Source: Planctomycetota bacterium | GTDB taxonomy: Bacteria > Planctomycetota > UBA11346 | Direction of reading: 5' to 3' | DNA length: 64,000 nucleotides | NCBI GenBank assembly: GCA_025055595.1 | Contig: JANWWU010000022.1 | Span: forward strand, 1 to 64,000 | In this document: in pieces, positions 1 through 64,000 of the stretch | How positions within the stretch are numbered: the first letter of the stretch is position 1 | Layout of the letters: the number at the start of each line of letters is the position of its first letter | Program-made: the position numbers and the translations under genes | The notes under the pieces: generated by a model | Told to the model about the DNA's origin: nothing | The model's database searches: none | The model's input: only the letters and a program-made list of their open reading frames with translations

Positions 1-344
1 GCCACCCAGCCAACATCGCCGATGAACTTGCCGCTCTTGATCTCGAGGCCGCTCATCGGGCTCCAGGTGCCGTAGGCCTGCTTGACGCCGATCGAGCCGT
101 CGCCGGGCGCGTAAAGATCGACCTGGGCCGCGATCTTCTCGGTGATCGTTGCCGCGAGTCCCAACTTAGCAGCGTAGTTGAACTCGGTGTTACTCTTCCT
201 GTACTCCGGGTCACTATTGATCAGCGATTCCGTCGACAGGATCGAGTCGACGAAACCGTCGAACTTCAGCTGCGGGTCGGCAGCGATGGCGAGGGGGACG
301 GCGGCCACGCAGGCCAGGGTGGGAACGAGGGTGGTGAGTCGCAT
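1..344 (-). CDS. Outer-membrane beta-barrel (porin-like) protein, N-terminal part
   Basis: The reading frame starts at an ATG at 344, preceded by a good AGGAG ribosome site, and runs off the left edge, so only about 114 residues are visible. The first 22 residues are a signal peptide (MRLTTLVPTLACVAAVPLAIA, mature start at AADPQ). The mature part has alternating hydrophobic/polar strands with Tyr, Trp and Gly (for example YGTWSPMSGLEIKSGKFIG), as in porin-like barrels of the OmpL/putative-porin type. The family call is an inference from this pattern. It is divergent from cdsA; the 222-bp gap between them shows no clear promoter. Confidence 0.6.
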   Translation of the reverse strand, partial: MRLTTLVPTLACVAAVPLAIAADPQLKFDGFVDSILSTESLINSDPEYRKSNTEFNYAAKLGLAATITEKIAAQVDLYAPGDGSIGVKQAYGTWSPMSGLEIKSGKFIGDVGWV

Positions 345-566
345 GGAGTCTCCTGCAAGGGTGACGAGGACCGGCTGGGCCGGGGAGCAGTGACGCCGTG
401 GGGCACGGGGATCGATTCCTGCTCCACGAGTGAGTGTGTGGCGCAGTCAAAAACCGCAAGTGTCGCTTGGCGCAGCATTCATTGTTTCTTCATCCGGCGT
501 CTGCGCCGCCAGCGGACGGCGCGGCGGATGCCTTGGGCTGCCCGCGCTCTGCGCTACGCTGCAAAT

Positions 567-1466
567 ATGCCGCGCGACCTGCAGCTGCGCCTGCTCTTCG
601 GCGCCGCGCTGATCGCGATCGTCGGCGGCGCGGTCGCGCTTGATCTCGGCAGCGGCCAGCGCTGGGGCGCGCTGGCGCTCGGCGGTGCCGCGGCGGCGCT
701 CGGGGCGCGCGAGTTCGCGCGCCTGGCACGGGTGCGCGCGGCCGGGGTCCGGCTGGCGCCGATGCTGCTCGTCTCCCTCGCCCTCGTCGCGATCGCGCAC
801 TGCTATCCGGGCGGCGTCTGGGCCCAGCACTGTCCGGAAGTGGCGGCGCGCCTCGCTTCGGCCCCGCTCGAAGCCCTGGTGCTCGGTGCCGGGCTGGTGT
901 GGGCGACGCTGTCGCAGATGGTCGGACAGCAGCCGACGGCCGGCTTCTTCGCGCAGGTCGGCGGCTCGCTGTTCGGCATGCTCTACCTCGGCGTCAATCT
1001 CTACCTCCTCGAGCGCCTGGCCCTGCTCGGCGATCCCGCCCAGCCCGACCGCGGCCTGCAGTGGCTCGCCTGCTACCTCGTCGCGGTCAAGTGCGGCGAT
1101 GTCACAGCCTACTTCGGCGGCCGGGCCTTCGGCCGCCATGCCCTGTGCCCGGCGATCAGCCCGGGCAAGACCTGGGAAGGCTTCGCCTGCAGCTTCCTCG
1201 GCGCGATCGGCGGCACCTGGCTCATGCACGCGCTGTTCGCCAGCATCGGCGCCTCGCCCTTCGCGGCCTGGTGGCAGCCCGTGATCTGGGGCCTGGTCCT
1301 CGGCCCCTTGGGCGCGGCCGGCGACCTCGCGGAAAGCTGCATGAAGCGCGACGCGGCGATGAAGGACAGCGGCCGCGGGGCGCCAGGCTTCGGCGGCTAC
1401 CTCGACCTGCTCGACGCCGTCTTGTTCGCCGCCCCCGTCGCCTTCCTGCTCGCCGTCGCCATGTGA
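567..1466 (+). CDS. cdsA: Phosphatidate cytidylyltransferase
   Basis: CDP-diglyceride synthase makes CDP-diacylglycerol from CTP and phosphatidic acid at the inner membrane, the entry point to phospholipids. The 299-residue product has repeated hydrophobic segments. Its C-terminus carries the family signature, seen as SCMKRDAAMKDSGRG followed by PGFGGYLDLLD. Two usually conserved positions differ: His of GHGG is Phe, and Arg of DRLD is Leu. The reading frame is open from 390, but the ATG at 567 gives the normal family length and begins with a membrane-type N-terminus. No clear ribosome site is visible. It heads the envelope-lipid operon. Confidence 0.9.
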   Translation: MPRDLQLRLLFGAALIAIVGGAVALDLGSGQRWGALALGGAAAALGAREFARLARVRAAGVRLAPMLLVSLALVAIAHCYPGGVWAQHCPEVAARLASAPLEALVLGAGLVWATLSQMVGQQPTAGFFAQVGGSLFGMLYLGVNLYLLERLALLGDPAQPDRGLQWLACYLVAVKCGDVTAYFGGRAFGRHALCPAISPGKTWEGFACSFLGAIGGTWLMHALFASIGASPFAAWWQPVIWGLVLGPLGAAGDLAESCMKRDAAMKDSGRGAPGFGGYLDLLDAVLFAAPVAFLLAVAM

Positions 1467-1472
1467 GCGGGT

Positions 1473-3122
1473 TTGACCGCTGCCGGCGTCGCCGAACATG
1501 GCGGCGTGCGCATCGCGATCGCTCAGCTCGATCTCCGCATCGCCGACTTCGCGGCGGCCGCGCAGGCGATCGGCGAGGCGGCGCGCGCGGCCCGCGCCGC
1601 CGGCTGCGATCTGCTGGTGACCCCGGAGCTGGCGGCCTTCGGCGGCTATCCGCCGCGCGACCTGCTCGAGCGACGCGATCTCGTGCTCGCGCAGTGGCGT
1701 TGCGTGCAGGAGCTGGCAGCCGAGCTCGCCCTGCCGACGCTCGTCGGCTGCGCCGAGCCGCTGGAGCCCGGCATCGGGCCGGCGCTGGCGAACAGCCTGG
1801 TGCTGCTCGCCGATGGCCGGGTGGTCGCCAGCTACCGCAAGCGCCTGCTGCCGACCTACGATGTCTTCGACGAGCGGCGCTATTTTCGGCCCGGGGACGC
1901 CCCGTTGCTGATCGCGCTCGCTGGACGGCGCATCGCGCTGAGCATCTGCGAGGACATCTGGACGGCGGACTTCGCCGGCATCGCCTACTGCCAGGATCCG
2001 CTGGCCGACATCGCCGGACGCTGCGATGTGCTGGTCAATGCCAGCGCTTCGCCCTGGCACCTCGGCAAGCCGGCGCTGCGCCACCGCTTGCTGCACAGCG
2101 TCGCGCGGCGCATCGGCGCGCCCGTCGTCTATGTCAATCAGGTCGGCGGGCAGGACGAGCTGCTCTTTGACGGCGACTCGGCGGCGATCGCCCCCGATGG
2201 CGGCTGGATCTGCGCTGCCCCGCGCTGGCAGCAGGGGCTGTGGGTCGCCGACCTCGCCGCGCGCTGCCCGGCGCCGCCAGCGCCTCATCCCCTCGATGAC
2301 CTGCATGCGGCGCTGGTCACCGGCATCCGCGACTACTGCCGCAAGACCGGTCAGCAGCGGGTGGTGCTCGGTCTTTCGGGCGGCATCGACAGCGCGCTGA
2401 CCGCCGCCCTCGCGGTCGATGCCTTGGGCGCGGACGCGGTGACCGGCCTGCTGATGCCCGGGCCCTTCAGCAGCCCGGGATCGGTCAGCGACGCTCGGCG
2501 CCTCGCCGACAACCTCGGCATCCAGCGAGCGATCCTGCCGATCAGCGAGCTGTGGGAGCGGGCGCTGGCGGTGCTCGCGCCGCTCGGGGAGCCGTCCGAC
2601 CTCACCAGCCAGAACCTGCAGGCGCGCCTGCGCGGTACCCTGGTGATGGCGGCGGCCAATCAGCTCGGCGCGATGGCGCTGACCACCGGCAACAAGAGCG
2701 AGCTCGCCACCGGCTACTGCACGATCTACGGCGACATGAACGGCGGGCTGGCGCCGCTGGGCGATGTCTACAAGACGACGGTGTGGGAGCTCGCGCGGCG
2801 CATCAACGAGCGCGCCGGCGCCGAGCGCATCCCGCAGGCCTCGATCGACAAGGCGCCGAGCGCGGAGCTGCGCCCGAACCAGACCGATCAGGACACCCTG
2901 CCGCCCTATCCGGTGCTCGATCGCATTCTGATCGCCTACCTCGAGGAAGGCCGCAGCCGCGACGACCTCGTCGCTGCCGGCGAGGACGCTGCGACCGTCG
3001 ATCGCGTGCTGCGGATGGTCGAGCTCTCGGAGTTCAAGCGCCGGCAGGCGGCACCGGCGCTGCGCGTCTCGCGCAAGGCCTTCGGGATGGGGCGGCGCAT
3101 CCCGATCGCGCGCGCGTGCTGA
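1473..3122 (+). CDS. nadE: Glutamine-dependent NAD+ synthetase
   Basis: The enzyme converts nicotinate adenine dinucleotide to NAD+ using ammonia released from glutamine. The N-terminal half is a nitrilase-fold amidase with the Glu-Lys-Cys triad visible as TPELAAFGG, SYRKRLLPTYD and SICEDIW. The C-terminal half is the synthetase with the ATP-pyrophosphatase loop GLSGGIDSALT, then LTTGNKSELATGYCTIYGD and the tail motif KAPSAELRPNQTDQD. At about 549 residues it fits the two-domain bacterial form. The start is ambiguous: TTG at 1473, or GTG at 1506, which would give the family-typical N-terminus VRIAIAQLD. It follows cdsA by 6 nt. Confidence 0.95.
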   Translation: MTAAGVAEHGGVRIAIAQLDLRIADFAAAAQAIGEAARAARAAGCDLLVTPELAAFGGYPPRDLLERRDLVLAQWRCVQELAAELALPTLVGCAEPLEPGIGPALANSLVLLADGRVVASYRKRLLPTYDVFDERRYFRPGDAPLLIALAGRRIALSICEDIWTADFAGIAYCQDPLADIAGRCDVLVNASASPWHLGKPALRHRLLHSVARRIGAPVVYVNQVGGQDELLFDGDSAAIAPDGGWICAAPRWQQGLWVADLAARCPAPPAPHPLDDLHAALVTGIRDYCRKTGQQRVVLGLSGGIDSALTAALAVDALGADAVTGLLMPGPFSSPGSVSDARRLADNLGIQRAILPISELWERALAVLAPLGEPSDLTSQNLQARLRGTLVMAAANQLGAMALTTGNKSELATGYCTIYGDMNGGLAPLGDVYKTTVWELARRINERAGAERIPQASIDKAPSAELRPNQTDQDTLPPYPVLDRILIAYLEEGRSRDDLVAAGEDAATVDRVLRMVELSEFKRRQAAPALRVSRKAFGMGRRIPIARAC

Positions 3123-4504
3123 GAGTCCTCGGCCTGGGCGCAGGGCTGGCCTCGGCGCTGGCGGGCGCGTCGCCGGCCGCCCTGGAACCAGGGCCGGGCG
3201 GCGTGTGGCCGCGCCTGCTCATTGCCAGCAGCAACGATCTGTTCGGAAACGGTCTCGGCAACGGCGACGACTTTCGGACCGCGGGGGCGGCGGCGCAGCT
3301 GCGGCTGGGGCCGCTGCTGCTGGTCGGCGATGCCGCACTGCTGACCGATCGCAGCGGCGGCACGCGCTGCGATGTCGTCTTTGGCGGGGCGCTGTGGCGC
3401 TGGGGCGGGGAGGCGACGCGGCTCGGCTGGTCGGCGACGGCGGCCGTCGGCGGCGGGGTGCGCGCTGCCGGTTCCCTCGGCGGTGCCGAGATCCAGAACC
3501 GCGTGCACCGGCTGCTCGGCATCGCCGGGGTGTCGCTGGCCTACGACGGGGACCTGACGGCGTCGCCGGCGCTCCTCGCCGCGGCTGCCGGCGGCTGGTG
3601 GAGCCCGGCGCCGCTCGGCACGGGCTGGTGGGGCTGGGAGTTCGTCGCGTGCGGCTCGGCGGTCGGCGACGGCGAACGGCAGCTGACTGCCGGGCCGCGC
3701 TGGGTCCTGCTCGGCCAGGAAGGGTCCTGGTGGCTCGCTGCCTACCGCCAGTGGTGGGACGGCGAGCCGCCGCGAGCGACGCTGGCGACCGTCGCCTCGC
3801 GCGAGAGCGGCTGGTGGGCCGAGATCGGCAGCGATGCCGTGCCCTGGGGGCGCGGCCCCCGGGCCTGGGGCTATCGCGTGCGCTCGGCGTGGAACCCGCA
3901 GACCCGCGCCGCGCTCGGCAGCGTCGGAGTGGTGTGGGCGCCGGGCGTCGCAGGGGCCGGCGCCGAGCTGTGGCTCGAGCACGAGCTCGCGCTCTACACC
4001 GGCGGCGGCCTCGGGGTGCAGCTGCGCTGGCGGCCCTGGCCGTGGCAGGACAGCGGCCGCTGGTGCGGGCCGCTGCTCGACTATCGCTTCGGCACCGAAC
4101 CCGCGGGCCGGCACCTGCTCGATCTCGGTTCCGGCGAGGCGCCGGCGGAGGCCGATCTGCGGCATGATCAGCTGAGCATCGGCTGGGAGGAAGCGTGGCG
4201 CTCGCCGCCGCACGGGCGCTGGCGCGCCATCCCCTTCGTGCAGGCGAGCAGCGGGCTGCGCCAGGAGGGCCTGGTCGTCATCGGGCAGCGGCGCGTGCAG
4301 CACAGCACGCGGGCGACCACGATCGCGCTGCGCGGCGGCTGCGGGCTGCGGGCGGAGTGGGCGGAGACCCTGAGCCTCGGCCTGAGCTGGGAGGGCTGGC
4401 TGCCGGCCTGGCGCGAGACGCTGTCGGCGCCTCCGCTCGTCGTGACGCTCAACGATGCGGGCTGGGCCTGGGGCGCGCAGCTCGCAGCGCTGCTCGCCTG
4501 GTGA
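3116..4504 (+). CDS. LpxR-like lipid A 3'-O-deacylase (DUF2219-like outer-membrane protein)
   Basis: The predicted 462-residue secreted barrel starts at a GTG that overlaps the end of nadE by 7 nt. A signal peptide ([19 protein letters not shown]) is followed by [19 protein letters not shown] and, about 75 residues on, by [15 protein letters not shown]. These resemble the LpxR active-site segments, where an Asn-Asp pair, a Thr/Ser and a His are essential; here they would be N40, D41, T55 and H131. LpxR removes the 3' acyloxyacyl group from lipid A in the outer membrane. The position just ahead of ompH-lpxD-lpxC supports an envelope role. It is longer than the roughly 320-residue enzyme of Salmonella, and the rest of the barrel is not recognisable, so the call rests on these motifs. 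Confidence 0.55.
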
Positions 4505-4528
4505 GGCGGGGCGCCGCCCCGCCCCTTT
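4505..4528 (+). terminator. GC-rich hairpin after the LpxR-like gene
   Basis: Immediately after the stop codon lies a perfect 8-bp inverted repeat, GGCGGGGC and GCCCCGCC, with a 3-nt loop, followed by CC and only three T. It may act as a partial terminator or mRNA 3' stabiliser between the upstream genes and ompH. The short T run makes full termination uncertain. Confidence 0.4.
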
Positions 4529-4558
4529 CGCCGGCCGGAAGCGGCATATGTTGCAGCA

Positions 4559-5143
4559 ATGCGCCGTGTTCTTCTCATCGCCCTGGTCGTGAGCGCGCTG
4601 AGCGCTGGCGACAGCGGCGATGCCCCGCGCTATGCGGTGATCCGCCTGATCGATGCGATCAACGCCAGCCGCAGCTATCAGGAGCGCATCGAGCGCTTCC
4701 GCCAGGAGGAAGCGCAGATCAAGGCCCGGCTCAAGGAGTTCGAAGACCAGATCCAGAGGCTGTCGACCTCCCTCGAGGCCCTGCCCGCGGGCAGCGAGCG
4801 CTTCTTGCAGATCCAGGAAGAGCTGGAGGCGACCAAGGCGCGGCGCGAGGCCTATGCCCGGCGCGTCACCGCGGATTTCGAGCGGCGGCAGATCGCGATC
4901 ATCCGCGAGCAGTACCAGCTGGCGCTCGATCGGCTGGCGGAGTTCTGCCGCCAGCGCGGCATCCGCCTCGTCCTGCAGGCGGCCGAGCGCGATCTCGCGG
5001 CGCGCGACCTGATGCTGATGAACCTGCGCGTCGAGATGCAGACCGCGCTCTTCTACGATCCCGCGCTGGACATCACCGATGCCTTCGTCGGCTATGCCAA
5101 TCAGCGCTACGCCGACGAGGCGGCGAAGGCGGGCAATCCGTGA
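4559..5143 (+). CDS. OmpH/Skp family periplasmic chaperone
   Basis: The 194-residue protein has an N-terminal signal peptide ([19 protein letters not shown]) and then a long, charged, nearly uninterrupted helical region (about residues 40-150, rich in Glu, Arg, Gln and Lys) typical of the Skp coiled-coil tentacles. Skp holds unfolded outer-membrane proteins during their passage to the Bam complex. The gene directly precedes lpxD, the classical ompH-lpxD arrangement in diderm bacteria, and its TGA overlaps the lpxD GTG by 4 nt, which suggests coupled translation. Confidence 0.85.
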
Positions 5144-6219
5144 GCGCGGGCTGGTCGATCACCGTCGGCGAGCTGGCGCAGCTGATCGGTGGCCGGGTGG
5201 TGCCCGCGGCCGGGGAGGACCAGGCGACGGCCAGTGCCCGCGCGCTGCGCGGCCTGGCGGGCCTGCACGAGGCCGGACCGGCGGATCTCAGCTTCCTGAC
5301 CAATCCGCGCTACGAGAGCCAGCTCGCCAGCACGCGCGCGGGCTGCGTGCTGATCGCCAGCGAGCGCGCGCCCCTGCCGCACGCGGCGCAGCTCGTCGTC
5401 CCCCATCCCGATGCCACCCTCGCGCAGCTCGTCGCGCGCTTCGCGCCGCCGCCGGCGCAGCCCCCGCTCGGCATCCATCCGACGGCGGTGATCGGCGAGC
5501 GCGTACGGCTCGGTCGCGGCTGCCGCATCGGCCCCTATGTCGTGATCGGCGACGACTGCGAGCTCGGCGACGGCTGCGTCCTGCACGCCCAGGTCGTGCT
5601 CGGGGAGGGGGTGCGGCTCGGACCGGGCTGCGTGCTCTATCCGCATGCCAGCGTCCGCGAGCGCTGCGTGCTCGGCGCCCGCGTGATCGTGCACAACGGG
5701 GCGGTGATCGGCTCCGACGGCTTCGGCTACGCGACGGTCGACGGCGTGCACCACAAGATTCCGCAGATCGGCACCGTCGTCATCGAAGACGATGTCGAGA
5801 TCGGAGCGAACACCGCGATCGACCGCGCGCGCTTCGGCCGCACGCGGATCGGCGCCGGCACCAAGATCGACAACCTCGTGCAGATCGCGCACAATGTCGA
5901 GATCGGACCGCACAGCATCATCGTCGCCCAGGCCGGGATCGCCGGCTCGAGCAAGCTCGGGCATCATGTGACGCTCGCCGGGCAGGCGGGCATCGCCGGC
6001 CACCTGCGCATCGGCGACCGCGTCACCGTCACCGGGCAGTGCGGGGTGACCAAGGACCTGCCCGAGGGCGCGGTGGTCCGCGGCTCGCCGGCCCAGGACT
6101 TCAAGGCGCAGATCGCGCAGGAGGTGGCGGTGCGCAAGCTGCCCGGGGTGCTGGCGCGCCTGGCGCGCCTCGAGCAGCAGATCGCCGGGCTCTTGGCCGA
6201 CAAGGAGCCTCGTTCATGA
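5140..6219 (+). CDS. lpxD: UDP-3-O-acylglucosamine N-acyltransferase
   Basis: LpxD adds the second hydroxyacyl chain to UDP-3-O-acyl-glucosamine, the third step of lipid A synthesis. The 359-residue protein has an N-terminal uridine-binding domain ([19 protein letters not shown]) and a long left-handed beta-helix of hexapeptide repeats ([19 protein letters not shown] and onward). The catalytic His lies in [12 protein letters not shown], and the C-terminal helix (residues about 325-355) forms the usual trimer stalk. The GTG start at 5140 overlaps the ompH stop by 4 nt, and the stop overlaps the next ATG by 4 nt. Confidence 0.95.
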
Positions 6220-7502
6220 GCGTGCAGCGGACCATCGGCACCGATGTCAGCATCTCCGGCATCGGCCTGCACAGCGGGGAGCCGTGCACCGTGACCTGCC
6301 GCCCCGCCCCGCCCGATCACGGCATCGTCTTCGTGCGCACCGACCTGCCGGGCCAGCCCTGCGTGCTGGCGCATCCCGAGCACCTCTGCCAGCGGCAGCG
6401 CCGCACCGCCCTCGCCGTCGGCGCGGTCGAGATCCACACCTGCGAGCACTTCCTCGCCGCGGCCTACGGCCTCGGCATCGACAACCTGCGCGTCGAGCTG
6501 ACGGCCACCGAGCTGCCCGGCCTCGACGGCTCGGCCAAGCCTTTCGTCGAGCTGCTGGCCGGCGCCGGCATCATCGAGCAGGGCGTGGAGCGGCGCACCT
6601 TCGAGCTCGGCGAGCCCGTCTCGGTCAGCCATGACAACCGCTCGATCATCGCCCTGCCGTGGAAGGGCGGCCTGAAGATCACCTACACGCTCGATGACCA
6701 CGGCGGGGCGCTGCTCGGCGCCCAGGTGGTCGAGATCGAGGTCAATGAGCGCAGCTTCGCCGAGCAGATCGCGCCGGCGCGGACCTTCTGCATGAAGCAC
6801 GAGGTCGAGGCGCTGCGCGCCGCCGGGCTCGGCAAGGGTGCGACCTACGAGAACACCTGCGTCTACGACGGCGACCGGGTGATCGGCACCACCCTGCGCT
6901 TCCGCGACGAGGCGGCGCGCCACAAGATCCTCGATCTCATCGGGGACCTGGCGCATGTCCGCCGCCGCCTACAGGCGCACATCGTCGCCGTGCGCACCGG
7001 CCACCGCGAGAACATGCAGCTCGTCCAGGAGCTGAACCGGCGCATCGCCGAGCAGGAGAAGCCGCGCGTCATCTTCGACACCCGGCGCATCCTCGAGCTG
7101 CTGCCGCACCGCTTCCCGATGCTGCTCGTCGACCGCATCGTCGAGTACGAGGCCGGCAAGCGCATCGTCGGCATCAAGGGCGTCTCGATCAACGAGCCGT
7201 TCTTCGCCGGACACTTCCCCGGCAATCCGGTGATGCCGGGCGTGCTGCAGCTCGAGGCGATGGCGCAGACCGGGGCGATCATGCTGATGCTGCACGAGGA
7301 ACCGGGCAGCCGGCGGATCCCGTTCCTGATGAGCATGGAGAAGGTGAAGTTCCGGCGCCCGGTCGTGCCGGGCGATGTCCTGCGCATCGAGCTCGAGGTC
7401 CTGCGCCTGCGCAGCCGGATGAGCGCCTGCATGGGCAAGACCCTGGTCGATGGCCAAGTGTGCTGCGAGGCCGAGATCCGCTCGGTGATGATGGAGCCGT
7501 GA
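6216..7502 (+). CDS. lpxC-fabZ: Bifunctional UDP-3-O-acyl-GlcNAc deacetylase / 3-hydroxyacyl-ACP dehydratase
   Basis: This 428-residue fusion joins LpxC, the committed zinc deacetylase of lipid A synthesis (about residues 1-285), to FabZ, the fatty-acid dehydratase (about 290-428). LpxC zinc and catalytic residues are visible in [24 protein letters not shown] and [10 protein letters not shown]. FabZ shows [13 protein letters not shown], the hot-dog His in [13 protein letters not shown] and the Glu in [10 protein letters not shown]. Similar fusions are known in Bacteroidetes and planctomycete-type bacteria. Having both enzymes on one chain may balance use of 3-hydroxyacyl-ACP between lipid A and phospholipids. 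Coupled by 4-nt overlaps to lpxD and yqgE; lpxA, often next, is absent. Confidence 0.95.
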
Positions 7503-8032
7503 GCCCCGCCGCCGGCATGTTCCTGGTCGCCGCCCCGCACCTCGGGGACCCCAACTTCATGCGCAGCGTCGTCTACCTGCTGCGCCACGGCGAGGACGGC
7601 AGCATGGGGCTGATCGTCAATCGTCCGCTGCCGATGCCGCTGTCGGAGATCTGGGACGAGACGCCGGAGGGCCTGCGCGATGCGCAGGTCGTCGCCGAAG
7701 GTGGCCCGGTCGACCGCCATCAGGGGCTGCTGCTGCACGGCGATCCCTCGTTGCCGGGCTGCCAGCCGCTGGCCGCCGATCTCGCGATCGGCGGGGAGCG
7801 CGCGGCGCTCGCCGTGCGCTATGCGCGCGGCCCGGACGGCAGCGGTCCTCGGCTCTTCCTCGGTTATGCTGGATGGGGCCCGGGTCAGCTCGCCGAAGAG
7901 ATCGCCGAGGGTGCCTGGCTGCTGCGGCCGGGCAGCGCGCTGCATGTCGTCATGGCGCCCGACCACGATCTGTGGCAGCGCCTGCTCGCCGGCGGCAGCG
8001 CCGTCGGCCCGCCGGCGCCGTCGCTGAACTAG
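7499..8032 (+). CDS. YqgE/AlgH family protein
   Basis: The 177-residue product carries the family hallmarks: an N-terminal GMFLVAAPHLGDPNFMRSV, the internal GLIVNRPLPMPLSEIW, the glycine segment VAEGGPVDRHQGLLLHGD, and LFLGYAGWGPGQLAEEI. YqgE/AlgH proteins are small cytosolic proteins of unclear molecular function. The start is the GTG at 7499, overlapping the lpxC-fabZ stop by 4 nt; an ATG at 7517 is an alternative. It is the last gene of the envelope operon and ends 1 nt from the convergent HDOD gene. Confidence 0.9.
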   Translation: MSPAAGMFLVAAPHLGDPNFMRSVVYLLRHGEDGSMGLIVNRPLPMPLSEIWDETPEGLRDAQVVAEGGPVDRHQGLLLHGDPSLPGCQPLAADLAIGGERAALAVRYARGPDGSGPRLFLGYAGWGPGQLAEEIAEGAWLLRPGSALHVVMAPDHDLWQRLLAGGSAVGPPAPSLN

Positions 8033-8033
8033 C

Positions 8034-8867
8034 CTAGAGCGCGAGGTCGTCGGCGATCGCGAAGGCGCGATCGACCAGGGCCTGCAGCTCGCCGAGGCGC
8101 AGCTCGAGGCGCGCGACGGCCCAGTCGTCGAAGGCCGGCACGAAGCGATCGCAGCTCGGCCCGAAGCCGATGGCGCGGGTCAGCACATGCGCGACCTGGA
8201 CGAGGGCGCAGATATCGGCGTAGGGACCGCCGCTGCTGGGCTCGCGCCAGCGGCCGAGCACGGCCGCCAGCGGCTCGGGCAGGGACCAGGTTTGCGCCGC
8301 GCGCTGCGCCAGCTCGGGAAGCGGCATGCCGAGCTCCTCGGCGAGGGCCTCGGGCAGCGCCAGCTCGGCGCTGCGGCAGCGCGCCACCGCGCGCGCGTGC
8401 GCTTCCGGAAAATGGATGGCGACGAAAGCGGCGACGAGATCGTGGATCAGACCCGCGACGCGCAGCGCTTCTTCGTCCCACAGCTCGGCGAGGCGCAGGC
8501 GGTGGCGGTACACGGCCGCCAGCACGACGACGAGGTGGCTGACGAGGTAGGCCTGCGCCCAGAAGGCCTTGATCAGCGCCTGCTCCGCGCCGGTGACGGG
8601 CAGGGCGCAGCGCGCCGTGGTCAGCACGGTGCCGAGGCCGTTGTGCACGACGGCCTCCGAGAGGCGATGGGTCGCGCAGCCGGCGGCGTTCGCCTGTCCG
8701 ATCACCAGGGCGGTCAGCGCCGGATCGGTCCCCAGGATGTCGATGACGATCCGCGGCGGGGTATCGCCGATCGCGATGACGCGTTCGAGCTGCGCCAGGG
8801 TCGATGGCAGCGTCGGCATGCTGGCGCTCAGCAGGCGAGCAGCGATCGTGGCAGGCGACAGCGGCAT
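8034..8867 (-). CDS. HDOD domain signalling protein
   Basis: The 277-residue protein fits the HDOD fold: an N-terminal MPTLPSTLAQLERVI segment, TDPALTALVIGQANAAG as in HDOD repeats, and a degenerate HD region around AGLIHDLVAAFVAIHFPEA. HDOD proteins usually lack phosphohydrolase activity and act in signalling linked to motility, biofilm or stress. No other effector domain is attached. The ATG at 8867 is preceded by GGAGC inside the end of the upstream gene, 1 nt away, so the two genes form an operon. The fliOPQR genes are on the other side of the shared upstream region. Confidence 0.75.
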   Translation of the reverse strand: MPLSPATIAARLLSASMPTLPSTLAQLERVIAIGDTPPRIVIDILGTDPALTALVIGQANAAGCATHRLSEAVVHNGLGTVLTTARCALPVTGAEQALIKAFWAQAYLVSHLVVVLAAVYRHRLRLAELWDEEALRVAGLIHDLVAAFVAIHFPEAHARAVARCRSAELALPEALAEELGMPLPELAQRAAQTWSLPEPLAAVLGRWREPSSGGPYADICALVQVAHVLTRAIGFGPSCDRFVPAFDDWAVARLELRLGELQALVDRAFAIADDLAL

Positions 8868-8868
8868 C

Positions 8869-9174
8869 TCAGCTCCGACGCGCGAGGGCGTTGGCGACGC
8901 AGGCGCGCAGCGCTGCCATCAGCGGCAGGTGCTCGACCCGGGCGAAGCGCTCGGCGAGCCCCGCCATCTGCTCCTCGAAGCTTCCCCGCTCGGTGGTGCG
9001 CGGCAGCGGCTGGCCGCGGACGACGATGCGCGGCACTCCGCGCTTCAAGAGCAGGGCGATCATCGCATCGGTCAGCGCCGTGCCCTCGCCGATCAGCACT
9101 AGTCCGTCGACGACGACCGGCCGCGCCAGCACCATGCCGGGAGCGCTGAAAATGACCGGGATGCGCTGCTCCAC
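8869..9174 (-). CDS. Small protein resembling the extra domain of HD-GYP/HDOD proteins
   Basis: The 101-residue protein begins with a beta-rich module reading APGMVLARPVVVDGLVLIGE, then GTALTDAMIALLLKRGVPR. This pattern (start-up of an old setting, then a ligand loop and a helix before a Gly-Val strand) is commonly seen attached to HD-GYP and HDOD regulators; here it stands alone beside an HDOD gene, as if a two-domain protein had been split. The C-terminal third is helical. It is the first gene of the pair and starts 133 nt from fliO, on the opposite strand. Confidence 0.45.
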   Translation of the reverse strand: MEQRIPVIFSAPGMVLARPVVVDGLVLIGEGTALTDAMIALLLKRGVPRIVVRGQPLPRTTERGSFEEQMAGLAERFARVEHLPLMAALRACVANALARRS

Positions 9175-9213
9175 GCCTGCACTCTAACAAACGGCGTGCC
9201 GAAAGGAAGGGGG

Positions 9214-9303
9214 CTCGCCGTTCGCGATTGGCACGGCGAGCGACGGTCTCTCCCGCGCGACGCCGGCCTGCGCTGCAGAAAGCAACGCCGGCGTTCAAGG
9301 AGG
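9214..9303 (+). promoter_or_regulatory. Leader of fliO with two inverted repeats and a strong ribosome site
   Basis: The space between the HDOD pair and fliO holds an inverted repeat (CTCGCCG at 9214-9220 and CGGCGAG at 9234-9240) and a perfect 12-bp palindrome, AACGCCGGCGTT, at 9284-9295. The palindrome is directly followed by AAGGAGG at 9297-9303, an almost ideal ribosome site 4 nt from the ATG. The palindrome could be an operator or could fold so as to limit ribosome access; no clear -35/-10 pair was found. Confidence 0.35.
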
Positions 9304-9307
9304 CCAC

Positions 9308-9742
9308 ATGCGTTGGTGGTACTTGCTGATGCTCGCCCTGCCTGCGCTCGCCGGCGAGGCGCCGCTGTTCACCGATCAGGAGTGGGCAGCAGCTGCACAA
9401 GCGCGGCCGCTGGCCAGCGCTCCGGGCTGGGAGACCCTGCTGATCATCATCATCGGCCTCGGCGTCGTCGTCGCGCTCGCCGTCGGGTGCGGCTGGCTGG
9501 CGCGGCGCCTCGGCGCCCGCCGCTTCTTGAGCGGCGGCGGGCAGCGCCTGGAGGTCGTCGAGAGCGTGCAGCTGGCGCCGCGGCGGCGCCTGGTGCTGGT
9601 GCGCGTCGACGCGCAGTGGGTCCTGGTCGGGGTCGGCGAGCGCGAGCTGACGCCGCTGGTCCTGCTGCCGAACGCGCCGGCGTCGCCGCCCTTCGCGCGC
9701 GAGCTGGCGCGCCTCGCCCCCGAGTCGGGGAACGAGCCGTGA
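9308..9742 (+). CDS. fliO: Flagellar export apparatus assembly protein FliO
   Basis: The 144-residue protein has a signal-like N-terminus, one strong membrane helix (about residues 45-65, LLIIIIGLGVVVALAVG), and a small cytosolic domain beginning RLEVVESVQLAPRRRLVLVR, the typical FliO pattern. FliO helps assemble FliP in the flagellar type III export gate. It directly precedes fliP, with TGA and GTG overlapping by 4 nt. FliO is poorly conserved, so the identification leans on context. Confidence 0.85.
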   Translation: MRWWYLLMLALPALAGEAPLFTDQEWAAAAQARPLASAPGWETLLIIIIGLGVVVALAVGCGWLARRLGARRFLSGGGQRLEVVESVQLAPRRRLVLVRVDAQWVLVGVGERELTPLVLLPNAPASPPFARELARLAPESGNEP

Positions 9743-10596
9743 TCCGCTTCCTGCTGTGCCTCGCCTGCCTCGCGCTCGGGGCCGGCGCGCTCGCCGCCGC
9801 CGAGGCGACCGCCGGCATCGTCGCCGACCTCGAGGCCCCGCTGCGGGGCGTCGCGGGGAGCAGCGAGGGCCTGGCCCCGCCGGCGCCGATGCGCGTCGAT
9901 CCGCCGGGACCGGCGAGCCCGGTGCTGCCGCCGGCCCAGCTGCGCCTGTCGCTCGAGACCGGCAGCGACGGCTTCACCACCGCCGTCCGCCTGCTGCTGC
10001 TGATCACCGTCCTCTCGGTCGCTCCGGCCTTCATCGTGATGATGACCTGCTTCACGCGGGTGATCATCGTCCTCGGCTTCGTGCGCCGCGCCCTCGGCAC
10101 CCAGACCCTGCCGCCCAACCAGGTGGTCGTCGGCCTCGCGCTGTTCCTCACCCTCTTCATCATGGCGCCGACGATCCAGCGCCTGGAGCGCGAGGCCTGG
10201 ACGCCGCTGCAGGAGCGGAAGATCAGCGAAAGCCAGGCCCTCGAAGCGGCCAAGGCGGCGGTCAAGGACTTCATGCTCAAGCACACGCGCAAGAGCGACC
10301 TCGCGCTGTTCATCCGCCTCGCCGGCGATGAGCGGCCGCGCAGCGCCGCCGATGTCCGCTTCCTGACCCTGGTGCCGGCCTTCATCACCAGCGAGCTCAA
10401 GACCGCGTTCCAGATGGGCTTCGTCATCTTCCTGCCCTTCCTGGTCATCGATCTCGTCGTCTCGGCGATCCTGATGAGTCTCGGCATGATGATGCTGCCG
10501 CCCGTCGTCGTCTCCCTGCCGTTCAAGATCCTGCTGTTCGTCCTCGTCGATGGCTGGACGCTGGTCGTCAGCGGACTGGCGGCCTCTTACGCGTGA
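9739..10596 (+). CDS. fliP: Flagellar biosynthetic protein FliP
   Basis: FliP forms the core of the export gate in the inner membrane. The 285-residue protein begins with a signal peptide and a Pro-rich linker, then the conserved membrane part: LLLITVLSVAPAFIVMMTCF, RVIIVLGFVRRALGTQTLPP, NQVVVGLALFLTLFIMAPT, a periplasmic segment (about 155-205), and FVIFLPFLVIDLVVSAILMS followed by GMMMLPPVVVSLPFKILLFV. The GTG at 9739 overlaps the fliO stop by 4 nt and gives the normal length. Confidence 0.97.
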   Translation: MIRFLLCLACLALGAGALAAAEATAGIVADLEAPLRGVAGSSEGLAPPAPMRVDPPGPASPVLPPAQLRLSLETGSDGFTTAVRLLLLITVLSVAPAFIVMMTCFTRVIIVLGFVRRALGTQTLPPNQVVVGLALFLTLFIMAPTIQRLEREAWTPLQERKISESQALEAAKAAVKDFMLKHTRKSDLALFIRLAGDERPRSAADVRFLTLVPAFITSELKTAFQMGFVIFLPFLVIDLVVSAILMSLGMMMLPPVVVSLPFKILLFVLVDGWTLVVSGLAASYA

Positions 10597-10603
10597 GGCG
10601 CCG

Positions 10604-10873
10604 ATGACCGATACTGTCGTCGAGCTGCTGCGCGACATGCTGTGGGTCAGCCTGCTGCTGTCGGCACCCGTCCTGCTGACCGCCCTCATCGTCGGCCTGA
10701 TCATCGGCCTGCTCCAGGCCGTCACCTCGATCCAGGAGCAGACGCTGACCTTCGTGCCGAAGATCCTCGCCCTGGCCTTGGTCCTCGTCCTGCTCGGCGG
10801 CTGGATGCTGCGGCACCTCGTCGCTTACAGCGCCGCGCTGCTCGCCGATCTGCCGCGCTACGGAGCGCTGTGA
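10604..10873 (+). CDS. fliQ: Flagellar biosynthetic protein FliQ
   Basis: The 89-residue protein has the two membrane hairpin helices of FliQ, with the conserved GLIIGLLQAVTSIQEQTLTF loop and the PKILALALVLVLLGGWML helix. FliQ packs around FliP and FliR to complete the export gate. The ATG at 10604 lies 7 nt after fliP, and fliR starts 1 nt after its stop. Confidence 0.95.
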   Translation: MTDTVVELLRDMLWVSLLLSAPVLLTALIVGLIIGLLQAVTSIQEQTLTFVPKILALALVLVLLGGWMLRHLVAYSAALLADLPRYGAL

Positions 10874-10874
10874 G

Positions 10875-11660
10875 ATGGATCCGGCGGCGGCGATCGCCCG
10901 GCTGTGGGAGCTGGCGCCGGCGCTGTTGCTCGCGCTCTGCCGCCTCGGCGCGCTGTTCTTCACTGCGCCCCTGCTCGGCGGGCCCTTCGTCCCCGTCCGC
11001 GTCAAGGTCTGGCTGACGCTGGCGATCGCCGTCGTCGCCCTGCCGACGCTCGCCCCGCACCTGCCGGCCGCGCTGCCGAGCGACGGGCGCTACCTGCTGC
11101 TGATCGCCGCCGAGCTGGCGATCGGGGCGGCGATCGGCTTCTCGGCCAGCTGCGTCTTCGAGGGCGTCCGCACCGGCGGCGAGCTGATCAACCGCTATGC
11201 CGGCTTCACCGCTGCCGAGAACTTCGACCCCGAGTCCGGCATCGGCGAGGGCCCGATCGGCGACCTGCTGATGGTCGGGATGGTGCTGATCTTCCTCGTC
11301 GCCGACGCGCACCTGTACCTGATCGCCGCCCTGGCGATGAGCTACGCGGCGGTGCCGCTGGGGGCCTTCGTCGTCGGACCGGCAGTGCTGCAGACCGCCG
11401 CCCTCGCTAGCGATCAGTGCCTGGCGCTCGCGGCCGCGATCTCGTTCCCCGTGCTGACCGTGGTCCTGCTGATCACGGTCGCCGAGGGCGTGCTGACCAA
11501 GGCGGTGCCGCAGATCAATGTCCTGTTCATCAGCTTCGCGGTGAAGATCCTCGCCAGCCTGCTCGTGCTCTACGCCGCGATGCCGGCGATCGTCGGCTTC
11601 ATGGGGCAGGCGGTGCTGATCGTCCGCCGCCTCAGCGAGGCCATGCTGCTCGCCCTGTAG
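10875..11660 (+). CDS. fliR: Flagellar biosynthetic protein FliR
   Basis: The 261-residue multi-pass protein shows FliR landmarks: the N-terminal CRLGALFFTAPLLGGPFVPV and VKVWLTLAIAVV, the ELAIGAAIGFSASCVFEGV loop, GLxxGL-type GGELINRYAGF, and the C-terminal PQINVLFISFAVKILASLL. FliR is the third part of the FliPQR gate. flhB and flhA, often next, are not here; the miaB gene follows after 54 nt, so the flagellar island is only four genes long. Confidence 0.95.
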   Translation: MDPAAAIARLWELAPALLLALCRLGALFFTAPLLGGPFVPVRVKVWLTLAIAVVALPTLAPHLPAALPSDGRYLLLIAAELAIGAAIGFSASCVFEGVRTGGELINRYAGFTAAENFDPESGIGEGPIGDLLMVGMVLIFLVADAHLYLIAALAMSYAAVPLGAFVVGPAVLQTAALASDQCLALAAAISFPVLTVVLLITVAEGVLTKAVPQINVLFISFAVKILASLLVLYAAMPAIVGFMGQAVLIVRRLSEAMLLAL

Positions 11661-11714
11661 CGGGCGGCGCCGCTGGCGGTTTCCCCTTCCGCCGTCGCGC
11701 TACAAGCGCGGCGC

Positions 11715-13028
11715 ATGCCGCGCACGGTCTTCTTCGAGACCTTCGGCTGTCAGATGAACACCGCCGACAGCGAGGCGATGCTGACGGCGCTGCGCCGCGC
11801 CGGCTGGCAGCCGACCGAGGATGTGGAGAGCGCCGACCTCGTCGTCTTCAACACCTGCGCGGTCCGCGACCACGCCGAGGCCAAGGTGCGCTCGCGCTTG
11901 GGCCTGCTGCGCGAGCTCAAGCAGCGCCGGCCGCAGCTGCGCATCGCGCTCGCCGGCTGCATGGCGCAGCGCGAGGGCCGCGCCTTGCTCGCCCGCCATC
12001 CGCAGCTCGATCTCGTCGTCGGCACCTCGCAGTTCTCGCGCCTGCCCGAGCTCGTCGAGCGCCTGCACGAGGAGCCCCGGATCGCCGCCCTCGACTTCGA
12101 GGACTGGGACGAGCGCGAGCGCGCCGATGTCGAGCCGGCGCCCGGCGTCAACGCCTTCGTGCCGATCATGCGCGGCTGCAACTACACCTGCACCTACTGC
12201 GTGGTGCCGATGACGCGCGGCCGCGAGCAGTCGCGGCGCCCGGAGGCGATCGAGGCCGAGGTCCGGCGCCTGGTCGCCGCCGGCTACCGCCAGGTGACGC
12301 TGCTCGGGCAGACGGTCGATGCCTATGGCAAGACGCTCGGCGACGGCACGACCCTGGCGGGCCTGCTGCGCCGGCTGCATGCGATCGACGGCCTGCTGCG
12401 CATCCGCTTCGTCACCAGCCACCCCAAGGACATCACCGACGAGCTGCTCGCGACCATCGCCGAGCTGCCCAAGGTCGCGCGCCATCTCCATGTGCCGGCG
12501 CAGTCGGGATCCGATCGCATCCTGCGGCTGATGGGCCGCCGCTACACCAGCGACGAGTACCTGCGCCTGGTCGAGCGCGCGCGGCGCTTCGTGCCGGACA
12601 TCGAGCTGGTCTCCGACTTCATCGTCGGTTTTCCGACTGAAAGCGACGACGACTACGCGGCGACCGAGCGGCTGCTCGACCGCGTCGGCTTCGCTGCGGC
12701 CTTCGTCTTCATGTATTCTCCCCGCCCGGGGACGCCGGCGACGCGCCTGGCCGACGATGTGCCGGAGCCGGTCAAGCGCGAGCGCTGCCAGCGCCTGCTC
12801 GAGCGCCAGCTGGCGCAGCAGGAAGCCCAGCACCGCGCCCTGCTCGGCAGCGTCCTGCCCGTGCTCTTCGAGGGCCCGTCGAAGACCGATCCCGGGATGC
12901 TGTTCGGCCGCAGCGCCGGGCAGCGTGCGGTGATCGCGCCGCGAGACGATGCTCTGATCGGACGCATCGTGCCGGTGCGCATCGCGCGCTGTACCGCGTT
13001 GACGCTCTATGGCGATCCCCTGCCGTGA
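11715..13028 (+). CDS. miaB: tRNA-2-methylthio-N6-isopentenyladenosine37 synthase
   Basis: MiaB is a radical-SAM methylthiotransferase that modifies A37 of tRNAs reading UNN codons. The 437-residue protein has the N-terminal UPF0004 domain with three cluster Cys (FFETFGCQMN, VVFNTCAVRDHA, IALAGCMAQRE), the radical-SAM motif CNYTCTYCVVPMTRG, and a C-terminal TRAM domain (about 370-437). The GCQMN-type N-terminus distinguishes it from RimO, which is also in the window at 50130. Confidence 0.95.
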   Translation: MPRTVFFETFGCQMNTADSEAMLTALRRAGWQPTEDVESADLVVFNTCAVRDHAEAKVRSRLGLLRELKQRRPQLRIALAGCMAQREGRALLARHPQLDLVVGTSQFSRLPELVERLHEEPRIAALDFEDWDERERADVEPAPGVNAFVPIMRGCNYTCTYCVVPMTRGREQSRRPEAIEAEVRRLVAAGYRQVTLLGQTVDAYGKTLGDGTTLAGLLRRLHAIDGLLRIRFVTSHPKDITDELLATIAELPKVARHLHVPAQSGSDRILRLMGRRYTSDEYLRLVERARRFVPDIELVSDFIVGFPTESDDDYAATERLLDRVGFAAAFVFMYSPRPGTPATRLADDVPEPVKRERCQRLLERQLAQQEAQHRALLGSVLPVLFEGPSKTDPGMLFGRSAGQRAVIAPRDDALIGRIVPVRIARCTALTLYGDPLP

Positions 13029-13069
13029 GGCGGCGGTTGCCTGGCGGCCGCCGCTGACACCCTGAGACC

Positions 13070-14812
13070 GTGCTGCGGCGAACGCGCGCGTGGCAGCCCG
13101 AACCGGTCCTCGGCGACGTCGTGCGCGAGCTCGAGCATGAGCTCGGGGTGTCGCGCCTCGTCGCCACCCTGCTGTCACAGCGCGGCATCACCAGCGCCGC
13201 GCAGGCGACGAGCTGGCTGCAGAAGCGCCTCGGCGACCTCCATGCCCCGCAGGCGATGGCCGACATGCCGCGCGCCGCGCACTGCCTCGCCGAGGCGATC
13301 GCGCAGCGGCGGCGCATCCTGATCCACGGCGACTACGATGTCGACGGGACGACGGCGGCGGCGCTGCTCGCCCGCTTCTGCCGGGCCTGCGCGCACGACG
13401 CTGTGATCTGGATCCCGCATCGGCGCATCGACGGCTACGGTCTCTCCGAAGCCAGCCTGGAGGCGGCGCGCGCCCAGGGCGCGCAGCTGGTGGTGACCGT
13501 CGACTGCGGGATCAGCGACCACGGCTGGGCGCAGCGCATCGAAGAGGCGCTCGGCTGCCCGGTGCTCGTCACCGATCATCACCTGCCCAGCGGAGAACGG
13601 CCGCGCTGCACGGCGGTCGTCAACCCCAATCGCCCCGACTGCCCCTATCCTGACAAGCACCTGGCCGGCGTCGGCGTCGCTTGGAAGCTCGCCTGGGCGA
13701 CGGCCAGCGAACTGTGCGGCAGCGAGCGCGTCAGCGAGCGGCTGCGCGATTTCCTGATCGATGCCCTGGCCCTGGTCGCGCTCGGGACGATCGCCGACTG
13801 CGCGCCGCTGATCGGCGAGAACCGCATCCTCGTGCACCACGGGCTCAAGCAGCTGGCGCGCACCGCCGATCCCGGCCTGCGCGCCTTGCTGGCGCACTGC
13901 GACCTGCAGGGGGTGGAGCCGACGAGCGGCGATGTCAGCTGGCGCCTGGCCCCGCTGCTCAATGCCAGCGGGCGGATGGACAGCGCGATGAACACCATCG
14001 CCCTGCTGACGGCACGCGATGCGGCGGCGGCGCAGGCGGCGTTGGCCCGGGTGGTCGCCGAGAACGATGAGCGCCGCCGCGTCACGCAGCAGCTCAGCGA
14101 GGATCTGCTGGCGCGCGCCGAGCACGACCCGCAGCTGGCGACGCGCGCGGCCCTGGTCTACGCCGGCGAGGGTTGGCACCCTGGAGTGATCGGCATCGTC
14201 GCCAGCCGCCTGCTCGAGCGCTTCGCGCGGCCGACGGCGGTGATTGCGATCGACGGCGGGGTGGCCAAGGGCAGCCTGCGCTCCGTTCCGGCAGTGCCGC
14301 TTGGCGAGGCGCTGGCAGCCTGCCGCCCCTGGCTGAGCAGCGGCGGCGGGCATGCCTTGGCCGCCGGCATCACCCTCGCGCCGGAGGCGATCCCCGGCTT
14401 CGCCGCGGCCTTCGAGCGCCATGTCGCGGCGCGCCTGCCGCCGGGGACGCTGGTCCCCCGCACCTGCTACGATGCCGAGGCGCACATCCACGAGCTCGAC
14501 GAAGCATTCTTCAACTTCGTCGGCCAGATGCCGCCCTTCGGCATCGGCAACCGCGAGCCGGTGCTGCGCCTGCGCCAGGCGATCTGCGCTGGCCGGCCGC
14601 GCTTCGTCGGCCGGGAGGGCGAGCATGTGACCACCGCGATCACCGATGGCGGCGGCGGCCTGCGCCAGCTGTGGGTGTGGAACGGTGCGCGCATCTTCGC
14701 CGATCTCGCCTACCCCGGACGGCGCTTCGACCTGCTGGTGCGTCCGGAGCGCCGCCCCGGCCGCGAACAGTGGCTGCACCGCCTGATCTTCGTCGATGGG
14801 ACGGTGCTGTGA
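13070..14812 (+). CDS. recJ: Single-stranded-DNA-specific exonuclease RecJ
   Basis: RecJ degrades single-stranded DNA 5' to 3' in recombination and repair. The 580-residue protein has the DHH phosphoesterase motifs ILIHGDYDVDGTTAAALL, VTVDCGISDHG and VLVTDHHLP, then a LNASGRMDSA segment, a DHHA1 region with SSGGGHALAAG, and a C-terminal OB domain. The start is a GTG at 13070, and the length is normal. A GC-rich inverted repeat lies just upstream but has no T run. The stop overlaps the next ATG by 1 nt. Confidence 0.95.
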   Translation: MLRRTRAWQPEPVLGDVVRELEHELGVSRLVATLLSQRGITSAAQATSWLQKRLGDLHAPQAMADMPRAAHCLAEAIAQRRRILIHGDYDVDGTTAAALLARFCRACAHDAVIWIPHRRIDGYGLSEASLEAARAQGAQLVVTVDCGISDHGWAQRIEEALGCPVLVTDHHLPSGERPRCTAVVNPNRPDCPYPDKHLAGVGVAWKLAWATASELCGSERVSERLRDFLIDALALVALGTIADCAPLIGENRILVHHGLKQLARTADPGLRALLAHCDLQGVEPTSGDVSWRLAPLLNASGRMDSAMNTIALLTARDAAAAQAALARVVAENDERRRVTQQLSEDLLARAEHDPQLATRAALVYAGEGWHPGVIGIVASRLLERFARPTAVIAIDGGVAKGSLRSVPAVPLGEALAACRPWLSSGGGHALAAGITLAPEAIPGFAAAFERHVAARLPPGTLVPRTCYDAEAHIHELDEAFFNFVGQMPPFGIGNREPVLRLRQAICAGRPRFVGREGEHVTTAITDGGGGLRQLWVWNGARIFADLAYPGRRFDLLVRPERRPGREQWLHRLIFVDGTVL

Positions 14813-15696
14813 TGGCGCGCGACCTGCTCGCCGGCTGCCCCTGGCTGCGGCGGACCAGCATGCGCGCGGTCGTGCTCGGCGCGGCGGCGGTGCCCGGATG
14901 CTGCGGACGCGCCCTGGCCTACGGCTGCGGCTGGCTGGCGTGGTGGTGCGATGCCCGCGGCCGGCGCGTGGTCGAGCGGCGGCTGGCGCGGGCGGTGCCG
15001 GCACCGGACGCACGCGCCCGCGCAGTGCGCCGCAGCTATACCGACTTTGCGCTGACGCTCTTCGATGCCGCGCGGCTGCCGTCGCGGGATTGGCCGCGAC
15101 CCGGCAGCATCGAGATCCACGACCCGCATGGCGTGTTCCGCTCCCGCCCCCTGTTCGGCCCGGCGATCCTGGTTTCGGCGCACAGCCACTGGGACCTGCT
15201 GGCAGCGGCCCTGCATCGCCTTGGGCTGACCGATGGCATCCTGGCGCCGACCCTGTCCTACGGCGACCGCAAGCTCGACGCCTGGCTGGCCAGCCAGCGC
15301 CACCGCTGGGGCTGCCGGACGGTCGCGCTCGAGCGTGCGCCCTTGGCGCTGTTGCGCGCGCTGTACGACGGGCAGATCATCGGGCTGCTCATCGATCGCG
15401 ACTACACAGGCCACGGCATCGCGGGGCGCTTTCTCGGGCAGCCGACCCGCCTGCCGAGCGGACCAGCCGCGCTCGCGCTGCAGAGCGGGGCCCCGGTGAT
15501 CCCGCTGTGGCTGGCGCGGCGCAGCACGACCCGCTTCGCGCTGTTCGTCGGTCAGCCCCTGCGGCCCTCGCCGCTCGCCACGCGCAGCGCGTGCATCGTC
15601 GATCTCACCGAGCGGATCGCCGATGCGCTCAGCCGCATGCTGGCGGCCGCGCCCGCGCAGTGGGTCGCCTTCCACGACGATCGTTATGCACACTGA
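14812..15696 (+). CDS. Lysophospholipid / Kdo2-lipid A acyltransferase-like protein (LpxL/HtrB family)
   Basis: The 294-residue protein has a hydrophobic N-terminus (about 20-45), an early VVERRLARAVP block as in LpxL, and later conserved blocks RAPLALLRALYDGQIIGLLI-DRDYTGHGIAGRFLGQPTR and PSGPAALALQSGAPVIPLW. LpxL-type enzymes add secondary acyl chains to lipid A. The catalytic motif is unusual: the family HX4(D/E) here reads AHSHWD (H124, H126, D128), so His and Asp are separated by three residues, not four. Activity is therefore uncertain. It overlaps recJ by 1 nt and the CYTH gene by 11 nt. Confidence 0.75.
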   Translation: MARDLLAGCPWLRRTSMRAVVLGAAAVPGCCGRALAYGCGWLAWWCDARGRRVVERRLARAVPAPDARARAVRRSYTDFALTLFDAARLPSRDWPRPGSIEIHDPHGVFRSRPLFGPAILVSAHSHWDLLAAALHRLGLTDGILAPTLSYGDRKLDAWLASQRHRWGCRTVALERAPLALLRALYDGQIIGLLIDRDYTGHGIAGRFLGQPTRLPSGPAALALQSGAPVIPLWLARRSTTRFALFVGQPLRPSPLATRSACIVDLTERIADALSRMLAAAPAQWVAFHDDRYAH

Positions 15697-16261
15697 GACC
15701 GAACTCAAATGGGCGCTCGATGCTGCCGGGCATGCCGCCCTGGCTCAGCGCCTCGCCGAGCTGCTCGGCCCGCCGCTGCAGCTGGCCCAGGAGAACCGCT
15801 TCTACGACACGGCCGACCGCCGGCTGCGCGCCGCCGGGCTCTCGGTGCGCGTGCGCCGAGAGAACGGCCGCCTGCTGCTGACCTGCAAGGGGCGCGGACG
15901 GATGGCGCGCGATGGCACCGGCACCCATCGCCGCGAAGAGTGGGAGCGGGAGCTGCCGGCGGGCAGCGCGGAACCACTTGCCGAGCTGCTGCCCGAACGC
16001 TGGCGCGCGGCGCTCGGCGACGGCCGGCTGCAGCTGCTCGGCGGCTTCAGCAACCGGCGCCAGCAGTGGCGCGATGGTCCGCACCTGCTGTGCCTCGACG
16101 ACACCGATTTCGGGGTGCGCCACGACTACGAGCTCGAGATCGAGACGGCGCAGCCGGCGGCGGCGCACGCCCGCTGGGCGACGCTGCTCGCGGCGTGGGG
16201 CATCGCGTGGGAGCCGCAGCCGCACACCAAGCTGTGGCGCTGGCTGGCGCTCGTCGGTTGA
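15686..16261 (+). CDS. CYTH domain protein
   Basis: The 191-residue protein starts with the ExExK signature (HTETELKWALD) of CYTH proteins, a group that includes class IV adenylate cyclase and thiamine/inorganic triphosphatases, and continues with the tunnel-lining pattern ENRFYDTADRRLRAAGLSVR and LLLTCKGRG, then DYELEIE near residue 145. It probably binds or hydrolyses a triphosphate with divalent metal, but the substrate cannot be told. The ATG at 15686 is inside the end of the acyltransferase gene. It ends 1 nt before the convergent barrel gene. Confidence 0.8.
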   Translation: MHTETELKWALDAAGHAALAQRLAELLGPPLQLAQENRFYDTADRRLRAAGLSVRVRRENGRLLLTCKGRGRMARDGTGTHRREEWERELPAGSAEPLAELLPERWRAALGDGRLQLLGGFSNRRQQWRDGPHLLCLDDTDFGVRHDYELEIETAQPAAAHARWATLLAAWGIAWEPQPHTKLWRWLALVG

Positions 16262-16262
16262 C

Positions 16263-17876
16263 TCAGAAATCGATGGCGGCGCCGGCGGCGACGGCGAAGG
16301 CCTGCGGGTATTCTTCTTTGTTGATCGAGATGGTCTTGGTCGAGAGCGCGGCGCCGACATCGAAACGGATCAGCCACAGATCGAGGCCGAGGCCGGCATG
16401 CAGCATCCAGGCCGGTTCTGGAGCTGCGAAGTCATAGGAGCCGCCGGCACGCAGCGCGAGGACGCGCAGGATGTCCCACTCCGCGCCGAGGCCGAGGCGC
16501 TGGCTCGCCGTTTCGAACTCGAGCTCGCGCTGCGTTCCGGGCGGCAAGGCGGGGCGCTCGCTGACGGTGCGGAAGCGCGTGCGGTTCTCCGTGACATCGA
16601 TCTCGGCAGCGAAGCACAGCGTCTCGTGGGGATAGAGCGCGATGCCGGCCGCGACCTGCGGTTCCAGCTCGATGTCATCGACGCGGAACCACTCGCCGTC
16701 GGCATCCTGGTAGCGGCTGCCTTCGAGGGTCGGGAAGCTGAGGTTGCGCCCGGTCAAGCCGAGCTGACCCCAGCCCCAGCGCGCGGCGACGCCGAGATCG
16801 ATGCTGCCGGTGATGCTCTGCTGCGCGTTCTCCAGGCTGTCCTGGACATACTGCGAGAGATCGTCGGTATCGCGCGCTAAGCGCACTTTCGCCGCGCCGA
16901 TCTGGCCGACGATCAGCCTGAGGTTGCCGCCGACGGCGAAGCGCTCGTCGATCGGCCAGCCGAAGGTCAACGGGACCTCCGTCGCCGTGTAGGCGATGGC
17001 GATCGCTGCCGTCTGGTTGTTGGCGATCGAGGTGCTCGCATTGAATCCAGAGCCATTGATCGCCTGGATCAGAGGCCCGGCGCCCGTCGCACCGACCAGG
17101 CTGTCGACCTGTTGTTGTGTGATGCCTGCTTGCTGCGCGGCGAAGTCCATGCGGCGGATCGCTTCGTCAGCGGCTGCCCCGCCGCCGAGGGCGTTGTAGA
17201 GGAAGGTGTAGGTCGGGGTGCCCGGCACGAACACCGTCGGCTGGTGCGCGCTGCTGTAGCCTGCAGGCATCGGCGTCTGATTGATGTCGTTCACCACCTG
17301 CTGCAGCGTGTTCGTGCCGAACCCGAGGTTGACGCGGTCGACATCGGCGAAGCCGACCAGCGCTTCAGCGAACTGGCGGACGCCGAGGCCGAGGCGCCAG
17401 ACGCGGATGTTCAGCACGGAGAGCTGGGCCTGTACGCTGACGAAGTCGCGGTCAGGCACGAAGCGGTTGAAGGCATCGAGGGCCGTGAGCGCCCACTCGA
17501 TGTCGCGCGGGTTGGCCTGCGCCGTGCCGAGGTTCTGCAGGCGGCTGACATCGGCTTGCGCCAGACGATCGATCCAATCAGCAAGCTGCCCCTGCACCTC
17601 GGCGGCGACGCCGAGATCGAGCAGACCGACGCCCCAGTCCTTGCGGCCGATGAAGTTCGCGTCGGCCGGCACAGGCCCTCCATCGGCGTTAGTCATCCAG
17701 AACCAGCCGTACATCGCCGGGTTCCAGAAGCTGGCGTTGTGATCGTGGGCAGTGGCGGTGCCGACCCCGCCCATGCCGAGGGCCCGCGGCCCGACGATGT
17801 GCGAGTCCATCGCGCCGAGCGTCGCGACGCTGGCCAGCGCCGAGCCTGCGGCGAGGTGAAAAAGCCATGCTCGCAT
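16263..17876 (-). CDS. Large outer-membrane beta-barrel, FadL/TraF-like
   Basis: The 537-residue protein has a signal peptide ending near LASVATLGA and then the motif VGPRALGMGGVGTATAHDHN, ASFWNPAMYGWF, which is the usual start of FadL/PorV/TraF-like barrels (RALGMGGA... A.WNPA). A helical domain (about 95-290) is inserted before the C-terminal barrel strands, and the protein ends in Phe (GAAIDF), as barrels recognised by Bam do. Its cargo is unknown. A GGGAG ribosome site precedes the ATG, and a TATAGT element lies at 17905-17900 without a clear -35. Confidence 0.7.
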   Translation of the reverse strand: MRAWLFHLAAGSALASVATLGAMDSHIVGPRALGMGGVGTATAHDHNASFWNPAMYGWFWMTNADGGPVPADANFIGRKDWGVGLLDLGVAAEVQGQLADWIDRLAQADVSRLQNLGTAQANPRDIEWALTALDAFNRFVPDRDFVSVQAQLSVLNIRVWRLGLGVRQFAEALVGFADVDRVNLGFGTNTLQQVVNDINQTPMPAGYSSAHQPTVFVPGTPTYTFLYNALGGGAAADEAIRRMDFAAQQAGITQQQVDSLVGATGAGPLIQAINGSGFNASTSIANNQTAAIAIAYTATEVPLTFGWPIDERFAVGGNLRLIVGQIGAAKVRLARDTDDLSQYVQDSLENAQQSITGSIDLGVAARWGWGQLGLTGRNLSFPTLEGSRYQDADGEWFRVDDIELEPQVAAGIALYPHETLCFAAEIDVTENRTRFRTVSERPALPPGTQRELEFETASQRLGLGAEWDILRVLALRAGGSYDFAAPEPAWMLHAGLGLDLWLIRFDVGAALSTKTISINKEEYPQAFAVAAGAAIDF

Positions 17877-17920
17877 GTGGTACTCCCGAAGCTTAACACA
17901 CTATATCGCACTGACCACTT

Positions 17921-19249
17921 ATGCTAGCGCCAGGAGCCGAGCGCGGGGGGGATGGCAAGGCGACAGCGCCGACGGTGCTCGTCGTCGACGACGACGCTGC
18001 CGTCTGCTGGGCCGTCGAGCGGGCGCTCGCGGCGGCTGGCTGGCGGGTGCTCGTTGCCGCCGATGCCCGCGCCGCGCAGCGCCTCGCCGCTCAGGCCGAC
18101 GCAGTGCTGACCGATGTGCGGATGCCGGGCAGCAGCGGCCTCGAACTGCTAAGCTGGCTGCGCGCGCAGCGGCCGCAGATCCCGGTGGTCGTGATGACCG
18201 CCTATGGCCACCTCGACAGCGCCGTCGCCGCCGTTGCCCGCGGGGCCTTCGACTACCTGGCCAAGCCCCTCGATCTCGATCGCCTGCAGGGCGTGCTGGC
18301 GCGCGCCCTCGGCGAGACGCCGCTGGCTGCCGCCGCTCGTCCGCAGGCCGGCTTCGCCGAGGACGGGGTGATCGGCAGCTCGCCGGCGATGCAGGAGGTG
18401 TACCGCCGACTGGCGGCTGCGGTCGTCGCGCCGGTGGCGGTGCTGATCACCGGTCCGGCCGGCAGCGGCAAGGAGCTGCTCGCCCGCGTGCTGCACCGCC
18501 ATGCCTGCGGTGCCGCGGCGCCGATCGTCCGCGTGCCCTGCGCGCTGCTCGCTGAGCGCGCGGCCGAGGAGCTGACGGCGGCGCTGGCCGCGGCGCGCGG
18601 CGGCAGCCTGCTGCTGGACGAGGTCGATGCCCTGTCGGCCCCGGCGCAGGCCGCCTTGCTGCAGGCGCTGCAGCGCGATGCCGGCTGCCGCCTGCTCAGC
18701 CTCGCGCGCCGCGATCTGCGCGTGCTCGCCAGCTCCGCCGCCTGGAACGCCGACCTCGCCGGCCGCCTGGCGACCGTGCACATCGCGCTGCCGCCGCTCG
18801 CCGAGCGCGCCGACGACATCCCGGCGCTGGTGCGCGCGCTACTGGCGCGCTGCGCGCAGCAGCTCGGGCGCGAGCTGGCGATCACCGAACGCGCGCTGGC
18901 GGCGCTCGGCGCCTACGCCTGGCCGGGCAATGTCCGCGAGCTGCGCCAGGTGATCGAGGAGGCCGCGGTGCTGGCGGTCGGCGGCGTCATCGACTGCGAG
19001 CACCTGCGGATCGATCCTGCGAGCCAGGCGGCGCCGCTCGGCTTCGCCGCCGCGGCCGCCCAGCTGGCGCGGCGCCTGCTGGACAGCCACCCCGGCAGCG
19101 TCCACGCGCGTGCCGTCGCCGAGCTCGAGATCGCGCTGGTGCGCGAGGCGCTGGCGCGCACGGGCGGCAATCAGCTGCGCGCCGCCGAGCTGCTCGGCAT
19201 CAATCGCGCGACGCTGAAGAAGCGGATGGACGCCGCGGGAATCGCCTGA
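17921..19249 (+). CDS. NtrC-family response regulator lacking the GAFTGA motif
   Basis: The 442-residue protein has a receiver domain (DDD near residue 24, phospho-acceptor D65 in AVLTDVRMPG, Lys in YLAKPLDLD), an AAA+ domain with Walker A GPAGSGKELLAR and Walker B GGSLLLDEVDAL, and a Fis-type HTH at the C-terminus (GGNQLRAAELLGINRATLKK). The stretch between IVRVPCALL and the Walker B strand is short and contains no ELFGHEKGAFTGA segment, so the loop that touches sigma54 is missing. It may regulate with sigma70, like HupR or some NtrC variants. No sensor kinase is beside it. The stop overlaps the next ATG. Confidence 0.9.
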   Translation: MLAPGAERGGDGKATAPTVLVVDDDAAVCWAVERALAAAGWRVLVAADARAAQRLAAQADAVLTDVRMPGSSGLELLSWLRAQRPQIPVVVMTAYGHLDSAVAAVARGAFDYLAKPLDLDRLQGVLARALGETPLAAAARPQAGFAEDGVIGSSPAMQEVYRRLAAAVVAPVAVLITGPAGSGKELLARVLHRHACGAAAPIVRVPCALLAERAAEELTAALAAARGGSLLLDEVDALSAPAQAALLQALQRDAGCRLLSLARRDLRVLASSAAWNADLAGRLATVHIALPPLAERADDIPALVRALLARCAQQLGRELAITERALAALGAYAWPGNVRELRQVIEEAAVLAVGGVIDCEHLRIDPASQAAPLGFAAAAAQLARRLLDSHPGSVHARAVAELEIALVREALARTGGNQLRAAELLGINRATLKKRMDAAGIA

Positions 19250-21681
19250 TGTCTCGCTGGTGGACGCTGCTGCTGATCGTTGCATGCGGCGCCGCCGGCG
19301 AGATCCCGGCCGGGATGACAGAGCAGCGCCTGCCAGGCCTACGCCTCTACAGCGCTGTCGAGGCCGCGGCCACGCGCGCGCTCGCCGAGGAGCTGCAGCG
19401 CTTCCTGCCGGCGCTCAGCGCTTGGGCGGCACGCGCCATCGCCCCGCTGCCGCGCGCGGCCGCGGATCTGCCAGTGCTGTTCTTCGCTGATCGCAGCAGC
19501 TTCCGCGCCTATGCCGCGCGCCACGCGCAGCGCGTCGCGACCGTGCACGCCGCCGGCTTCTACAGCAGCGATGGTCGGCCAGAAACGGCGTTCATCGCGC
19601 TCTACCGCGATGGCGGCCGCGAGCAGGCGACCGTGCGGCACGAGCTGACGCACTGGCTGCTCGACCGCGCGATTCCGACCCGCCCCGGCCAGCCGGTGTG
19701 GTACAATGAAGGACTGGCGGTGTGCATGGAGGACGCCTGGATCAGCGATGGCGCGCTGGTGTTCAGCCGCGTTCCTCGGCAGCGCCAGGAGGTCCTGCGC
19801 CGCCTCGTGGCCGGCGCCGAGGAGCCCCTGGCGACGGTCGTCGCCCTCGGCAGCGAGGCCTGGCTGGCGCGCGCCGTCGATCACGAGCGCGCGCACCTCC
19901 AGTACACCGCCAGCTACGGCGCCGTCCTGTTCCTGCTGCAGCGCCACCCAGAGCGCCTCACCGCCTTCCTGCGCCGTCTCGCTCAGGGAGCAGCGCATGA
20001 TGCGGCGTACGCCGAGGCCTTCGCCGAGCTGCCGGGCGGACTCGATCGCGCCTGGCGCGCTTGGATGGCCGAGACGGTGTGGCTTGCGGCGCGCGGCACG
20101 ACGCCGCGTACGGCGCCGGAGGCCTTCGAGCACGGACTGGCCTGGCTGCCCGAGCACGCGGCAGGCGGCGATCGGCAGCGCGCCTGGTCCTGGCTGCAGC
20201 GCGCCGCCGAGCAGTTCGCGGCACGCGCCTCCGATGCCCGCGCCGCTGCCGACGCCTGGCTGGCGGCGGCCGAGGCTTGCGAGCAGCCGCCACGCGCGGC
20301 GCAGGCCGCCGAGACGGCGGCGGCCTGGTACGAGCAGGTGGCGCACGAGGCCGGCCAGGCCGAGGCCTGGCGCCTGGCCTGCCGTGCTTGGGGCAAGGCG
20401 GGGGACTGGCAGCGCGCGGCGCTGGCCGGCGGGCGTGCGCAAGCGATGGCGGAGCGCGTCGCCGACGAGGCGCTGCTGGCCGCCGCCCTCGCCGCCCATG
20501 CCGCGTGCTATGCCGCCGACCGCGCTCGCCCGCCCGCGGGGCAGACGCCGCAGGCCTTCGCGGCCCCGCTGTTTCATCGCGCCATCCAGCTCTATCGCCA
20601 GGCTGGCTGCGCGAGCGATGCGGCGCGCGTCGCCGTGCAGGCGGCCCAGGCCTTGGCGCCTCCCGACGGACAACCCGGCGACTGGGCCGGCTGCATCGCG
20701 CTGGTCGAGCAGGCGGTGCAGCACTGGCGTCGGGACGGCGCCGCCAGCGAGGGCGACGCCGACCTCGCCACCGCCGAGCGCGTGCTCGCCGGCCTGTGGC
20801 GGCCCGATCGCAATCCGGCTGGCAGCTGGACGGAGGCGATCGCGGGCTATCGCCGCGCGCTCGCCCTGCTCGATGACGGCGAGGCGCGAGAGCGCCTGCA
20901 CGCCCGCCTGGAGCTGGCCTCGTGCCTAGCAGCGGCTGCGGACCCGGAGACGATCGCGCAGTATCGCCGGGCGGAGAGCGAGGCGCTGGCCCTCGGCGAC
21001 CTCGCCCTGGCCGCCTACGCCGCGTACCAAGTCGGCTGGGAGCTGCGCGAACGCGAGCCGGAGGAGGCCGTCGCCGCCTTCTTGCGCGCAGCGCCGCGCT
21101 ATCGCCGAGCCGGCAAGCTGGCGGAAGAGATCGCGGCCATCGGCCAGGCGGCGCAGGTCCTGGCCGGCAGCGGTGGCGACCCCGCGCGCATCGCCGAGCT
21201 TCACCGGCAGGCGGCTGCGCTCGCGCGCGCCCGCGGCGACCTCTCGCGCCTCGGCTACCACCTGCATCAGCAGGCCTGGTTCAGCGAGCCGGCGCGGCAG
21301 CCGGGCCTGTCGCCCGCCATCGCAGCGGGCCTCTACGCGGCGGCCGCCCAGGCCTGGCAGAACGATCCCGAGCGCGCGGTGCGGGCCCTCTCTCAGCGCG
21401 CACGCGTCCTCACCCCGCAGCCAGGGGCGGCCGAGGGCTGGGAAGAAGCCGCTGCGGCTTGGCAGGCGGTGGCCGAGGCCTTGGCCGCGCTGCCGGAGAG
21501 CCGGCAGCGGCGCGGCGAGCGCGGCCAGGCGCTACACCAGCAGGCCTGGTGCCTGATCCGCGGCGATCACCAGCGCCACACGCGGCTCAGCCGCGCGCTG
21601 TTCAGCGAAGCTGCGCGCCTGCAAGAAGAGGCCGGCGACAGCCGCGGCGCCGCCGCCAGCCGCAGCTGGCTGCGCGAATGA
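19249..21681 (+). CDS. Secreted gluzincin-like metallopeptidase with TPR repeats
   Basis: The 810-residue protein has a signal peptide (MSRWWTLLLIVACGAAG). The motif H131-E-L-T-H135 followed by WYNEGLA with Glu at 154 is the zinc-binding pattern of gluzincin peptidases (HExxH plus a Glu about 19 residues later), as in the DUF1570-type proteins common in planctomycetes. Residues about 290-800 are Ala-rich helical repeats with TPR-like spacing. Substrate unknown; a role in envelope protein turnover is an inference. It starts inside the stop of the response regulator, so the two are probably co-transcribed. Confidence 0.6.
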   Translation: MSRWWTLLLIVACGAAGEIPAGMTEQRLPGLRLYSAVEAAATRALAEELQRFLPALSAWAARAIAPLPRAAADLPVLFFADRSSFRAYAARHAQRVATVHAAGFYSSDGRPETAFIALYRDGGREQATVRHELTHWLLDRAIPTRPGQPVWYNEGLAVCMEDAWISDGALVFSRVPRQRQEVLRRLVAGAEEPLATVVALGSEAWLARAVDHERAHLQYTASYGAVLFLLQRHPERLTAFLRRLAQGAAHDAAYAEAFAELPGGLDRAWRAWMAETVWLAARGTTPRTAPEAFEHGLAWLPEHAAGGDRQRAWSWLQRAAEQFAARASDARAAADAWLAAAEACEQPPRAAQAAETAAAWYEQVAHEAGQAEAWRLACRAWGKAGDWQRAALAGGRAQAMAERVADEALLAAALAAHAACYAADRARPPAGQTPQAFAAPLFHRAIQLYRQAGCASDAARVAVQAAQALAPPDGQPGDWAGCIALVEQAVQHWRRDGAASEGDADLATAERVLAGLWRPDRNPAGSWTEAIAGYRRALALLDDGEARERLHARLELASCLAAAADPETIAQYRRAESEALALGDLALAAYAAYQVGWELREREPEEAVAAFLRAAPRYRRAGKLAEEIAAIGQAAQVLAGSGGDPARIAELHRQAAALARARGDLSRLGYHLHQQAWFSEPARQPGLSPAIAAGLYAAAAQAWQNDPERAVRALSQRARVLTPQPGAAEGWEEAAAAWQAVAEALAALPESRQRRGERGQALHQQAWCLIRGDHQRHTRLSRALFSEAARLQEEAGDSRGAAASRSWLRE

Positions 21682-21847
21682 ATCGCTGCGAAGAAGAACG
21701 CATTCGGACTGTTTCGCCGTATGATACGGTTGTTCTAACCTTAGATGCGGCAATGGTGGCCGCTGTAGTGCAATCTGCAAAATAGCTCATTGGCGAGTTT
21801 CTGCGAATCAAGGTTGGTATGCCTTCGAATCGCCCAGGAGCCGATGC

Positions 21848-23377
21848 ATGACATCTCGCGAGAAGATCGCCGAGCTCATCGATCGAGCCTTGCCGGTGGG
21901 CGCCAAGCTCGTGCCGACGAGCGTCGCTCTGCACATCGCTGCCATCGATCTCTGTCTGTTGCGCGGCAAACGGGAGTTTAGCTGGCGAAGGAGGCATGTC
22001 CTGGAGAGCGACGCGACGCCGCGGACGAAGAAAGACATGCAGGAACGCCTGTCCCGTTTTCGGACGCAGCCGCCCAAGAGCATCCATCAGCTGTTCGCAT
22101 GGGGGAGCACCGAAGCTGCCTACGAAATCGGCAAACTGGATGAAAAGATCCCTTGTCCCGAGTGCCACGGCGACAGTCCGACACAATGTGCGACCTGTGA
22201 AGGCGTCGGGAAAGTAGCGTGTAAGCGCTGCGAAGGTCACGGCATCCTGAGCAATGCCGATGCCCTGCGCGCCTGCCCGAACTGCAAGAAAGGGCTCGTC
22301 GATTGTTCCAACTGCCGGGGGTCTGGCCTTATCAACTGTAGCAAATGCGAGAACCAGCACGAATTGTGGGAAGTCTACAAGATCCACTACAAAGATCACA
22401 TTGAAGTGACTGCGGTCGGTGGCCAGACCTTCGCCGAGCGATATAAGAGCAAGCTTTGGACAGTGCCGAAGGATTTCAGCATCAGTCGGGATTGGTCGGC
22501 CTACGGGCCGCCGCTGACGCTCGAGGATCAGGATGGACTGAGCACTGAACTGCTGCAGCCTCGTTCCCTCGAGGAGATGCGGAACTATGTCCAACAGAAG
22601 AAACCAGCGTTGATTGCACGCTTCGGCGAATCGGCATACGCCAACATCAATCAGGCCCTGGCCAAGGCCGATCCCGATGCTGACAATCGCTATGCGATCG
22701 CCTTGCGCGCTCTCAACTGTGTCACATTTACTTACCAACAAGACGACAAGAAACACAGCGCTGTCGGGCAAATTTTCTTCAGCGAGGGTCAGCCGAGCAA
22801 GGTCGAGTATCAAAGGACGGCCGCGCCACCATCGAAAGGCGCAACATGCCTCAAATACGGCTGCGGTTGTTTGACGTTCTTCTTCATCATCGGTCTGATT
22901 GGTTCGCTGTTTGAGGAGGACAAAGACAAAGCCAAGCAAGAAGGCGCGGCCGAGAAGCAGTCTGCCCCTGCCGCAACTGCTTCCGCGGCCGCTCAGCGCC
23001 CGCTGACAGGGCGCGTCATCTCGGTCAAGAACGGCTACCAGCTCAAGTTGCCGACCTTCGCGCTCGTCGAGTTTGCCGTATACGGCAAGTCATTGAGCGA
23101 CCAACAGCTGCTCGCGCTCGTCGGCAAGCGGCTGCAGATCATGCGCGACGATCAGGTGCTGGCCGAGGCAGAGATCGCGAACATCGTACCTGCGAGTCAA
23201 GCGGGCGATGTTTCCGAACCACGCGCCCAGGAAGACAAGGAGAACAAGGAAAAACAAGCGGCACCGACGCAGCAGCAGTTCCGCGCGCTGGTGCAAGTGG
23301 TCGATACCTCGTGGCGCGTGCCGGCTGACAAGCGGGAACTCGCCGTCGGCGACCTCGCAGCGCTGATGGACAACTGA
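21848..23377 (+). CDS. Membrane-anchored protein with six CxxC zinc knuckles, unknown function
   Basis: The 509-residue protein is not recognised as a known family. Residues 103-167 hold six CxxC pairs (C103/106, 114/117, 125/128, 143/146, 153/156, 164/167), several as CxxCxGxG, resembling the zinc-binding part of DnaJ, but there is no J domain or HPD. A single membrane helix (about 338-355) is followed by a Lys/Glu/Ala-rich linker and a C-terminal domain (385-509). The gene uses A/T-ending codons far more than its neighbours and the 166-bp leader before it is also AT-richer, suggesting transfer or relaxed selection. An AGGAG-like ribosome site precedes the ATG. Confidence 0.7.
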   Translation: MTSREKIAELIDRALPVGAKLVPTSVALHIAAIDLCLLRGKREFSWRRRHVLESDATPRTKKDMQERLSRFRTQPPKSIHQLFAWGSTEAAYEIGKLDEKIPCPECHGDSPTQCATCEGVGKVACKRCEGHGILSNADALRACPNCKKGLVDCSNCRGSGLINCSKCENQHELWEVYKIHYKDHIEVTAVGGQTFAERYKSKLWTVPKDFSISRDWSAYGPPLTLEDQDGLSTELLQPRSLEEMRNYVQQKKPALIARFGESAYANINQALAKADPDADNRYAIALRALNCVTFTYQQDDKKHSAVGQIFFSEGQPSKVEYQRTAAPPSKGATCLKYGCGCLTFFFIIGLIGSLFEEDKDKAKQEGAAEKQSAPAATASAAAQRPLTGRVISVKNGYQLKLPTFALVEFAVYGKSLSDQQLLALVGKRLQIMRDDQVLAEAEIANIVPASQAGDVSEPRAQEDKENKEKQAAPTQQQFRALVQVVDTSWRVPADKRELAVGDLAALMDN

Positions 23378-23443
23378 GCGAGCGGTTCGGTCGCGCTCGC
23401 CCTTCCTTCGCTAGCGGCGTGAATATGGTGTACTCCTGCTACG

Positions 23444-23908
23444 ATGGTGTGGCTGATCCGCACGCTCATCGGCTTCGCCGTGTTCGTCGTCGCAGTCGTG
23501 TTCGCTGCGACCTGGCTGCCGGCCTGGCTCAACCGCGTGCAGGTGCCCGTCGACTACGACGATCTGCAGGGACTGGAAGGCGGCAAAGGCCTGTGGCTCG
23601 AGCCACCGCCGTATCGAGCGGGCGATGTGCTCGCCTATCGCCTCGGACCCGGTCCCGATGACGTCGGCTTCGGTGTCGTCGTCGCCCTGCCAGGCGACAG
23701 CGTGCGGCTCAGCGAGGACCGCCTGCTGGTCAACGGCGAAGCGGTGCGTCCCTGGAGCCCCTATCAGCCGCTGCGCGGCTTGGCCGAGCTCGGACCGCTG
23801 ACCGTGCCGGCCGGCCACTGGTTCGTCGTCAGCACCCGCCACCAGCGCGACAGCCTCGCGCACGGCCCGATCGGCGCCGAGCGCGTGCTCGGCAAGGTGC
23901 GCGAATGA
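23444..23908 (+). CDS. Signal peptidase I-like protein lacking the catalytic dyad
   Basis: The 154-residue protein has an N-terminal membrane helix (about 4-25) and the later S26 signal-peptidase boxes: PGDSVRLSEDRLLVNGEAV, a V-P-x-G-x-W/Y-F-V-V turn, and RDSLAHGPIGAERVLGKV, which matches the DSRxxGPV region. Box B with the catalytic Ser-Met is not visible, and the general-base Lys of the KRVxGxPGD motif is Gly or Val here (GVVVALPGD). It is therefore probably a non-peptidase relative with a structural or binding role. It overlaps the next gene by 4 nt. Confidence 0.65.
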   Translation: MVWLIRTLIGFAVFVVAVVFAATWLPAWLNRVQVPVDYDDLQGLEGGKGLWLEPPPYRAGDVLAYRLGPGPDDVGFGVVVALPGDSVRLSEDRLLVNGEAVRPWSPYQPLRGLAELGPLTVPAGHWFVVSTRHQRDSLAHGPIGAERVLGKVRE

Positions 23909-24702
23909 ACGGCCCCTTCGTCTCCTGGTCCTCCGGCCAGCGGCTGCTGCTCGGCGTCGCCCTGCTGATCGCCGGGGCCGTGATGCTGGTGGCGGCAGCC
24001 GGGATCGCTTGGAGAGCGGTCCAGCGCTGGCTGGCGGTCGGCGAGCTGCGCGCGGCGCATGCCCAGCTGCATCGGGGCCGACTCGACGAGGCCCGCCGCT
24101 TGGCGGCCGCGGCGGCGGAGCGCCTGCCGCGGGAGCCGAGCGCCCAGCTGCTCGCGCTCGACCCGGCAGATCCGCAAGCCGGGGAACGGCTGCGCGCGCT
24201 CGCTTCTGCCTGCGAGCGCGCGAACGACCGCCACGCCGTGCTGGCGACCCTCGGCCTGCTCCAGGCCCTCGCTGGGCGCGCGGTCGATGCCCCGCTCGAG
24301 GGGACCGGCGATGCCCGCCTGCTGGCGGCCATCAGGGCGGCGCACGGCGAGCGGATGGCGAGCTGGCGGCTGGTCGCCGGCGAGGATCCGCCGCAGCGCC
24401 AGGTGCTGCTGGCGGCGCACACGGTGCTTCTGCGGCAGGCTCTTCGCCTGCGCAGCCGGGACGATGTCCGCCTGCATGCTGGCGCGCTGTTGCTGCTCGA
24501 CCCTGGGCACCCGCGTGCAGCGCTGTTGCGTCCCCTGCTGCTGGCCCTCAGCCCGGCGGCGGCAGACGAAGAGCTCGTGCGCGCGGTCGCCGAAGCGCGC
24601 GAAGAGAGCGAGGCGCTCGCGCGCACGATCGCGGCGCTCGTGCCCGAGCGTCGCGCGGCGCTGACGGCGCGCTGGCCGGGCCTCGCGGAGCAAACGCCAT
24701 GA
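23905..24702 (+). CDS. Membrane-anchored helical-repeat protein, unknown function
   Basis: The 265-residue product has one membrane helix near the N-terminus (about 13-36) and an Ala/Leu/Arg-rich helical remainder with TPR-like pairs (VGELRAAHAQLHRGRLDEAR and onward). No catalytic motif is visible. It is translationally coupled by 4-nt overlaps both to the signal-peptidase-like gene upstream and to the zinc-ribbon gene downstream, so the three small membrane proteins probably work together. Confidence 0.6.
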   Translation: MNGPFVSWSSGQRLLLGVALLIAGAVMLVAAAGIAWRAVQRWLAVGELRAAHAQLHRGRLDEARRLAAAAAERLPREPSAQLLALDPADPQAGERLRALASACERANDRHAVLATLGLLQALAGRAVDAPLEGTGDARLLAAIRAAHGERMASWRLVAGEDPPQRQVLLAAHTVLLRQALRLRSRDDVRLHAGALLLLDPGHPRAALLRPLLLALSPAAADEELVRAVAEAREESEALARTIAALVPERRAALTARWPGLAEQTP

Positions 24703-24995
24703 TCGTCTGTCAAGCCTGCGGGCACCGCAATCCCCTCCGCACGCGCTACTGCCACGCCTGCGGCGTGCGCCTCGAGGCGAACCTGCGGGAGATCGCGGTC
24801 GCGGTCGAGGAGGACCGCGAGGCGCAGATGGCGGAGCGCTGGTTGGAGCGCGGCCGCTCGCTCTTCTTGCTCGGCGCGTTCTTCTTGACCTGCGCGCTGG
24901 TGCTGCGCTACGCCGTGGTGCCGGAGCTGCCGCCGGCCGTCATGCCGCCGATCGCTGCCGGGCCCTTGCTGCCGCCGGCGGCGAGCGCGCCCTGA
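24699..24995 (+). CDS. Zinc-ribbon membrane protein
   Basis: The 98-residue protein begins with a four-Cys zinc ribbon, CQACGHRNPLRTRYCHACG (spacing CxxC-11-CxxC), followed by a charged helix and one membrane helix (about 52-72), and ends with a Pro/Ala-rich tail. Such ribbon-plus-helix proteins often act as adaptors, but no function can be assigned. It is the last of three overlapping membrane-protein genes, 2 nt before aroDE. Confidence 0.65.
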   Translation: MIVCQACGHRNPLRTRYCHACGVRLEANLREIAVAVEEDREAQMAERWLERGRSLFLLGAFFLTCALVLRYAVVPELPPAVMPPIAAGPLLPPAASAP

Positions 24996-24997
24996 GC

Positions 24998-26470
24998 ATG
25001 ACGCAGGTCGTCGTCCCCCTCGGCGACGCCGAGCCCGCGGCGCTGCTGGCGCGCGCGGCGCGGGCTCGGCAGCTCGGCGCCGATCTGCTCGAGCTGCGCC
25101 TCGACCTCGCGCTCGCGGCCGGCGCTCGCGCGGCCGACCTCCTCGCCGTGCTGCCGCAGCTGCCGCTGCCGGCGATCGTCACCGTGCGCCATCAACGAGA
25201 GGGCGGGCGATGGCAGGACGACGAGCGCGCTCGCCTGCGGCTCTACGAGGAGGCCGAGGCGCGCGGCGCGGCCTGGATCGATCGCGAGCTGGCGGCGCAG
25301 CGCGAACACCCCTGGCGGCCGACGCGTGCCCGCTTGCTGCTCAGCTATCATGCGTGGTCCGGTGCTGGCCAGGCGCTGCCCGAGGTTGTCGCGGCGATGC
25401 GTGCGGCCGGCGCCGACCTCGCCAAGCTGGCGGTGCTGGTGCGCGATGCCGCCGAGCTGGCGGCGCTGCGCGCCCTGCACGATCGCCGGGGGCCGGTGGC
25501 GGCGATGGCGATGGGCGAGGCCGGCCTGCCATCGCGGGTGCTGGCCGGGGTCTGGGGCGCGGCGCTGGTCTACGCGCGCTTGCCGGAGGATCCCGGCACC
25601 GCTCCCGGCCAGCCGGCGCTCGACGAGCTGCTGACGCTCTACCGCCTGCGCGCGCAGCGGCCGGAGACCGCGGTCTATGGCGTGATCGGCGCGCCGATCG
25701 CGCACTCGCTCTCACCGTTGGTCCACAACCTCGGTTTCGCGCACCACGGCATCGATGCCGTCTACGCGCCGTTCCTGGTGCACGACGCGCGCGCCTTCTG
25801 GCAGGCCTGCGGCGACTGGTTCGGCGGGCTCTCGGTGACCGTGCCGCACAAGCAGACGCTCGCCGCGCTGCTCGCGGAGTGCGAGCCCGAGGCGGCGCCG
25901 ATCGGCGCGATCAACACTGTCTACCGCCGCGCTGACCGCTGCTGCGGCGCCAACACCGACGCCGAGGCCGTGCGCCGCTGCTGCGAGCGGGCGCTCGGCG
26001 GCTCGCTGCACGGCCGCTGCGCGCTCGTTCTCGGCGCCGGCGGCGCCGCGCGCGCCGCCGTCCATGCCTTGCGCGCGGCCGGCGCCCGCGTGCTGATCTC
26101 CAATCGCACGCCGCAGCGCGCTGCGGAGCTGGCGGCGGAGTTCGCAGCGACCGTTGTGCCGCTGGCGCAGGCCGCGACCGCGCCCTATGACATCCTGATC
26201 AATGCGACGACGGTCGGCCTGCGCGCGCCCGACGACACGCCGTGGCCTCACCCGCTGCGTCCCGAGGCCCTGGTCTTCGACATGGTCTACGACCCGCTCG
26301 ACACCGGCCTGCTGCGCCGCGCGCGCGTCGCCGGCTGCTCGGTCGTCAGCGGCCTCGACATGTTCCTCGAGCAGGCGAGCGGGCAGTTCCGGCGTTGGAC
26401 GGGGCGGGAGCTGCCGATGGCGGAGGCCCGCGCCGCCTGCCTCGCCCGCCTCGCTCAGCGCAGCGTGTAG
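24998..26470 (+). CDS. aroDE: Bifunctional type I 3-dehydroquinate dehydratase / shikimate dehydrogenase
   Basis: The 490-residue fusion catalyses two consecutive shikimate-pathway steps. The AroD part (about 1-220) shows LLELRLDLAL, the catalytic His in LLSYHAW and the Schiff-base Lys in ADLAKLAVLV. The AroE part (about 225-485) shows GVIGAPIAHSLSPLVHN, the catalytic Lys in LSVTVPHKQT, the NADP loop VLGAGGAARAAVHAL and SNRTPQRA. Such fusions are typical of plants, Chlamydiae and planctomycetes. It converges on ftsQ with a 16-nt 3' overlap. Confidence 0.95.
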   Translation: MTQVVVPLGDAEPAALLARAARARQLGADLLELRLDLALAAGARAADLLAVLPQLPLPAIVTVRHQREGGRWQDDERARLRLYEEAEARGAAWIDRELAAQREHPWRPTRARLLLSYHAWSGAGQALPEVVAAMRAAGADLAKLAVLVRDAAELAALRALHDRRGPVAAMAMGEAGLPSRVLAGVWGAALVYARLPEDPGTAPGQPALDELLTLYRLRAQRPETAVYGVIGAPIAHSLSPLVHNLGFAHHGIDAVYAPFLVHDARAFWQACGDWFGGLSVTVPHKQTLAALLAECEPEAAPIGAINTVYRRADRCCGANTDAEAVRRCCERALGGSLHGRCALVLGAGGAARAAVHALRAAGARVLISNRTPQRAAELAAEFAATVVPLAQAATAPYDILINATTVGLRAPDDTPWPHPLRPEALVFDMVYDPLDTGLLRRARVAGCSVVSGLDMFLEQASGQFRRWTGRELPMAEARAACLARLAQRSV

Positions 26471-27360
26471 AAGGGGCGCGGGAAGCGGACATTGACGCTC
26501 GCTACCCGGGCGAGATCGCCCTGGCAGCGCAGCGCATGGACGAGGTCGCGGGCCTTGGCCTGCGCGCTGCGCCCATAGAGCGCGTCGCCGGGATCGCCCC
26601 ACACCAGCCGGCAGCCGTTGCTGGTCAGGAGCACGATGCCCTGCCCGCCGCGCTCGTCGCTGCTGCCCGCGCAGTCGATGGCCGCGATCAGGCCGGCATC
26701 GACGTGGGGCTCGATCAGCTGCCAGGCCTCGACCGCCGCGCGCACGCGCTGCGGGGCGAGCTCGACATTCCACAGCGGCGGACGCCGTCGCTCGGGCGCG
26801 GGCAGGCTGCCGGGCAGCAGAACGCCCTCGCGGTCGACCCACACCCGTTTGCCGCTCGCCAGCACCGCCGGCATGTATGGCTGGCGCATCCCGATCTCGA
26901 CGATCAGCTTGCGCGCGGCCCGCAGCTGCCCGCTGTGGTAGCTGCGCTCGTGGGCGAGGCGGATGCGACCGACGGTGGCGACGCCGGGCCGGCTGCGCAG
27001 GTGCTCGGCGAGCCTGCCGATCACCCATTCGTTGGCTTCCTGGAGGAGCTCTCGTTCCGCGAAGCTCGCCAGCCAGCCCTCGACTTCGCGTTGCGGAGCC
27101 TGCGGTCCCGCGAGCCACAGCACCTCGATCCGCGTCACCGGCTGGCCGCGGGGCTGGCTGACCGCGGCCGCGACGCTGATGACGAGCACTGCCAGCGCGG
27201 CGCAGACGCAGGCCGCCATCCAGGCTTGCTGCGGCGCCCCCGCGCCGGCAGCGGCGGCGGGAGCGCAGAGCGCGGTCGCGACCGTGCGCGCGGCGTCATC
27301 GCGGCGCGGCGCGGCGGCGCTGAGGTCGTCGGCGGGCGGAGACGCGGGGTGCTCGGTCAT
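26455..27360 (-). CDS. ftsQ: Cell division protein FtsQ
   Basis: The 301-residue protein has a cytosolic N-terminus, one membrane helix (about 46-68), and a periplasmic part starting with a POTRA-like domain (TRIEVLWLAGPQAPQREVEG) and a GKRVWVDREGVLLPG segment, which matches the usual xYWVDxxGxxL signature of FtsQ/DivIB. FtsQ links FtsB-FtsL to the rest of the divisome. It ends the dcw operon: no ftsA or ftsZ follows. The ATG overlaps the ddl stop by 4 nt. Confidence 0.85.
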   Translation of the reverse strand: MTEHPASPPADDLSAAAPRRDDAARTVATALCAPAAAAGAGAPQQAWMAACVCAALAVLVISVAAAVSQPRGQPVTRIEVLWLAGPQAPQREVEGWLASFAERELLQEANEWVIGRLAEHLRSRPGVATVGRIRLAHERSYHSGQLRAARKLIVEIGMRQPYMPAVLASGKRVWVDREGVLLPGSLPAPERRRPPLWNVELAPQRVRAAVEAWQLIEPHVDAGLIAAIDCAGSSDERGGQGIVLLTSNGCRLVWGDPGDALYGRSAQAKARDLVHALRCQGDLARVASVNVRFPRPFYTLR

Positions 27361-28298
27361 GGCGGGGCAGTGCGGGCTGCGGCGCGGCGTACGAGGTGTT
27401 CGACGAGGTCGGCGAAGGAGATGCCGGCCGCTGCCGCCGCTTTCGGCGTCAGGCTGGCATCGGTGAAGCCGGGGAGGGTGTTGAGCTCGAGCACTGCGAG
27501 CTCGCCATCGGCAGCGGCCATGATGTCGATGCGCGCCAGGTCCCGGCAGCCGCAGGCGCGGTAGGCAGCGAGCGCGAGCGCGCTCAGGCGGCGCGCCAGC
27601 GCCGCCTCCTCGACCGGGGCTTCGATGGTGTCGTGGCGGTGATATTTCGCGTCGTAGTCGAAGACGCCGCCGGCGGGGCGGATGAACAACGGGGGCAGCG
27701 CGCGCGGGCCGCGGTCGTCGTCGATGACCGCCACCGTGTACTCGGGGCCGGGCAGACGTTCCTCGATCAGGTAGCGGCGCGGCCCGAACTCGGCGCGCAG
27801 CGCCGGCAGCGCGCCCAGCGCTTCGCAGGCCCCTTCGACCAGGCGCAGGCCGACCGAGCTGCCGTCGTCGGCCGGCTTCATGATCAACGGTCCGCGGCCG
27901 GCGAGGCGCTCGGCGAGGTCTTCGCCGGCCGCCGCGCCGAGGTCGATGACGATGCCCCAGGGGACGCGCAGCCCGGCCTCTTGAAGGCGGCGCTTGCTCG
28001 CCGCCTTGTCCATGCACAGGGCGGAGGCCGCGCTGTCCGAGCCGACGAAGGGGACGCCGTGCTGCTCGAGCAGGCGCTGCAGCGTTCCGTCCTCGCCGTA
28101 GGTGCCGTGGACGATGTTGAAGACGATGCTGCCCGGACGCAGCTGCCGGACATCGAGGGCCGCGGCGATGTCGATGGTCGTCACATCGTGTCCGCGCGCG
28201 GCGAGGGCGCGCGCGATCGCCACGCCGCTGCGCCGCGACACTGCGGCCTCGCGGCCCGGACCGCCCATCACGACATCGACGCGCAGCGGCTCGCTCAT
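27357..28298 (-). CDS. ddl: D-alanine--D-alanine ligase
   Basis: Ddl joins two D-Ala residues for the peptidoglycan stem. The 313-residue ATP-grasp protein shows the start VVMGGPGREAAVSRRSG, the HGTYGEDGTLQRLLEQHGVP loop, KPADDGSSVGL and the metal-binding ELNTLPGFTDASL. The usual GG.S.ERE.S motif reads GGPGREAAVS, a small deviation. The ATG at 28298 is preceded by GAGGAGAC, a good ribosome site. The start overlaps the murB stop by 4 nt. Confidence 0.95.
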   Translation of the reverse strand: MSEPLRVDVVMGGPGREAAVSRRSGVAIARALAARGHDVTTIDIAAALDVRQLRPGSIVFNIVHGTYGEDGTLQRLLEQHGVPFVGSDSAASALCMDKAASKRRLQEAGLRVPWGIVIDLGAAAGEDLAERLAGRGPLIMKPADDGSSVGLRLVEGACEALGALPALRAEFGPRRYLIEERLPGPEYTVAVIDDDRGPRALPPLFIRPAGGVFDYDAKYHRHDTIEAPVEEAALARRLSALALAAYRACGCRDLARIDIMAAADGELAVLELNTLPGFTDASLTPKAAAAAGISFADLVEHLVRRAAARTAPP

Positions 28299-29239
28299 GT
28301 CTCCTCCTCGGGCAGCTGCGCGGGGTCGGCGCGCAGCTCGTCGGGGCAGCCCCAGGTTTCGATCTCCAAGGCCAGCGCGATGCCGCGCTCCTGCCAGGCC
28401 CGCCGGCGGATGCGGCGGATCAGCCGCACGACATCCTCGGCCCGCGCTCGACGCTCGGGGTTGACGATGAAGTTCGCGTGCCGCGTGCTGACTTCGGCGC
28501 CGCCGCAGCGCGCGCCCTTGAAGCCGAGCTCGTCGATCAGGCGCCCGGCCGGCAGCTCTCGGCTGGGGTTCTTGAACACGCAGCCGGCGCTGGGCAGGGC
28601 GAGCGGCTGGGAGGCGGCCTTCGCGGCCTTGAGCCGGGCGGCAGTCGCGCGCAGGCGCTGCGGGTCGTCGGGGGTGAGGGCGAGCTCGCAGCCGAGGAAG
28701 AGGGTGCCGGCCGGCAGCCCGCAGCTGCGATAGGCCGCGGGGATCTCGCGGCGCTCCAGCCAGCGCGGCTGCTCCTCGCCCGGCAGCACGCACTCGACGC
28801 GCGCGACGACATCGAAGAACCAGCGCTGCGCAGTACCGGCGTTCATGCGCAGGGCCCCGCCGATGCTCGCCGGCACGCCGGCCAGGCCCTCGAGGCCGCC
28901 CCAGCCGGCGGCGAGGCAGCGGTTGAGCAGCGCCGCCAGGTCGACGGCGGCGCCGACATGCAGCAGCAGACGGCCATCATGCAGGCCGCGCTCGCTGATC
29001 TCGGCGAAGGCGCGCCCCAGGCGGGCGACGGGACGCGGCGGGCCGGCGTCGCCGACCAGCAGGTTGGCGCCCTTGCCGAGCCACAGCGGCTGGCAGGCCA
29101 GCGCTTCGCGCAGGTCGTCGCGGTGGTGGACGGTGATCAGCGTCGCCGGCCCGCCGATGCGGAAGGTGGTCAGCTCGGCGAGGCGGCGCTCCTCGATCGC
29201 GTTGCGCGCGCAGAACCCGGCGCTGAAACCCTGCTTCAT
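28295..29239 (-). CDS. murB: UDP-N-acetylenolpyruvoylglucosamine reductase
   Basis: MurB reduces enolpyruvyl-UDP-GlcNAc to UDP-MurNAc. The 314-residue flavoprotein shows TTFRIGGPATLI, LGKGANLLVGDAG, EGLAGVPASIGGALRMNAG and SAGCVFKNPSRELPAGRLID, where Cys stands at the proton-donor position usually held by Ser. The C-terminus (EIETWG) provides the other catalytic Glu. Its stop overlaps ddl by 4 nt, and its start overlaps the murC stop by 3 nt. Confidence 0.95.
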   Translation of the reverse strand: MKQGFSAGFCARNAIEERRLAELTTFRIGGPATLITVHHRDDLREALACQPLWLGKGANLLVGDAGPPRPVARLGRAFAEISERGLHDGRLLLHVGAAVDLAALLNRCLAAGWGGLEGLAGVPASIGGALRMNAGTAQRWFFDVVARVECVLPGEEQPRWLERREIPAAYRSCGLPAGTLFLGCELALTPDDPQRLRATAARLKAAKAASQPLALPSAGCVFKNPSRELPAGRLIDELGFKGARCGGAEVSTRHANFIVNPERRARAEDVVRLIRRIRRRAWQERGIALALEIETWGCPDELRADPAQLPEEET

Positions 29240-30633
29240 GCGGCACCTCGCGGCGGGGCGGGGTCGAGCCGGGCGACCAGGCGCGGCGCGAGGCGGCCGA
29301 CATCGCCGGCGCCGAGCACGAGGACGGTGTCGCCGGCCGCCGCCGCCTCCAGGACATGGGCGATTGCCGCCTCGGTGTCGGGGCAGAAGGCGACGCTGCC
29401 GTCGCCGCCGCGGCGCTCGGCCAGCGCTTCCGCCAGCTCGCGCGCCGCCGGTCCCGGCAGTGGCGCCTCGCCGGCGGGGTAGACCGGCAGCACCGCCACG
29501 GCATGCGCCTGATCGAAGGCGGCGACGAAGCCGGCGAAGCAGTCGACGGTGCGCGTGTAGCGATGCGGCTGGAAGAGGACATGGACCCGGCCGCCGGCGA
29601 GGCGCGCGGCGGCGATCGTCGCGCGGATCTCGGTCGGGTGATGGCCGTAGTCCTCGACGACGCGCACGCCGCGCGGCCGGCCGTGGACGGTGAAGCGGCG
29701 GCGCACGCGCTCGCAGCTGTCAAGGGCGCTCAGCGGGCAGCCCGGCACCAGGTGCCGGACGGCGGCGCAGGCCATCAGCGCATTGAGCGCCATGTGGACG
29801 CCCGGCAGCGGCACCGTGATCTCGCCGAGATCAGCGCCGTCGCCCCAGACGCGCAGCCGGCTGTGCTCGGCGGCCAGCGCGAGGTCGCGCGCCTGCCAGT
29901 CGCCGTCCTGGAGGCCGACGCGGATCACGCGGCAGCGCAGCCCGCGCGCGAAGTCGGCGGGCAGCCCCTCGCTCGGCAGCACCGCCGCGCCGTGGGCGGG
30001 GAGGCGCTCCAGCCAGCGCCGGAAGGCCGCCAGCAGGGCGGCGCGCGAGCCGCCGTAGTGGCGCAGGTGCTCGTCGTCGAGGTTGGTGACCACCGCGACC
30101 TCCGGCGCGACGCCGGCGAAGCTGCCATCGCTCTCGTCGACCTCGGCGATGAACAGGTCGCTGGCGCCGGCGCGGCCGCCGCTGCCATCGAGCGCCGGCA
30201 CCGCGCCGCCGACCATCACCACGGGATCGAGGCCGCAGGCGGTCACCAGATGGGCCGCCATCCAGGTCGTGCTGGTCTTGCCGTGGCTGCCCGCCACTGC
30301 CAGGGTGCGGCTGCCTTCCATCAGGCTGATCAGGCACTCGCCGCGCGTCAGCACCGGCAGCCCGCGGCGGCGCGCCTCTTCGAGCTCGGGGTGGGCGGCG
30401 TCGATGGCGGCGCTGTGCACGACCGCGTCCGCCCGCTCGACATGGTCCGGATGATGCCCGATCGCGCAGGACACGCCGCCGGCGCGCAGGCGCTCGAGCA
30501 CCGGCGATTCGTGGAGGTCGCAGCCATCGACCGCCGCTCCGACGCGCTGCAGGAGGGGGACGAGGGCCGAGACGCCGGCGCCGCCGATGCCCATCAGGTG
30601 CACGCGCCGGCCGCGATAGCGCGTGGTGATCAT
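29236..30633 (-). CDS. murC: UDP-N-acetylmuramate--L-alanine ligase
   Basis: MurC adds the first amino acid (L-Ala) to UDP-MurNAc. The 465-residue protein begins MITTRYRGRRVHLMGIGGAG, carries the ATP loop VAGSHGKTSTTWM, the carbamate/metal region TNLDDEHLRHYGG, and the C-terminal VEDYGHHPTEIRATI and LFQPHRYTRT. The ATG at 30633 was chosen because it gives this family-typical start; the frame stays open further upstream into murG. Overlaps murG by 4 nt. Confidence 0.95.
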   Translation of the reverse strand: MITTRYRGRRVHLMGIGGAGVSALVPLLQRVGAAVDGCDLHESPVLERLRAGGVSCAIGHHPDHVERADAVVHSAAIDAAHPELEEARRRGLPVLTRGECLISLMEGSRTLAVAGSHGKTSTTWMAAHLVTACGLDPVVMVGGAVPALDGSGGRAGASDLFIAEVDESDGSFAGVAPEVAVVTNLDDEHLRHYGGSRAALLAAFRRWLERLPAHGAAVLPSEGLPADFARGLRCRVIRVGLQDGDWQARDLALAAEHSRLRVWGDGADLGEITVPLPGVHMALNALMACAAVRHLVPGCPLSALDSCERVRRRFTVHGRPRGVRVVEDYGHHPTEIRATIAAARLAGGRVHVLFQPHRYTRTVDCFAGFVAAFDQAHAVAVLPVYPAGEAPLPGPAARELAEALAERRGGDGSVAFCPDTEAAIAHVLEAAAAGDTVLVLGAGDVGRLAPRLVARLDPAPPRGAA

Positions 30634-31751
30634 CGCTGGCTCCTCGACAGCAGGTGCCGACGCCAGGCCGCGCGCGCCGCCTGGCGCCGCTGCGCGCGGC
30701 GCTGCCGCGCCTCCGCCAGGCCGCAGATCAGCGCCGCGACCTGGCGCGCCGCCGCTGGCCGGCCGAGGCGGGCGGCAGCCTCGCCCATCGCCGTGATCCG
30801 TGCCGGCTCGCGGCAGAGCTCGAGCAGCAGGCGCGCCATGTCCTCGGGCCGGCTGCTCGCCTGCGGCAGCACCAGCGCCGCGCCCGCTTCGGCGAGGGCG
30901 CGCGCGTTGGCGGTCTGGTGGTCGTCCGCGGCCCAGGGCAGGGGGACCAGCACCGAGCCGATGCCGGCAACGCACAGCTCGGCCAAAGTGGTCGCCCCGG
31001 CGCGGCAGACGGCGAGGTCGGCGCGCTCGTAGAGCGCCGGCATGTCGGTGACGAAGCCGTGCACTTCGGCCGCGATCCCCGCAGCGCGGTAGAGGGCGGA
31101 GACGCGCTCGCGGTCCTGCTCGCCGGCGATGTGCACGAGGCGCAGCTGGGGCAGGGCGCGCAGCTGATGCGCCGCCAGGGCCACCAGGTCGTTGAGGCTC
31201 TTGGCGGCGAGGCTGCCGCCCATCACCAGCACCGTCAGTTCGGGGCCCGTAGCGCGGCGGCGACAGGCGATGCGGCGGACCGGATTGCCGAGGCAGCGCG
31301 CGCGCGGCAGCTCGCTGGCGGCGCTCGGGTAATGGACGACGACGCAGCTGGCGAGGCCGCTCAGCCAGCGATTGGCCTTGCCGGGGCGCGCATTCTGCTC
31401 GAGGAGCACCAGCGGTCGGCCGAGCAGCGGTGCGAGCAGGCCGGGCAGCAGCGCCGCGTAGCCGCCGAGCGCGACCAGGACCCCCGGCCGCTGCTGGCGC
31501 AGCAGGCGCCAGCTGTCCCACAGCGCGCGCAGCGCCGCCAGCCACCACCGCCAGCTCCAGGGCCTGGGCCGCGGCAAGCCGCAGGGCAGCAGCGGGATGC
31601 CGGCGGCGGGGACGAGGCGGGCTTCGAGGCGCTCGGGGTCGCCGATCCACAGCAGATCGCGCCAGCCCCAGCGCCGCAGCTCCTCGGCGATCGCCAAGCC
31701 CGGCAGAATGTGGCCGCCCGTGCCCCCGCCGCAGAACAACACCCGCCTCAT
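30630..31751 (-). CDS. murG: Undecaprenyldiphospho-muramoylpentapeptide GlcNAc transferase
   Basis: MurG turns lipid I into lipid II on the cytosolic face of the membrane. The 373-residue GT28 protein shows FCGGGTGGHILPGLAIAEEL, LVALGGYAALLPGLLA, LLEQNARPGKANRWL, VMGGSLAAKSLND and the UDP-GlcNAc site CRAGATTLAELCVAG with PLPWAADDHQTANA. The Arg-rich C-terminus extends about 20 residues beyond the usual end. 4-nt overlaps on both sides. Confidence 0.95.
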   Translation of the reverse strand: MRRVLFCGGGTGGHILPGLAIAEELRRWGWRDLLWIGDPERLEARLVPAAGIPLLPCGLPRPRPWSWRWWLAALRALWDSWRLLRQQRPGVLVALGGYAALLPGLLAPLLGRPLVLLEQNARPGKANRWLSGLASCVVVHYPSAASELPRARCLGNPVRRIACRRRATGPELTVLVMGGSLAAKSLNDLVALAAHQLRALPQLRLVHIAGEQDRERVSALYRAAGIAAEVHGFVTDMPALYERADLAVCRAGATTLAELCVAGIGSVLVPLPWAADDHQTANARALAEAGAALVLPQASSRPEDMARLLLELCREPARITAMGEAAARLGRPAAARQVAALICGLAEARQRRAQRRQAARAAWRRHLLSRSQR

Positions 31752-32947
31752 GCGGCCTCCGCCCACGCCGGGGCCTCGCGCCGCGCACGCAGCGCCGTGG
31801 TGGCGCCGATGATCCGGGTCTCGCCGCGGCGCGCCGCCGGCAGGCCGGCCTCGGCGCGCGCGCATGCATCGAGGATGCCGATCAGCATCAGGCAGACGAT
31901 GATCGAGGATCCGCCGTAGCTGACGAAGGGCAGCGTCAACCCCTTGGTCGGCGCCGCGCCGACGACGACCAGCATGTTCCAGAAGGCCTGGGTGCCGAGG
32001 ACGGCGGTCGCGCCGGTGGCGAGCAGGCGCCGGTGCAGGTCCGGGGCGCGATAGGCGATCGTCAGGCCGAGCGCGATCAGGGCGAGAAACAGCAGGGCGA
32101 CGCCGAGGCCGCCGATCATGCCGAGCTCCTCGCAGATGACGGCGTAGATGAAGTCGGTGTGTCGCTCGGGGAGGAAGGCGAGCGCCGCGCTGCCCTGGCC
32201 GAGCCCGACGCCGCTGATGCCACCGCTGCTGATCGCGATGAAGCTCTGCTGCAGGTGGTAGGCCGCGGGGCCGGCGGCCTGCCAGGGGTCGAGGAAGGCG
32301 AAGAAGCGCTCGCGGCGGTAGGCGACCTCCCACACCGTGAAGTACAGCAGGAGCGGCAGGGCGGAGAGCGCGATCAGGGCGAGGCGCGGCCACGGCGCGC
32401 CGGCGCAGACGAGCAGGGCGAGCACGGTCAGCGCCATGACGATCACCGAGCCGAGATCCTTGGTGAGATAGACGAGGCCGGCGAGGACGGCGAAGATCAG
32501 CAAGGGCTGCAGCAGGCCCCAGCGCAGGGTGCGGATGCGCTCACCGGCGTTGGCGAGCAGGCAGGCGAGGCTGAGCACCAGCGCGAGCTTGGCGAACTCC
32601 GCGGGCTGGACATTGATCGGCCCGAAGTCCAGCCACCGCTTCGCGCCGTTGATCGTGCGGCCGAAGAGCAGGACGGCGAACACGCTCGCGGCGGCCGCGC
32701 CGGCCAGCAGCCAGGCCGTCCAAGGCCGCTGCAGCCAGGTCGTGCCGGCGACGGAGAGCAGGCCGGCGGCGACGACGCCGACGCCGATCGCCGCCAGCTG
32801 CCGCAGCAGGTAGGCGTAGGTGACGCTGCCGTCGCTGTGGCCAACGGCGGTGCCGAGGACCGTGGTCGAGGCGATCATCGTCAGGCCGAGGCCGACGAGG
32901 GCGGCGACGAGGACGAGGAGGGCGAGGCGGAGGGCGGAGGACGGCAT
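31748..32947 (-). CDS. ftsW: Lipid II polymerase FtsW
   Basis: FtsW is the septal SEDS-family peptidoglycan glycosyltransferase. The 399-residue protein has about ten membrane helices and the SEDS landmarks INGAKRWLDFGPINVQPAE, LPERHTDFIYAVICEE with the catalytic-type Asp, and APTKGLTLPFVSYGGSSI. It lies between murG and mraY and 1 nt after the mraY stop; murD, normally between mraY and ftsW, is missing. A cytosolic C-terminal tail of about 40 residues is Ala/Arg-rich. Confidence 0.93.
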   Translation of the reverse strand: MPSSALRLALLVLVAALVGLGLTMIASTTVLGTAVGHSDGSVTYAYLLRQLAAIGVGVVAAGLLSVAGTTWLQRPWTAWLLAGAAAASVFAVLLFGRTINGAKRWLDFGPINVQPAEFAKLALVLSLACLLANAGERIRTLRWGLLQPLLIFAVLAGLVYLTKDLGSVIVMALTVLALLVCAGAPWPRLALIALSALPLLLYFTVWEVAYRRERFFAFLDPWQAAGPAAYHLQQSFIAISSGGISGVGLGQGSAALAFLPERHTDFIYAVICEELGMIGGLGVALLFLALIALGLTIAYRAPDLHRRLLATGATAVLGTQAFWNMLVVVGAAPTKGLTLPFVSYGGSSIIVCLMLIGILDACARAEAGLPAARRGETRIIGATTALRARREAPAWAEAA

Positions 32948-32948
32948 G

Positions 32949-34142
32949 TCAGCGGAGCCTGAGGGTGACGAGGGCGAGCAGGGCGCAGATCGCGGCGATG
33001 ATCCAGAAGCGGACGACGATCGTGGTCTCTGGCCAGCCGAGGTACTGGAAGTGGTGGTGCAGCGGCGCGCAGCGGAACACGCGCCGGCCGCCTTGCGGGC
33101 GGTGCTTGGTCGCCTTGAACACCAGCTTCTGGATCAGCACCGAGCCGGCCTCGGCGACGAACACCGCGCCGATCAGCAGGAACAGCAGCTCCTGCTTGGT
33201 GGCGGCGGCGGCCACGCCGAGCCCCGCGCCGAGGGCCTGCGAGCCGGTGTCGCCCATGAAGACGCGGGCGGGCGGCGCGTTGAACCACAGGAAGCCGAGG
33301 CAGGCGCCGGCCATCGCCGCGCAGAACACGGCGACTTCCTGGCCGCCGGAGACATAGAGCGCCTGCAGGTGGTCGGCGGCGTCGACGCGCGACACCAGGT
33401 AGGCGATGACGGCGAAGGCGAGCGCCGCGATGAACACCGTACCGGCGGCCAGCCCATCCATGCCGTCGGTGAAGTTGACGGCGTTGGCGCAGGAGATGGT
33501 GACGAAGGCGACCCACGGCACGAGCAGCCAGCCGAGCGCGAGCGCGTGCTCGACCGGGATCAGCGGGAACGCCAGCTGATCGATCGCCAGGCGTACGAGG
33601 TAGAGCTCGCCGCCGAGCTCCTTCTCGTAGAAACCGTAGGGGAAGCCGGCGGGGGCGTGGCCGGCGAGCAGCGTGCGCGCGTCGTGCTGTCCGACCAGCC
33701 ACAGGCCGAGCCCGCAGCCGAGGGCGAGCAGGACCTGCAGCACCAGCTTGCTGCCGCTGCTCATGCCGCGGGCGTCGCGGAACATCTTGACCCGGTCGTC
33801 GCTGTAGCCGAGGGCGGCGAAGCCGAGCAGGACGAGCAAGAGCAGCCAGGGCCGGGTCTCGCTGAGGTCGGCGCACAGCAGGGTGGCGAGGCCGATGCAG
33901 GCGACGATGCCGAGACCGCCCATCGTCGGCGTCCCCTTCTTGCCCTCGCGCATCGCATCGACCAGCGCCGCGCCCTCGCCCTTGGCGCCGCTCTCGCCGA
34001 GCTTCTGCGCGCGCAGCCAGCGGATCAGCGGCGGCATGACGACGAACATGCCGAGGAAGGCGAGCATCGTCGCGGCGAGGATGCGCGTCGCCGCCCCCGC
34101 GAGCGCCGGCAGGCCCAGCCAGTCGGCGACCAGCGGCAGCAT
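32949..34142 (-). CDS. mraY: Phospho-N-acetylmuramoyl-pentapeptide-transferase
   Basis: MraY transfers phospho-MurNAc-pentapeptide to undecaprenyl phosphate, giving lipid I. The 397-residue protein shows KKGTPTMGGLGI, FAALGYSDDRVKMFRDARG, SCANAVNFTDGMDGLAAGT, FMGDTGSQALGAGLG and CAPLHHHFQYLGWPE, covering the Asp-rich catalytic motifs. About ten membrane helices are evident. The ATG at 34142 shares one base with the murF stop. Confidence 0.95.
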   Translation of the reverse strand: MLPLVADWLGLPALAGAATRILAATMLAFLGMFVVMPPLIRWLRAQKLGESGAKGEGAALVDAMREGKKGTPTMGGLGIVACIGLATLLCADLSETRPWLLLLVLLGFAALGYSDDRVKMFRDARGMSSGSKLVLQVLLALGCGLGLWLVGQHDARTLLAGHAPAGFPYGFYEKELGGELYLVRLAIDQLAFPLIPVEHALALGWLLVPWVAFVTISCANAVNFTDGMDGLAAGTVFIAALAFAVIAYLVSRVDAADHLQALYVSGGQEVAVFCAAMAGACLGFLWFNAPPARVFMGDTGSQALGAGLGVAAAATKQELLFLLIGAVFVAEAGSVLIQKLVFKATKHRPQGGRRVFRCAPLHHHFQYLGWPETTIVVRFWIIAAICALLALVTLRLR

Positions 34143-35527
34143 CAGTGCAGCCCTCCCGGCCACGGCGCGCCGAGCCCGGCGCAGAGCCGCTCCAGCACCA
34201 GCTCGAGGCGCGCGCTGCGGCTGCCCTTGACCAGGACGCAGCCCGGAGCGTCGGCCAGCCAGGCGAGGGCCAGCCGCGCGGCCTGCTCGTGGTCCTGCGC
34301 CGCCTGTCCCTCCTGCCCGCCGGCGGCCCGGAAGGCCTCGAGGATCGGGCGCGCCGCCTCGCCGACGGCGAGCAGGGCGCAGCCGAGCGCCGCAGCGCAG
34401 CGCCCGACCCGCGCATGGCCGGCAGCGCTCGCCGCCCCGAGCTCGCCCATGTGGCCGAGGATCGCCAGGCGGCGGCCGCCCTGCTCGGCGAGCACGCGCA
34501 GCCCGGCGCACATGCTCGCCGGATTGGCGTTGTAGCAGTCGTCGATCAGCAGGTGCGCGCCGATGCGCAGCGGGCGCAGGCGGCCGGGCGCGGCCTCGAC
34601 CTCGGCGAGCGCGCGGCGCGCGCCGCCCTCTTCGGCCCCGGCCGCCAGCGCAGCCTGCAGCGCCAGCCAGGCATTGGCGCGCTGATGGGCGCCGAGCAGG
34701 CGCACCGCGAGCTCCGGCGGCGCCTCGCCGCTGAGCAGCAGCCGCCGGCTGCCGGCGGCCGCGCGCGCGATCGCCAGCAGCCGCTGCGGATCCTCGCCGT
34801 GGGCCGCGCATTCTTCGTCCAGGCCGTGGACGCCGAGCAGGGCCAGGCCGTCCGGCGGCAGGCTGGCGAAGGCGCTGCACTCCTCGCGCGCGACGCCGGC
34901 GAGATCGCCGAAGCCGGCGAGGTGCTCGGGGCCGAGCGAGGCGACGACCGCGATCCGCGGGCGGACGAGGCCGGCCAGCGGCGCCAGCTCGCCGGGATGA
35001 TTGGTGCCGATCTCGATCACCGCGTGCGTGGCGTCGGCGGGCAGCGCGAGGACGCACAGCGGCACGCCGAGATGGTTGTTGCGATTGCCGTCGGTCGCGT
35101 GCACGCGCGCGCCGCCGCCGCGCAGCGCCGCAGCCAGCAGCCGGGTCGTCGTCGTCTTGCCGTTGGCGCCAGCGACCGCCAGCCAGCAGCAGTCGTCGTG
35201 CTCGGCGCGGAAGGCCGCGGCCAGACGGGCGAGCGCCTGCGCGACATCGTCGACGACCAGCACCGGAACCGGCAGCGTCAAGGGCCGCGATGCCAGCACC
35301 AGGGCCGCGCCCTTCGCGACCGCTTCCGGCGCGTAGTCGTGGCCATCGGCGCGCGCGCCGACGAAGCAGGCGAAGAGGTTGCCCGGCTGCACGCTGCGGC
35401 TGTCGAGGCTGGCGCCGCGCACGGCGACGCTGTCGGCAGCGCCCAGCCAGGAGCCGCCGGTCAGCGCGCTGGCGCGCGCGCGGCTGAGGACGAAGAGCGC
35501 GGGAGAGCCCGCAGCGTCAGCCGCCAT
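34142..35527 (-). CDS. murF: UDP-N-acetylmuramoyl-tripeptide--D-alanyl-D-alanine ligase
   Basis: MurF adds D-Ala-D-Ala to the UDP-MurNAc-tripeptide. The 461-residue protein has an N-terminal domain with SLDSRSVQPGNLFACFVGAR, the ATP loop VAGANGKTTTTRLLAAA, IEIGTNHPGELAPLA, and the C-terminal DDCYNANPASMCAGL and LGHMGELGAAS. It overlaps murE by 11 nt at its 5' end. Confidence 0.95.
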   Translation of the reverse strand: MAADAAGSPALFVLSRARASALTGGSWLGAADSVAVRGASLDSRSVQPGNLFACFVGARADGHDYAPEAVAKGAALVLASRPLTLPVPVLVVDDVAQALARLAAAFRAEHDDCCWLAVAGANGKTTTTRLLAAALRGGGARVHATDGNRNNHLGVPLCVLALPADATHAVIEIGTNHPGELAPLAGLVRPRIAVVASLGPEHLAGFGDLAGVAREECSAFASLPPDGLALLGVHGLDEECAAHGEDPQRLLAIARAAAGSRRLLLSGEAPPELAVRLLGAHQRANAWLALQAALAAGAEEGGARRALAEVEAAPGRLRPLRIGAHLLIDDCYNANPASMCAGLRVLAEQGGRRLAILGHMGELGAASAAGHARVGRCAAALGCALLAVGEAARPILEAFRAAGGQEGQAAQDHEQAARLALAWLADAPGCVLVKGSRSARLELVLERLCAGLGAPWPGGLH

Positions 35528-36989
35528 CGGCCCTCCCTTCCGCGCTGCCGAGGGCGCGGACGAAGGCGCGATCGTCCCACGGCAGCGCGCGATCGCCGAT
35601 GATCTGCTGCGTCTCGTGCCCCTTGCCGGCGACCAGCACCACGCCGTCGGCGCCAGCGCGCCGCCGCGCTTCGCAGATCGCGCTGCCCCGCTCGTGGATC
35701 ACCTCGGCGACGGCGCCGGCCGCGCGCACGCCCTCGAGGATGGCAGCGGCGATCGCGCGCGGATCCTCGCGCCGCGGGTTGTCATCGGTGATGATGATCG
35801 CATCCGCTGCGGCCGCCGCCCGCCCCATCAGCGGCCGCTTGCCGGGATCGCGCTCGCCGCCGCAGCCGAAGACGACGACCAGCTTGCGGCCGGGGAAGGC
35901 CTCGCGCAGGGCGGAGAGCGCGAACGCGAGGCTTTCTGGCGTGTGCGCGTAGTCGACGAAGGTCGCGGGGCGCTCGGCCAGACGTTCGAGGCGGCCGGGC
36001 AGCGGGGGCGCGGCAGCGATACGGGCGCTGGCGACCGGTGGTGGCACGCCGAGGATTTCGGCCAGCAGCAGCGACGCGGCGGCGTTCCAGGCATTGCGCT
36101 CGCCAAATAGCGGCGGCTGCAGCGGCCAGCGCCCGCTCGCGCTCGCCAGCTGCCACTGTCCGTCGGGCAGGCGCTGCAGGAGCGCCAGCGGCAGCCCGGC
36201 CGCCCACGGCGGGGGAGCGGTGGCCAGCAGCAGCGGCTGGGCTCCTCGCGCCAGCGCGCGCTCGGCGAAGCGCGGGGCCAGCGCGTCGTCGCCGTTGAGC
36301 ACGCAGCGCCCGCCGGCGGCGAGCAGCTCGACGATCCGCAGCTTGGCCTCGACATACGCCGCAAACGAGCCGTGGTAGTCGAGGTGATCGCGGCCGATGC
36401 CGGTGACCGCGACGGCGGCGCAGCGCAGCCCGGCCAGGCGATGCTGGTGCAGGCCGTGAGAGCTCGCTTCGATGACGACCCCTGGGCAGGACTCCGGCAG
36501 CGCCGCGAGGAAGGCGTGCAGAGCCTCGGGAGGGGGCGTGGTCTGGGGGTTGGGCCGCTCGCTCTGTCCGTCATGCCAGCCGAGCGTGCCGACGCGCGCC
36601 GCGCCGGGACCGAGGGCGGCCCAGGTCCAGTGCACGACGCTGCTCTTGCCCTTGGTGCCGGTGACGGCGAGCAGCGGGGTGGCGCGCGGCAGGCGGTGCG
36701 CCGCGCACGACAGGCGGGCGAAGGCCCAGCGCGCCGCCGGGGTCGGCTGGACGCGGGGATCGGGCGGCAGGTCCCCGCGATCTTCCGCCAGCACCAGGCT
36801 GGCGCCGCGAGCCAGCGCCTCGGCGATGTGCGCCGCCCGCTCCGGACCCTCGGCCTGGGCGACGAAGATGTCGCCGGGCTGGACCTGACGGCTGTCGCGA
36901 CGCGGCCAGGCCTGAGGCGGCAGCGGCGGCAGCGCGCTGCGCGGCCGCGGGATCGCTTCGGCGAGCGCTGCCAGGAGCGGCTCGTTCAT
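35517..36989 (-). CDS. murE: UDP-MurNAc-L-Ala-D-Glu--2,6-diaminopimelate ligase
   Basis: MurE adds the third residue of the stem peptide. The 490-residue protein has the ATP loop VTGTKGKSSVVHWTW, VIEASSHGLHQHRLAG, FVDYAHTPESLAFAL and the substrate-specificity motif DDNPRREDPRAI. The DNPR sequence is the marker for meso-diaminopimelate ligases, so the peptidoglycan is inferred to be of the DAP type. The ATG at 36989 overlaps the ftsI stop by 4 nt; the frame stays open upstream but overlaps ftsI. Confidence 0.95.
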   Translation of the reverse strand: MNEPLLAALAEAIPRPRSALPPLPPQAWPRRDSRQVQPGDIFVAQAEGPERAAHIAEALARGASLVLAEDRGDLPPDPRVQPTPAARWAFARLSCAAHRLPRATPLLAVTGTKGKSSVVHWTWAALGPGAARVGTLGWHDGQSERPNPQTTPPPEALHAFLAALPESCPGVVIEASSHGLHQHRLAGLRCAAVAVTGIGRDHLDYHGSFAAYVEAKLRIVELLAAGGRCVLNGDDALAPRFAERALARGAQPLLLATAPPPWAAGLPLALLQRLPDGQWQLASASGRWPLQPPLFGERNAWNAAASLLLAEILGVPPPVASARIAAAPPLPGRLERLAERPATFVDYAHTPESLAFALSALREAFPGRKLVVVFGCGGERDPGKRPLMGRAAAAADAIIITDDNPRREDPRAIAAAILEGVRAAGAVAEVIHERGSAICEARRRAGADGVVLVAGKGHETQQIIGDRALPWDDRAFVRALGSAEGRADGG

Positions 36990-38749
36990 CGCGCCCTCCG
37001 CGCTGGCGCCGGCTTCTCGACCTTCGGGACGCCGGCGCGCTCCAGGGCGAACTGCAGGACGCGCTGCACATAGGGCGCCGCGACCTGCGCGCCGAAGTGC
37101 CCGTTCTTCGTCGCATCGTCGAGGGCGATCAGGCACACCAGCTTGTCCTGCACCGGCGCCTCGCGGTGCGCCGGCGCCCAGCCGACGAAGGAACCGACAT
37201 GCTGCTCGTGGGAGTACCGGCCGTCGACGATCTTCATCGTCGTGCCGGTCTTGCCGGCGGCGACATAGCCCTCGAGGTCCGAGGCCCTGGCGGTGCCCTC
37301 GCTCATCGTGTGGGTCATCGCTTCCTCGATCTGCAGCGCATCCTGCTCGCGGAAGACGCGCCGCGGCGCCTCCAGCAGGGGGAGCGCCGCATCGCTCGCG
37401 CCCTCGCGCCACACGCGCTTGATCAGGCGCGGCGGCATCCACATCCCGCGGTTGGCGATCGCGGCGTGGGCCATGATCAGCTGCAGGGGGGTGACGGCGA
37501 TCTCGTGCCCCATCGGCACCGACATGCAGGCGCCGAGCTCGTTCCACGCCTGGCGCGGGCGCACGATGCCGGGACCCTCGCCGGGCAGGGGGATGCCGAG
37601 GCGGCGTCCGAACTGCAGCTGCTGCACCCATTCGTAGAGCCGCTGCGGGCCGAGGCGCAGGCCGAGCTTGGCCATCAGGATGTTGTCGGAGAGCGCGATG
37701 CCCTCGGTGACGGTCAGCATGCCGTGGCCGCCGGAAGCCAGCGAGTGATCGGTGATCGTGCGCGCGGCGCGCCCGACGCGATGGGTCCAGCGCCCGTGTT
37801 CGCAGAAGATCCGCTCGTCGAAGCGCGCCAGGCCGTCGGCGACGGCGGCGCCAGCGATCAGCGGCTTGAAGGTCGAGCCCGGCTCGTAGGTGAACTGCAC
37901 CGCGCGGTTGTTGAGCGCCTCCGGACGGAAGGTCGAGCGATCGCGCGGATCGAAGGTCGGCCAGCTCGCCATCGCCACGATTTCGCCGGTCGCCGCGCGG
38001 ACGACGATGCCGGCGATTCCCTGGGGCGCATGCTTCTCGGCGGCCTCCGCCAGCGCGGCCTCGAGCGCGCGCTGCACCGGGATCTCGATCGTCAGCTGCA
38101 CATGGTGGCCGTCCTCCGGTTCCTGCCGCTCGCCGGAGATGCCGACGAGCGGATTGCCGAGGGCATCGACCTCCATCACCTCGCGGCCATCGCGGCCGGC
38201 GAGCCATTCGTGCATCGTCTGCTCGATGCCGCCGCCGCCTCGGCCGTCGTCGTTGACGAAGCCGACGACATGCGGGGCCAGCGGTTCGCTCGGCCAGCAG
38301 CGCGCGTGGTCGCGGCGCAAACGCAGTCCGCGCAGCCGGAGTTCGCGGATCGCCTGGGCCTGGGCCTCGTCGAGGCCGTGGGCGATGACGCGGCCGTTGG
38401 TCGCGGCGGAAAAATGCGCGCGCAGCCGCTCGCGGGGGACGCCGATGATCCGTTCGAGCTCGAGGGTGGCGCGCAGGCGGTCGTCCATGTAGGCGGGATC
38501 GGCGAGCAGCGTCCAGCTCGGCTGGCTGACCGCCAGCGGCGCGCCGCTGGCATCGAAGATGCCGCCGCGCCGCGCCGGCACGCTGATGACGCGCACGCGC
38601 TGCCGTTCGCCGCGCGCGCGCAGCGCCTCGTGCTGCTCGATCTGCAGCGCATGCAGGCGCAGCGCGAGGACGGCGAAGGCCGCCGCGAAGATCGCGAACA
38701 TCGCGATCGTCAGCCACACGGGATGCGGCGCCGGAGCCGATGTGATCAT
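36986..38749 (-). CDS. ftsI: Septal peptidoglycan transpeptidase FtsI (PBP3)
   Basis: The 587-residue class B penicillin-binding protein has a short cytosolic N-terminus, one membrane helix (about 13-32), a pedestal domain with RVISVPARRGGIFDASGAPL, and the transpeptidase motifs YEPGSTFKPL (active-site Ser), SDN and GKTGTT. It crosslinks septal peptidoglycan with FtsW. The ATG at 38749 puts the membrane helix at the normal distance; the frame remains open upstream through ftsL. No PASTA domains; the C-terminus is Lys/Pro/Arg-rich. Confidence 0.95.
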   Translation of the reverse strand: MITSAPAPHPVWLTIAMFAIFAAAFAVLALRLHALQIEQHEALRARGERQRVRVISVPARRGGIFDASGAPLAVSQPSWTLLADPAYMDDRLRATLELERIIGVPRERLRAHFSAATNGRVIAHGLDEAQAQAIRELRLRGLRLRRDHARCWPSEPLAPHVVGFVNDDGRGGGGIEQTMHEWLAGRDGREVMEVDALGNPLVGISGERQEPEDGHHVQLTIEIPVQRALEAALAEAAEKHAPQGIAGIVVRAATGEIVAMASWPTFDPRDRSTFRPEALNNRAVQFTYEPGSTFKPLIAGAAVADGLARFDERIFCEHGRWTHRVGRAARTITDHSLASGGHGMLTVTEGIALSDNILMAKLGLRLGPQRLYEWVQQLQFGRRLGIPLPGEGPGIVRPRQAWNELGACMSVPMGHEIAVTPLQLIMAHAAIANRGMWMPPRLIKRVWREGASDAALPLLEAPRRVFREQDALQIEEAMTHTMSEGTARASDLEGYVAAGKTGTTMKIVDGRYSHEQHVGSFVGWAPAHREAPVQDKLVCLIALDDATKNGHFGAQVAAPYVQRVLQFALERAGVPKVEKPAPARRAR

Positions 38750-39018
38750 CGCCGCGCCATCTCCGGGGCCTGCAAGGGCAGGCGCAGGCGGCGCAGCGCG
38801 GTCTCGAGGGCCGGCGGCGAGGCCAGCGCATCGAGCTCGCTGCGCAGCGTCGCCAGCTTGGCCTCGAGATCGCGCAGTCGGTCGCGATCGGCGCCGAGGC
38901 GCCGCGCCAGCGCGCGCTGCTCGCTGCCGGCGGCGGCGATCGCGGCAGCGAGCAGCGCCGCCAGCGCCAGCCACAGGAAGGCGAGCAGGATGTCCCCCCG
39001 CAGATGCTGCATCGTCAT
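38746..39018 (-). CDS. ftsL: FtsL-like division protein
   Basis: The 90-residue protein has a short basic start, one membrane helix (about 10-29) and a Leu/Arg/Glu-rich coiled coil (about 30-75), the bitopic layout of FtsL. FtsL pairs with FtsB and FtsQ to activate FtsWI. Sequence conservation in this family is very low, so the call depends on position between rsmH and ftsI and on architecture. The ATG at 39018 has GGAGAG upstream. Confidence 0.75.
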   Translation of the reverse strand: MTMQHLRGDILLAFLWLALAALLAAAIAAAGSEQRALARRLGADRDRLRDLEAKLATLRSELDALASPPALETALRRLRLPLQAPEMARR

Positions 39019-39914
39019 GGTGCTCTCCTCGCCCAACGAAGCTTCGCGCTGTGCGCGCGCGAGTTGGCGGCGATCTCCGCCGGCGTCGGCCGCAGCGGCG
39101 TGCGCGCGATCTCGCGCCACAGCCCGCGCGCCAGCTGCTCGCGGAAGGCGCGCTTGACCAGGCGATCCTCCAGCGAGTGGAAGGCGATGATCACCGCGCA
39201 GCCGCCGGCCGCCAGCAGCGCGGGCAAGGCGCCGAGCAGGCGCTCGAGCTCGCCGAGCTCGTCGTTGACCGCGATGCGCAGGGCCTGGAACGCGCGCAGC
39301 GCCGGATGGCGGCGGTGCCGGCCGGGGATCGCGGCGCGGATCGCCGCGGCGAGGCCGGCGGCGCTGGCGATGCCGCGCGCCCGCGCGCGCTTGAGGGCGC
39401 GTGCGACGCGCCGCGCCTGACGCTCCTCGCCATAGGTGCGCAGCAGCTGGACGAGCGCCGCCTCATCGCTGCCGTCGATCACCGCGAGGGCGTCGCGCAC
39501 GCAGCCGTCGCCCATCCGCATGTCGAGCGGATGCTCGTCGTGCAGCGAGAAGCCGCGGCCGGGCTCGTCGAGCTGCATGCTGCTCATCCCGAGGTCGGCG
39601 AGCACGCCGTCGAAGCGCTCGCCGGCGGCGACCAGCGCGGCGGCCGCCTCGCTGAAGGTGCCGCCGCGGATGGTCAGGCGCTCGCTGTGCGCGTGCAGGC
39701 GCTCGCTGGCCAGCGCGCGCGCCCGCGGATCGCGATCGATGCCAAGCACGCAGGCGCCGGCGGCAAGCAGCGGCGCGCTGTGCCCCCCCGCGCCGAGCGT
39801 GCAGTCGAGGAAGCGCTTGCCCGGAGCCGGCGCCAGCAGGGCCGCGACTTCGGCGCAGAGCACGCTGGCATGCGGCGACGATGGCGCGGGCGATGCCAAA
39901 GCCGTCGCCCTCAT
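39015..39914 (-). CDS. rsmH: 16S rRNA (cytosine1402-N4)-methyltransferase
   Basis: RsmH (MraW) methylates C1402 in the ribosomal P-site. The 299-residue protein shows HASVLCAEVAALL, DCTLGAGGHSAPLLAAG (SAM site), LADLGMSSMQLDEPGRGFSL, and the C-terminal IIAFHSLEDRLVKRAF. The ATG at 39914 gives the expected length and is the second base-overlap with the small gene upstream (TGATG); a GTG lies directly before it. Standard second position of dcw clusters, apart from the inserted 68-aa gene. Confidence 0.95.
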   Translation of the reverse strand: MRATALASPAPSSPHASVLCAEVAALLAPAPGKRFLDCTLGAGGHSAPLLAAGACVLGIDRDPRARALASERLHAHSERLTIRGGTFSEAAAALVAAGERFDGVLADLGMSSMQLDEPGRGFSLHDEHPLDMRMGDGCVRDALAVIDGSDEAALVQLLRTYGEERQARRVARALKRARARGIASAAGLAAAIRAAIPGRHRRHPALRAFQALRIAVNDELGELERLLGALPALLAAGGCAVIIAFHSLEDRLVKRAFREQLARGLWREIARTPLRPTPAEIAANSRAHSAKLRWARRAP

Positions 39915-40120
39915 CACGCGCTCGCCGCGAGACGGTCGCGGGATGCCGCCGCGCAGTGTTGCAGGTAGCGCAGGTAGGGGCTGGCGCTGACGGCGATGCC
40001 GAGGCGCGCGGCGGCGCGCAGGCGGGCCTCGCACTCCGCGAGCGTCGGCGCGAGCCGCGCGCTCGCGAGTTCGCGGCGATCGAGAGCCGACAACAGGGAG
40101 ATGCACAGCTGGTCGCGCAT
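39914..40120 (-). CDS. Small protein between mraZ and rsmH, unknown function
   Basis: The frame encodes 68 residues (MRDQLCISLLSALDRREL to the end DRLAASA), Ala/Arg/Leu-rich with two predicted helices and no membrane segment. It starts 4 nt after the mraZ stop and overlaps the rsmH start by 1 nt (TGATG), exactly the spacing used by the real genes of the operon, which supports it being translated. No family is recognised. The standard dcw order has no gene here. Confidence 0.5.
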   Translation of the reverse strand: MRDQLCISLLSALDRRELASARLAPTLAECEARLRAAARLGIAVSASPYLRYLQHCAAASRDRLAASA

Positions 40121-40124
40121 GGCC

Positions 40125-40583
40125 TCACACGATGAGGTAGGGGGTGAGATCGATCGTCGGAGCCTGCGCGGGATTGCTCCAGCGCGCGAACTCCTCGGGA
40201 TTCCACAGATAGACGATGTCGCCGGTGACGACGAACAGGGCGTCGCGCTGCAGGCCGAGGTAGTCGACGAGGTGCTGGGGGAGCACGATGCGCCGCTGGT
40301 CGTCGATCGCCAGCTGCACGGCGCGCGCATTGAGCTCCTGCACGAGCACCAGCTTGTCTTCCGGCGTGCGGTCGGCGGCTTCGAGGATGCGTCGCTCGCG
40401 CCGGCGCAGCTCCTGCTCGCTCATGATCAGCACGACGGGCGAGCGCTGGCGCCGATCGGCCTTGCCCGGCATGTAGTGCGGCAAGGCGCGCACCTGTTCG
40501 AGGCCCGCCAAGCCGACAGCGTCCCGCGGCAGCGTCAGCTGCTTCTTCGGCGACAAGCGGTGCGTCGGCGGCAGGGGAAGCAT
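40125..40583 (-). CDS. mraZ: Divergent MraZ-like transcriptional regulator
   Basis: MraZ is an AbrB-like DNA-binding protein that controls the dcw operon. This 152-residue product fits by position and by fold pattern: HRLSPKKQLTLPRDAVGL resembles the first SpoVT/AbrB-like repeat, IDDQRRIVLPQHLVDYLGL the second, and FVVTGDIVYLWNPEEFARW the family's terminal strand (typically a VvlxGxxxxiEiWxpexW pattern). The sequence is divergent, so the name is likely rather than certain. The ATG at 40583 is preferred; the frame extends to a TTG at 40631, but that would place the operator repeats inside the gene. Confidence 0.7.
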   Translation of the reverse strand: MLPLPPTHRLSPKKQLTLPRDAVGLAGLEQVRALPHYMPGKADRRQRSPVVLIMSEQELRRRERRILEAADRTPEDKLVLVQELNARAVQLAIDDQRRIVLPQHLVDYLGLQRDALFVVTGDIVYLWNPEEFARWSNPAQAPTIDLTPYLIV

Positions 40584-40592
40584 GGCGAGGGG

Positions 40593-40632
40593 CGTTAGGA
40601 ACAGTTTGCAACTTTTTGCTACTGGCTGCAAC
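40593..40632 (-). promoter_or_regulatory. Four 10-bp direct repeats, candidate MraZ operator
   Basis: Read on the minus strand, 40632 down to 40593 divides exactly into four 10-mers: GTTGCAGCCA, GTAGCAAAAA, GTTGCAAACT, GTTCCTAACG. The core GTTGCA is perfect twice, has one mismatch in the second unit and is weak in the fourth. MraZ proteins bind arrays of short direct repeats with a 10-bp period just ahead of mraZ (TGGG-type in E. coli, AAAGTG-type in Mycoplasma), so position and period fit; the core sequence is different. It begins 10 nt upstream of the mraZ ATG. Confidence 0.6.
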
Positions 40633-40693
40633 CAGCAAGCGCAGGAGCGCCTGAGATTTCTAGGTCATTACGAACTCCATTGCTGGGAACGCC

Positions 40694-40722
40694 TTGTATG
40701 ACGGCGACTTCTGCACTATGCT
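40694..40722 (+). promoter_or_regulatory. Candidate sigma70-type promoter for the four-HTH gene
   Basis: TTGTAT at 40694-40699 and TATGCT at 40717-40722 are separated by 17 bp; each matches the consensus in four of six positions. The start of transcription would fall about 40729, almost on the ATG at 40731, which would make the mRNA nearly leaderless, and no ribosome site is visible ahead of that ATG. Confidence 0.35.
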
Positions 40723-40730
40723 TCCCGCTT

Positions 40731-41975
40731 ATGGCCGATGCTCCCTTGCTCTGCGATGTGCTGCGTCAACACTTGCAAGCCGCGGGCATCAGCGCCCGGG
40801 CGCTGGCCTTCAAGATCGGCGCCAGCTATCCGAGCATGCTGGCATGGCTGCGCGGGCGCGGCATTCCGCGCAAAGAAGAGCACCGCGAGGCCTTGCGCCG
40901 CGAGCTCGCCTTGCAGCCCGATGTCTTCCACCGCGTGCTCGCGGCGAGCATCAAGGAGAGCGGGATCGAGGATTTTCCCGACGAGAGCGAGCTCGACCTG
41001 CGGCAGCTCGTGCTGCGCCACCTCGAGACCCATCACCTGACCGAGCGCACCTTCGCTGATCTTTCGGGGATCCCCTATGCAACGCTGCAGGGCATCACGC
41101 GGCGCGGCGCTCTGCCGCGCGCCAGCACGCTCGAGCAGCTGGCGCATGCGCTCGGCCTGCCGCTCGAAGTCGTGCGCGAAGCCGCGCAGCGCACGCGCGG
41201 CGAAGCGGAAGCCGCCGGACATCCCGTGACCTTGACGACCGAGGTCGAGACCCACGCCGCGCCGCCGTCGCCCGTCAGCGTTGGTAGCGTCAGCGAAGCG
41301 CCGTCGGCCCCGATGCCGGCGCCGGCCTCCGAGCTCGCGCGCCGCGTCAGCGAGCGCATCGCCGCCAGCGGGCTGACGATCGGCACCTACGCGCGCACCC
41401 ACAACCTGCCCTACATTCCGCTGGCGCGCCTGGTCAGCGAAGGCATCGAGCCGAGCGACCCGGCGGTGCGCGAGGCGATCGTCGCCGCGTTCACCGCCGG
41501 CAACGCCGAGGGCGGCGCAGCCGGCGGCCAAGGCGGCGAGCATCCGACGCGCGCGCTGCACCGCTTCGATCGGCAGACCCATCCGCTCTACAGCCGAGAG
41601 CCGGCGCCGGGCGATCACCCCCTGCAGGACGCCTTGCTGCGGCTCTGCCGCGAGCGCGGGTGGAGCCAGCAGCAGTTCGCGCGCGCTGCCGGCATCGCCG
41701 TCCAGACCGCTTCCCGCTTGCTGCGCGGCGAGCTGCCGGTGCGCGATGCGACGCACGCCAAGCTGCGCGAGCTGCTCGGCCTCGACGAGGCGGCGTACCG
41801 CGCCCTGCTGCCGCCGGAGCCGGCGCATGTGCCGGGCGACGCCGAGCGGGCGGGCAGCGCGGAGGACGGCGACAGCACCACCGAAGCCCTCGATCTGGCG
41901 CGGCAGATCATGCGCCTGCAGCCCGGGCAGCGCCGGGCCGTCAAGCGTCTGGTGAAGACGCTGCGCCGCGAGTGA
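40731..41975 (+). CDS. Protein with four XRE-like helix-turn-helix domains
   Basis: The 414-residue protein has four successive HTH-like modules, each about 50 residues: 5-55 (ISARALAFKIGASYPSMLAW), 85-140 (LTERTFADLSGIPYATLQGI), 200-255 (LTIGTYARTHNLPYIPLARL) and 290-345 (WSQQQFARAAGIAVQTASRL), joined by Ala/Pro/Ser-rich linkers. The second and fourth are closest to XRE/Cro-type; the first and third are weaker. It ends with a basic segment (RRAVKRLVKTLRRE). Single-chain tandem repeats could read several operator half-sites. It is divergent from the dcw operon and is a candidate regulator of it. Starts at 40698 or 40680 are also possible. Confidence 0.6.
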   Translation: MADAPLLCDVLRQHLQAAGISARALAFKIGASYPSMLAWLRGRGIPRKEEHREALRRELALQPDVFHRVLAASIKESGIEDFPDESELDLRQLVLRHLETHHLTERTFADLSGIPYATLQGITRRGALPRASTLEQLAHALGLPLEVVREAAQRTRGEAEAAGHPVTLTTEVETHAAPPSPVSVGSVSEAPSAPMPAPASELARRVSERIAASGLTIGTYARTHNLPYIPLARLVSEGIEPSDPAVREAIVAAFTAGNAEGGAAGGQGGEHPTRALHRFDRQTHPLYSREPAPGDHPLQDALLRLCRERGWSQQQFARAAGIAVQTASRLLRGELPVRDATHAKLRELLGLDEAAYRALLPPEPAHVPGDAERAGSAEDGDSTTEALDLARQIMRLQPGQRRAVKRLVKTLRRE

Positions 41976-42384
41976 GCGCGCGCTGCGCGAGGAAGCGCCG
42001 CAGGATGCAGGCGGCCGCCTCGGCGTCGATCCAGCCGTCGGCGCAGGGCCAGCGGCCGCTCTCCTGCAGCAGGGCGATCGCCTCCGCGGTCGTGTCCCGT
42101 TCGTCGCAGAAGCGGATCGGCAGCGTGGTGCGCTGCGCCAGCCGGGCACGGAAGCGCTGCACCCAGCGCGCGTTGTCGCCGTAGCGGCCGTCCGCGAGGC
42201 GCGGCATGCCGATGACGATGCCGGCCGCCGCGTGCCGCTGGGCGATGGCGGCGACCGCACGCGCCGCGCGCTCGTCGTCGGCGCGTGCGATCCAGCCGAG
42301 GGGCCGCGCCGTGAGCTCCAGGGCATCGCAGACGGCGAGGCCGATGCGCGCGCGCCCGTAGTCGACTCCCACCCAGACCGGCAT
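41941..42384 (-). CDS. ruvX: RuvX/YqgF family RNase H-fold nuclease
   Basis: The 147-residue protein matches the YqgF family, linked to pre-16S rRNA maturation and Holliday junction resolution. It shows WVGVDYGRARIGLAVCD with the first catalytic Asp, VIGMPRLADGRYGDNA, the Glu/Asp region FCDERDTTAEA, and the last Asp in WIDAEAAACILRRFL. It overlaps the 3' end of the four-HTH gene by 35 nt on the opposite strand. Confidence 0.9.
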   Translation of the reverse strand: MPVWVGVDYGRARIGLAVCDALELTARPLGWIARADDERAARAVAAIAQRHAAAGIVIGMPRLADGRYGDNARWVQRFRARLAQRTTLPIRFCDERDTTAEAIALLQESGRWPCADGWIDAEAAACILRRFLAQRALTRGAASSPDA

Positions 42385-42460
42385 GCCGCAGTGTCAGCCC
42401 GCGGCCGCTGCGCCAACCGCCGTCGCCTTGAGCCGCCGCCGCTGCATGGAGGATGCCGGG

Positions 42461-44101
42461 GTGCCAGTCAAGACGACGGTGCTGCGCCTCGAGCGCGCCG
42501 TACGGGAAGAGCACCAGCGCGCCCTGGTGGTCGCCCGCCTGGAGTGGGAGCGTCTGGCGCAGGCCGTGGTCGCGGCGGCGCGGCGCCGCGGCTACGCCGG
42601 CGACGATCCGTATCTCGCGCTGCAGAGCCTGGCGCTCGTCGATCTGCAGCTGCGGCGGCTGGCGTCGGCGGTCGGCGACCTGTGGTTGACGCTGGCGGCA
42701 GCGCGGCCGCTGTCGCAGCTCGATCCCGAGCAGGGGGCCCTGGTCGATGTCGTCCATCGCTGCCTGACGGCAGCGCACGCCGAGCAGCCCGTTGATCCCG
42801 AGGCGCTGCGCGAGGCGATCGCGGCGATTGCCGCCGTCTGCGCGGCGCAGCAGCGCGCGCCGGCCGCGGTCTCGGAGGCGCCGGAGGCGGTGGCGGCGCG
42901 TGCGGCGATCGCCGCCGCCGAACGCGAGCGAGACGGGACCGTGCGCGCCTTTGCCGAGGTGCTCGGCGCCCTGCAGGCCGCGCTCTCCGGCCAGCCGAGC
43001 GCCTTGAGCGGGCGCGGCGCGGAGCTGGTCGCGGCGGTGCGCGGCCTGCGCGAGCAGCGCGAGGAGCTTGTCCGGCAGCTGCGCGACCTGCAGCAGCGCG
43101 TGGCGCGGCTGATTGGCGAGCGGCGCCAGCTGGCCGACGAGCTCGAGCTGTGCCTGCACGAGCTGGGGCGCCTGCGCGCGGCGCGCAACCTGCGGCTTGA
43201 GCTCGCGCCGCGCACCGCGCAGGCGCTCGCCCACAGCGGAAGGCGGCGCCTGGCCCGCGTCCGGCGAGCGCTGGCGGAGCTGCATGCCTGCCTGCCGTTG
43301 ACGGCCGAGCCCGCCCGCGCGCCGCAAGAGCCCGCCGAGGATCCGGAGGCCGCCGATCTGGCAGGGCTGCTGCAGGCCTGGCGCGAGGCCGCCGCCGCCG
43401 TCCTCCTCTATGCCGATCGCTGGCGCTGGGCGCTCGGCGTGCAGCAGCTGGCGGAGGCGGCGCCGCGCTGGCGCGCGCTGCTCGATGAGCTCGTACGCCT
43501 GCTGGCGGCGTGGCGCGCGCGGCTCGGGCTGCCGGCGGGCTGGCTGGCGCAGCCGGAGCGCGGCGCCGTCGCCCTCTGCGCGCTGCCGCCGCTGATCGCC
43601 GAAGATCTGCGCGCGCTCGCGGCGCACCCCGAAGCCGACGCTGCGCTGCCGGAGCTCGTCCGTGTCCTCGCGCCGAGCGTAGCCTGGATGGGGTGCGTCG
43701 TCGCGCATGCCCGGGGCCGCGCCTGGCAGAGCCCGGATCCGCCGGCCGAGGCCGCGCCGCGCGCGGCGCTTGCCCAGCTCGCCGATGCCCTGTGGGACAT
43801 CGCTGGAACCCTCGAGGCCTGCTTCGCCGAGGCCCTGGCCAGCGAGCTGCGCCTGCCGCCCCCCGAGCAGCGGCTGCTCGGCGCCTCTGCCGCGCTGAGC
43901 GGCGCCGTGCGCGAGCTGTGCGCGTGCTGCGAGGAGCTCGCACCGCATGCGCCGCTGCCCCTGCCGCTGCCGGCCGCGCTCGCCGATCATCCCGAGCCCG
44001 ATGCCGTGCTCGAGAGCGCGCGCCGCGCCGCGAGCTGGCTCGATGCGCTTGCCGCCGTGCCGCTCAGCGTCGGCGATGGCGAGGACCGAGAACGCCGCTA
44101 G
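42461..44101 (+). CDS. Large alpha-helical protein, unknown function
   Basis: The 546-residue product is Ala/Leu/Arg/Glu-rich and almost wholly helical, with a probable coiled coil (about 180-260, including REQREELVRQLRDLQQRVAR), no membrane segment and no recognised domain or catalytic motif. The GTG at 42461 is chosen because GGAGG sits 8 nt upstream; in-frame ATGs at 42446 and 42383 have no such site. It converges on the FHA-kinase gene with a 38-nt overlap. The high GC and alanine content make distant homology hard to see. Confidence 0.55.
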   Translation: MPVKTTVLRLERAVREEHQRALVVARLEWERLAQAVVAAARRRGYAGDDPYLALQSLALVDLQLRRLASAVGDLWLTLAAARPLSQLDPEQGALVDVVHRCLTAAHAEQPVDPEALREAIAAIAAVCAAQQRAPAAVSEAPEAVAARAAIAAAERERDGTVRAFAEVLGALQAALSGQPSALSGRGAELVAAVRGLREQREELVRQLRDLQQRVARLIGERRQLADELELCLHELGRLRAARNLRLELAPRTAQALAHSGRRRLARVRRALAELHACLPLTAEPARAPQEPAEDPEAADLAGLLQAWREAAAAVLLYADRWRWALGVQQLAEAAPRWRALLDELVRLLAAWRARLGLPAGWLAQPERGAVALCALPPLIAEDLRALAAHPEADAALPELVRVLAPSVAWMGCVVAHARGRAWQSPDPPAEAAPRAALAQLADALWDIAGTLEACFAEALASELRLPPPEQRLLGASAALSGAVRELCACCEELAPHAPLPLPLPAALADHPEPDAVLESARRAASWLDALAAVPLSVGDGEDRERR

Positions 44102-45245
44102 CGCCGGTGCGGCGCAGCGGCAGGCGCGGATGCTCCAGGCGCTCGAGCGCGCGCAGCAGCTCCTCGGCGGAGGCGTAGCGCTCCTCCGGCCGCTTGCGCA
44201 GCAGGCGGGCGACGATCTGCGCCATTCCCAGGCTGACGCCGCGCGCGACGCTGCGGACATCGGGGGCCGGGCGATGCAGATGCGCCTGCACGAGCTCGCT
44301 CGGGCTGCCCTCGAACACCGGCCGCCCGGCGAGGAGGTGGAAGGCGGTGGCGCCGAGGGCGTAGAGATCGGCACGGACATCGAGGTCTTGGCCGGCGGCC
44401 TGCTCGGGCGCGACATAGAGCGGGCTGCCGACGATGCGCTGCTGATGCGCCTTGCCGTCGGCGGCGATCGTCTCGGCGATGCCGAGATCGGCGAGCTTGT
44501 AGGTGCCCGCCTCGTCGAAGAGGATGTTGTCGGGCTTGACATCGCGGTGGACGAGGCGCTGGCTCGCGGCGTAGGCCAGGGCCTGGGCGATGTGGTGCAG
44601 CACCGCGCGCACCCGTGCTTCGGGCAGCGCGCCTTCGCGGTCGAGGACCTCGCCGAGGGAGCCCGCCATCAGCTCCATGACGATGAAGTAGTGCTCGCCG
44701 GCGGTGACGATGTCGTGGACCTGCACGACGTGCGGATGATTGAGCGCTCCCATCCGCCGCGCTTCGGCGAGGAAGGCGCGCACGCGCTCCGGGTTGCGGG
44801 CCTGCTCGGGCGACAGCACCTTGAGCGCCACAGGGCGGCGCAGGGCGAGCTGCAGGCCGCGATACACGGCGCCGAATCGGCCGCGGCCGATCAGCGACTC
44901 GAAGGCGTAGCCGGCGATCTGGGCGCCGAGCAGCGGATCGGGGTCCTCGGCCGCTTCCAGATGCAGGACGCAGCTGCCGATGCGCAGCCGGTCGCCGGGC
45001 ATCACCACCGCGCGCTGCACGCGCTGGCCGTTGAGCCAGGTGCCGTTGCGGCTGCCGAGGTCCTCGACCACCCAGCCCTCCTCGCTCGGTCGCAGACGGC
45101 AGTGCGCGCGGCTGACCTGCGCATCGGGGATGACGATCTCGGCGTGCTCCGCGAGGCGACCGATGATCACGCCGGCAGGCCCCGGCTCGAGGTCGATCGC
45201 CCGCGTCGTGCCGTCGTTGGCGCGCATCACCAAGCGGGTGGCCAC
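44064..45245 (-). CDS. FHA domain-Ser/Thr protein kinase
   Basis: The 393-residue soluble protein has an N-terminal FHA domain (about 10-95, GVIIGRLAE, DAQVSRAHCRLR, DLGSRNGTWLNG), which binds phosphothreonine, and a Hanks-type kinase (about 110-370): GRGRFGAVYRG, the Lys in VALKVL, HRDVKPDNILF, and APEQAAGQ. The usual DFG motif is DLG (KLADLGIAE), a change also found in active bacterial kinases. There is no membrane helix. FHA before the kinase is an unusual order. The start is taken as GTG at 45245; GTG at 45323 and ATG at 45227 are alternatives. Confidence 0.88.
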   Translation of the reverse strand: MATRLVMRANDGTTRAIDLEPGPAGVIIGRLAEHAEIVIPDAQVSRAHCRLRPSEEGWVVEDLGSRNGTWLNGQRVQRAVVMPGDRLRIGSCVLHLEAAEDPDPLLGAQIAGYAFESLIGRGRFGAVYRGLQLALRRPVALKVLSPEQARNPERVRAFLAEARRMGALNHPHVVQVHDIVTAGEHYFIVMELMAGSLGEVLDREGALPEARVRAVLHHIAQALAYAASQRLVHRDVKPDNILFDEAGTYKLADLGIAETIAADGKAHQQRIVGSPLYVAPEQAAGQDLDVRADLYALGATAFHLLAGRPVFEGSPSELVQAHLHRPAPDVRSVARGVSLGMAQIVARLLRKRPEERYASAEELLRALERLEHPRLPLRRTGASGVLGPRHRRR

Positions 45246-45280
45246 GCCGGCATCTTCGCGCCTACCCCGGCCCTGGCTAG

Positions 45281-46678
<1,398 letters not shown>

Positions 46679-46708
46679 TCCGTGGCGCGAGGCAGTGCCG
46701 GGCATCGA

Positions 46709-46736
46709 TTGTCGAGCGCCGATCGCGAGGCATAAT
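46709..46736 (+). promoter_or_regulatory. Candidate promoter for the endonuclease III-like gene
   Basis: TTGTCG at 46709-46714 and CATAAT at 46731-46736 (five of six to TATAAT) are 16 bp apart. The predicted start is near 46743, leaving a leader of about 17 nt with AGGGG ahead of the ATG at 46760. It is one of the better sigma70-like sites in the window. Confidence 0.4.
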
Positions 46737-46759
46737 CCGCCGCTCATCAGGGGATCAGC

Positions 46760-48475
46760 ATGCCACAGGCCACCGCCGCTTCTGAAGCCCCAACGCTGGC
46801 CGACAAGCTCCGCCGCATCATCGAGGAGTTGGAAGCCCGCTACGGCCCCTACCAGCCGCCGCCTTCCAACGATCTCGTCGCCTCGCTGGTGTTCCAGCAC
46901 CTCGAGCTCGGGGTCGAGCAGGCGCGCGCGCGCGCGGCGATGGAGCGCCTGCTCAACGAGTTCATCGACTGGAACGATCTGCGCGTAGCGACGGTCCGCG
47001 ACATCGAAGACACGCTGGGCCGCGACTACCCCCAGGTCCGCGAGCGCGCCGAGGACATCCACCACCTGTTGGCCAACTTGCATACGGCCTTCCGCCGCTT
47101 CGACCTGCGCGAAGCGTTGATGGGCGATGGCATCGAGACCCTGCGCGCGCTGCCCGATGTCAGCACCCTGCGCCGCGACTTCGTCGATCGCGCGCTGCTG
47201 CAGGCGCTCGGCATGAAGGTCTTCCCCTGCGATGAGGAGCAGCTGCGCGTGCTCAAAGCGATGGGCGGCTGCCCCAAGTCATGGAGCCTGGCGATCGCGC
47301 AGCGGCGCATCGAGGAAGCGCTCGAGCTTGTGGAGCTCGACCGCCTGAGCCGCGTGCTGCGCGAGGCCGCCGAGCAGGCGCGCCGCGAGCACGAAGCGAC
47401 GGACCCCGCGAACAGCGAGGAAGATATGGGAGACGAGGAAGTGATCGAAGACGAGACGAACGCGAAGAACGCCGGCGAGCAGCGCGATGCGGAAGCGTCG
47501 ACGGCGACCGAACCGAAGCAGGGACCTGCCGATGCCGGCCAGAGCGACCTCGCGGAGCCATCGGCTGCTGGCAAGCCGACAGATGCTCAGCCGTCCGTCG
47601 ACACGGCGACGCCCAGCGCGACGGCGGCGAGAGACCATTCGACAGCGCCGACGAGCGCTTCGTCTCCGGCAACGGGCGAGCCCGCGCCGCAGCCGGCAAG
47701 CGTGACGGCTGAGCAGCCGCGGGCCGAGCGCAGCGAGCGCCGGCCGCGTTCTGCGGCCCGCCGCCGGGAAGCGAGTGCCGCGCAAAGCGCCGAGCAGCAG
47801 CCGCAGCCAATGTCTGCAACGGAATCGCCGATGGCGCCGCCGCCGCAAGCCGCCCATGAGCTTCCAGCCCCCGCGCCGGCCGCGCCGCAGGCCTCACGTC
47901 GCGCCGCAGCGTCGGAGCCGGCGGCGACACGCAGCGTCGCTCCGCAGCCTGGTTCCAGTACGCCAACGACGTCGGCCTCCTCCCTTGCGGCGGCGCCGCA
48001 AGCCGCGACGGCCGCGGGCGCGAAGGCGCGGCGCAGCCAGCCGGCAACGGCAAGCAAGACGCCCGCTCAGTCCTCGCCTCCCAGTGCTGCTGCGGGTCAG
48101 CGCTCGGGCTCAGCGACGCCGCGAGCGGTCGCAGCGCAGTCCGCAGCGCGCGCGGGCAGCCAGTCCCGGCAGGCAGCGCGTCCGGCGGCGCGCGCGCAGC
48201 AGCCGGCCAGCAAGCGGCTGTCGCAGACCAAGGCGGGCGCCACGAAGGCCGCGGCGGCCAAGCCGGGGCGGGTCGCGGCGCGCGCGGCCAAGGCGGGAGC
48301 CAAGCCGCCGCGGGCGACGAGCCGTCCGACGACCAGGCCGAGCAAGGCGGCCAAGCCGAACAAGCTGAGCAAGCCGAAGCCGAAGCAGCCGCAGAAGCCG
48401 TCGAAGTCAGCTCGGCCGAGCGGGGCCAAGGCGCGCCAGGCGACGACGAAGGGCAGCAAGCGCCGCGCCACCTGA
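46760..48475 (+). CDS. Endonuclease III-like (HhH-GPD) protein with degenerate active site and histone H1-like tail
   Basis: The 571-residue protein has two parts. Residues about 10-205 follow the HhH-GPD DNA glycosylase pattern (SNDLVASLVFQHLELGVEQA, then IDWNDLRVATVRDIEDTLG, LPDVSTLRRDFVDRALLQAL, GMKVFPCDEEQLRVLKAMGG). The hairpin that should read LPGVGxKTA with catalytic Lys is LPDVSTLRR, and no iron-sulfur Cys set is present, so lyase activity is unlikely. After an acidic stretch (about 215-240), residues 240-571 are disordered, first Ala/Pro/Ser/Thr-rich, then Lys/Arg/Ala/Pro-rich like histone H1. A DNA-binding or nucleoid role is inferred. Confidence 0.6.
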   Translation: MPQATAASEAPTLADKLRRIIEELEARYGPYQPPPSNDLVASLVFQHLELGVEQARARAAMERLLNEFIDWNDLRVATVRDIEDTLGRDYPQVRERAEDIHHLLANLHTAFRRFDLREALMGDGIETLRALPDVSTLRRDFVDRALLQALGMKVFPCDEEQLRVLKAMGGCPKSWSLAIAQRRIEEALELVELDRLSRVLREAAEQARREHEATDPANSEEDMGDEEVIEDETNAKNAGEQRDAEASTATEPKQGPADAGQSDLAEPSAAGKPTDAQPSVDTATPSATAARDHSTAPTSASSPATGEPAPQPASVTAEQPRAERSERRPRSAARRREASAAQSAEQQPQPMSATESPMAPPPQAAHELPAPAPAAPQASRRAAASEPAATRSVAPQPGSSTPTTSASSLAAAPQAATAAGAKARRSQPATASKTPAQSSPPSAAAGQRSGSATPRAVAAQSAARAGSQSRQAARPAARAQQPASKRLSQTKAGATKAAAAKPGRVAARAAKAGAKPPRATSRPTTRPSKAAKPNKLSKPKPKQPQKPSKSARPSGAKARQATTKGSKRRAT

Positions 48476-48484
48476 GGAGACCGG

Positions 48485-49225
48485 ATGGCGCTGCGTTCCG
48501 GTCGCTACCACAATGTCAGGCACCAGAAGGATGCCGCGGACCGCAAGCGGGCCGCGGTCTGGGCCAAGCTGGCGGTGCAGATCGCTTCGGCAGTGCAGCT
48601 GGGTGGCAGCGGCAGGCCCGAGGACAATCCCCGCCTGCGCCTGGCGATCGCTCGCGCTCGCGCGGCGGAGATGAGCAGCGAGGCGATCGAGCGGGCGATC
48701 CGCAAGGGCCTGGGCCAGGGCGGCGAGGGGGCGCGCGCGCTGTGCGAGCTGACCTACGAAGGCTACGCCGCGGGCGGGGTCGCGGTCGTCGTCGACGCCG
48801 TGACCGACAACCGCAACCGCACGGCGCCGGAGATCAAGAAGCTCTTCGAGGTGCACGGCGGCGCGCTTGGCACCCCGGGCTGCGTCGCATGGCAGTTCCG
48901 CACGCGCGCCTGCTGCCTGGTCGCCGAGGCCAGCGAGGAACGGGTCCTCGAGGCGCTGCTCGCCGCTCGCGCCGAGGTCGAGGATCTCCTGTGCCACGCT
49001 GGAGGCGTCGAGGTGATCGCCGAGCCTCAGCACTACGATGCGCTGGTCAGGGCGCTGACAGCGGCGGACCTGCAGGTGCGCGAGGCCGATATCGTCCGCA
49101 TGCCGGAATGCACGGTGCCGCTCGCCGATCAGGCGACGGCGCACAGCGTCCAAGCACTGCTTGTCGCCCTCGACGAGCATCCCGATGTGCAGGCCGTCTA
49201 TCATAACGCCGAGCTCTCGGTCTGA
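48485..49225 (+). CDS. YebC/PmpR family protein
   Basis: The 246-residue protein belongs to the YebC family, whose members regulate transcription or relieve ribosome stalling at proline-rich stretches. It shows RYHNVRHQKDAADRKRAAVW at the N-terminus (usually SKWANIKHRKAAQDAKRGKI), NPRLRLAIARARAAEMSSEA-type second block, YEGYAAGGVAVVVDAVTDNR, and GGALGTPGCVAWQF. The opening block is more divergent than usual. It follows the endonuclease III-like gene by 9 nt, with GGAGA upstream. Confidence 0.9.
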   Translation: MALRSGRYHNVRHQKDAADRKRAAVWAKLAVQIASAVQLGGSGRPEDNPRLRLAIARARAAEMSSEAIERAIRKGLGQGGEGARALCELTYEGYAAGGVAVVVDAVTDNRNRTAPEIKKLFEVHGGALGTPGCVAWQFRTRACCLVAEASEERVLEALLAARAEVEDLLCHAGGVEVIAEPQHYDALVRALTAADLQVREADIVRMPECTVPLADQATAHSVQALLVALDEHPDVQAVYHNAELSV

Positions 49226-49281
49226 TCGATTGACGCGAATCCCGCGGCGATAAACTTCTCCCCTCGCTTTCGGAGTTGGTC

Positions 49282-49539
49282 ATGGCCCGCGGTCAGCACC
49301 GTTTCTATCACATCCGCCTGCTCGCCGAGCGGCGGATGCGCGCCGAGACCTACGCGCGCAATGCCCCGCAGAACGCCAAGGAGAAGGCGCGGCGCGACCG
49401 CCGCATGCAGGCGCTGGCCGCGCGGCAGCTGGCGGCCGGCGTTCCCCTGTCGCCGGCGGTGCAGAGCTGGGTCTCGCGCCGCGCCGGCAAGCCGTTCCGC
49501 AAGCTCAGCGCCGAGGAAGTCGCGCGCGCGATCGGCTGA
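49282..49539 (+). CDS. Small basic protein, unknown function
   Basis: The 85-residue product (MARGQHRFYHIRLLAERRMR at the start) is rich in Arg, Ala and Lys and predicted helical, with KEKARRDRRMQALAARQ in the middle. No family is recognised; such a composition suggests nucleic acid binding or ribosome association. CGGAG lies upstream of the ATG. Its stop is 3 nt from the end of the convergent GNAT gene. Confidence 0.5.
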   Translation: MARGQHRFYHIRLLAERRMRAETYARNAPQNAKEKARRDRRMQALAARQLAAGVPLSPAVQSWVSRRAGKPFRKLSAEEVARAIG

Positions 49540-49542
49540 GCG

Positions 49543-50034
49543 CTACTCCGCCGCGAGCTTGCGCAGCCACTCGCCGCTGAGCCGATAGGTCGTCCACGCG
49601 CTGTTGGGCGTCGCGCCATGACGCTCGAAGAACTCGATCGCGACGGTGTTCCACAGCAGCACGGTGAACTCGACGCGGCCGAGCTTGCGCTCGGTCGCGA
49701 TCTTGGCGATGTGCTTGAGCATCGCGGTCGCGATGCCCTTGTTGCGGTGCTCCTCGCGGACGAAGATGTCCTCGAGGTACAGGCCGCGCCGCGCGCTGAA
49801 GGTCGCATAGGTCTGGAAGAACACGGCAAAGCCGACGGGACGATTGTCGAGGAAGGCGATCACCGCCTCCATCACGCGATCCGGACGCGACAGCTCCTCG
49901 CGCAGGCTCTCGGCGGTCGAGGCGTTCGGCAGGCGCTCGTAGGCCGCGAACGCAGCGATCATTTCGTTGAGAATCTCGGCATCGGCGGCGGTAGCGGAGC
50001 GGATGGTCAGTCCCGGCACAGTGCGCGTAGCCAC
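49543..50034 (-). CDS. GNAT family N-acetyltransferase
   Basis: The 163-residue protein fits the GNAT fold: LTIRSATAADAEILNEMIAA at the start, IAFLDNRPVGFAVFFQTY, YLEDIFVREEHRNKGIATAML with the acetyl-CoA loop (R-N-K-G-I-A), and VLLWNTVAIEFFERHGATPN. It resembles the spermidine/diamine acetyltransferase-like group (SSAT), though the substrate cannot be assigned. The GTG at 50034 is chosen as AGGAG lies 7 nt before it. Confidence 0.88.
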   Translation of the reverse strand: MATRTVPGLTIRSATAADAEILNEMIAAFAAYERLPNASTAESLREELSRPDRVMEAVIAFLDNRPVGFAVFFQTYATFSARRGLYLEDIFVREEHRNKGIATAMLKHIAKIATERKLGRVEFTVLLWNTVAIEFFERHGATPNSAWTTYRLSGEWLRKLAAE

Positions 50035-50129
50035 GATCGTGCTCCTGCGCGCATCCTCCCCAGCGAGCACATCCTGCAAGGGCGCCAGCTTGTCGCTTGG
50101 CGCGACAGCGCGACCGCGACGATGCTTCC

Positions 50130-51482
50130 ATGGCAGCGGTGCGCGCGGCGCTGATCAGCCTCGGGTGCGCGAAGAATCTCAGCGACTCCGAGCGCCTGGT
50201 CGGCGAACTGAAGGGCCTCGGCATCGCGCTGACCGATCGCCTGGAAGCGGCCGACCTCGTCCTGATCAACACCTGCGGCTTCATCGAGCCCGCCAAGCAG
50301 GAGTCGATCGAGCGCATCCTCGGCGCGGCGCAGGCGCGGCGCCCGGGAGCGAAGCTGTTCGTCGCCGGCTGCCTGACCGAGCGCTATCTCGAGGCGCTGC
50401 GTGCCGAGCTTCCCGAGGTCGATGTCTGGGTGCCCTTTGCCGACTACAGCCGCTTCGCCGACCTCGTGCGGCGGCATGTTCCCGGCCTGCCGGAGCATCG
50501 CCTGCGCCACGACGAGCGCGTGCAGCTGACGCCGCCGCACTATGCCTACCTGAAGATCGCCGAGGGTTGCGACAACGACTGCAACTTCTGCGCGATCCCG
50601 CGGTTTCGCGGGCGGCATCGCAGCCGGCCCTTCGCCGAGCTGGTCGAGGAGGCGCGCGCGCTGCAGCGCCGCGGCGTGCGCGAGATCATCCTGATCAGCC
50701 AGCACCTCGACTACTATCATCGCGATCTCGACGGCCAGGCGCGCCTGCCGCAGCTGGTGCGCGCGATCGCCGCCGCTGCGCCCCAGTCTTGGATCCGCCT
50801 GCACTACTGCTACCCCAACGATTTCAGCGACGAGCTGATCGCGGCGATGGCCGAGACGCCGAATGTCTGCCGCTATGTCGACATGCCGCTGCAGCATGCC
50901 AGCGACCGCATGCTGGCGGTGATGGGCCGGCGGACGACGCGCGCGCGCATCGTCGAACGGCTCGACGCGATCGTCCGCGCGATGCCCGACGCCGTACTGC
51001 GCACCGCCTTCATCGTCGGGCATCCCGGCGAGCGGCCGACGGATGTCGCCTGCCTCGAGCGCTTCATCGCCGAGGGGCGCTTCGACCACGGCGGGGTCTT
51101 CGCCTACAGCGACGAGGAAGGGACGGTGTCGGCGCGCATGCCGAAGAAGCTGTCGCCGCGGACGATCGCCGCGCGCCGGCGCCGCATCGAGCGCGCGCTG
51201 GCGCAGGCCCTGGCAGAGCGCGCCGCACGCTGGCTCGGCCAGGAACTGACGGTGCTCGTCGACGCCGCGCGCGACTTCGGGCTCTTCGCCTGCCGCCACT
51301 ACGGTCAGTCTCCTGGCGTCGATAGCGTCGTCCTGGTCGAGGACGACCGCCTGCAGCCGGGGATGTGGGCGCGCGTGCGAGTGCGCGGCCTGCGCGGCCT
51401 CGACCTGCTCGCCGACTGCCTGGAGCGCGACGCCGCTGCGCCCTTTCTGGAAGCTCCAGCATGCCGCGCTGGGCTCTCTTGA
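50130..51482 (+). CDS. rimO: Ribosomal protein S12 methylthiotransferase RimO
   Basis: RimO is the radical-SAM enzyme that methylthiolates Asp89 of ribosomal protein S12. The 450-residue protein has ALISLGCAKNLSDSERLVG, LINTCGFIEPAKQESI and FVAGCLTERY (N-terminal cluster), the radical-SAM motif GCDNDCNFCAIPRFRG, and the GTVSARMPKKLSP segment before the TRAM domain. The LGCAKN start distinguishes it from the miaB product. The ATG at 50130 gives the family start. It overlaps the next gene by 22 nt. Confidence 0.95.
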   Translation: MAAVRAALISLGCAKNLSDSERLVGELKGLGIALTDRLEAADLVLINTCGFIEPAKQESIERILGAAQARRPGAKLFVAGCLTERYLEALRAELPEVDVWVPFADYSRFADLVRRHVPGLPEHRLRHDERVQLTPPHYAYLKIAEGCDNDCNFCAIPRFRGRHRSRPFAELVEEARALQRRGVREIILISQHLDYYHRDLDGQARLPQLVRAIAAAAPQSWIRLHYCYPNDFSDELIAAMAETPNVCRYVDMPLQHASDRMLAVMGRRTTRARIVERLDAIVRAMPDAVLRTAFIVGHPGERPTDVACLERFIAEGRFDHGGVFAYSDEEGTVSARMPKKLSPRTIAARRRRIERALAQALAERAARWLGQELTVLVDAARDFGLFACRHYGQSPGVDSVVLVEDDRLQPGMWARVRVRGLRGLDLLADCLERDAAAPFLEAPACRAGLS

Positions 51483-52117
51483 TCGCTGTGCTCGCGGTGC
51501 TCGGCTGCCAGCGCGCCGCGCCGCCGGCCGCGCCGCAGTTCGGCAGCATCGGCGCGTTCGCCGCGAGCATCCTGCTGCAGACCCGCGCGCCCGACGGCGA
51601 GGGCGAGGTGTTCACCGTGCGCCTGTGGCGGGCGGCGCAGGGCGATGCCCGCCTGCGCGTGCAGAAGCTCGATGTCGATCTCATCGATGGGCTGCTGCGC
51701 CGCGACGGCTCCTTCATCGCGTGGTCGCCGCGCGAGCGGGTGGCGACCAGCGGCGGCGCGGACGCGGCGCCGCCGCTGCTGGCCGATGTCCGCTGGCTGC
51801 TGCGCGAGCTCGCCGAGGGTCCGGAAGAGACCGGCGTCGCGGACCGCGACGCCGAGGGCCGACCGCTGGCGCGCGTCATCGGCGAGCGCCGCATCGTCTA
51901 TGCGCGGTGGCAGGACTACGATGGGCGCTGGCGACCGAGTCTGATCCGCATCGTCGAGCGCGATGGCCGCCAGATCGCGATGCGGCTGAAGGCGCTCGAC
52001 ATCGTGCCCGCGATCAGCGCCGAGCGCCTGCGGCTGAGCGTGCCGGAGGATGCCGCCGTCGTCGCGCCCGCGGCGTTCCTCGAGCGGATCGCCGGTTCAG
52101 AAAGCAGCGTGCGTTGA
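51461..52117 (+). CDS. Putative lipoprotein, unknown function
   Basis: The 218-residue protein starts with a lipoprotein signal (MPRWALLIAVLAVLGCQRAA; lipobox LAVLGC with Cys at about 16), so it is probably lipid-anchored. The mature part has an alternating beta pattern (EVFTVRLWRAAQGDARLRVQ, IVYARWQDYDGRWRPSLIRI) that resembles the LolA/LolB- or DUF4292-type half-barrel, but that is only a pattern match. It starts within the end of rimO and overlaps thiD by 21 nt at the 3' ends. Confidence 0.6.
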   Translation: MPRWALLIAVLAVLGCQRAAPPAAPQFGSIGAFAASILLQTRAPDGEGEVFTVRLWRAAQGDARLRVQKLDVDLIDGLLRRDGSFIAWSPRERVATSGGADAAPPLLADVRWLLRELAEGPEETGVADRDAEGRPLARVIGERRIVYARWQDYDGRWRPSLIRIVERDGRQIAMRLKALDIVPAISAERLRLSVPEDAAVVAPAAFLERIAGSESSVR

Positions 52118-52975
52118 CGACGGCAGCCCGAAATCGGTAGCGCTGACCTCGGCGAGCGCCTCGTCGCGGACCGTGAAGCCGTGCCACAGCAGGCCCTGGC
52201 CGTCGGGCAGGGTCGGCGCGCCGCGCAGCGCGCCTTGAACATAGGCCTTGGCGCCGAGGATCGCCTCGCGCAGGCTGTCGCCCTTGGCGAGGCAGGCGGT
52301 GATCGCTGCGCTGTGCGCGCAGCCCGTGCCGGCGATCTTGCTGCGCGGCACGGTCGGGCTCTCGAAGTGGCTGATGCCGTCGAGCGCGGCGAGCAGATCG
52401 ATGTGCCGTCCGCCGATGCCGCCGCCGGTGACGAGGATCGGACAGCCGTAGCGCGCGCGCAGCCGCGTCGCCGCCTCCTCCATGTCGGCGATGTCCAGGC
52501 ACTCGTCCATGCCAGCGAGCATCGCCGCCTCCAGGCGGTTGGGAGTGGCGAGGGTGCCGAGCGGCAGCAGCTGCTCGCACAGGCCGCGGATCACCGCGGG
52601 GTTGGTCAACGGCACGCCCTGGCTGGTCAGGATGATCGGATCGATGACGACCGGCACGCGGGACTGCGCGCGCAACCACTGTTCGACCACCGCGATCAGG
52701 TGAGCCTCCGGGATGTAGCCGATCTTCACTGCTCGTATCGGCAAGCTGCTGGCGAGCGTCTCGAGCTGCGCGCGCAGCTGCTCGGCGCTCGTCTGCATGC
52801 AGACCTGCACGCGGCACAGGGCGGCTTCGCGGCGCTGCGTGATGACGGAGGTGGCCGCTGCCGCGCCATAACAGCTGAGCGCCATGAACACCTTGATATC
52901 GGCGAGAACCCCCGTGCTGCCGGCACCATCGATGGTGCCGATCGCCACGCACACCGGATAGGGGAAATGCCCCAT
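52097..52975 (-). CDS. thiD: Hydroxymethylpyrimidine/phosphomethylpyrimidine kinase
   Basis: ThiD makes HMP-PP for thiamine synthesis. The 292-residue ribokinase-fold protein shows CVAIGTIDGAGSTGVLADIK (usually SDPSGGAGIQADLK; here the DxSGG part is shortened to TIDGAGS), IKIGYIPEA, PVVIDPIILTSQG, TPNRLEAAML, and the anion-hole GTGCAHSAAITACLAKG. It is a lone thi gene. No TPP riboswitch was recognised in the 100-bp leader. Confidence 0.85.
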   Translation of the reverse strand: MGHFPYPVCVAIGTIDGAGSTGVLADIKVFMALSCYGAAAATSVITQRREAALCRVQVCMQTSAEQLRAQLETLASSLPIRAVKIGYIPEAHLIAVVEQWLRAQSRVPVVIDPIILTSQGVPLTNPAVIRGLCEQLLPLGTLATPNRLEAAMLAGMDECLDIADMEEAATRLRARYGCPILVTGGGIGGRHIDLLAALDGISHFESPTVPRSKIAGTGCAHSAAITACLAKGDSLREAILGAKAYVQGALRGAPTLPDGQGLLWHGFTVRDEALAEVSATDFGLPSSTHAAF

Positions 52976-53028
52976 GCTGCCCCCTCATCTTCCACTGCCG
53001 AAGTCGAGATCAAAAACATTGACTCTGC

Positions 53029-53046
53029 GCAGTACGCCTGTACTGC
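53029..53046. repeat. 7-bp inverted repeat upstream of thiD
   Basis: GCAGTAC, a GCCT spacer and GTACTGC form a perfect 18-bp inverted repeat between thiD and the next gene. The layout fits a dimeric regulator's operator for thiD, lying 54 nt from its ATG. A TTTTT run follows 13 nt after the stem in the minus direction, too far for a normal terminator. Confidence 0.35.
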
Positions 53047-53075
53047 ACCGCCTGCAGCACGCTGCCCGCGCGGGT

Positions 53076-53300
53076 TCAGGGCCGCTGTTCGGCCTCGAAA
53101 CGCCGCAGGGCTTCCGGGCTGATCTGCACCTGGTCGACGCGCGGCGCGGGCGGGGTCTGCACGACCTGCTGCCCCGCGGCCGCGATCGAGCCGAGCAGGC
53201 GCTCGATGACGGCCTTGGACAGCTGCTGCCCGGCGCGGGCGGCGCCGATCGATGCGGCTTGCCCGGTGACGCCGTTCACGGAGAGGATGGTATCCGCCAT
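53076..53300 (-). CDS. Small Ala/Gln-rich protein, unknown function
   Basis: The 74-residue protein (MADTILSVNGVTGQAASIGA at the start) ends with VDQVQISPEALRRFE. A variant of the ISPEA-type motif occurs near the ends of several small motility-associated proteins, but the match is too short to name a family. It is divergent from xseA, with 27 nt between the two starts. Confidence 0.45.
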   Translation of the reverse strand: MADTILSVNGVTGQAASIGAARAGQQLSKAVIERLLGSIAAAGQQVVQTPPAPRVDQVQISPEALRRFEAEQRP

Positions 53301-53309
53301 ACGGCAGTC

Positions 53310-53337
53310 AGTATACCAAGGACGACGATGACGGCAA
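53310..53337 (-). promoter_or_regulatory. Candidate promoter for the 74-aa gene
   Basis: On the minus strand, TTGCCG (53337-53332) and TATACT (53315-53310; five of six to TATAAT) are 16 bp apart, 9 nt from the ATG at 53300. The -35 lies inside the start of xseA, so the two genes share regulatory DNA. Confidence 0.4.
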
Positions 53338-54659
53338 GCTCCGAACTCGGCCGCGCGCCGCCGCTGAGCGTCTCGGCCCTGACGCATCTCATCACCCATG
53401 CGCTGTACAACCTTGGCAGCGTGGCCGTGATCGGCGAGCTCTCCCAGGTCAAGGTGGCGGCGAGCGGCCATCTCTACGGCACGCTCAAAGACGAGCAGGC
53501 GGTGCTCAACATCGTGATCTGGCGCAGCCAGCTCGCCCGCCTCGGGCGCATCCCGCAGGAAGGCAGCCGGGTCATCGTCCACGGCCAGCTCGATGTCTAC
53601 CCCGCGCGCGGCAGCTATCAGCTGATCGTCCAGCGCCTGCTGCCGGCCGGGGCGGGGGAGCTGGCGGCGCGCCTCGAGCAGCTCAAGCAGCGGCTGGCGG
53701 CAGAGGGCCTCTTCGCCGAAGAGCGCAAGCGCCCCTTGCCCTTCCTGCCGCGCGCCGTCGGTCTGGCGACCGCTGCGAACTCGGCGGCCCTCGCCGACCT
53801 GCTCGAGGGCATTCGCCGCCGCTTTCCGACGATGCCGGTCGTCCTCGCGCCCTGCCTCGTGCAGGGCGAGGGCGCCGCAGCCTCGATCGTCGCCGCCCTG
53901 CAGCGGCTCGCGGCGCACCCCGAGGTCGATGTCATCGTCTGCGGCCGTGGCGGTGGCTCGCTCGAAGACCTCTGGGCGTTCAACGAAGAGCCCGTCGTGC
54001 GGGCGATCGCCGGCTGCCCCAAGCCGGTGGTCAGCGCCGTCGGTCATGAGACGGACTGGACCCTCGCCGACCTGGCGGCCGATGTCCGGGCGAAGACGCC
54101 GACGGCGGCCGGCGAGCTGGTGGTGCCGGTGCTGGCGGACCTGCTGGCGGCGCTCGCCGAGCGCCGACAACGCCTGCAGGCGGCCATCGACCGCAGCCTG
54201 TCCGAGGCCCAGGCGCGCCTCGCCGCGCTTGCCGCTCACCGCGCCTTGCAGTCGCCGCACTACCAGGTCGCGCTGCGCCAGCAGCGCCTCGATGAGCTGG
54301 CAGGCCAGCTTGAGGCGACCTGGCAGCGGCGCTGGACGGCGGCCAACGCTGAGCTGGTCACGCTCAGCGCGCGCCTGCATGCCCTGTCGCCGCTTGCGGT
54401 GCTGGCGCGCGGCTATGCGATCGCGCGCCGGTCGCACGCCGGGGTGCTCAGGCGGGTCGCCGATGCACCGCTTTTACACTTCACTGGCTGGGCCGCGCAC
54501 GCCGACATGCTCCGGCAGCTCGCCGATGCACCGCTGGGCACCACGATCGAGGTCCGCTTGCGCGACGGCTGGCTCGAGGCGCAGGTGACGGGGCATCGAC
54601 CCTTGAGCGCCTGGGAGGCGCAGCTGTCCGCTGCCGGGGAGCACGATGCCGAGCCGTGA
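53328..54659 (+). CDS. xseA: Exodeoxyribonuclease VII large subunit
   Basis: ExoVII degrades single-stranded DNA from either end; XseA is its catalytic subunit. The 443-residue protein has an N-terminal OB fold (VAVIGELSQVKVAASGHLYG), a catalytic domain with VCGRGGGSLEDLWAFNEEPV and SAVGHETDWTLADLAADVRA-KTPTAAGE, and a helical C-terminal domain (about 275-400). The start at 53328 has AAGGA upstream. The small subunit gene xseB is not next to it. It overlaps rsmG by 14 nt. Confidence 0.95.
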   Translation: MTASSELGRAPPLSVSALTHLITHALYNLGSVAVIGELSQVKVAASGHLYGTLKDEQAVLNIVIWRSQLARLGRIPQEGSRVIVHGQLDVYPARGSYQLIVQRLLPAGAGELAARLEQLKQRLAAEGLFAEERKRPLPFLPRAVGLATAANSAALADLLEGIRRRFPTMPVVLAPCLVQGEGAAASIVAALQRLAAHPEVDVIVCGRGGGSLEDLWAFNEEPVVRAIAGCPKPVVSAVGHETDWTLADLAADVRAKTPTAAGELVVPVLADLLAALAERRQRLQAAIDRSLSEAQARLAALAAHRALQSPHYQVALRQQRLDELAGQLEATWQRRWTAANAELVTLSARLHALSPLAVLARGYAIARRSHAGVLRRVADAPLLHFTGWAAHADMLRQLADAPLGTTIEVRLRDGWLEAQVTGHRPLSAWEAQLSAAGEHDAEP

Positions 54660-55407
54660 GCGCAGCGCCGCGGTTCCGGGGGCGGGCTCGGTGGACCCCG
54701 CCGACCATCCGCCGCTGCCGCTGCCGGATGCCGACTGGGACTGGCTGCGCGAGCGCTGCGCCGCCCTCGGCCTGCCTGATCCCGCGCCCTGGCGGGAGAC
54801 CCTCGCAGCCCTCTACGGTCACCTCGTCGGCGTCAACCGCTGGCTGAATCTGACGACCGTCACCAGCCCGCGCGACTGGCTGAAGTGGCATGTGCTCGAC
54901 AGCTGGAGCGGGCTGCGCGCCGCGGCCCTGCGCGCCGTGCAGTCTGGGGCCTTGGCTGTCGACCTCGGCTCGGGCGGCGGCTACCCCGGCCTGCCGCTGG
55001 CGCTGGCGCTCCCGCATCTGCGCTGGTTGCTCATCGATGCTCGCCGCAAGAAGGCCGAGTTTCTCGGCGCCGCGGCGCGCCTGCTGGGTCCCTGGGTCGG
55101 CGCCCGGCACCTGCGCGGCGACTGCGTCCCGCACGCCGCTCCCGAGCTGCATCGCGCTTGCCAGCTGGTCGTCAACCGCGCGATGGGCCCGGCCGACGCC
55201 GTGTTGCCGCAGGCCGCGCCGCTGCTGGCGGAGGGCGGGCTGCTCGTCGTCTGGAAGGGTCCGGCCTTCCTCGGCAGCGAGCGCGATCGCGCGGCCGGCG
55301 TCGCGCCGCGCTGGGGGTTCCGGGTGGCCGACGTGACGGGCCTGCGCCTCGAGGACGGGGATCCCGAGCGCTATCTCGTCACTTACCGCCGGGTGGGGGG
55401 GCGCTGA
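54646..55407 (+). CDS. rsmG: 16S rRNA (guanine527-N7)-methyltransferase
   Basis: RsmG (GidB) adds the m7G527 mark in 16S rRNA. The 253-residue protein shows NRWLNLTTVTSPRDWLKWHV, LDSWSGL, the SAM-binding AVDLGSGGGYPGLPLALALP and IDARRKKAEFLGAAARLL, and an NRAMGPADAVL strand. The N-terminus is about 25 residues longer than usual and Pro/Ala-rich. It overlaps nuoN by 29 nt at the 3' ends. Confidence 0.92.
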   Translation: MPSRERSAAVPGAGSVDPADHPPLPLPDADWDWLRERCAALGLPDPAPWRETLAALYGHLVGVNRWLNLTTVTSPRDWLKWHVLDSWSGLRAAALRAVQSGALAVDLGSGGGYPGLPLALALPHLRWLLIDARRKKAEFLGAAARLLGPWVGARHLRGDCVPHAAPELHRACQLVVNRAMGPADAVLPQAAPLLAEGGLLVVWKGPAFLGSERDRAAGVAPRWGFRVADVTGLRLEDGDPERYLVTYRRVGGR

Positions 55408-56905
55408 GCGACGATGCCGCCGTCGGCGCGGCGACAGCCGCCGACGAGGGCAGCAGCCCGGGGCAGGCGAGCAGCGCGACCAACAGCACGGCCGCCGCGG
55501 CGCTGCCCCAGCGGTTGAGCGCGTCGCCGCCCAGCGCCAGCGGCTGCTCGTCGCGCGGGGTTCCGGCCCACAGCTGGACGAGCAGGTAGAGGTAGGCGGC
55601 GGCAGCGGCGAGCGCCGCTATCAGGGCGACGAGCGCGATGATCCAGCCGCCGGCGGCGACGGTCTGGCCGAGGACGGCGAACTTGCCGAGGAAGCCGAGC
55701 ATCGGCGGCAGGCCAGCGAGGCTCGCCAGGCAGACGCTGAGCACGGCGCCGTAGAGCGGGAACTGGCGGCCGCGGCCGTGCAGCTGGCTCAGGTTGTCGC
55801 CGGCATCGTCGGGCCCGGCGATCGCGGCGGCGGCGGCGAGGGCTGCCGCCGTCGCCAGGGCGTAGGCGACGGCGTAGAGCCACAGCGCCGACAGGTCGAT
55901 CGCGGCATCGCGGAAGGGCAAGATGAAAGGCAGCAGGAGGAAGCCGGCGTTGGCGATCGCGCTGTAGCCGACGAGGCGGCGCAGGCTGGACTGGCGCAGC
56001 ATCGCGAAGCTGCCGATGACGATCGAGGCGATGGCGAGGATCGTCAGCAAGAGGGCCAGCGGCTCGAGCAGGGCGCTGCGCAGTCCCGGCACCGGCGGTA
56101 CGGCCTGATCGAGGCGCACCGGCTTGCCATCGGAGGCCGCCAGGCCGAGCCAGAGGCTGCCGAGGAGCGCGACGGCGCCGAGCTTGACGATCGCGCCCAT
56201 CAGGCCGGTGACCGCGACCGGCGCCCCGGTGTAGGCGTCTGGGGCCCAAGCATGGAAGGGCACGGCGCCGAGCTTGAAGGCGAGGCCGATCAGCATGCAG
56301 CTGGCGCCGAGCGCGAAGAGGGCTTCGCGGCCAGCGACCGCAGGGGCGCCGAAGCGCGTCGAGCCGGTCGCCCCGTAGTACAGGGCGACGCCGTAGAGGA
56401 AGATCGCGCTGAACACCGCGCCCATGACCAGGTACTTGAGCAGGGCCTCGCCGGACTCGGGGCGCTGACGGCGCAGGCCGACGAGCGCGTAGATCGCCAG
56501 CGCCGCTGTCTCCATCCCGACGAAAGCGGCGAGCGCGTCGAGGCTCATGATCATCAGCAGGACGCCGCTCGCTGCGACGGCGGCGAGGGCGTAGGATTCG
56601 CCGCCTGGGAAGCGGTCGCGATCAAGGCTGGCCTGCAGGCCGCCGACGGCCACCGCGGTGACGGCGAGCGTCGTCAGCATCAACCAGCGCCGGGCGGCAT
56701 CGAGCGCCAGCATGCCGTATGCCTGACCGTTCGGCGCCAGCGCGACGGCGAAGGCGGCCGCGATGCAGGCGACGGCGACGATCCACGGCAGCACCTGATG
56801 CTTGCGGACGCGCGCCAGGAAGGGCTCGGCGGCGAGGGCGATGAGCCCGCCGGACAAGGCCAGCAGCAGCGGGGCGAGCAGGGACAGCAGGGGAGCGGGA
56901 TCCAT
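55379..56905 (-). CDS. nuoN: NADH-quinone oxidoreductase subunit N
   Basis: NuoN is an antiporter-like membrane subunit of complex I that helps pump protons. The 508-residue protein has about 14 membrane helices, the GMETAALAIYALVGLRRQRP segment, the conserved Lys in LIGLAFKLGAVPFHAWAPD-AYTGAP, and Lys/His in the central helices (GLMGAIVKLGAV). Last gene of the nuo operon; its ATG shares a base with the nuoM stop. Confidence 0.95.
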   Translation of the reverse strand: MDPAPLLSLLAPLLLALSGGLIALAAEPFLARVRKHQVLPWIVAVACIAAAFAVALAPNGQAYGMLALDAARRWLMLTTLAVTAVAVGGLQASLDRDRFPGGESYALAAVAASGVLLMIMSLDALAAFVGMETAALAIYALVGLRRQRPESGEALLKYLVMGAVFSAIFLYGVALYYGATGSTRFGAPAVAGREALFALGASCMLIGLAFKLGAVPFHAWAPDAYTGAPVAVTGLMGAIVKLGAVALLGSLWLGLAASDGKPVRLDQAVPPVPGLRSALLEPLALLLTILAIASIVIGSFAMLRQSSLRRLVGYSAIANAGFLLLPFILPFRDAAIDLSALWLYAVAYALATAAALAAAAAIAGPDDAGDNLSQLHGRGRQFPLYGAVLSVCLASLAGLPPMLGFLGKFAVLGQTVAAGGWIIALVALIAALAAAAAYLYLLVQLWAGTPRDEQPLALGGDALNRWGSAAAAVLLVALLACPGLLPSSAAVAAPTAASSLSAPPPGGK

Positions 56906-58419
56906 CAGCGACGCTCCTCGGAGGGCGAAGTGGTCGCAGACGCCGCCGGCTGCGTCGCGCGCGCCGGCTCGCACAGCGCATTCGCATCGGCACCGGCGTG
57001 GCGCGCGATCAGGCCGGGCTGGAAGCCGAACCACAGGGCGCCAAGCAGCAGCGGAACCACGGCGAGCACCTCGCGCGGCAGCAGGTCGCTGACTTCGGCC
57101 CGGCCTTCCGGAGCCTCGCCGAAGCACCACTTCTGGACGAGGATCAGCAGATAGCCGGCGCCGAGGACGACGGACAGCCCAGCGATCGCCGCCCACCACG
57201 GATCGCGCTGCCACAGGCCCATGAGCAGCAGGAACTCGCCGGCGAAGTTGGCGGTGCCCGGCAGCGCTGCGGTGGCGAGGACGCTGAGGACGAGCAGGGT
57301 GGCGAACCACGGCGCGCGCCGCGCCAGGGCCCCGTGGTCATCGAGGTAGGGGCTCTGCGTCCGCTGTTCGAGGGCTCCGACCAGCACGAAGAGCGCGGCG
57401 GTGCTCAGGCCGTGGGCGATCATCTGCACGGTCGCGCCGTCGATGGCCGCCGCTTGCAGCGAGAAGACGCCGGCGGCGGTAAGGCCGAGGTGCGACAGCG
57501 AGGCGTAGGCGATCAGCCGCTTGGCATCTTCTTGCGCGAAGGCGACAACGGCGCCGCCGACGGCGCCGAGCGTGCCGAGGAGCAGGAACAGCGGGGCCTG
57601 CTCGCGGCTCAGCGCCGGGAACAGCGGCAGGACGATGGCGAGGAAACCGTAGAGGCCGAGCTTGGCCATCGCGCCGGCGACCAGCACCCCCGCTCCCGCC
57701 GGCAGCTCGGCGTAGGTTCTCGCCTGCCAGGCGTGCAGGGGGACGAGCGGGATCTTGACTGCGAAGGCGAGGGCGAAGGCCCAGAACCACCACTCGAGCG
57801 TCGCCGCGTCGAGCTTGCCGGCGCGCAGGGCGGCGGCGGCCTCGTTGAAGGCCGTCGTGCCGGTTTCGGCCGCGATCGCCCAGACGGCGATCAGCATCGG
57901 CACGCTGCCAAGCATCGTCATCAGCACGAACCACAGGGCGGCGCTGCGTCGCTCGTAGCCGCCGAACAGCGCCAGGACGACGACGACCGGGATCAGCATC
58001 GCTTCGTAGCAGAAGGCGAACAGCGCGAGGTCGCGCGCGAACAAGGCGCCGAGCATCGCCGCCTCGGCGGCGAAGAGCGCAGCGGCGTACTCGCGCATCC
58101 GCCCCCCTGCCTCGCCGCGCGCCGCGAGCAGGGCCACCGGCATCAACCAGGCGACCAGGGCCGCCAGCCAGGCCGAGAGCCCGTCGCTGGCCAGCCGCAA
58201 GTGGATGATGGCGTTGGTGCCGGGGATGCGCCACCAGGGAACGGCGAGCGTGCCGCCGTGGCCGAGGAGGACGGCGAGGCTGCCGCCGGCGATCAGCAGC
58301 GCGAGCAACAGCGCCAGGCGCCAAGTCGCGGCGCCCGCGCGCTCGTCGTCGCCGCCGTGCGCGAAGGCGACGATCAGGGCCGCGGCCAGCGGGGCGAGGA
58401 CGAGGGCGAGGAGCAGCAT
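56905..58419 (-). CDS. nuoM: NADH-quinone oxidoreductase subunit M
   Basis: NuoM is the second antiporter-like subunit. The 504-residue protein shows the conserved Glu in FAFCYEAMLIPVVVVLALFG, AFAVKIPLVPLHAWQARTYA, AGAMAKLGLYGFLAIVLPLF and YASLSHLGLTAAG. A C-terminal tail of about 35 residues is Ala/Ser/Thr-rich. It lies 1 nt after the nuoL stop. Confidence 0.95.
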   Translation of the reverse strand: MLLLALVLAPLAAALIVAFAHGGDDERAGAATWRLALLLALLIAGGSLAVLLGHGGTLAVPWWRIPGTNAIIHLRLASDGLSAWLAALVAWLMPVALLAARGEAGGRMREYAAALFAAEAAMLGALFARDLALFAFCYEAMLIPVVVVLALFGGYERRSAALWFVLMTMLGSVPMLIAVWAIAAETGTTAFNEAAAALRAGKLDAATLEWWFWAFALAFAVKIPLVPLHAWQARTYAELPAGAGVLVAGAMAKLGLYGFLAIVLPLFPALSREQAPLFLLLGTLGAVGGAVVAFAQEDAKRLIAYASLSHLGLTAAGVFSLQAAAIDGATVQMIAHGLSTAALFVLVGALEQRTQSPYLDDHGALARRAPWFATLLVLSVLATAALPGTANFAGEFLLLMGLWQRDPWWAAIAGLSVVLGAGYLLILVQKWCFGEAPEGRAEVSDLLPREVLAVVPLLLGALWFGFQPGLIARHAGADANALCEPARATQPAASATTSPSEERR

Positions 58420-58420
58420 G

Positions 58421-60442
58421 TCAGCGGACCACGAACACGATGACGACCGCGAGGAAGGCCGCGCCGCCGAGGACGGCGCACAGCAGGTTGGCGCGCAGCC
58501 GCGCGCGCTGCACGACGGCGAGGTAGCCGGCGCCGAGGGCGCGCGCCGCCTGCATCGCGAGCCAGCCGCTGATCCCGAGGATCGCGAGCTCGATCACCCA
58601 GTAGAGCGCGTACCCGAGGGCGAACACCGGCTTGACGATCAGCCACTCGGCGAGGCGGTCCCAGGCGAAGGTCCAGTGTCCGCCCCAGCCGCTCGGCGCG
58701 GTCTCGCTGCCGGCGCTCGGCACCTGGGCGGGACCCTGGCGCCAGACGGCGTAGCCGATCAGCGCTCCGAGGGCGGCGACCAGGGTGCCGACCCCGGCGA
58801 TCGCCCACGGCAGGTTGCCGAGCTCGCCGTGGGGATGGGCGGCGAGCCAGCGCTGCTCGGGGGCGGCGAGGACGGGAGCCAGGTAGTGCTTGATGAAGGC
58901 CAGCGCATCGGGCGGAATGCCGAGCGCATCGAGCGGCAAGCCGACCCAGGCGAAGCCGGCGACCAGGCTGCCGAGCGCGAGGATGAGCAGCGGGACGCTC
59001 ATCGTCAGCGGCGTCGGCGCGATGTGGGCGCGCGCCTCGGCATCGAGCCGGCAGGGGCTCCAGAACACCAGCGTCATCACCCGCGTCATGTAGACGGCGG
59101 TGAGGCCGGCGGTGAGCAGGGCGACACCGGCGACGAGCGGGGCGATGTTGAGCGCGCCGAGCTCGTTGTGGCCCAGCCACAGGTGCTCGAGGATCAGGTC
59201 CTTGGAGAAGAAGCCGGCGGCGAAGGGCAGGCCGACGATCGCCCACCAGCCGTAGAACGCGGCGAGGTAGGCGATCGGCAGGTGGGGCCGCAGCCCGCCC
59301 ATCCGCCGCATGTCCTGCTCGTGGTGCAGGCCGTGGATCACCGCGCCGGCGGCAAGGAACAGCGCGGCCTTGAAGAAGGCGTGGGTGAAGACATGGAAGA
59401 GCGCGACGCTGAAGGCCCCGCTGCCGGCGGCCATGAACATGAAGCCGAGCTGGCTGACCGTCGAGTAGGCGAGCGCCTTCTTGATGTCGTGCTGCACCAG
59501 GCCGGCGATCGCGCCCCACAACGCGGTCGCGCAGCCGACGAGCAGGACGACGGTCAGCGCCTGCGGCGCGACGACATAGAGGTCGGCGAGGCGGGCGACG
59601 AGGAAGACGCCCGCAGTGACCATCGTCGCGGCGTGGATCAGGGCCGACACCGGGGTCGGACCGGCCATCGCATCGGGCAGCCAGGCGGCGAGCGGGATCT
59701 GCGCGCTCTTGCCGCAGCAGCCGAGGAAGATCGCGAGCGCCGCCAGGCTCAGCAGGGGGCCAGCTTCGGCCAGCCGCGCGGCATCGGCGCTGCGACACCA
59801 CTGGCTGATCGCCGCATAGTCGAGGCTGCCGGCGACCGAGAGCAGCGCGAAAGCGCCGAGCAGGAAGCCGAGGTCGCCGACGCGGTTGTAGACGAAGGCC
59901 TTGCGCGCGGCGTCAGCGTAGGCGGTGCGCTCGTGCCAGAAGCCGATCAGCAGGTAGCTGCACAGGCCGACCCCTTCCCAGCCGAGGAAGGTGACTGGCA
60001 GGCTGCCGCCCATCACCAGCACGATCATCGCTGCCATGAACAGGTTCATGTAGCACATGAAGCGCGCAAAGCCGCGATCCGCCCACATGTAGCCGACGGA
60101 ATAGAGGTGGATCAGGGCGCCGATGCCGGTGACGAAGAGCAGCATCAGCGCGCTGAGCTGGTCGAGGACCAAGGTGAAGGGCAGCGCGAAGCCGCTACCG
60201 GCGAACCAAGTGAAGTAGGTCGCGCGGTAGACCTCGGGCAGGCCCTCGAGGGGTCCGCCGGCGCTCGGCCACAGCGCCAGGGTCAGGGCGAAGCTCAGCG
60301 CCGGTCCGAGCACGGCGAGCAGCGCGACGAGCGCGCGCGGCGCCCCGTAGGCGTCGCGCGCGGTGCCCAGCGCGAGCGCGCCGTTGACCAGGGCGGCAGC
60401 GAGCGGCAGGGCGGGGATGAGCCAGAGCAGCTGGGCGTCCAC
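58421..60442 (-). CDS. nuoL: NADH-quinone oxidoreductase subunit L
   Basis: NuoL is the distal antiporter-like subunit with the long lateral helix. The 673-residue protein shows LGWEGVGLCSYLLIGFWHER, FLGCCGKSAQIPLAAWLPDA, SALIHAATMVTAGVFLVARL, DIKKALAYSTVSQLGFM and a C-terminal amphipathic region. The GTG at 60442 is preferred because AAGGA lies 6 nt upstream; a TTG at 60448 overlapping nuoK by 4 nt is the alternative. Confidence 0.95.
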   Translation of the reverse strand: MDAQLLWLIPALPLAAALVNGALALGTARDAYGAPRALVALLAVLGPALSFALTLALWPSAGGPLEGLPEVYRATYFTWFAGSGFALPFTLVLDQLSALMLLFVTGIGALIHLYSVGYMWADRGFARFMCYMNLFMAAMIVLVMGGSLPVTFLGWEGVGLCSYLLIGFWHERTAYADAARKAFVYNRVGDLGFLLGAFALLSVAGSLDYAAISQWCRSADAARLAEAGPLLSLAALAIFLGCCGKSAQIPLAAWLPDAMAGPTPVSALIHAATMVTAGVFLVARLADLYVVAPQALTVVLLVGCATALWGAIAGLVQHDIKKALAYSTVSQLGFMFMAAGSGAFSVALFHVFTHAFFKAALFLAAGAVIHGLHHEQDMRRMGGLRPHLPIAYLAAFYGWWAIVGLPFAAGFFSKDLILEHLWLGHNELGALNIAPLVAGVALLTAGLTAVYMTRVMTLVFWSPCRLDAEARAHIAPTPLTMSVPLLILALGSLVAGFAWVGLPLDALGIPPDALAFIKHYLAPVLAAPEQRWLAAHPHGELGNLPWAIAGVGTLVAALGALIGYAVWRQGPAQVPSAGSETAPSGWGGHWTFAWDRLAEWLIVKPVFALGYALYWVIELAILGISGWLAMQAARALGAGYLAVVQRARLRANLLCAVLGGAAFLAVVIVFVVR

Positions 60443-60444
60443 GG

Positions 60445-60774
60445 TCAATCCTTGAGCGCGCTGCGGGCATCGGTGTCGACCGTGTCCTGCTGACGGACCA
60501 GCAGGACGACCATCGCCAGCGCGACGCAGGCCTCGGCAGCGGCGATCGCGATCGTGAACAGCGGCGCGAGCTGGCCAAGGGTGCTGGCGCTGCCGGCATG
60601 GCTGCGGGCGAAGCCGATGAAGGAGAGGTTGACGGCGTTGAGCATCAGCTCGATGCCCATGAGGACGATGAAGAGGTCGCGGCGGGCGAGCGCTGCCGTC
60701 AGCCCCAGGCCGAAGAGCAGCGCCGCCAGGACCTGCACATGGATCGGGGTGAAGAAGGCGGCGTCAGTGGGCAT
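60445..60774 (-). CDS. nuoK: NADH-quinone oxidoreductase subunit K
   Basis: The 109-residue protein has three membrane helices with the conserved Glu pair positions (LFIVLMGIELMLNAVNLSFI and IAIAAAEACVALAMVV) that form part of the proton path from the quinone site. It overlaps nuoJ by 11 nt. Confidence 0.95.
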   Translation of the reverse strand: MPTDAAFFTPIHVQVLAALLFGLGLTAALARRDLFIVLMGIELMLNAVNLSFIGFARSHAGSASTLGQLAPLFTIAIAAAEACVALAMVVLLVRQQDTVDTDARSALKD

Positions 60775-61318
60775 GGTCGTCCTCGGCGGCCTTCGGTTCG
60801 GTATCGAGCGAGCGCTTGGCCAGCAGCACCGCCCCGACGACGGCGGTCAGCAGGGTGACGCCGATGGCGACGAAGAGCAGCCACCAGCCCTGGGCCGGCG
60901 CGAAGAGCAGGGCGCTGATCGGCTCCGGCTCGCCGCGTACGGCCGCGGGGTGCGCGGCGAGCTCGCGCTGCGCCAGCGTGCTGGCGAGCAGGGCGGTCAG
61001 CAGCAGGGAGGCGGCGCTGGCGCCGACGCTCAGCCAGTCGCAGCGCGGCACATCGCTGCGTGCGCGGTTGAGCACCATGATGACGAAGACCATCAGCATC
61101 ATCACGGCGCCGGCGTAGACCAGCACTTGCAGGACGGCGAGGAACGGCGCATCGAGCAAGGCGTAGATGCCGGCGAGCGAGAGCATGACGCCGATCAGCA
61201 GGACCGCGGCATTGAGCGGGTGGCGGGCCAGCACCATGCCGACGCCGCAGATCAGGGCGGCGAGGGCGAGCAGGGCGAAGTAGAGGTCGGCGAGCGTCGC
61301 GTCGAGATGGGGAAACAT
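60764..61318 (-). CDS. nuoJ: NADH-quinone oxidoreductase subunit J
   Basis: The 184-residue protein has five membrane helices and the conserved VLVYAGAVMMLMVFVIMVLN segment with the pi-bulge region of complex I. The ATG at 61318, 1 nt after the nuoI stop, gives the typical start MFPHLDATLADLYFALLALA. The C-terminus is acidic and His-rich (EDDHAH). Confidence 0.93.
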   Translation of the reverse strand: MFPHLDATLADLYFALLALAALICGVGMVLARHPLNAAVLLIGVMLSLAGIYALLDAPFLAVLQVLVYAGAVMMLMVFVIMVLNRARSDVPRCDWLSVGASAASLLLTALLASTLAQRELAAHPAAVRGEPEPISALLFAPAQGWWLLFVAIGVTLLTAVVGAVLLAKRSLDTEPKAAEDDHAH

Positions 61319-61319
61319 G

Positions 61320-61895
61320 TCAATGCCCCGTTCCGGAGCGCAGTTCCTGGAGCGCCTGCTCGTGCAGCAGGCCGCCCGGGGCCTTCTGGCTCTGCACATC
61401 GTCGGGCGGATAGTCCTTCGGGTCCCAGTCGAGCAGCTGCTCCTTGGTCAGGACGAAGGAGGCGCGGCTGTCGCCGACGATCACCGCCTGCTTGGTGTCC
61501 ATGCGGATGGCGTCGCAGGGGCAGGCCTCGACGCAGTAGCCGCAGAACACGCACAGCAGCAGGTCGATCTCGAAGCGCGCCGGCCGCTTCTCGATGTGCT
61601 TGTCCGGGCTCTCCTCGGCGACGATGTGGATGCAGCGCGCGGGGCAGGCCGTCGAGCACATGTAGCAGGCGACGCAGCGCGGGCTGCCGTCGGCGCGCTT
61701 CATCAAGCGGTGCCGCGCGCGGTAGTCGCGCGGGATGTCGGGCCGCTGCTCGGGATATTGCAGGGTGGGGAAGTGCGCGGGATCGGAGAGCGAGCGCGCG
61801 GCGTGGCTGAGCGTCGTCAGCAGACCCTTGAAGATCTCGCCGATGTAGAGTCGCTGCCAGGCATCGAGTTCGGGACGGGGGACGACCTTGGCCAT
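61320..61895 (-). CDS. nuoI: NADH-quinone oxidoreductase subunit I
   Basis: NuoI carries two 4Fe-4S clusters (N6a and N6b) that pass electrons towards the quinone. The 191-residue protein has both binding motifs, CVACYMCSTACPARCI and CVFCGYCVEACPCDAI, plus the N-terminal amphipathic part and the PEQRPDIPRDYRARHRLMKR segment typical of the family. Confidence 0.95.
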   Translation of the reverse strand: MAKVVPRPELDAWQRLYIGEIFKGLLTTLSHAARSLSDPAHFPTLQYPEQRPDIPRDYRARHRLMKRADGSPRCVACYMCSTACPARCIHIVAEESPDKHIEKRPARFEIDLLLCVFCGYCVEACPCDAIRMDTKQAVIVGDSRASFVLTKEQLLDWDPKDYPPDDVQSQKAPGGLLHEQALQELRSGTGH

Positions 61896-61897
61896 GA

Positions 61898-63289
61898 CTA
61901 CCCGATCAGCTTGACGAGGAGGGCGGTGAGCAGCAGGTTGACGAGCGCGGCGTTGAGCAGGACCTTCCAGCCGAGGGCCATGATCTGGTCGTAGCGGAAG
62001 CGCGGCAGCGTCCAGCGCACCCAGACGAAGAGCCAGGCCAGGCACAGGGTCTTGGCGATCAGGATGTGGAACTGGACGATGGCGGTCAGCAGATCGACCT
62101 TCCAGCCCCAGACCGCGGTGCCGGCGATGATGCGCGGGGCCTCGCTCCAGCCCCACAGCGCCCACGCGGCGAGGCCGGCGAGGCCGGCGAGGGCGAGGAA
62201 GAGGCCAGTGTAGAAGCGATACTCGCGACCGCGGCGCGCGGCGTCGCTGGCACCGCTCGCGACATAGTGCCGGCGACGGCGCTCGACCAGGCGCGCCGCG
62301 TAGAGGGCGAGCAGCGCGAGCGCGATCAGGAGGACCGCGGTGACGCTGCCGATGTGCTCGCGCATCCATCGGTCGTCGAGCGCCACCCAGGCGCCGTCCG
62401 GCCCGAGCGGCAGGGGGATCGGCGACAGGTGGTAGCCGCCGAGAAACAGCGTGCTGATCAGCGCCGCCGCCACCAGCATGTGGAAGTACTCGGCGCTCAT
62501 CACCAGCATGAAACGCATCGCGCCGTACTCGGTGTGGAAGCCGGCGACGATCTCGCTCTCGCCCTCGACGACATCGAAGGGCGTGCGGTTGCTCTCGGCG
62601 AAGGCGGCGGCGGTGAACAGCAGGAAGCCGAGCGGCTGGACGATGATGCCCCAGACATGCTCGCCCTGCCAGGCGACGATGCGCGCGAGGTCGAAGGTCC
62701 CGCAGATCAGGAACATCCCGGCCGCCGCCAGGCCGATCGCGACCTCGTAGCTGATCATCATCGCGCTCGCGCGCAGGCCGCCGAGCAGGGCGTACTTGGA
62801 GTTGGCGGCCCAGCTGCCGAGGACCAGGCCGTAGGCCGAGAGGCCGGCGAAGGCGAAGAGCGCGAGCAGCCCCGAGTGGCTCGCGATGCCCTGGCCGGCG
62901 AGCCAGGCGACGCCGTCGCCCGAGGCGTAGGCGATCGGCGCGAACACCGGGATGAAGGCCGGCAGGATCAGGCCGGCGATCAGCGGGATGAAGGGCCCGA
63001 CGACGTAGTAGAAGCGGCTGGCGGCGAAGCGCGGCACGAAGTCTTCCTTGACCGCCAGCTTGATGAAGTCGCAGAGGTTGTAGATCAGCCCAAAGGCCCG
63101 CAGCTGGAAGCCGAGGCCGGGAATCGGGATGCCGGCGCGGTTGGGCCCCGGGCGGTCCTGGATGAAGGCGGCGCCGCGCCGCTCCAGGACGACGAGCAGC
63201 GGCAGCAGCTGAAAGAAGAGCAGCGGCACGGCCGGGACGAGCAGGAGGGCGATCGTCTCGTAAGGGTGCGCGGCGATCCACTCGAACAT
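61898..63289 (-). CDS. nuoH: NADH-quinone oxidoreductase subunit H, with an extra segment
   Basis: NuoH forms the quinone chamber with NuoB and NuoD. The 463-residue protein shows LLVVLERRGAAFIQDRPGPN, FGLIYNLCDFIKLAVKEDFV, GLRASAMMISYEVAIGLAAA, AFAESNRTPFDVVEGESEIV and HTEYGAMRFMLVMSAEYFHM. It is about 100 residues longer than E. coli or Thermus NuoH because of a block (about 270-375) holding two extra membrane helices and an Arg-rich loop. Its ATG overlaps the nuoG stop by 1 nt. Confidence 0.95.
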   Translation of the reverse strand: MFEWIAAHPYETIALLLVPAVPLLFFQLLPLLVVLERRGAAFIQDRPGPNRAGIPIPGLGFQLRAFGLIYNLCDFIKLAVKEDFVPRFAASRFYYVVGPFIPLIAGLILPAFIPVFAPIAYASGDGVAWLAGQGIASHSGLLALFAFAGLSAYGLVLGSWAANSKYALLGGLRASAMMISYEVAIGLAAAGMFLICGTFDLARIVAWQGEHVWGIIVQPLGFLLFTAAAFAESNRTPFDVVEGESEIVAGFHTEYGAMRFMLVMSAEYFHMLVAAALISTLFLGGYHLSPIPLPLGPDGAWVALDDRWMREHIGSVTAVLLIALALLALYAARLVERRRRHYVASGASDAARRGREYRFYTGLFLALAGLAGLAAWALWGWSEAPRIIAGTAVWGWKVDLLTAIVQFHILIAKTLCLAWLFVWVRWTLPRFRYDQIMALGWKVLLNAALVNLLLTALLVKLIG

Positions 63290-64000
63290 CAGGCGACTCC
63301 CGCTGCTGCCGGCTGCGGCAGCAGCCGACCGTAGGGACCGATGCTGCGGTAGCTGAGGCCGGCGAGGACCGGCGCGCGCTGTGCAGCGAAGCGGAAGGCC
63401 TCGAGCTCGCTCGTCCAGGACAGGCCGCCGAGTTCAGCGAGCACGCGCCACGCCGGCTCGAGTTCGGGGTCGGGCAGCACCGGGCAGGCCTGCAGCACCT
63501 GGATGCGCTGCTGGCAGTTGACCATCGTGCCGCGGACCTCGGCCCAGGCGCGGATGCCGAGGGCGATCGTCGCCTGGCGCACGCTGCTCTCGAGCCAGGG
63601 TGCGAGGACGATGCGCTGCGGAATGCGCGCGAGGCGCGCCGCCTTGGCCGGATCGGCGGCCCACAGGTCGTGATGCAGGATCACCACGGCGTCGAACTCG
63701 TCGGCGCGCCGCACGAGCTCATCGAGGTTATCGGCCAGGCCGAGCAGGCGCAGGCCGGCGCGGTTGGCGACGGGATCGCCGGAGAGCGCGATGCCGTCGG
63801 GCCGGCCGAGCGGCAGCCAGGAGCCGCTGAACACCGACGCCTTGGCGCCGAGGCGCTCGGCGAGGGCGAGCAGCGCGGCGTTGTCTTCGAGCGTGCAGTG
63901 GCCGCTGGCGACCAGCGCGACGCGCGCCGCCGCGGCGAGCGCGGCGCGCGCCGCCGCCAGGCCCTCGGCGAGCGGCGCATCGCGGCCCTGGAGGCGTGCC
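63289..64000 (-). CDS. nuoG: NADH-quinone oxidoreductase subunit G, C-terminal part
   Basis: The open frame enters from the right edge and encodes at least 236 residues. It has the character of the molybdopterin-oxidoreductase-like C-terminal half of NuoG: ARVALVASGHCTLEDNAALL, LAERLGAKASVFSGSWLPLG, DEFDAVVILHHDLWAADPAK, and APWLESSVRQATIALGIRAW-AEVRGTMVNCQQRIQ, where the last part is the usual E-GT-N-EGR-Q-type segment. Its place before nuoH supports the name. The N-terminal iron-sulfur half is outside the window. Confidence 0.85.
   Translation of the reverse strand, partial: ARLQGRDAPLAEGLAAARAALAAAARVALVASGHCTLEDNAALLALAERLGAKASVFSGSWLPLGRPDGIALSGDPVANRAGLRLLGLADNLDELVRRADEFDAVVILHHDLWAADPAKAARLARIPQRIVLAPWLESSVRQATIALGIRAWAEVRGTMVNCQQRIQVLQACPVLPDPELEPAWRVLAELGGLSWTSELEAFRFAAQRAPVLAGLSYRSIGPYGRLLPQPAAAGVA

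What the first reader, a model, noticed from the sequence alone, without database searches (positions are those of the whole stretch)
23444..24995. Three overlapping membrane-protein genes of unknown function
A pseudo signal peptidase, a TPR-like membrane protein and a zinc-ribbon membrane protein are joined by 4-nt overlaps, next to the CxxC membrane protein. Stoichiometric co-expression suggests one membrane complex, possibly in protein export or quality control.
Basis: inference. Interest (0 to 1): 0.5.

Follow-up and report, generated by a model that had tools for sequence, protein, structure and literature searches.

The report
Three-gene membrane module with dead peptidase
Three overlapping genes, always found together and in the same order in one class of Planctomycetota bacteria, encode a signal peptidase that has lost its catalytic residues plus two new single-pass membrane proteins, and they probably build one envelope complex of still unknown purpose.

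Summary
Window 23444-24995 (+) carries three ORFs joined by two 4-nt overlaps: A (154 aa, S26 signal-peptidase fold), B (265 aa, one TM helix plus an alpha-solenoid, no known family) and C (98 aa, CxxC-x10-CxxC zinc ribbon plus one TM helix). They are conserved: A, B and C each occur in the same 17 of 23 genomes of the window's class (Planctomycetota) and in none of the other six. The order is A-B-C wherever contigs allow, with B and C overlapping in every locus measured. B is absent from the rest of the phylum sample. A is a pseudo-peptidase: all 16 members have Tyr/Phe at the nucleophile position and Gly/Ala at the Lys position, while every genome keeps a separate signal peptidase. In 11 genomes B carries an extra beta-sandwich domain and C an extra alpha/alpha-toroid; in the other six both are missing, never one alone, in three separate lineages. 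That argues for physical partnership. The upstream CxxC gene and downstream aroDE are not conserved neighbours. Best reading: a bitopic inner-membrane complex that binds exported peptides without cutting them, working like streptococcal SipA. The complex is likely; its job is inferred.

The parts
23444..23908 (+). Gene A: 154 aa, N-terminal TM helix and S26 (signal peptidase I) domain without the catalytic Ser and Lys
   Evidence: PF10502 E=2.8e-8 over its cut-off; best PDB matches of the family profile are S. pyogenes LepA/SipA, E=3e-10; Tyr/Phe38 and Gly/Ala77 in 16/16 members
23621..23902 (+). S26-like domain of A (residues 60-153), invariant F76, G84, P122, H133, D136, S137, G141, G150
23905..23908 (+). 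ATGA overlap of stop A and start B
23905..24702 (+). Gene B: 265 aa, TM helix (about residues 14-32) plus helical solenoid; short form without the C-terminal beta-sandwich domain found in 11 relatives
   Evidence: No Pfam/NCBIfam family; profile found in 17/23 class genomes and not at full length outside the class; AlphaFold model of a long homolog, mean pLDDT 90
24699..24702 (+). ATGA overlap of stop B and start C; B and C overlap by 4 nt (1 nt in one genome) in every locus measured
24699..24995 (+). Gene C: 98 aa, zinc ribbon (C4, C7, C18, C21) plus charged linker, TM helix (residues 56-74) and Pro-rich tail; short form without the alpha/alpha-toroid of 11 relatives
   Evidence: model of a long homolog, mean pLDDT 84
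24708..24761 (+). Four-Cys zinc ribbon of C
   Evidence: invariant in 17/17 homologs
24998..26470 (+). aroDE (3-dehydroquinate dehydratase / shikimate dehydrogenase fusion), 2 nt after C; context, not part of the module
   Evidence: Pfam PF01487, PF08501; not beside A-B-C in any relative fetched
21848..23377 (+). DnaJ-type CxxC protein 66 nt upstream; context, not part of the module
   Evidence: not beside A-B-C in any relative fetched

Best explanation
A, B and C are subunits of one inner-membrane complex made in fixed ratio by translational coupling. All three are single-pass proteins. A and C are placed with the N-terminus inside and the main domain outside; B is probably the same. C puts a zinc ribbon in the cytoplasm. 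A is a signal-peptidase fold without the Ser-Lys dyad, so it should hold a peptide or an exported client rather than cut it. B's helical solenoid is the scaffold. In the long form, B's beta-sandwich and C's alpha/alpha-toroid probably touch each other or the same client outside the membrane; the window's lineage has the reduced core without that pair. Likely job: holding or escorting an exported protein during assembly or quality control at the envelope. Shown: gene structure, conservation, co-occurrence, loss of the dyad, paired presence or absence of the two domains. Inferred: physical complex, side of the membrane for B, peptide binding, client and purpose. My estimate is about 0.8 for one complex and 0.4 for the non-catalytic client-holding role; the score below is for the whole statement.
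For: All-or-none distribution of A, B and C over 23 genomes, 17 versus 6. Conserved order and overlaps: -4 nt at A-B in 10 loci, near-contact in most others; B-C -4 nt in all measured loci except one at -1. Short B with short C in G000-G003, G006, G017; long with long in the other 11; no mixed case. Short-short occurs in three separate lineages, two of the contrasts on well-supported branches. The two missing segments are not contiguous, because C's N-terminal half lies between them, so one deletion cannot explain each event. No Ser or Lys column that could form the SPase dyad. Closest solved structures to A are LepA/SipA; SipA is a non-catalytic SPase-I-fold protein that keeps the peptide cleft and is essential for pilus polymerisation (PMC4049620). 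Separate LepB in all class genomes, with intact S and K motifs in nearly all full-length copies. C topology N-in by positive charges, 2-5 before the TM helix versus 0-2 after.
Against: No experiment and no complex prediction. Charges do not fix B's orientation. The toroid and solenoid assignments rest on models with weak Foldseek scores. Only about three independent co-loss events, too few for a sign test. The SipA paper found no detectable binding partner and a cleft mutant without effect, so cleft binding is unproven even there. None of the 23 genomes has a sortase and only 4 have an exosortase, so the SipA context itself is absent.
Confidence: 0.45

Rival explanations
1. The three genes are co-transcribed and co-inherited but their products act separately in one pathway, with no stable complex.
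For: Same operon and phyletic pattern would result. gmk is also a repeated neighbour without being a plausible partner, which shows that this locus keeps synteny.
Against: Paired loss of non-contiguous domains of B and C in three lineages; 4-nt coupling kept at B-C over all genera.
Confidence: 0.2
2. A is an active peptidase with an unusual catalytic set, for example around invariant H133, D136 and S137.
For: H133, D136 and S137 are invariant in 16/16; His at that position is not part of the box E motif of the LepBs seen here.
Against: D-S is the ordinary structural box E motif shared with LepB and SipA. The positions of nucleophile and general base are Tyr/Phe and Gly/Ala, and Gly is also what catalytically dead SipA has.
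Confidence: 0.1
3. The module is an envelope quality-control station tied to cytoplasmic Clp proteolysis through the second ClpS encoded next to it.
For: A second clpS lies on the same strand directly downstream of C in G005, G006, G007, G010, G012, G013, G016 and G019.
Against: clpS is not beside the module in the window's genus or in G008, and two clpS copies also occur in G004 and G014, which lack A-B-C.
Confidence: 0.15
4. In the window's genus the module is a decaying remnant: both extra domains are gone and the rest is on the way out.
For: Short forms of B and C; all three proteins diverge quickly within the genus (44-56% identity).
Against: All four genus members keep all three genes, exact 4-nt overlaps, the four zinc Cys and A's invariant residues; dN is below dS in every comparison.
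Confidence: 0.1

Closest known systems
Streptococcus pyogenes SipA/LepA (PDB 4n31, 4k8w)
   Same: SPase-I fold protein with an N-terminal TM helix and without the Ser-Lys dyad; Gly at the Lys site; best match of family A among solved structures
   Different: Nucleophile position is Asp in SipA, Tyr/Phe here; SipA sits in sortase/pilin operons, while no sortase exists in any of the 23 genomes; partners B and C have no counterpart there
Staphylococcus aureus SpsA
   Same: Inactive SPase paralog lacking two catalytic residues in a genome with an active SPase (PMC12445088)
   Different: From my own knowledge, spsA lies next to spsB; A is not beside lepB here
Type I signal peptidase LepB (S26A)
   Same: Homologous domain, PF10502
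   Different: Catalytic dyad absent; a separate LepB is present in every genome of the class
S. aureus TcaA
   Same: Architecture zinc ribbon - TM - extracellular domain; weak NCBIfam match over residues 1-73 of a long C (E=0.0015)
   Different: 17.5 bits against a family cut-off of 550; the extracellular part is an alpha/alpha-toroid in long C and absent in the window's C
Alpha/alpha-toroids (squalene-hopene cyclase, alpha-2-macroglobulin TED/C3d)
   Same: Long C has the KPDGSF...ATALAxLALQA repeat pattern; PDB profile match to squalene-hopene cyclase E=2.9e-5 and weak Foldseek matches to alpha-2-macroglobulin and C3d
   Different: No DxDD cyclase motif in the toroid and no thioester motif, so enzymatic or covalent action is unlikely; the domain is absent in the window

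Membership tests
Type I signal peptidase (active S26A) | S26 domain by sequence | tested here: met
   PF10502 34.3 bits versus cut-off 22.9
Type I signal peptidase (active S26A) | Catalytic Ser in box B (SM motif) | tested here: not met
   Tyr/Phe at the corresponding position in 16/16; no conserved Ser in the region. The exact column correspondence is by eye, not from a strong profile alignment
Type I signal peptidase (active S26A) | Catalytic Lys in box D (K before R..PGD) | tested here: not met
   Gly/Ala in 16/16; no column of A has a majority Lys
SipA-like pseudo signal peptidase | SPase-I fold without a Ser-Lys dyad | tested here: met
   (by sequence; A itself was not modelled)
SipA-like pseudo signal peptidase | Encoded with pilin and sortase genes | tested here: not met
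   No PF04203 sortase in 23/23 genomes; recurrent neighbours are gmk and clpS
SipA-like pseudo signal peptidase | Retained peptide-binding cleft | not tested
   No structure of A was predicted; both jobs went to B and C
TPR repeat protein (B) | TPR sequence signature | tested here: not met
   No TPR Pfam or NCBIfam hit for short or long B
TPR repeat protein (B) | TPR-type helical superhelix | tested here: inconclusive
   Alpha-solenoid in a pLDDT 90 model; Foldseek to TPR proteins with probability up to 0.98 but E above 0.02 and TM 0.3 or less
Zinc ribbon (C) | Two CxxC knuckles | tested here: met
   C4, C7, C18, C21 in 17/17
Zinc ribbon (C) | Pfam zinc-ribbon score over cut-off | tested here: inconclusive
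   DZR 23.8 bits versus cut-off 27.3
Terpene cyclase / alpha-2-macroglobulin TED (toroid of long C) | DxDD motif or CxEQ thioester | tested here: not met
   Absent from the toroid of all long forms; the single DxDD string, in G009, lies in the linker at residue 87

The most novel reading that the evidence does not exclude
A-B-C is a previously undescribed envelope machine of one class of Planctomycetota, built on a dead signal peptidase that presents exported clients to a solenoid scaffold, with a detachable outer module (the beta-sandwich of B and the toroid of C) that has been gained or lost as a pair several times.
Probability: 0.3. Interest if true: 0.65.

Novelty: new variant of a known kind. 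Interest (0 to 1): 0.5.

Why it matters
Non-catalytic signal-peptidase folds are known from a few Gram-positive bacteria, with one clear role (pilus assembly) and no known mechanism. Here one occurs outside that setting with two fixed partners, in single copy. The natural series of long, short and absent forms makes partner contacts testable: the model predicts which two domains should touch. It would also give two unannotated protein families a context.

Tried and rejected
The CxxC protein and aroDE as part of the module: rejected, not neighbours elsewhere. A sortase or exosortase partner by analogy with SipA: sortase in 0/23 genomes, exosortase in 4/23 with no match to the A-B-C pattern. ClpS as an obligate partner: rejected, its distribution differs. 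Toroid as an enzyme: no cyclase or thioester motif. Profile-profile alignment of A to LepB did not align the Ser region reliably. A terminator between the CxxC gene and A: the hairpin is no stronger than shuffles (z 0.20). Literature: no paper found on pseudo signal peptidases in Planctomycetota.

Full report
Observation. The window carries three ORFs on the + strand, A 23444-23908 (154 aa), B 23905-24702 (265 aa) and C 24699-24995 (98 aa), with ATGA overlaps at both junctions. A scores above the Pfam cut-off for peptidase S26 (34.3 versus 22.9 bits). B has no family. C has a zinc ribbon just below the cut-off. The upstream gene 21848-23377 has DnaJ-type CxxC motifs; the downstream gene 24998-26470 is a fused aroDE, 2 nt after C.

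Conservation. The class of the window's genome is represented by 23 genomes in 12 genera, all one order and one family. Profile searches found A, B and C in the same 17 genomes and in none of the other six. A in G013 is split over two contigs, and A and B of G012 lie at contig ends; otherwise the genes are adjacent in the order A-B-C. The six genomes without it are three of genus g2, G011, G014 and G021; G021 is only 68% complete. In a LepB tree g2 sits among carriers, although one g2 fragment places poorly, so at least one loss of the whole unit is likely. Outside the class, 369 further genomes of the phylum gave only short, weak partial matches to B. Named contigs from a collection scan, three hits from the same genus group, are MAGs, two of them labelled Planctomycetota.

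Overlaps. A and B overlap by 4 nt in 10 measured loci and by 1 nt in one; three others have gaps of 2, 3 and 39 nt, and one shows 137 nt that depends on the start chosen. B and C overlap by 4 nt in all measured loci except one at 1 nt. Third codon positions carry the largest share of change, and dN is below dS in every comparison.

Protein A. Across 16 homologs the invariant residues are F76, G84, P122, H133, D136, S137, G141 and G150. Where LepB has the Ser of P-S/T-A-S-M-E-P, A has Tyr or Phe, and where LepB has the Lys of F-V-K-R, A has Gly or Ala; no column has a majority Lys. The Lys box can be read across directly because the flanking F and PGD are shared. The Ser box correspondence is by eye, since the profile alignment was weak there. 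Separate LepB genes are found in all 23 genomes, with intact motifs in nearly all full-length copies. The best PDB matches of the A profile are S. pyogenes LepA/SipA at E about 3e-10, ahead of active signal peptidases. SipA is the known non-catalytic SPase-fold protein: Asp and Gly replace Ser and Lys, the cleft is kept, and it is essential for pilus polymerisation (PMC4049620).

Proteins B and C come in two sizes. In 11 genomes B is about 415-450 aa and C about 360-380 aa (two C and one B are cut by contig ends but already extend into the extra domain). In the other six, including the window, B is 259-280 aa and C 94-115 aa. A model of a long B (mean pLDDT 90, 16 sequences) shows a long TM helix, an alpha-solenoid and a seven-strand beta domain. 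A model of a long C (mean pLDDT 84) shows the zinc ribbon, the TM helix, a disordered Pro-rich linker and a helical domain. By sequence profile the latter resembles squalene-hopene cyclase (E=2.9e-5) and by fold, weakly, alpha-2-macroglobulin and C3d, so I read it as an alpha/alpha-toroid. It has neither the DxDD nor the thioester motif.

Co-loss. Long B always goes with long C and short with short: 11 and 6 genomes, no mixed case. Ignoring relatedness this split has a chance of 1 in 12376. With relatedness, the short pair appears in three separate places, in genus g1, in G006 (sister G016 is long) and in G017 (sister G022 is long); two contrasts lie on strongly supported branches. The missing segments, the 3' end of B and the 3' end of C, are separated by the retained 5' part of C, so each event needs two changes. 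Profile searches found no second copy of either domain in the short genomes. This suggests that the two domains work together, but the number of events is small.

Topology. C is N-in, C-out by flanking charges in nearly all members, with A N-in by homology to signal peptidases. B cannot be decided from charges. Placing its beta domain outside rests on the co-loss with C's toroid.

Neighbours. gmk lies divergently upstream of A in eight fetched loci and apparently in G005. A second clpS lies directly downstream of C in eight of the 13 loci whose downstream side is assembled. In the window both are gone, replaced by the CxxC gene and aroDE. Since gmk is kept in place as often as clpS, synteny alone is weak evidence of function.

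Function. I infer a non-catalytic, client-holding complex in the inner membrane: A binds, B scaffolds, C links to the cytoplasm through its zinc ribbon and, in long forms, adds an outer toroid. The SipA analogy is about mode of action, not membership: the sortase and pilin context was tested and is absent. Rivals are separate action without a complex, an active peptidase with another catalytic set, a link to Clp proteolysis, and a decaying remnant in this genus.

Verdict. The complex is likely but unproven, and its job is a hypothesis. Novelty: a new variant of a known kind, with B an undescribed family.

Noticed in passing
L151 (own genome C105), L153, L155 and the LepB loci L121-L143: The true signal peptidase I of this class is about 520-560 aa, with roughly 330 aa inserted between the Lys box and box E; Pfam recognises only the two S26 halves. 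The insert is present in genomes without A-B-C too.
   Followed up: partly
L047:7176-7499, L050:8134-8634, L051:7124-7477, L053:3682-4173, L054:11723-12040, L057:2315-2680: Most genomes of the class have two clpS genes; the one beside A-B-C mostly ends in a CPGVxC-type tail.
   Followed up: partly
window 21848-23377: 509-aa protein with repeated CxxCxGxG-type DnaJ zinc motifs and a TM segment, no J domain hit and no clear family.
   Followed up: no
window 19249-21681: 810-aa protein with a peptidase MA domain (PF13485, DUF1570) followed by a long helical repeat region, overlapping by one base a sigma-54 response regulator at 17921-19249.
   Followed up: no
window 23840-23842 (A residue 133): A His invariant in all 16 pseudo-peptidases at a position where the class's LepB and SipA have other residues; its role is unexplained.
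   Followed up: partly
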